Part shown: positions 1 to 10,036 of the stretch, in pieces | How positions within the stretch are numbered: position 1 is the first letter of the stretch | Layout: each line of letters begins with the position of its first letter | From: Acidimicrobiaceae bacterium | Lineage (GTDB): Bacteria > Actinomycetota > Acidimicrobiia > Acidimicrobiales > MedAcidi-G1 | Length of the DNA stretch: 10,036 nt | Direction of reading: 5' to 3' | NCBI GenBank assembly: GCA_002699725.1 | Contig: PACE01000001.1 | Location: forward strand, 1 to 10,036 | Notes under the pieces: generated by a model | Seen by the model: the letters and a program-made list of their open reading frames with translations, nothing else | Database searches by the model: none | What the model was told of the DNA's origin: nothing | Position numbers and translations under genes: made by a program

Positions 1-1002
1 CGAAGTCGACGGGGATCACGTCCACGGTGCCTTCGGGACGCCGGGGAACTCCTTCAACAGGCCGCGGGCGTAGGAGATGATGACCGGCTCGGCCATCCGG
101 AAGCCCCTGATCCACCCGGGCGACGGTTCCGAGTGGGCTGACTCGATGATGGCTGGCCGCACGACGCTGATGGGCACGTCGCCGGCACTCTCAGCGACGG
201 CGATCTCTCCGAGCGCCTTCGTGAAGGCGTAGGCGTCGGGGAAGCCCAGTGAGCCAGCCCGGGCAATTCCGGCCTGGGCCATCTTGTCGTCGACCCATCG
301 GCAGCGGAGCTGTTCGGTCTTGGCTGCGAGGCTGGGGATCCCGGCGGCGCCCAGCTCGCCGTGCGCCTCGCTCCGGAAGGCCTTCAGGTTCGCCGGCGTT
401 CGGCTCTCGGTCTCGGTGTCCAGTCGGATCCGTCGGGCGGCGTCCACCTCCGTGCGCCAGTCCACGTCCACGAAGAACGAGCTGGCGTCGACCGGTTCCT
501 CGGGGGCCCTTCCACGTCGGCTTCCCGCTACGTAGCAGGTCGAGACGGTGACAAGGTGGGGGGTCGCACCCAGGCTCGCCAGCGTCTCGACGATCCTGAC
601 CGGTCCGAGCAGGTTCACCTCGACGGCCTGGTCCAGGGGCGAGTCGAAGCTCACGACGGCGGCTGAGTGGATGACGATGTCGCAGGAGGCGAGGGCTGCC
701 AGCCCGTCGGCGTCCAGTCCCAGGCTGTCGCTGGTGACGTCCCCGGCCACGGCGGTGATCCGACGTGAGGTCATCTCGGCGAAGCCGTCGGTTCCCAACT
801 GGCTGCGCAGGTTGTCGAAGGCGTCGTTGCGGAGGATGTCGCGTTCGACGCGTCGGCCGGCCCCGCGACGGCCCGGTCTGAGGATCAGCACCAGCTCACA
901 GCCGGGGGCGGAGCGGAGCAGGCGTTCGACCAGGGCGGTGCCCAGGAAGCCGGTGCTTCCGGTGATGGCGATGCGGCGCCCTGCCAGATTCTCGGGTATC
1001 AC
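1..1002 (-). CDS. Fatty acyl-CoA reductase-type SDR oxidoreductase, 3'-partial, apparent frameshift
   Basis: This is the N-terminal Rossmann part of an extended SDR of the male-sterility / fatty acyl-CoA reductase type (NAD_binding_4), which reduces acyl thioesters with NAD(P)H. Seen directly: the nucleotide-binding motif TGSTGFLG at residues 14-21, SAAVVSF at 113-119, STCYVAG at 154-160, the catalytic pair Y258/K262 in YAFTK, and VRPAII at 281-286. The frame hits TGA at 16-18 just after GVPKAPWT. In the next frame the sequence continues as GTVDVIPVDF, which is how this family normally proceeds, so one base appears to be missing near 35-41 and the gene really continues off the window. The start is GTG at 1000-1002; an ATG 8 bp upstream is out of frame. 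It diverges from a TetR gene that may regulate it. Whether the full protein carries further domains cannot be seen. The family call is firm; the exact substrate is unknown. Confidence 0.82.
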
Positions 1003-1013
1003 ACCGCCATGTC

Positions 1014-1045
1014 TACCAGATGGTCAGGGCCCTTACCAGATGGTA
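1014..1045. promoter_or_regulatory. Two direct copies of a TACC-N4-GGT(A) site: putative TetR operator pair
   Basis: TACCAGATGGT occurs at 1014-1024 and again at 1034-1044, exactly 20 bp apart. Each copy is an inverted half-site pair (TACC/GGTA) around AGAT, perfect in the second copy and lacking the last base in the first. The pair lies between the divergent reductase and TetR genes. The left copy overlaps the possible -10 of the reductase and the right copy sits just upstream of the TetR -10. This is the usual position of a TetR-family autoregulatory operator. Binding is inferred, not shown. Confidence 0.55.
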
Positions 1046-1056
1046 GACAGGTGGGC

Positions 1057-1062
1057 TACGGT
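1057..1062 (+). promoter_or_regulatory. Leaderless -10 element (TACGGT) of the TetR gene
   Basis: TACGGT matches the actinobacterial TANNNT -10 consensus. It ends 6 nt before the GTG at 1069, so transcription would begin at or next to the start codon. No Shine-Dalgarno is visible. This supports GTG 1069 over the upstream ATG at 1009, which would place the operator repeats inside the coding region. Confidence 0.5.
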
Positions 1063-1068
1063 GGCCCG

Positions 1069-1677
1069 GTGGCATCTACCGAGGTCCGTGGGGGTACGAA
1101 GGCACGGGTGCTTGACGCAGCCCTGGCGTCCTTCGGCACGGCCGGCTTCGCCGGCACCTCGCTAGACGACCTGGCTTCCGGGCTGGGAATCCGCAAGCAG
1201 ACGATCCTCTACCACTTCGTCTCCAAGCGGGGTCTGCTGAACGCAGTGGTGGACAGCGTCGCCGCCGACCTCATCCTCGCTCTCGAACAGGTGCTCGCCG
1301 GGAGCCAGCGGGACTGGGAACGCGTGGAGGCGTTGGTGCGGTCGGTGTTCCGCGTGGCCCTCGAACAACCGGTCCTGCTCGGGCTGCTACGTGAGGTGAG
1401 CCGCCCCAACTCACCCGGAGCCCAGCGCCTGCGGGGCCACATGGATCCGCTCATGGCCAGGGCCCGCCTCTGGATCGAGGCCGAGATGGCCGCAGGACGC
1501 ATGCGCAGGACCGACGCCCAGCTGCTGCTCCTGAGCGCGTACTCCACGGTGGTCGGCGTAGCCACGGAGATCGAGGTGCTCCGGGCTGCCGGCGTAGGGC
1601 CGACCCTGCGGCCAGTGGTCCAGAGGCGGAGGGAACTCCTGCGGTTCCTGCGGGCCTCGTTGGACCCGACGTCCTGA
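1069..1677 (+). CDS. TetR/AcrR-family transcriptional regulator
   Basis: This is a one-component DNA-binding regulator of 202 residues, typical for TetR proteins. The N-terminal helix-turn-helix covers about residues 12-58, with the characteristic pattern of TSLDDLASGLGIRKQTILYH followed by F and K. The rest is an all-helical ligand-binding and dimerisation domain, ending in a basic stretch. An ATG at 1009 would add 20 residues, but GTG 1069 is preferred because it follows a TANNNT element by 6 nt and leaves the repeat pair 1014-1045 in non-coding DNA. The gene diverges from the acyl-CoA reductase-like gene, so it is probably a repressor of that gene and of itself, perhaps sensing an acyl-CoA or lipid. 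The ligand is inference. Its stop codon is only 9 bp from the end of the convergent ddl gene, leaving no room for a separate terminator. Confidence 0.88.
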   Translation: MASTEVRGGTKARVLDAALASFGTAGFAGTSLDDLASGLGIRKQTILYHFVSKRGLLNAVVDSVAADLILALEQVLAGSQRDWERVEALVRSVFRVALEQPVLLGLLREVSRPNSPGAQRLRGHMDPLMARARLWIEAEMAAGRMRRTDAQLLLLSAYSTVVGVATEIEVLRAAGVGPTLRPVVQRRRELLRFLRASLDPTS

Positions 1678-1686
1678 GCAGGGCCG

Positions 1687-2778
1687 TCAGCGCGTCGTGT
1701 TGCGCCGGCGGCGGGCGTGGCGCTCGACGGCGAGGTCCACGAGCTGGTCGATGAGACCGCCGTACGACAGCCCCGCCTTCAACCAGAGCCGTGGGTACAT
1801 GGATATGGAGGTGAACCCCGGGATCGTGTTGACCTCGTTCACCAACATCCGGCCGTCGTCGGCGAGGAAGAAATCGACCCGGGCCATACCGGAACACCTC
1901 AGGGCGATGAAGGCCCGTGCGGCGAGTTCCTGGAAGCCGACCACGGTTTCAGGGTCAAGGTCGGGATCGTTGATGAGCTCGGCCGCGTCGGTCTCGTACT
2001 TGTCGGCGTAGCTGTAGAAGGCATCGCCGGGCCTGATCTCTCCGGGACCGGAAACCTGGGGCACCCTGTCGCCGAGGACGGCCAACTCGATCTCGCGCCC
2101 TGACACGGCCTCCTCCACCACGATCCACTCGTCGTAGCCGGCGGCAGTCGCCAGGGCGATCTCCAGCGAGGCCGGATCGGAGGCCTGCGACACCCCGACC
2201 GAGGAGCCCAGGTTGGCCGGCTTCACGAACACTGAGGGTCCCAGGTCGGCGAGCAGTTCCTCGAGCAGGGCACGGTGGCCGGCGGAACCCGGTTCGTCCA
2301 GACGGTCGGCGTGGAGTCCCCGGTACCTGGCCTGGGGGATCCCGTGGTGGGCGAGGACCTCCCGGGCTGCCAGCTTGTCCATGGCCAGCGCCGAACCCAG
2401 CACCCCACTGCCGACATACGGCACGTCGGCCAGCTCGAGGAGGCCCTGCAGGGTTCCGTCCTCCCCGAGGGGACCATGGACGAGGGGGAACACCGCGACC
2501 GGACCGTCGGCGGCCAGTTCCGTGAGGCGGGGGAGGGGATCCCAGGATGGCCCGCTCGGATCGAGGCGGTCTCCGAGGCCCTCCATCCGGCCCTCGGCGA
2601 GGGCCGCCGCGGCATCGGCGGCCAGCGACCAGCATCCATCCAGGCCGATGCCGACGGGGACCACCTCGTAGTGCCCGGTGTCCACCGCCGCCAGCACGTG
2701 TCGGGCTGACATGCATGACACGTCGTGCTCGGCACTACGCCCCCCGAAGAGCACGACGAGACGACGGCGGGCGACCAC
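1687..2778 (-). CDS. ddl: D-alanine--D-alanine ligase
   Basis: This is an ATP-grasp ligase that joins two D-alanines in the cytoplasm for peptidoglycan synthesis. At 363 residues it is of the longer DdlA/VanA-like length. Visible motifs are GGRSAEHDVS (12-21, with the Glu that holds the first D-Ala), HGPLGEDG (101-108), YVGSGVLGSALAMDK (121-135), FVKPANLGSSVGV (184-196), the omega-loop FYSYADKY with K260-Y261, and the Mg ligands D302, E315 and N317 in VDFF and NEVNTIPGFT. Tyr in the omega loop fits D-Ala-D-Ala rather than D-Ala-D-lactate ligases. The start is GTG 2776-2778, with TACGAT 6 nt upstream and no Shine-Dalgarno. It is divergent from murF, whose product uses the dipeptide. The ddl-murF neighbourhood is also known in Bacillus subtilis, but there the two genes point the same way. 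Confidence 0.96.
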   Translation of the reverse strand: MVARRRLVVLFGGRSAEHDVSCMSARHVLAAVDTGHYEVVPVGIGLDGCWSLAADAAAALAEGRMEGLGDRLDPSGPSWDPLPRLTELAADGPVAVFPLVHGPLGEDGTLQGLLELADVPYVGSGVLGSALAMDKLAAREVLAHHGIPQARYRGLHADRLDEPGSAGHRALLEELLADLGPSVFVKPANLGSSVGVSQASDPASLEIALATAAGYDEWIVVEEAVSGREIELAVLGDRVPQVSGPGEIRPGDAFYSYADKYETDAAELINDPDLDPETVVGFQELAARAFIALRCSGMARVDFFLADDGRMLVNEVNTIPGFTSISMYPRLWLKAGLSYGGLIDQLVDLAVERHARRRRNTTR

Positions 2779-2784
2779 CCCGGC

Positions 2785-2790
2785 ATCGTA
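2785..2790 (-). promoter_or_regulatory. Leaderless -10 element (TACGAT) of ddl
   Basis: On the minus strand TACGAT is followed by 6 nt and then the ddl GTG. It fits TANNNT and no Shine-Dalgarno is present. Its upstream two bases (2789-2790) are shared with the oppositely oriented murF -10. Confidence 0.55.
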
Positions 2791-2794
2791 GGGT
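2789..2794 (+). promoter_or_regulatory. Leaderless -10 element (TAGGGT) of murF
   Basis: TAGGGT is followed by 8 nt and then the murF GTG at 2803. No Shine-Dalgarno is visible in the 24-bp spacer between the two genes. It overlaps the divergent ddl -10 by two bases. Confidence 0.5.
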
Positions 2795-2802
2795 GACGCT
2801 CC

Positions 2803-4113
2803 GTGAGGTTTCGGGCATCAGAGGTCGCCGCAGCGGTCGGTGGCGAGTTGGTCGGCGACGACGTGACCCTGGACGGCGCCACGCAGGACTCCCGTGCCGT
2901 CACGCCCGGCTGTCTGTTCGTACCCCTGGTGGCCGATCGGGACGGCCACGGGTTCATCGACGGGGCAATGGCCGGCGGTGCCGGAGCGCATCTGACCTCC
3001 GGTGCCATCGGCGCTGGAACGGCGATACGGGTACCTGACACGGCCGTGGCACTGTGCGACCTCGGATCAGCAGCGCGGGCATCGACTACCGCCCGGGTGG
3101 TGGCCGTGACCGGAAGCGTCGGCAAGACCTCGGTCAAGGACCTGACTGCAGCCGTCATCTCGAAGGGTGGTTCCACGCATGCCTCCGAACGTTCGTTCAA
3201 CAACGAGATCGGGGTTCCGCTGAGCATCCTCGGAGCCCCCGAGGATGTCGACTTCCTGGTGCTGGAGATGGGTGCCCGGGCCGAGGGCGACATAGCCCGG
3301 CTGGCCGGGATAGCCCGGCCCGACGTGGGGGTCGTCACCACGGTCGACATGGCCCATACCTCGGCGTTCGGATCCCTGGAGGTGGTGGCACGCACCAAGG
3401 GCGAGCTGCTGGACGGCCTTCCGCCCGACGGGTGTGCGGTGCTCAACGCCGACGACGACCTCGTGATGGGCCAGGCGGGGCGAGCCAGATGTCCGATCCT
3501 CACATTCGGCGAGCGCGGTGAGGTACGTGCGCGCGTTGTCAGCCTGGACGATCTTCTCCGTCCGGCATTCCGCCTGGAGTCGCCATGGGGCCGGACGGAG
3601 GTCCGCCTTGATGTGCACGGTGCCCACATGGTTTCCAACGCGCTTGCAGCCGCAGCCGTGGGACTCTTCCTGGGGCTGTCGCCCGAGGAGGTGGCGGCCG
3701 GCCTCTCCGAGGCCCGACTGTCACCGTGGCGGATGGAGGTGGCGACGGCGCCGAGTGGACTGGTCGTCGTCAACGACGCCTACAACGCCAACCCTGCATC
3801 CATGGCCGCCGGGCTCGAAGCCCTTGCCTCCCTCGCCGTGTCGGGCCGCAGGATCGCCGTGGTCGGGCTCATGGCCGAACTCGGCGGGTACGAGGCAACC
3901 GCACACTCGGAGGTCGCCGATCTGGCCGACGGGTTCGGAGTCGACCTGCTGGCCGTGGGCACCGACCTGTATGGCGTGGCGCAGTTGGCCGGCATCGACG
4001 AGGCATCCGCCCACCTTGCTGGCCTGGCGCTGGGTGACGGAGATGCCGTGCTGGTGAAGGGCAGCCGGGTGGCCGGCCTGGAGGCGCTGGCGGCCCGGCT
4101 CCTCGAAGGCTGA
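2803..4113 (+). CDS. murF: UDP-N-acetylmuramoyl-tripeptide--D-alanyl-D-alanine ligase
   Basis: This is the last cytoplasmic ligase of the peptidoglycan precursor pathway. It adds D-Ala-D-Ala to UDP-MurNAc-tripeptide with ATP. At 436 residues it is slightly shorter than the E. coli enzyme. The three-domain order is visible. The N-terminal UDP-binding domain includes SRAVTPGCLFVPL (30-42). The central ATPase domain has the P-loop GSVGKTS (104-110), SFNNEIGVPL (131-140), EMGAR (155-159), AHTSAFGS (184-191) and K199, at the usual position of the carbamylated lysine. The C-terminal domain has DAYNANP (325-331), GLMAELG (355-361) and VLVKGSR (417-423). The start is GTG 2803, chosen from the family N-terminus and the promoter 8 nt upstream. 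It is divergent from ddl and stands alone rather than inside a dcw-type murE-murF-mraY run; no other mur gene lies in this window. Confidence 0.95.
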   Translation: MRFRASEVAAAVGGELVGDDVTLDGATQDSRAVTPGCLFVPLVADRDGHGFIDGAMAGGAGAHLTSGAIGAGTAIRVPDTAVALCDLGSAARASTTARVVAVTGSVGKTSVKDLTAAVISKGGSTHASERSFNNEIGVPLSILGAPEDVDFLVLEMGARAEGDIARLAGIARPDVGVVTTVDMAHTSAFGSLEVVARTKGELLDGLPPDGCAVLNADDDLVMGQAGRARCPILTFGERGEVRARVVSLDDLLRPAFRLESPWGRTEVRLDVHGAHMVSNALAAAAVGLFLGLSPEEVAAGLSEARLSPWRMEVATAPSGLVVVNDAYNANPASMAAGLEALASLAVSGRRIAVVGLMAELGGYEATAHSEVADLADGFGVDLLAVGTDLYGVAQLAGIDEASAHLAGLALGDGDAVLVKGSRVAGLEALAARLLEG

Positions 4114-4118
4114 TCCCG

Positions 4119-4153
4119 CCGGCAGCGCCGCAGCCGGCCTGCCGGAGCGGCGC
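4119..4153. terminator. GC-rich compound hairpin between convergent genes
   Basis: CCGGCAG (4119-4125) can pair with CTGCCGG (4139-4145), and GCGCCGC (4125-4131) with GCGGCGC (4147-4153). The two stems are interleaved, so they are alternative or pseudoknot-forming. The structure starts just after the murF stop and lies before the end of the convergent zinc-ribbon gene. There is no U-tract, so a terminator role is only suggested by position. Confidence 0.3.
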
Positions 4154-4175
4154 CTGAAGCCGGTCTGGAACCGTC

Positions 4176-4508
4176 TCAGTCCGGGTCGTGGGGGAGCTCC
4201 GTCGGGCGGAGCGGGGTGTTGGAGCGGTTCCAGACGGCGAGTCGTTCGGTGTCGCAGTCCGGGCAGAGGTGCACGACCCGCAGGGACTGGATGGAGAGTT
4301 GGGTTCCCCTCGACTTCTCCACGATCGACTGGAGGGCGGGTCGCACGGCGTCTGATCCACAGGTCGGACACCTGGGGGTTAGGTCCCTTTCCCATTCCAG
4401 GTCGCACGACCCGCAGGTCACGGTGATCGTCTCGTCGCCGGGCGGCCCTTCCCGTCGTCCGAGGAGGGACTCCTCCTCGCCACAGCGCGGGCAGGCGATG
4501 TTGCTCAT
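4176..4508 (-). CDS. Hypothetical four-CxxC zinc-ribbon protein
   Basis: This 110-residue soluble protein has four CxxC pairs at C6/C9, C32/C35, C47/C50 and C82/C85, enough for two zinc ribbons. The spacings suggest one ribbon from the first two pairs and another from the last two, but other pairings are possible. The C-terminal tail is proline- and acid-rich. No enzyme motif is recognised, so a nucleic-acid- or protein-binding role is only a guess. The frame can also open at GTG 4514, but TAGCGT at 4516-4521 stands 7 nt from ATG 4508, which favours the ATG start. It converges with murF and diverges from the J-domain gene. Confidence 0.72.
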   Translation of the reverse strand: MSNIACPRCGEEESLLGRREGPPGDETITVTCGSCDLEWERDLTPRCPTCGSDAVRPALQSIVEKSRGTQLSIQSLRVVHLCPDCDTERLAVWNRSNTPLRPTELPHDPD

Positions 4509-4515
4509 GTCCACA

Positions 4516-4521
4516 ACGCTA
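4516..4521 (-). promoter_or_regulatory. Leaderless -10 element (TAGCGT) of the zinc-ribbon gene
   Basis: On the minus strand TAGCGT is followed by 7 nt and then ATG 4508. It matches TANNNT, there is no Shine-Dalgarno, and it sets the start choice for this gene. Confidence 0.45.
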
Positions 4522-4590
4522 GGCGGATCGACAGCGCAGCCCGTGGGGTACCGGCTTCCCGGGGCGGGCGAGTGGGCCGGTACCCGCCCA

Positions 4591-4596
4591 TAGGGT
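4591..4596 (+). promoter_or_regulatory. Leaderless -10 element (TAGGGT) of the J-domain gene
   Basis: TAGGGT is followed by GGACGG and then GTG 4603. The spacing is 6 nt, identical to that of the TetR and ddl genes, with no purine-rich ribosome binding site. Confidence 0.55.
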
Positions 4597-4602
4597 GGAC
4601 GG

Positions 4603-5217
4603 GTGCCCGGCCACGGCGACGACCACTATCGGACCCTCGGGGTGTCGATGACGGCATCGGACGAGCAGGTCCGTGCCGCCTACCGGGTGCAGGCCCGTCG
4701 CCACCACCCGGACCTCTCCGACGGCCCGGCGGACCGTAGGCAGGCCGAGGCCGCGATGGCGTCGGTCAACGAGGCATGGAGGGTCCTGGGTGACCGGGGC
4801 CGCCGCTCCGTCTACGACCTGGCCCGGAGGCCGCCGGAGCCGGTGGTCCGCACGTCACCGGTCGATGAAGCGGTACACGGGCGGCGGGGAGACTCCTTCC
4901 AGGCGATTCCCGTACCGCGGGCGGTCGGGTGCCTGCTCCAGTTCGGACCGGTGGTCCTCATCGTGGGGCTGCTGGTCGGGATTCTGGTGGCCACCGCCTT
5001 CATGGGTGGAGGCCGCGAGCTGGCGCCGAGGCTGGGACCCGGATCCTGTGTCGAGCTGTCGTCGACGATCCGGGTGGTGCCGTGCACCGTGGAGACCCCG
5101 GTCATCGTGGCGCGTGGGGTTGCCGGGACTCCGTGCCCGCTGGGGTCGGTGACCCTGGTCCTGCCGACCCTGATCGAGCAGGTCTGCGTGGCTCCTCCGG
5201 GGACGCCGTCGGGCTGA
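4603..5217 (+). CDS. Membrane-anchored J-domain (DnaJ-like) protein with external cysteine domain
   Basis: Residues 7-73 form a J-domain, DHYRTLGV through to YDLARR, with the HPD motif at 35-37 that stimulates DnaK ATPase activity. There is no Gly/Phe region or DnaJ zinc finger, so this is a specialised J-protein rather than DnaJ itself. A single hydrophobic segment at about 110-134 should be a transmembrane helix. It leaves the J-domain in the cytoplasm and a tail of about 70 residues outside. That tail has four cysteines (149, 161, 178, 195), which could form two disulfides. The GTG start follows TAGGGT by 6 nt. The next gene begins 8-35 bp downstream, depending on its start. The domain call is secure; partner and substrate are unknown. 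Confidence 0.85.
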   Translation: MPGHGDDHYRTLGVSMTASDEQVRAAYRVQARRHHPDLSDGPADRRQAEAAMASVNEAWRVLGDRGRRSVYDLARRPPEPVVRTSPVDEAVHGRRGDSFQAIPVPRAVGCLLQFGPVVLIVGLLVGILVATAFMGGGRELAPRLGPGSCVELSSTIRVVPCTVETPVIVARGVAGTPCPLGSVTLVLPTLIEQVCVAPPGTPSG

Positions 5218-5237
5218 CCGCCCTGTGGCTGGACGTA

Positions 5238-5243
5238 TACGGT
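5238..5243 (+). promoter_or_regulatory. Possible -10 element (TACGGT) of the ureidoglycolate lyase-like gene
   Basis: TACGGT matches TANNNT and ends 8 nt before the in-frame GTG at 5252. It supports 5252 over the earlier GTG at 5225 as the start. It is weaker than the other examples because the gene could instead be co-transcribed with the J-domain gene. Confidence 0.35.
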
Positions 5244-5251
5244 CCTGCGGC

Positions 5252-5859
5252 GTGGCTGGCAATGGCGTCGATCTCGTTGAGGTACCGGTCCTGCAGGGCA
5301 CGCCAGAGGCACTCGACGGCTACGGCTACACCTTTGACGACCCGGCCGAGGTCCAGGTGGAGATCGTGCGGTGGCCCGCCGGTGGGTGGCGCCCGGTCGA
5401 CCCGGACACCGGCGATGAGGGCGGCACGGTGGAAGGCGTGTTCGACGCCTTCTGGGAGGGTTCCACCCTCCGGGCGCTCAACAGCGCGGTGGACGGCGAC
5501 TACCTGCTGGCCGAGGCGGCCGGACCGCCGCTGGACGGCGAGCCGTGGTTGGCGGGCTTCACCATCGGGCACCTGAACTACCACCCGGACGGCGGCCAGC
5601 TCTTCTTCACGTTGGATCCGGGGGCGTTCGTGGTCCCGCTGGCCCTGCCAGGCGACGGCATCACACCGGCCGACGTGGTGGCCTTCTGGTTCGACGGAAC
5701 GCAGGGTCTCTGCATCCATCCGGAGATCTGGCACAGGGCGTGTTCCCGCTCGTGCCCCGCCAGCGGTTCCTGGACCGTCAGGGCCGGGTGCATGCCCGGG
5801 TGAGCGTGGAGTTAGCCGACGAGTTCGGTTGCCGACTGTTGATCCCGGGGACCCTCTGA
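5252..5859 (+). CDS. Ureidoglycolate lyase-like (AllA-family cupin) gene, apparent frameshift
   Basis: The family releases urea from ureidoglycolate in purine (allantoin) breakdown and has a cupin-like fold. The sequence shows YHPDGGQLFF, PGAFVVPLALPG, VVAFWFDGTQGL and IHPEIWH, parallel to the HPLGTQAF, FVVVVA and YHRNVWHHPL blocks of E. coli AllA as I recall it. After IWH the frame turns to non-family sequence and stops at 5801-5803. The neighbouring frame continues sensibly as QGVFPLVPRQRFLDRQGRVH to a stop at 5857-5859. One base appears to be lost near 5732-5736 (CACAGG where CACCAGG is expected). Restoring it gives a 202-residue protein. The start at GTG 5252 gives a family-like N-terminus; GTG 5225 would add 9 residues. 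The gene is a pseudogene if the frameshift is real, and intact if it is a sequence error. No other allantoin gene is nearby, so the true substrate is uncertain. Confidence 0.75.
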
Positions 5860-5912
5860 GGAGGGCGTGGCGGGTGGAGGCCCATGTGCCGCCAGTATCC
5901 TCGTGCGCCAGC

Positions 5913-5986
5913 GGACCGTTAGCTCAGTTGGCTAGAGCGCTCGCCTCACACGCGAGAGGTCACTGGTTCGAGTCCAGTACGGTCCA
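5913..5986 (+). tRNA. tRNA-Val (anticodon CAC)
   Basis: The full cloverleaf can be folded. The acceptor stem GGACCGT/ACGGTCC is perfect, with discriminator A at 5986. The D-stem is GCTC/GAGC, the anticodon stem CTCGC/GCGAG with loop CTCACAC (anticodon CAC, reading GTG), the variable loop is AGGTC, and the T-stem is ACTGG/CCAGT with loop TTCGAGT. The 3' CCA is not encoded (CTA follows). Its 3' portion is repeated at 8240-8299, which marks it as an integration site. Confidence 0.97.
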
Positions 5987-5987
5987 C
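5928..5987 (+). repeat. Left direct repeat (att-like) inside tRNA-Val
   Basis: This stretch, from the D-loop to one base past the tRNA end, matches 8240-8299 with two mismatches in 60 bp. The part from 5942 to 5987 is identical over 46 bp. It covers the anticodon and T arms, the usual crossover region for tyrosine-recombinase islands. Confidence 0.85.
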
Positions 5988-6042
5988 TATTTCCTGTATT
6001 TGTTTGTTGCAGGTACTGGTCGGGTTGACCGTCGGTCGGCGA

Positions 6043-6071
6043 CTCACCTCCCGCTTGGAGGGAGAAGTGAG
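6043..6071 (+). promoter_or_regulatory. Leader hairpin overlapping a possible ribosome binding site
   Basis: CTCAC-CTCCC (6043-6052) pairs with GGGAG (6060-6064) and GTGAG (6067-6071), with a 7-nt loop and a 2-nt bulge. The 3' arm contains the purine run GGAGGGAG (6057-6064) just before GTG 6067, so folding would hide both the ribosome binding site and that start. It lies in the 155-nt leader (5987-6141) of the homocysteine methyltransferase gene. No known riboswitch consensus is recognised here. Confidence 0.4.
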
Positions 6072-6141
6072 TGGACACGAAGGTGCTTGGGTGTCAGTGG
6101 CGGTTAGCCTCCACCGACTTTCTGCTGATTGTGAGCTCATT

Positions 6142-7029
6142 GTGAAACCACCGATCCTCCTTGATGGCGGTATGGGTCAGGAGTTGATCCGTCGAGGGGC
6201 TAACCGCAAATCCGACATGTGGGCAGCCTGGGCCCTGGTCCACGACCCCGAGTTGGTCACCGCAGTCCACACTGATTACATCGCTGCCGGGGCGGACGTA
6301 CTCACCACCAACACCTACCACACTTCTGTTGACCGCCTTGAATATGTCGGCTTCGGAGACCGGACCGAGGAACTCACCCGTCTGGCTGGTCGGCTGGCCC
6401 GAGAGGTGGCCGACAACGCCGACCATGACGTGATGGTTGCCGCATCGCTGCCACCCCTCCGCCACAGCTACAACCCGGATCCCGACGCCACCTACGAAGA
6501 ACTCCTAGACGAGTACAGCGAGATGGTCGGGTACCTGGCCGAGAGTGTCGACTTGTTCCTGCCCGAGACCATGGGAACGTTGATTGAGGCCCAAGCAGCC
6601 GTAGATGCCGCCCGCGAATCTGGTCGAACAGTGTGGGTCTCGTTCACCCTCCAGGGATCACCTGGCCCCCATCTGCTCGATGGCACGTCGTTCGCTGAAG
6701 CCGTCGCATCGATCGACGCCGACGCTTACCTAATCAACTGTTGTCCCCCTGAAGAGATCTCTAATGCCCTCCCGATCCTCCGGGCGGTGACCAATCGCCC
6801 CGTTGGGGTGTACGCCAATGGGTTCCGCGAGATGTCTTTGGGCTACCGGCGGCGGGAGGGAGACCCTCTGCCGTCTGCACGTACCGACATGGGAACGGAT
6901 CGCTATGCGCAAATAGTGCTGGAGTGGGTAGACGCGGGAGCCGACATAGTCGGCGGGTGCTGTGAGATCGGTCCTGGCCACATCGCTCGGATCCGCCAAG
7001 TGCTATCCCAGCCATATTCCGACCTCTAG
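6142..7029 (+). CDS. Homocysteine S-methyltransferase family protein
   Basis: This is a zinc-dependent (beta/alpha)8-barrel methyltransferase of the MmuM/BHMT family, which moves a methyl group from a donor such as S-methylmethionine or betaine to homocysteine. Counting from GTG 6142 it has 295 residues, close to the usual length. Visible motifs are ILLDGGMGQEL (5-15), TTNTYHT (55-61), PET (141-143), INCC with C200 (zinc ligand), and VGGCC with C273/C274 (remaining zinc ligands). The frame is open back to 6004. GTG 6142 is chosen because the family starts just before the LLDGG strand. GTG 6067 has a much better ribosome binding site and would add 25 residues, so the start is not settled. It lies in the island downstream of tRNA-Val and 15 bp before the HAD gene, apparently one operon. 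The donor cannot be read from the sequence. Confidence 0.85.
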   Translation: MKPPILLDGGMGQELIRRGANRKSDMWAAWALVHDPELVTAVHTDYIAAGADVLTTNTYHTSVDRLEYVGFGDRTEELTRLAGRLAREVADNADHDVMVAASLPPLRHSYNPDPDATYEELLDEYSEMVGYLAESVDLFLPETMGTLIEAQAAVDAARESGRTVWVSFTLQGSPGPHLLDGTSFAEAVASIDADAYLINCCPPEEISNALPILRAVTNRPVGVYANGFREMSLGYRRREGDPLPSARTDMGTDRYAQIVLEWVDAGADIVGGCCEIGPGHIARIRQVLSQPYSDL

Positions 7030-7032
7030 GAG
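7028..7032 (+). promoter_or_regulatory. Ribosome binding site AGGAG for the HAD gene
   Basis: AGGAG overlaps the stop codon of the upstream gene and lies 12 nt from ATG 7045, slightly far. Together with the family N-terminus it supports ATG 7045 over the internal GTG at 7090. Confidence 0.45.
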
Positions 7033-7044
7033 TCCTTAACCAGC

Positions 7045-7890
7045 ATGGTTTCCCCAGATTTCGTCTACAGCCGTAGTTATCGCGGGAGCGTGAAGGCAGT
7101 CATCCTCGACTGGAGCGGGACCACCGCTGACGCCTATGTCATAGCTCCCGCGGTCGTATTCGTAGAGGTGTTTTCCAGGCACGGCGTCGAGATCTCAATG
7201 GAGGAGGCCCGGGGACCGATGGGCTTGCGTAAGGACCTCCACATCAAGGCTCTCACCGAAGATCCCACGATACGGGAGCGGTGGAAGGGCGTTCACGGCA
7301 GATATCCGGACCAGTCCGATGTCGACACGATGTTCGAGGATTTTGTACCGCTGCAGCTGGAATGCCTGCCCAAATACACCACGTTGTTGCCGGACGTAGC
7401 CGAGGTAACGACCAAACTGCAGGCCGACGGTATCAAGATCGGGTCAAGCACCGGTTTTACACGGCCAATGGTCGATATCTTGGAATCAGCGGCCAAGAAG
7501 CAGGGCTACGAGCCGGATGCTTCCGTCGCAGGGGATGAGGTGATCCACGGAGCGCGGCCAAAGCCGTTCATGGTGTATCGCAACCTCGACCTTTTGGATG
7601 TTCATCCCATTCAGTCGGTGGTGAAGGTCGATGACACGGTGAGCGGAGTCGGGGAAGCGCTCGAAGCTGGATGTTGGGGTGTCGGCATCGCTCGCTATTC
7701 GAACTACATGAACGTCAACTCGCTCGAAGAGATCGATCAGCTCACTGACGATGACATTGCACGGCGCCTTGTCCATACTCGAGACCTGCTTGGCAAAGCA
7801 GGGGCTCACTATGTCATCGATGGCTTCGGCGAACTCCTCGATGTCATCGACGACATCAACTCCCGCCTCAAGAGAGGCGAGCGCCCCTGA
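7045..7890 (+). CDS. Phosphonoacetaldehyde hydrolase-like HAD protein
   Basis: Phosphonatase (PhnX) splits phosphonoacetaldehyde into acetaldehyde and phosphate through a Schiff base and an aspartyl-phosphate. This 281-residue protein keeps the key residues: nucleophile D22 in LDWSGTT (21-27), the Schiff-base lysine K63 in MGLRKDLH (59-66) with H66, GSSTG (133-137), the arginine of ARPKP (R171), and D197 in KVDDT (194-198). Compared with B. cereus PhnX as I recall it, DWAGTT is DWSGTT, GYTR is GFTR and AGRPYPW is GARPKPF, so substrate preference may have shifted. The N-terminus FVYSRSYRG before KAVILDW and the C-terminal RGERP are common in this family, which supports ATG 7045. It follows the methyltransferase gene by 15 bp in the tRNA-Val island. 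No PhnW transaminase gene is nearby. Confidence 0.86.
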   Translation: MVSPDFVYSRSYRGSVKAVILDWSGTTADAYVIAPAVVFVEVFSRHGVEISMEEARGPMGLRKDLHIKALTEDPTIRERWKGVHGRYPDQSDVDTMFEDFVPLQLECLPKYTTLLPDVAEVTTKLQADGIKIGSSTGFTRPMVDILESAAKKQGYEPDASVAGDEVIHGARPKPFMVYRNLDLLDVHPIQSVVKVDDTVSGVGEALEAGCWGVGIARYSNYMNVNSLEEIDQLTDDDIARRLVHTRDLLGKAGAHYVIDGFGELLDVIDDINSRLKRGERP

Positions 7891-8073
7891 GAACTCTGCC
7901 ACACCCACCTCGTCAGTCAGGTCGACACTGACCAGGTCGACACTGACGTTGAAATCACCGTCACCAGCTGGGCCAAGAATACCGGCGGCTTCGACGACAA
8001 GACGATCCGAGACGTGACCGAAAACGCCCGGACACTCAAGTTCGACGACGGCTCAGGATTCAGCGACAGTTAA
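7891..8073 (+). pseudogene. C-terminal gene remnant, possibly of a DUF499-type ATPase
   Basis: Directly after the HAD stop codon the same frame stays open to TAA 8071-8073 but has no credible start. It reads VDTDVEITVTSW, then GGFDDKTIRDVTENARTLKF, then DDGSGFSDS. This resembles, from memory, the C-terminal tail of large DUF499-family P-loop ATPases associated with phage-defence and modification loci (strand with alternating hydrophobics, ENARTLKF, final GF and acidic residues). It looks like a 3' stub left by a deletion. The family assignment needs a profile search; that it is a protein remnant is more secure than its identity. Confidence 0.42.
7918..7947 (+). repeat. 15-bp tandem duplication
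   Basis: CAGGTCGACACTGAC occurs twice head to tail (7918-7932 and 7933-7947) at the 5' edge of the gene remnant. It is in frame, encoding QVDTD twice. It may mark the scar where the rest of the gene was lost. Confidence 0.7.
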
Positions 8074-8077
8074 CTTA

Positions 8078-8093
8078 CCGTTCCGAGGAACGG
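8078..8093. repeat. Inverted repeat CCGTTCC-GA-GGAACGG
   Basis: Two 7-bp arms around 2 bp lie 5 bp after the remnant's stop codon. The 2-nt centre is too tight for a good hairpin, so a protein-binding dyad is as likely as a terminator. Confidence 0.5.
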
Positions 8094-8124
8094 GGAGGGG
8101 ACTGTGGCTGGTTACGCCGTTTCT

Positions 8125-8140
8125 GTTATCCCGGGATAAC
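8125..8140. repeat. Perfect 16-bp palindrome GTTATCCCGGGATAAC
   Basis: The sequence is identical to its own reverse complement over 16 bp and lies in the non-coding island tail, about 100 bp before the right tRNA copy. A dimeric protein-binding site, for example for an island regulator or recombination factor, is a reasonable guess. Confidence 0.6.
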
Positions 8141-8239
8141 TCGAAGACGAGTGAACTGACCTCCCGCTTAGGCCACTACCCGCTGTCACTGACCGGGCGT
8201 ATTCTGCGGAACGACAACGAGGTAGTTGCCGACACGGAA

Positions 8240-8298
8240 TTGGCTAGAGGGCCCGCCTCACACGCGAGAGGTCACTGGTTCGAGTCCAGTACGGTCCA
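8240..8298 (+). pseudogene. Truncated tRNA-Val copy (right att-like repeat)
   Basis: This copy begins within the D-loop sequence and runs to the discriminator base. It lacks the 5' acceptor strand and the 5' half of the D arm. The anticodon loop, variable loop, T arm and 3' acceptor strand (8254-8298) are identical to tRNA-Val. Mismatches at 8250 and 8253 break the D-stem and anticodon-stem pairing, so it cannot be a functional tRNA. The match runs one base past the discriminator, to 8299. It is the expected displaced end of an integrated element. Confidence 0.85.
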
Positions 8299-8299
8299 C

Positions 8300-8389
8300 A
8301 AAAAGACCTCTTGACCTGCGCGTATCTACACCGAAGGCGTTGTTGGCGCCCATCGACCCGTCAGGAAATGGCGAAACAGATAATTCTGC
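8300..8389. other. Intergenic stretch right of the island
   Basis: No gene or strong structure is seen. It holds a copy of GTATCTACACC (8322-8332) that recurs at 8893-8903 on the other side of the following gene. Confidence 0.4.
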
Positions 8390-8809
8390 TCAGGAGGGCA
8401 CCTTCCGCCTGACCTCAGCAATAAGAACAGTGCCGGCTAGAACCACCACAAGCCACAATACGGCGACGTTCCAGGCATCTTGGGCAGTTGACAGGCCTTC
8501 ACCGGGATGTTGAAGGTGGAAGACAGCGTGCGGCAGGGAGAAGGCCAAATAGCCAACCGTGGCGATGACCGTGATGTCGCGGCGGAGGCACAGCCCTGCT
8601 ATCAGTACTAGCAGTCCGGTAGCGAGGAGCCCGGAACCGGTGTCGGAAACAAGATGCTCGTTAAAGGGTGGCAGTGCCGACACCACTCTTGGAGACCAAC
8701 CGGGGAAGTTCTCGTACCAGTTCGCTGGAGAGAACACGGCCCAGCACCCTGACAGGATGTTCGGCACAGCGAGGCCGATCAGGATCAACCGTTTCCAGTT
8801 CCGTGACAC
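8390..8809 (-). CDS. Hypothetical four-helix membrane protein
   Basis: This 139-residue protein has four hydrophobic segments, roughly LILIGLAVPNILSGCWAVF, GSGLLATGLLVLIAGLCL, VIATVGYLAFSLPHAVFHL and VAVLWLVVVLAGTVLIAEV. The N-terminus is short and basic, and a longer polar loop (about 35 residues, containing PPFNEHLVSDTGSG) separates helices 1 and 2. The frame opens further up at GTG 8845, but AGGAGG at 8818-8823 stands 8 nt before GTG 8809, which decides the start. No family is recognised with confidence and the function is unknown. It lies just right of the island and diverges from the sugar dehydrogenase gene. Confidence 0.75.
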   Translation of the reverse strand: MSRNWKRLILIGLAVPNILSGCWAVFSPANWYENFPGWSPRVVSALPPFNEHLVSDTGSGLLATGLLVLIAGLCLRRDITVIATVGYLAFSLPHAVFHLQHPGEGLSTAQDAWNVAVLWLVVVLAGTVLIAEVRRKVPS

Positions 8810-8817
8810 GTCTCTCT

Positions 8818-8823
8818 CCTCCT
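8818..8823 (-). promoter_or_regulatory. Shine-Dalgarno AGGAGG of the membrane protein gene
   Basis: A perfect AGGAGG lies 8 nt before GTG 8809 on the minus strand. It fixes the start and contrasts with the leaderless starts of the left half of the window. Confidence 0.75.
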
Positions 8824-8956
8824 GTTGGTCCTCAATTGGTAGCACTGCGTTAACACCACAGTCTCGCGAAAGGCCCTACAACCCGGCTGTGGGTATCTAC
8901 ACCCAGGGCGCCTGACGTCGCTCGCCCACTGCACGGGAGGGGTGACAGACTCGGGC

Positions 8957-10036
8957 GTGAGGAAGTACGCGGTTGTACTGACGTTCCTGCTGGTGGCGTC
9001 AGCGTGTAGCAACGGTATGGAAACCACCACTACAGCGGCTCCCATCACGGCGCCCGTACCACCGGCGCCGGTCGTGGCCACGCTCATAGGTCAGGCCGAC
9101 CAACCGATGGCCATGGTCAACCGGCCCAACAGTGACGGGTTCTTCCTCGCCGAGCGGGAGGGACGGATCCGGACGGGCGACATCAGCGGGAACGGGTCCC
9201 TGATCGTCGGCGAGACAGTGCTCGATCTCACCGAGTGGATCACCACCACCGGCGAAGGTGGCCTGCTCGGACTGACTATCTCGAAGACCGGTCACGAACT
9301 CTTTGTTAACTACACGGGAACCGACTGGGTCAGCCGGGTCTCCGCGTACCCGCTCGTGGATGGTCGCCCTGTCACCGGAAAGGAGGGCGGGCGACCGCTG
9401 TTGGAAGTAGCCCAGCCCTTCTCAAACCACAACGGCGGTCATCTCCTAATCGACGGTGACGGCCACCTACTGGTCGGCTTCGGTGACGGAGGGCTGGCAG
9501 GGGACCCTTGGGGGCACGGTCAAGATACGTCCACGCTGCTCGGCGCCATCCTGAGGATCAACCCTACGGCTGTTGACGGTAGGCCCTATCAGATACCGCT
9601 AGACAACCCGTTCGTCGACGATCACTCAGGCACCCGTCCGGAGATCCTTGCCTACGGACTGAGGAACCCATGGCGGTTCGACTTGGATCCGTCAACCGGC
9701 GACCTCTGGATCGCTGACGTCGGACAGGACCACTTTGAAGAGATCGACTTCCTCCCGGCGGTCCACTACACGGTAGGTGCTGACTTCGGGTGGAAGTTCA
9801 TGGAGGGAACACGGGAGTTCGCCGGCTCGGCCAACGACGGCCACCGAATCCCGGTCCACGAGTACTTCCACGGGAATGACGGTCGCTGCTCAATCATCGG
9901 AGGGGTCATCGTCCGGGCCGGGAACCTGGAGGGACTTGATGGAGCGTTCCTCTACAGCGACTTCTGCGATGGCCGGATCCGAGCGCTCCTCCCCGACGGC
10001 AGCGACTGGGCCGACCACGATCTAGGGGCGGTCGTC
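8957..10036 (+). CDS. PQQ-dependent sugar dehydrogenase (GSDH family) lipoprotein, 3'-partial
   Basis: This is a six-bladed beta-propeller soluble aldose/sorbosone dehydrogenase-type protein, of a family that oxidises sugars with PQQ outside the cytoplasm. The first residues VRKYAVVLTFLLVASAC are a lipoprotein signal with C17 as the probable lipidated cysteine. A Thr/Pro/Ala-rich linker follows (about 21-33). Family motifs seen are HNGGH (158-162), GFGDGG (174-179), GAILRINP, GLRNPWRF (234-241), LWIADVGQDHFEEID and DFGWKFMEG. The window holds 360 codons with no stop, so the C-terminus (perhaps the last blade) is missing. GTG 8957 is chosen because it gives a clean signal peptide; the in-frame GTG 8942 is too close to its purine run. 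Some members of the family lack PQQ activity, so the substrate is unknown. Confidence 0.88.
   Translation, partial: MRKYAVVLTFLLVASACSNGMETTTTAAPITAPVPPAPVVATLIGQADQPMAMVNRPNSDGFFLAEREGRIRTGDISGNGSLIVGETVLDLTEWITTTGEGGLLGLTISKTGHELFVNYTGTDWVSRVSAYPLVDGRPVTGKEGGRPLLEVAQPFSNHNGGHLLIDGDGHLLVGFGDGGLAGDPWGHGQDTSTLLGAILRINPTAVDGRPYQIPLDNPFVDDHSGTRPEILAYGLRNPWRFDLDPSTGDLWIADVGQDHFEEIDFLPAVHYTVGADFGWKFMEGTREFAGSANDGHRIPVHEYFHGNDGRCSIIGGVIVRAGNLEGLDGAFLYSDFCDGRIRALLPDGSDWADHDLGAVV

Follow-up and report, generated by a model that had tools for sequence, protein, structure and literature searches.

A 2.3-kb segment bounded by tRNA-Val repeats and lacking a recombinase is most likely a non-autonomous, site-specifically integrated cassette

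The stretch of DNA analyzed in this work (10,036 bp; hereafter the window) contains an intact tRNA-Val(CAC) gene (5913–5987, forward strand) and, downstream, a second copy of its 3′ part (8240–8299, forward strand) that represents the putative right att copy. Together they form a direct repeat (5928–5987 and 8240–8299) of 60 nt with 97% identity and a start-to-start spacing of 2312 bp. The two mismatches are located at 5938/8250 and 5941/8253, such that the last 46 nt of the tRNA gene (5942–5987), the left copy of the core, are identical to 8254–8299. This comparison bears out the earlier note on this DNA, which had described a 60-bp repeat with two mismatches and 46 identical bp flanking 2312 bp. 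A chance origin of the repeat was ruled out because, in the 20 largest of 25 direct-repeat families, the other repeats do not exceed 31 nt and have identities of about 67–83%. Duplication within a tRNA array, which the note had named as a refuting explanation, was also ruled out; of 21 loci scanned with ARAGORN, 19 have a single tRNA-Val and two have none.

The inserted segment (2312 bp, no strand) is placed at 5988–8299, and 5928–8239 is an equally good placement because the repeat leaves the edge ambiguous. The lower GC content claimed for this segment holds at the left edge, where GC drops from about 0.70 to 0.57–0.62, but not to the right of 8299, where values of 0.57–0.64 persist and the boundary is thus not marked by GC. 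A profile search of the contig for PF00589 (Phage_integrase) found no match, consistent with the claim that the segment has no recombinase of this family. Shortly after the right repeat is a membrane-protein frame (8390–8845, reverse strand) with no Pfam or NCBIfam match, which also occurs shortly after tRNA-Val in three genomes (G066, G002, and G008).

Among the cargo genes, the first (6142–7029, forward strand) encodes a homocysteine S-methyltransferase-family protein (PF02574, E = 3.6e-65) that scores under the NCBIfam equivalog cut-offs; its GTG start is inferred at 6142, and the longest frame opens at 6004. The second (7045–7890, forward strand) encodes phosphonoacetaldehyde hydrolase (PhnX) and passes the curated TIGR01422 cut-off (291.4 bits vs. 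220). It is followed by a C-terminal remnant (7891–8073, forward strand) of an anti-phage defence protein, an HmaC-type AAA+ ATPase (PADLOC HmaC, E = 3.4e-6); the remnant covers profile positions 893–936 of 941 and has no match in a Pfam search. The earlier note had proposed a metabolic operon. Two metabolic genes do lie between the repeats, whereas a conserved operon was not established: the methyltransferase was found at only one of 80 named PhnX loci, namely a contig of the genome G005 discussed below, and in none of the fetched flanks of the other 79. A phage origin was considered and rejected, as the viral collection yielded neither an exact match to the core nor a relative of PhnX by the patterns used. 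The cargo plausibly represents a transferable metabolic trait for the use of phosphonate phosphorus and of methyl groups or sulfur, with a benefit that we infer. Growth in the sea is often limited by phosphorus, and here a phosphonate-degradation gene is carried on what would be a transferable unit.

Comparison with relatives supports an insertion at this tRNA gene. The close relative G066, which is 99.25% identical to the window over the 5.2-kb left flank, has an empty site: its tRNA-Val directly joins the DNA found after 8299 in the window, and the flanks, once joined, are 95.2% identical along 805 aligned bp. Both the empty site and the different cargo that the note had suggested looking for at the same tRNA-Val were found. 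A tRNA gene whose 3′ end recurs as a direct repeat, together with an empty site in a close relative, characterizes a tRNA-integrated genomic island, for which an integrase of its own is usual and not required; here it is absent by the PF00589 search. In this family, tRNA-Val(CAC) is a hotspot with mosaic content of 0 to about 6 kb. Such variable cassettes at one tRNA, with content differing among relatives, correspond to the cassettes of additive flexible genomic islands.

Near-identical cargo was found in another genus and at another tRNA. In G005, a stretch common to the window (6029–8076, no strand; 98.4% DNA identity) lies on contig 1 between 46-nt repeats of tRNA-Met, and the same genome has an integrase gene adjoining an intact tRNA-Met with the same 46-nt core as the repeats that flank the cargo. 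The common stretch begins 41 bp inside the window island rather than at the core, and the two islands differ in part of their content. At the level of sequence comparison, these findings show that the cargo moved recently between genera and between tRNAs. An empty site for the tRNA-Met island was sought and not established, with the left-flank homolog in G002 located on C6 and a tRNA-Met-like match on C5.

Parts of both island ends are common to a tRNA-Val island of a third genus (G018), which carries other cargo and a 3′ tRNA copy that reaches the gathering score in an RNA-family scan. At the left end, the common part is a hairpin (6042–6078, forward strand; 37 bp, 94.6%) containing a 17-mer (6042–6058) that recurs at the right end (8155–8171) within a common right arm (8153–8235, forward strand; 83 bp, 88%). 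The 17-mer copies differ by two mismatches, compared with three in the best of 200 shuffles, for a pattern noticed before being tested. Among 48 genomes, the right end was recovered only in G018, plus a weak short match in G009. Also, part of the right arm is common to G070, with a BLAST match of only 19 bp (E = 0.062). Folding of the ends is barely better than that of shuffles (z = −1.1 and −1.4), and the left hairpin may be the tRNA terminator. A known RNA at the ends was not supported: no match other than tRNA attained the gathering score in any of seven sources, and a permissive scan of window positions 5880–9000 yielded, besides tRNA, four matches that were all under the family cut-offs.

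Taken as a whole, the segment is most likely a non-autonomous cassette that has att copies and no recombinase, was integrated site-specifically, and probably recombined in trans. A circular molecule of 2312 bp carrying the 3′ core of tRNA-Val would recombine at the 3′ end of tRNA-Val(CAC). The left side would then retain an intact tRNA, and the displaced 3′ copy would end up at the right. The enzyme would be a tyrosine recombinase encoded by a different tRNA-integrated element, either an island or a phage, and acting in trans; it may read the sequences conserved just inside each end as putative binding sites. The note's suggestion that an integrase elsewhere could mobilize the island is plausible, since its ends are partly common to the G018 island and its cargo lies at tRNA-Met repeats in the integrase-bearing genome G005. 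The part of the suggestion that found no support is a tyrosine recombinase with an att core matching 8254–8299: contigs with a tRNA-Val(CAC) core match had no PF00589 above cut-off in any of 29 genomes, many of these contigs ending soon after the tRNA. In favor of the cassette reading, an integrase-bearing mini-island of the family was found at tRNA-Pro in G067. Furthermore, the contig is probably misbinned in its source genome, and an integrase elsewhere in that genome is therefore uninformative. Counted against a cassette moved in trans are this lack of a same-contig integrase, the rare recovery of the right end, the off-core start of the stretch common to G005, and a methyltransferase that may be unconstrained.

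The main rival is a possible explanation that we consider clearly less probable. It holds that an integrase-bearing island at tRNA-Val decayed, losing its integrase and most of its content, such that immobile att copies and two genes were left, corresponding to a strictly defined cis-mobilizable element. The truncated defence gene inside the island points to decay, as do integrase pieces at tRNA-Val(CAC), seen only in the sister genome G068, and the methyltransferase differences between the window and G005 (11 nonsynonymous and three synonymous), which give no sign of constraint since transfer. However, both metabolic genes are full-length open frames in the window and in G005, the cargo moved recently between genera, and a second integrase-less island (G018) has ends in common with this one, all of which argue against decay.

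The mosaic at the hotspot, in which homology blocks stop at a repeated element, is consistent with another explanation that is nonetheless quite improbable: a fragment with tRNA-Val and downstream DNA was taken up by natural transformation or transduction and exchanged via the tRNA and the right flank, the latest step requiring no site-specific recombinase. Alone, homologous recombination would account neither for the 3′ tRNA copy that ends the segment nor for the flanking of this cargo by tRNA-Met repeats in G005. An assembly artefact joining pieces of different organisms at a tRNA repeat would fit the short, probably misbinned contig and a G005 contig that terminates inside a tRNA repeat, but it is very improbable given the same order of left flank, tRNA, and right flank in one relative (G066) and the independent tRNA-bounded copy of the cargo in G005.

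Of all the leads, the repeat found at hotspot cassette junctions is the most novel; it represents a candidate exchange repeat. Its core, CGTATCTACACC, lies outside the island in the neighboring segment (8321–8332, forward strand), and a second copy with one mismatch is at 8892–8903 (forward strand). Among 51 exact sites of this 12-mer, 20 have an intact tRNA no more than 5 kb away and one more is near a partial tRNA call, a nearness that is biased because the 12-mer was chosen in tRNA-Val hotspots and counted afterwards; the other 30 have no tRNA at this distance on the fetched stretch. Homology blocks at the hotspot end at a repeated element by a local-shift control, which is stricter than a rotation control that is too lenient because repeats lie in variable regions, although a conserved repeat alone can stop alignments at its edges. 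A structured RNA for this repeat is weak, with four predicted pairs, one of which has a double change. More broadly, we regard as unlikely, and offer only tentatively, a clade-specific system of these Acidimicrobiia in which short modules at tRNA hotspots would be swapped at a ~60-bp element containing this core, and a few tyrosine recombinases acting in trans would load att-bounded, integrase-less modules with conserved ends, the window island among them, bringing the same cargo to different tRNAs.

This locus provides a clean example of an integrase-less gene cassette in uncultured, marine-type actinobacteria. The site occurs empty in a relative, nearly the same cargo recurs in another genus next to a different tRNA, and a second island carries different cargo between partly common ends. 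In addition to the candidate exchange repeat, the island ends offer putative sites at which an integrase acting in trans could bind.

Several known systems resemble this island, as described in the relevant passages of the respective sources. The tRNA-targeted cassettes of 'Ca. Actinomarinales' (PMC7771536) are from the same class, Acidimicrobiia (going by a search-term match), and also show evidence of intergenus transfer, with no identifiable mobile genetic elements reported in those passages. Their description centers on an envelope-sugar island that contains five tRNAs, and the passages do not mention common ends or the same cargo at two tRNAs, as found here. Dehalococcoides ssrA islands (PMC3146451) are likewise bounded by an RNA gene and a 3′ repeat; they occur in tandem, 15 have no integration genes, and a conserved 15-bp motif lies upstream of the repeat. 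Unlike the window island, they target tmRNA, are larger, and belong to a family whose recombinase is Ccr-like (SCCmec-related) rather than PF00589. CIMEs (PMC5704250) arise, by definition, through the decay of ICEs or IMEs, and they move in cis by accretion. The window island resembles them in keeping putative attL and attR without integration or transfer genes, and the only possible traces of such a descent are the defence-gene remnant and the integrase pieces in the G068 hotspot. In PMC10872708, tycheposons are 4–200 kb and have a tyrosine recombinase, unlike this 2.3-kb island with none by PF00589, whereas additive flexible genomic islands with tRNA-Lys repeats share with it the variable content after a tRNA and the recurring 3′ repeats. 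Finally, CALINs and other 'hitchers' (PMC11389934) are integrase-less cassettes dependent on an integrase in trans, as proposed here, with CALINs using attC sites. Because integrase-less islands are thus in print, the same class included, the window island appears to belong to a known kind.

The island at tRNA-Val(CAC) is real and is inserted at the tRNA. The tRNA gene (positions 5913-5987) is followed by a second copy of its last 60 nt (8240-8299), which has two mismatches and is identical across the final 46 nt, and the two 3' copies lie 2312 bp apart, as the earlier note had claimed. Two genes lie in the island (5988-8299), one of the homocysteine S-methyltransferase family (PF02574, E = 3.6e-65; under the NCBIfam equivalog cut-offs) and one for phosphonoacetaldehyde hydrolase (PhnX; TIGR01422, 291.4 bits against a cut-off of 220). 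The island also contains the terminal part of an HmaC-type defence ATPase, which matches positions 893-936 of a 941-position PADLOC profile (E = 3.4e-6). The reported lack of a recombinase also held, with no match in a search of the whole contig (C62) with the Phage_integrase profile PF00589. The lower GC content attributed to the island was borne out at the left edge, where GC falls, but not at the right edge, where it does not rise again. A second insertion is found directly upstream of the tRNA (5221-5894), where relatives that align on either side skip approximately 670 bp. It carries a ureidoglycolate-lyase-like gene (PF04115, E = 1.8e-7) with a split frame, and protein relatives of this gene were found in six other genomes out of 61, all from genus g3.

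Both an empty site and alternative cargo, which the earlier note had proposed to look for, were found in relatives. In G066, tRNA-Val joins directly to a counterpart of window 8240-9007 with 94.9% identity, and the window flanks with the island removed align to this genome without a break (95.2% over 805 bp). The right-flank segment also lies close behind the tRNA in G002 (74%) and G008 (70%), and in G069 and G013 no more than approximately 50 bp separate the tRNA from the start of the conserved backbone. In other genomes, variable DNA occupies approximately 1.7 to 6 kb between tRNA-Val and the backbone. G018, a member of a third genus, carries 2113 bp with other cargo (a PAP2-like gene, named by eye) between tRNA-Val and its 3' copy. 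The tRNA-Val is intact at 21 of the 24 loci compared, and three of those 21 (the window, G066 with two, and G018 with two) have additional ungapped 3' copies after it, a count that is a lower bound because several contigs stop shortly past the tRNA. A gapped extra copy is present in G067. In G066, a cold-shock protein gene is flanked by two tRNA-Val 3' copies (locus L069, 2407-2960), and related DNA follows tRNA-Val in G067, G071, and contig C22 of the source genome.

The contig itself (C62, which the window spans in full; 10,036 bp, one of 63 in its genome) is most likely misbinned and, judging from sequence identity, derived from a close relative of G066. Contig C22 has the gene order of window 1-5196 at 66-77% DNA identity, together with its own tRNA-Val. 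The C62 MurF shares 68% identity with the MurF from C22 and 65-69% with those of the five other genomes of the genus, but 99% with that of G066, a member of another genus; the DNA identity to G066 is 99.25% across 5.2 kb. Because C22 carries the genus-type orthologous locus and C62 matches G066 at 99%, misbinning is probable, and the integrases of this bin would thus be uninformative on the island, which is itself unaffected.

The same cargo was found at a tRNA-Met in G005, where contig 1 is 98.4% identical to window 6029-8076 (33 differences in 2048). Since the MurF of the window contig is only 68% identical to that of G005, the cargo transfer is recent. The G005 cargo is bounded by two 46-nt copies of the tRNA-Met 3' end (98%), 3551 bp apart, of which the second lies at the contig end and is read by Rfam as a cut-off tRNA. 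An IS3-like transposase frame (named by eye) adjoins the shared stretch on its right, and G005 also has an integrase gene beside an intact tRNA-Met that shares the 46-nt core. PhnX has higher identity to proteins of MAGs titled Kiloniellaceae, Phycisphaeraceae, and Verrucomicrobia (76-79%) than to those of genus g6 in its own family (67-68%). Among 80 named loci, with fetched flanks searched, some of them short, a methyltransferase stands beside PhnX only in that of G005. Compared with G005, the window shows 11 nonsynonymous and three synonymous differences in the methyltransferase, and seven and four in PhnX; the methyltransferase shows no sign of constraint, and the differences in both genes are too few for a conclusion.

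Mobilization in trans is the best reading of these sequence patterns, and the main rival is that the island is instead a decayed remnant. Integrase genes (PF00589) are present in 36 of the 48 family genomes. The tyrosine recombinase matching the tRNA-Val core that the earlier note had suggested seeking did not turn up: of the 29 genomes with a match to the tRNA-Val(CAC) core, not one has a PF00589 match on the contig that carries it. In G068, whose MurF is 91% identical to that of the window, integrase pieces lie approximately 0.9-1.5 kb past tRNA-Val(CAC); they match the G067 integrase at 60% (159 aa) and 70% (57 aa), with the middle portion missing. That integrase (376 aa) resides with one lipoprotein-like PF00144-family cargo gene in a mini-island of approximately 3.3 kb (locus L135, 7987-11345) flanked by two complete tRNA-Pro copies. 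For mobilization in trans, the ends shared between islands could be candidate binding sites of the integrase. The G018 and window islands have in common a left hairpin of 37 bp (94.6%) and a right arm of 83 bp (88%). Window 8077-8239, compared with 48 genomes, matched G018 and gave a weak match to G009 (E = 0.003). In G070, a portion of the right arm can be aligned beside the tRNA copy, but BLAST gives only 19 bp (E = 0.062). The two ends of the window island also carry a common 17-mer, with two mismatches between the copies (best of 200 shuffled pairs, three), and the left ends of G018, G025, G017, and C22 are alike across the first ~60 bp. Common descent is a possible alternative for the shared ends, as is a terminator function for the left hairpin.

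A separate repeat occurs in the neighboring segment, outside the island (8321-8332 and 8892-8903). Its 12-mer CGTATCTACACC, the head of an element approximately 60 bp long, has 51 occurrences in the 48 family genomes, spread over 22 of these, a strong enrichment over the two of the reversed pattern; the repeat is also seen at loci L069, L076, L077, L089, and L134-L164. Among 1339 collapsed ends of homology blocks between fetched loci, 32 lie within 12 bp of the repeat (1000 local-shift controls: mean 4.5, maximum 12), and the G029 copy at +3049 links a block ending at the G025 copy at +2539 with one starting at the G025 copy at +5597. Homology between the window and G066 continues to 9007, approximately 115 bp beyond the start of the 8892 copy, and only then do the genes differ (one of the GSDH family in the window and a different one in G066), so this junction does not coincide precisely with the 12-mer. 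Allowing up to one mismatch gives 69 copies; a block end lies within 25 bp of 39 of them and is lacking at the other 30. An intact tRNA lies no more than 5 kb from 20 of the 51 exact sites, and a PF00589 match no more than 4 kb from six; the structure signal is weak. The repeat may function not in recombination but as a promoter-leader unit shared by many cassette genes. A very similar leader (GTGAGGAAGTACGCGGTT and similar) opens different hotspot genes after the repeat (window 8957-9010, L069 4805-4858, and L089 ~3350-3400), as though a single promoter-and-signal-peptide unit had been attached to a variety of genes.

Neither the shared island ends nor the junction repeat was found in the open-access literature searched; the letters of CGTATCTACACC are present in five papers with titles on unrelated subjects. 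A paper on deep-sea adaptation in marine Acidimicrobiales, which includes a section about family MedAcidi-G1, mentions an 11-kb nitrate-reductase island, and the words integrase and cassette are absent from its text (PMC10205998). The island is a further example of an already known kind of element. In 'Ca. Actinomarinales', tRNA direct repeats and intergenus transfer are described for small cassettes (PMC7771536), and in Methylophilaceae an additive island is marked by recurring tRNA 3' repeats (PMC10872708). Dehalococcoides has islands without an integration module at an RNA gene, which are discussed as cis-mobilizable elements (PMC3146451; term defined in PMC5704250).
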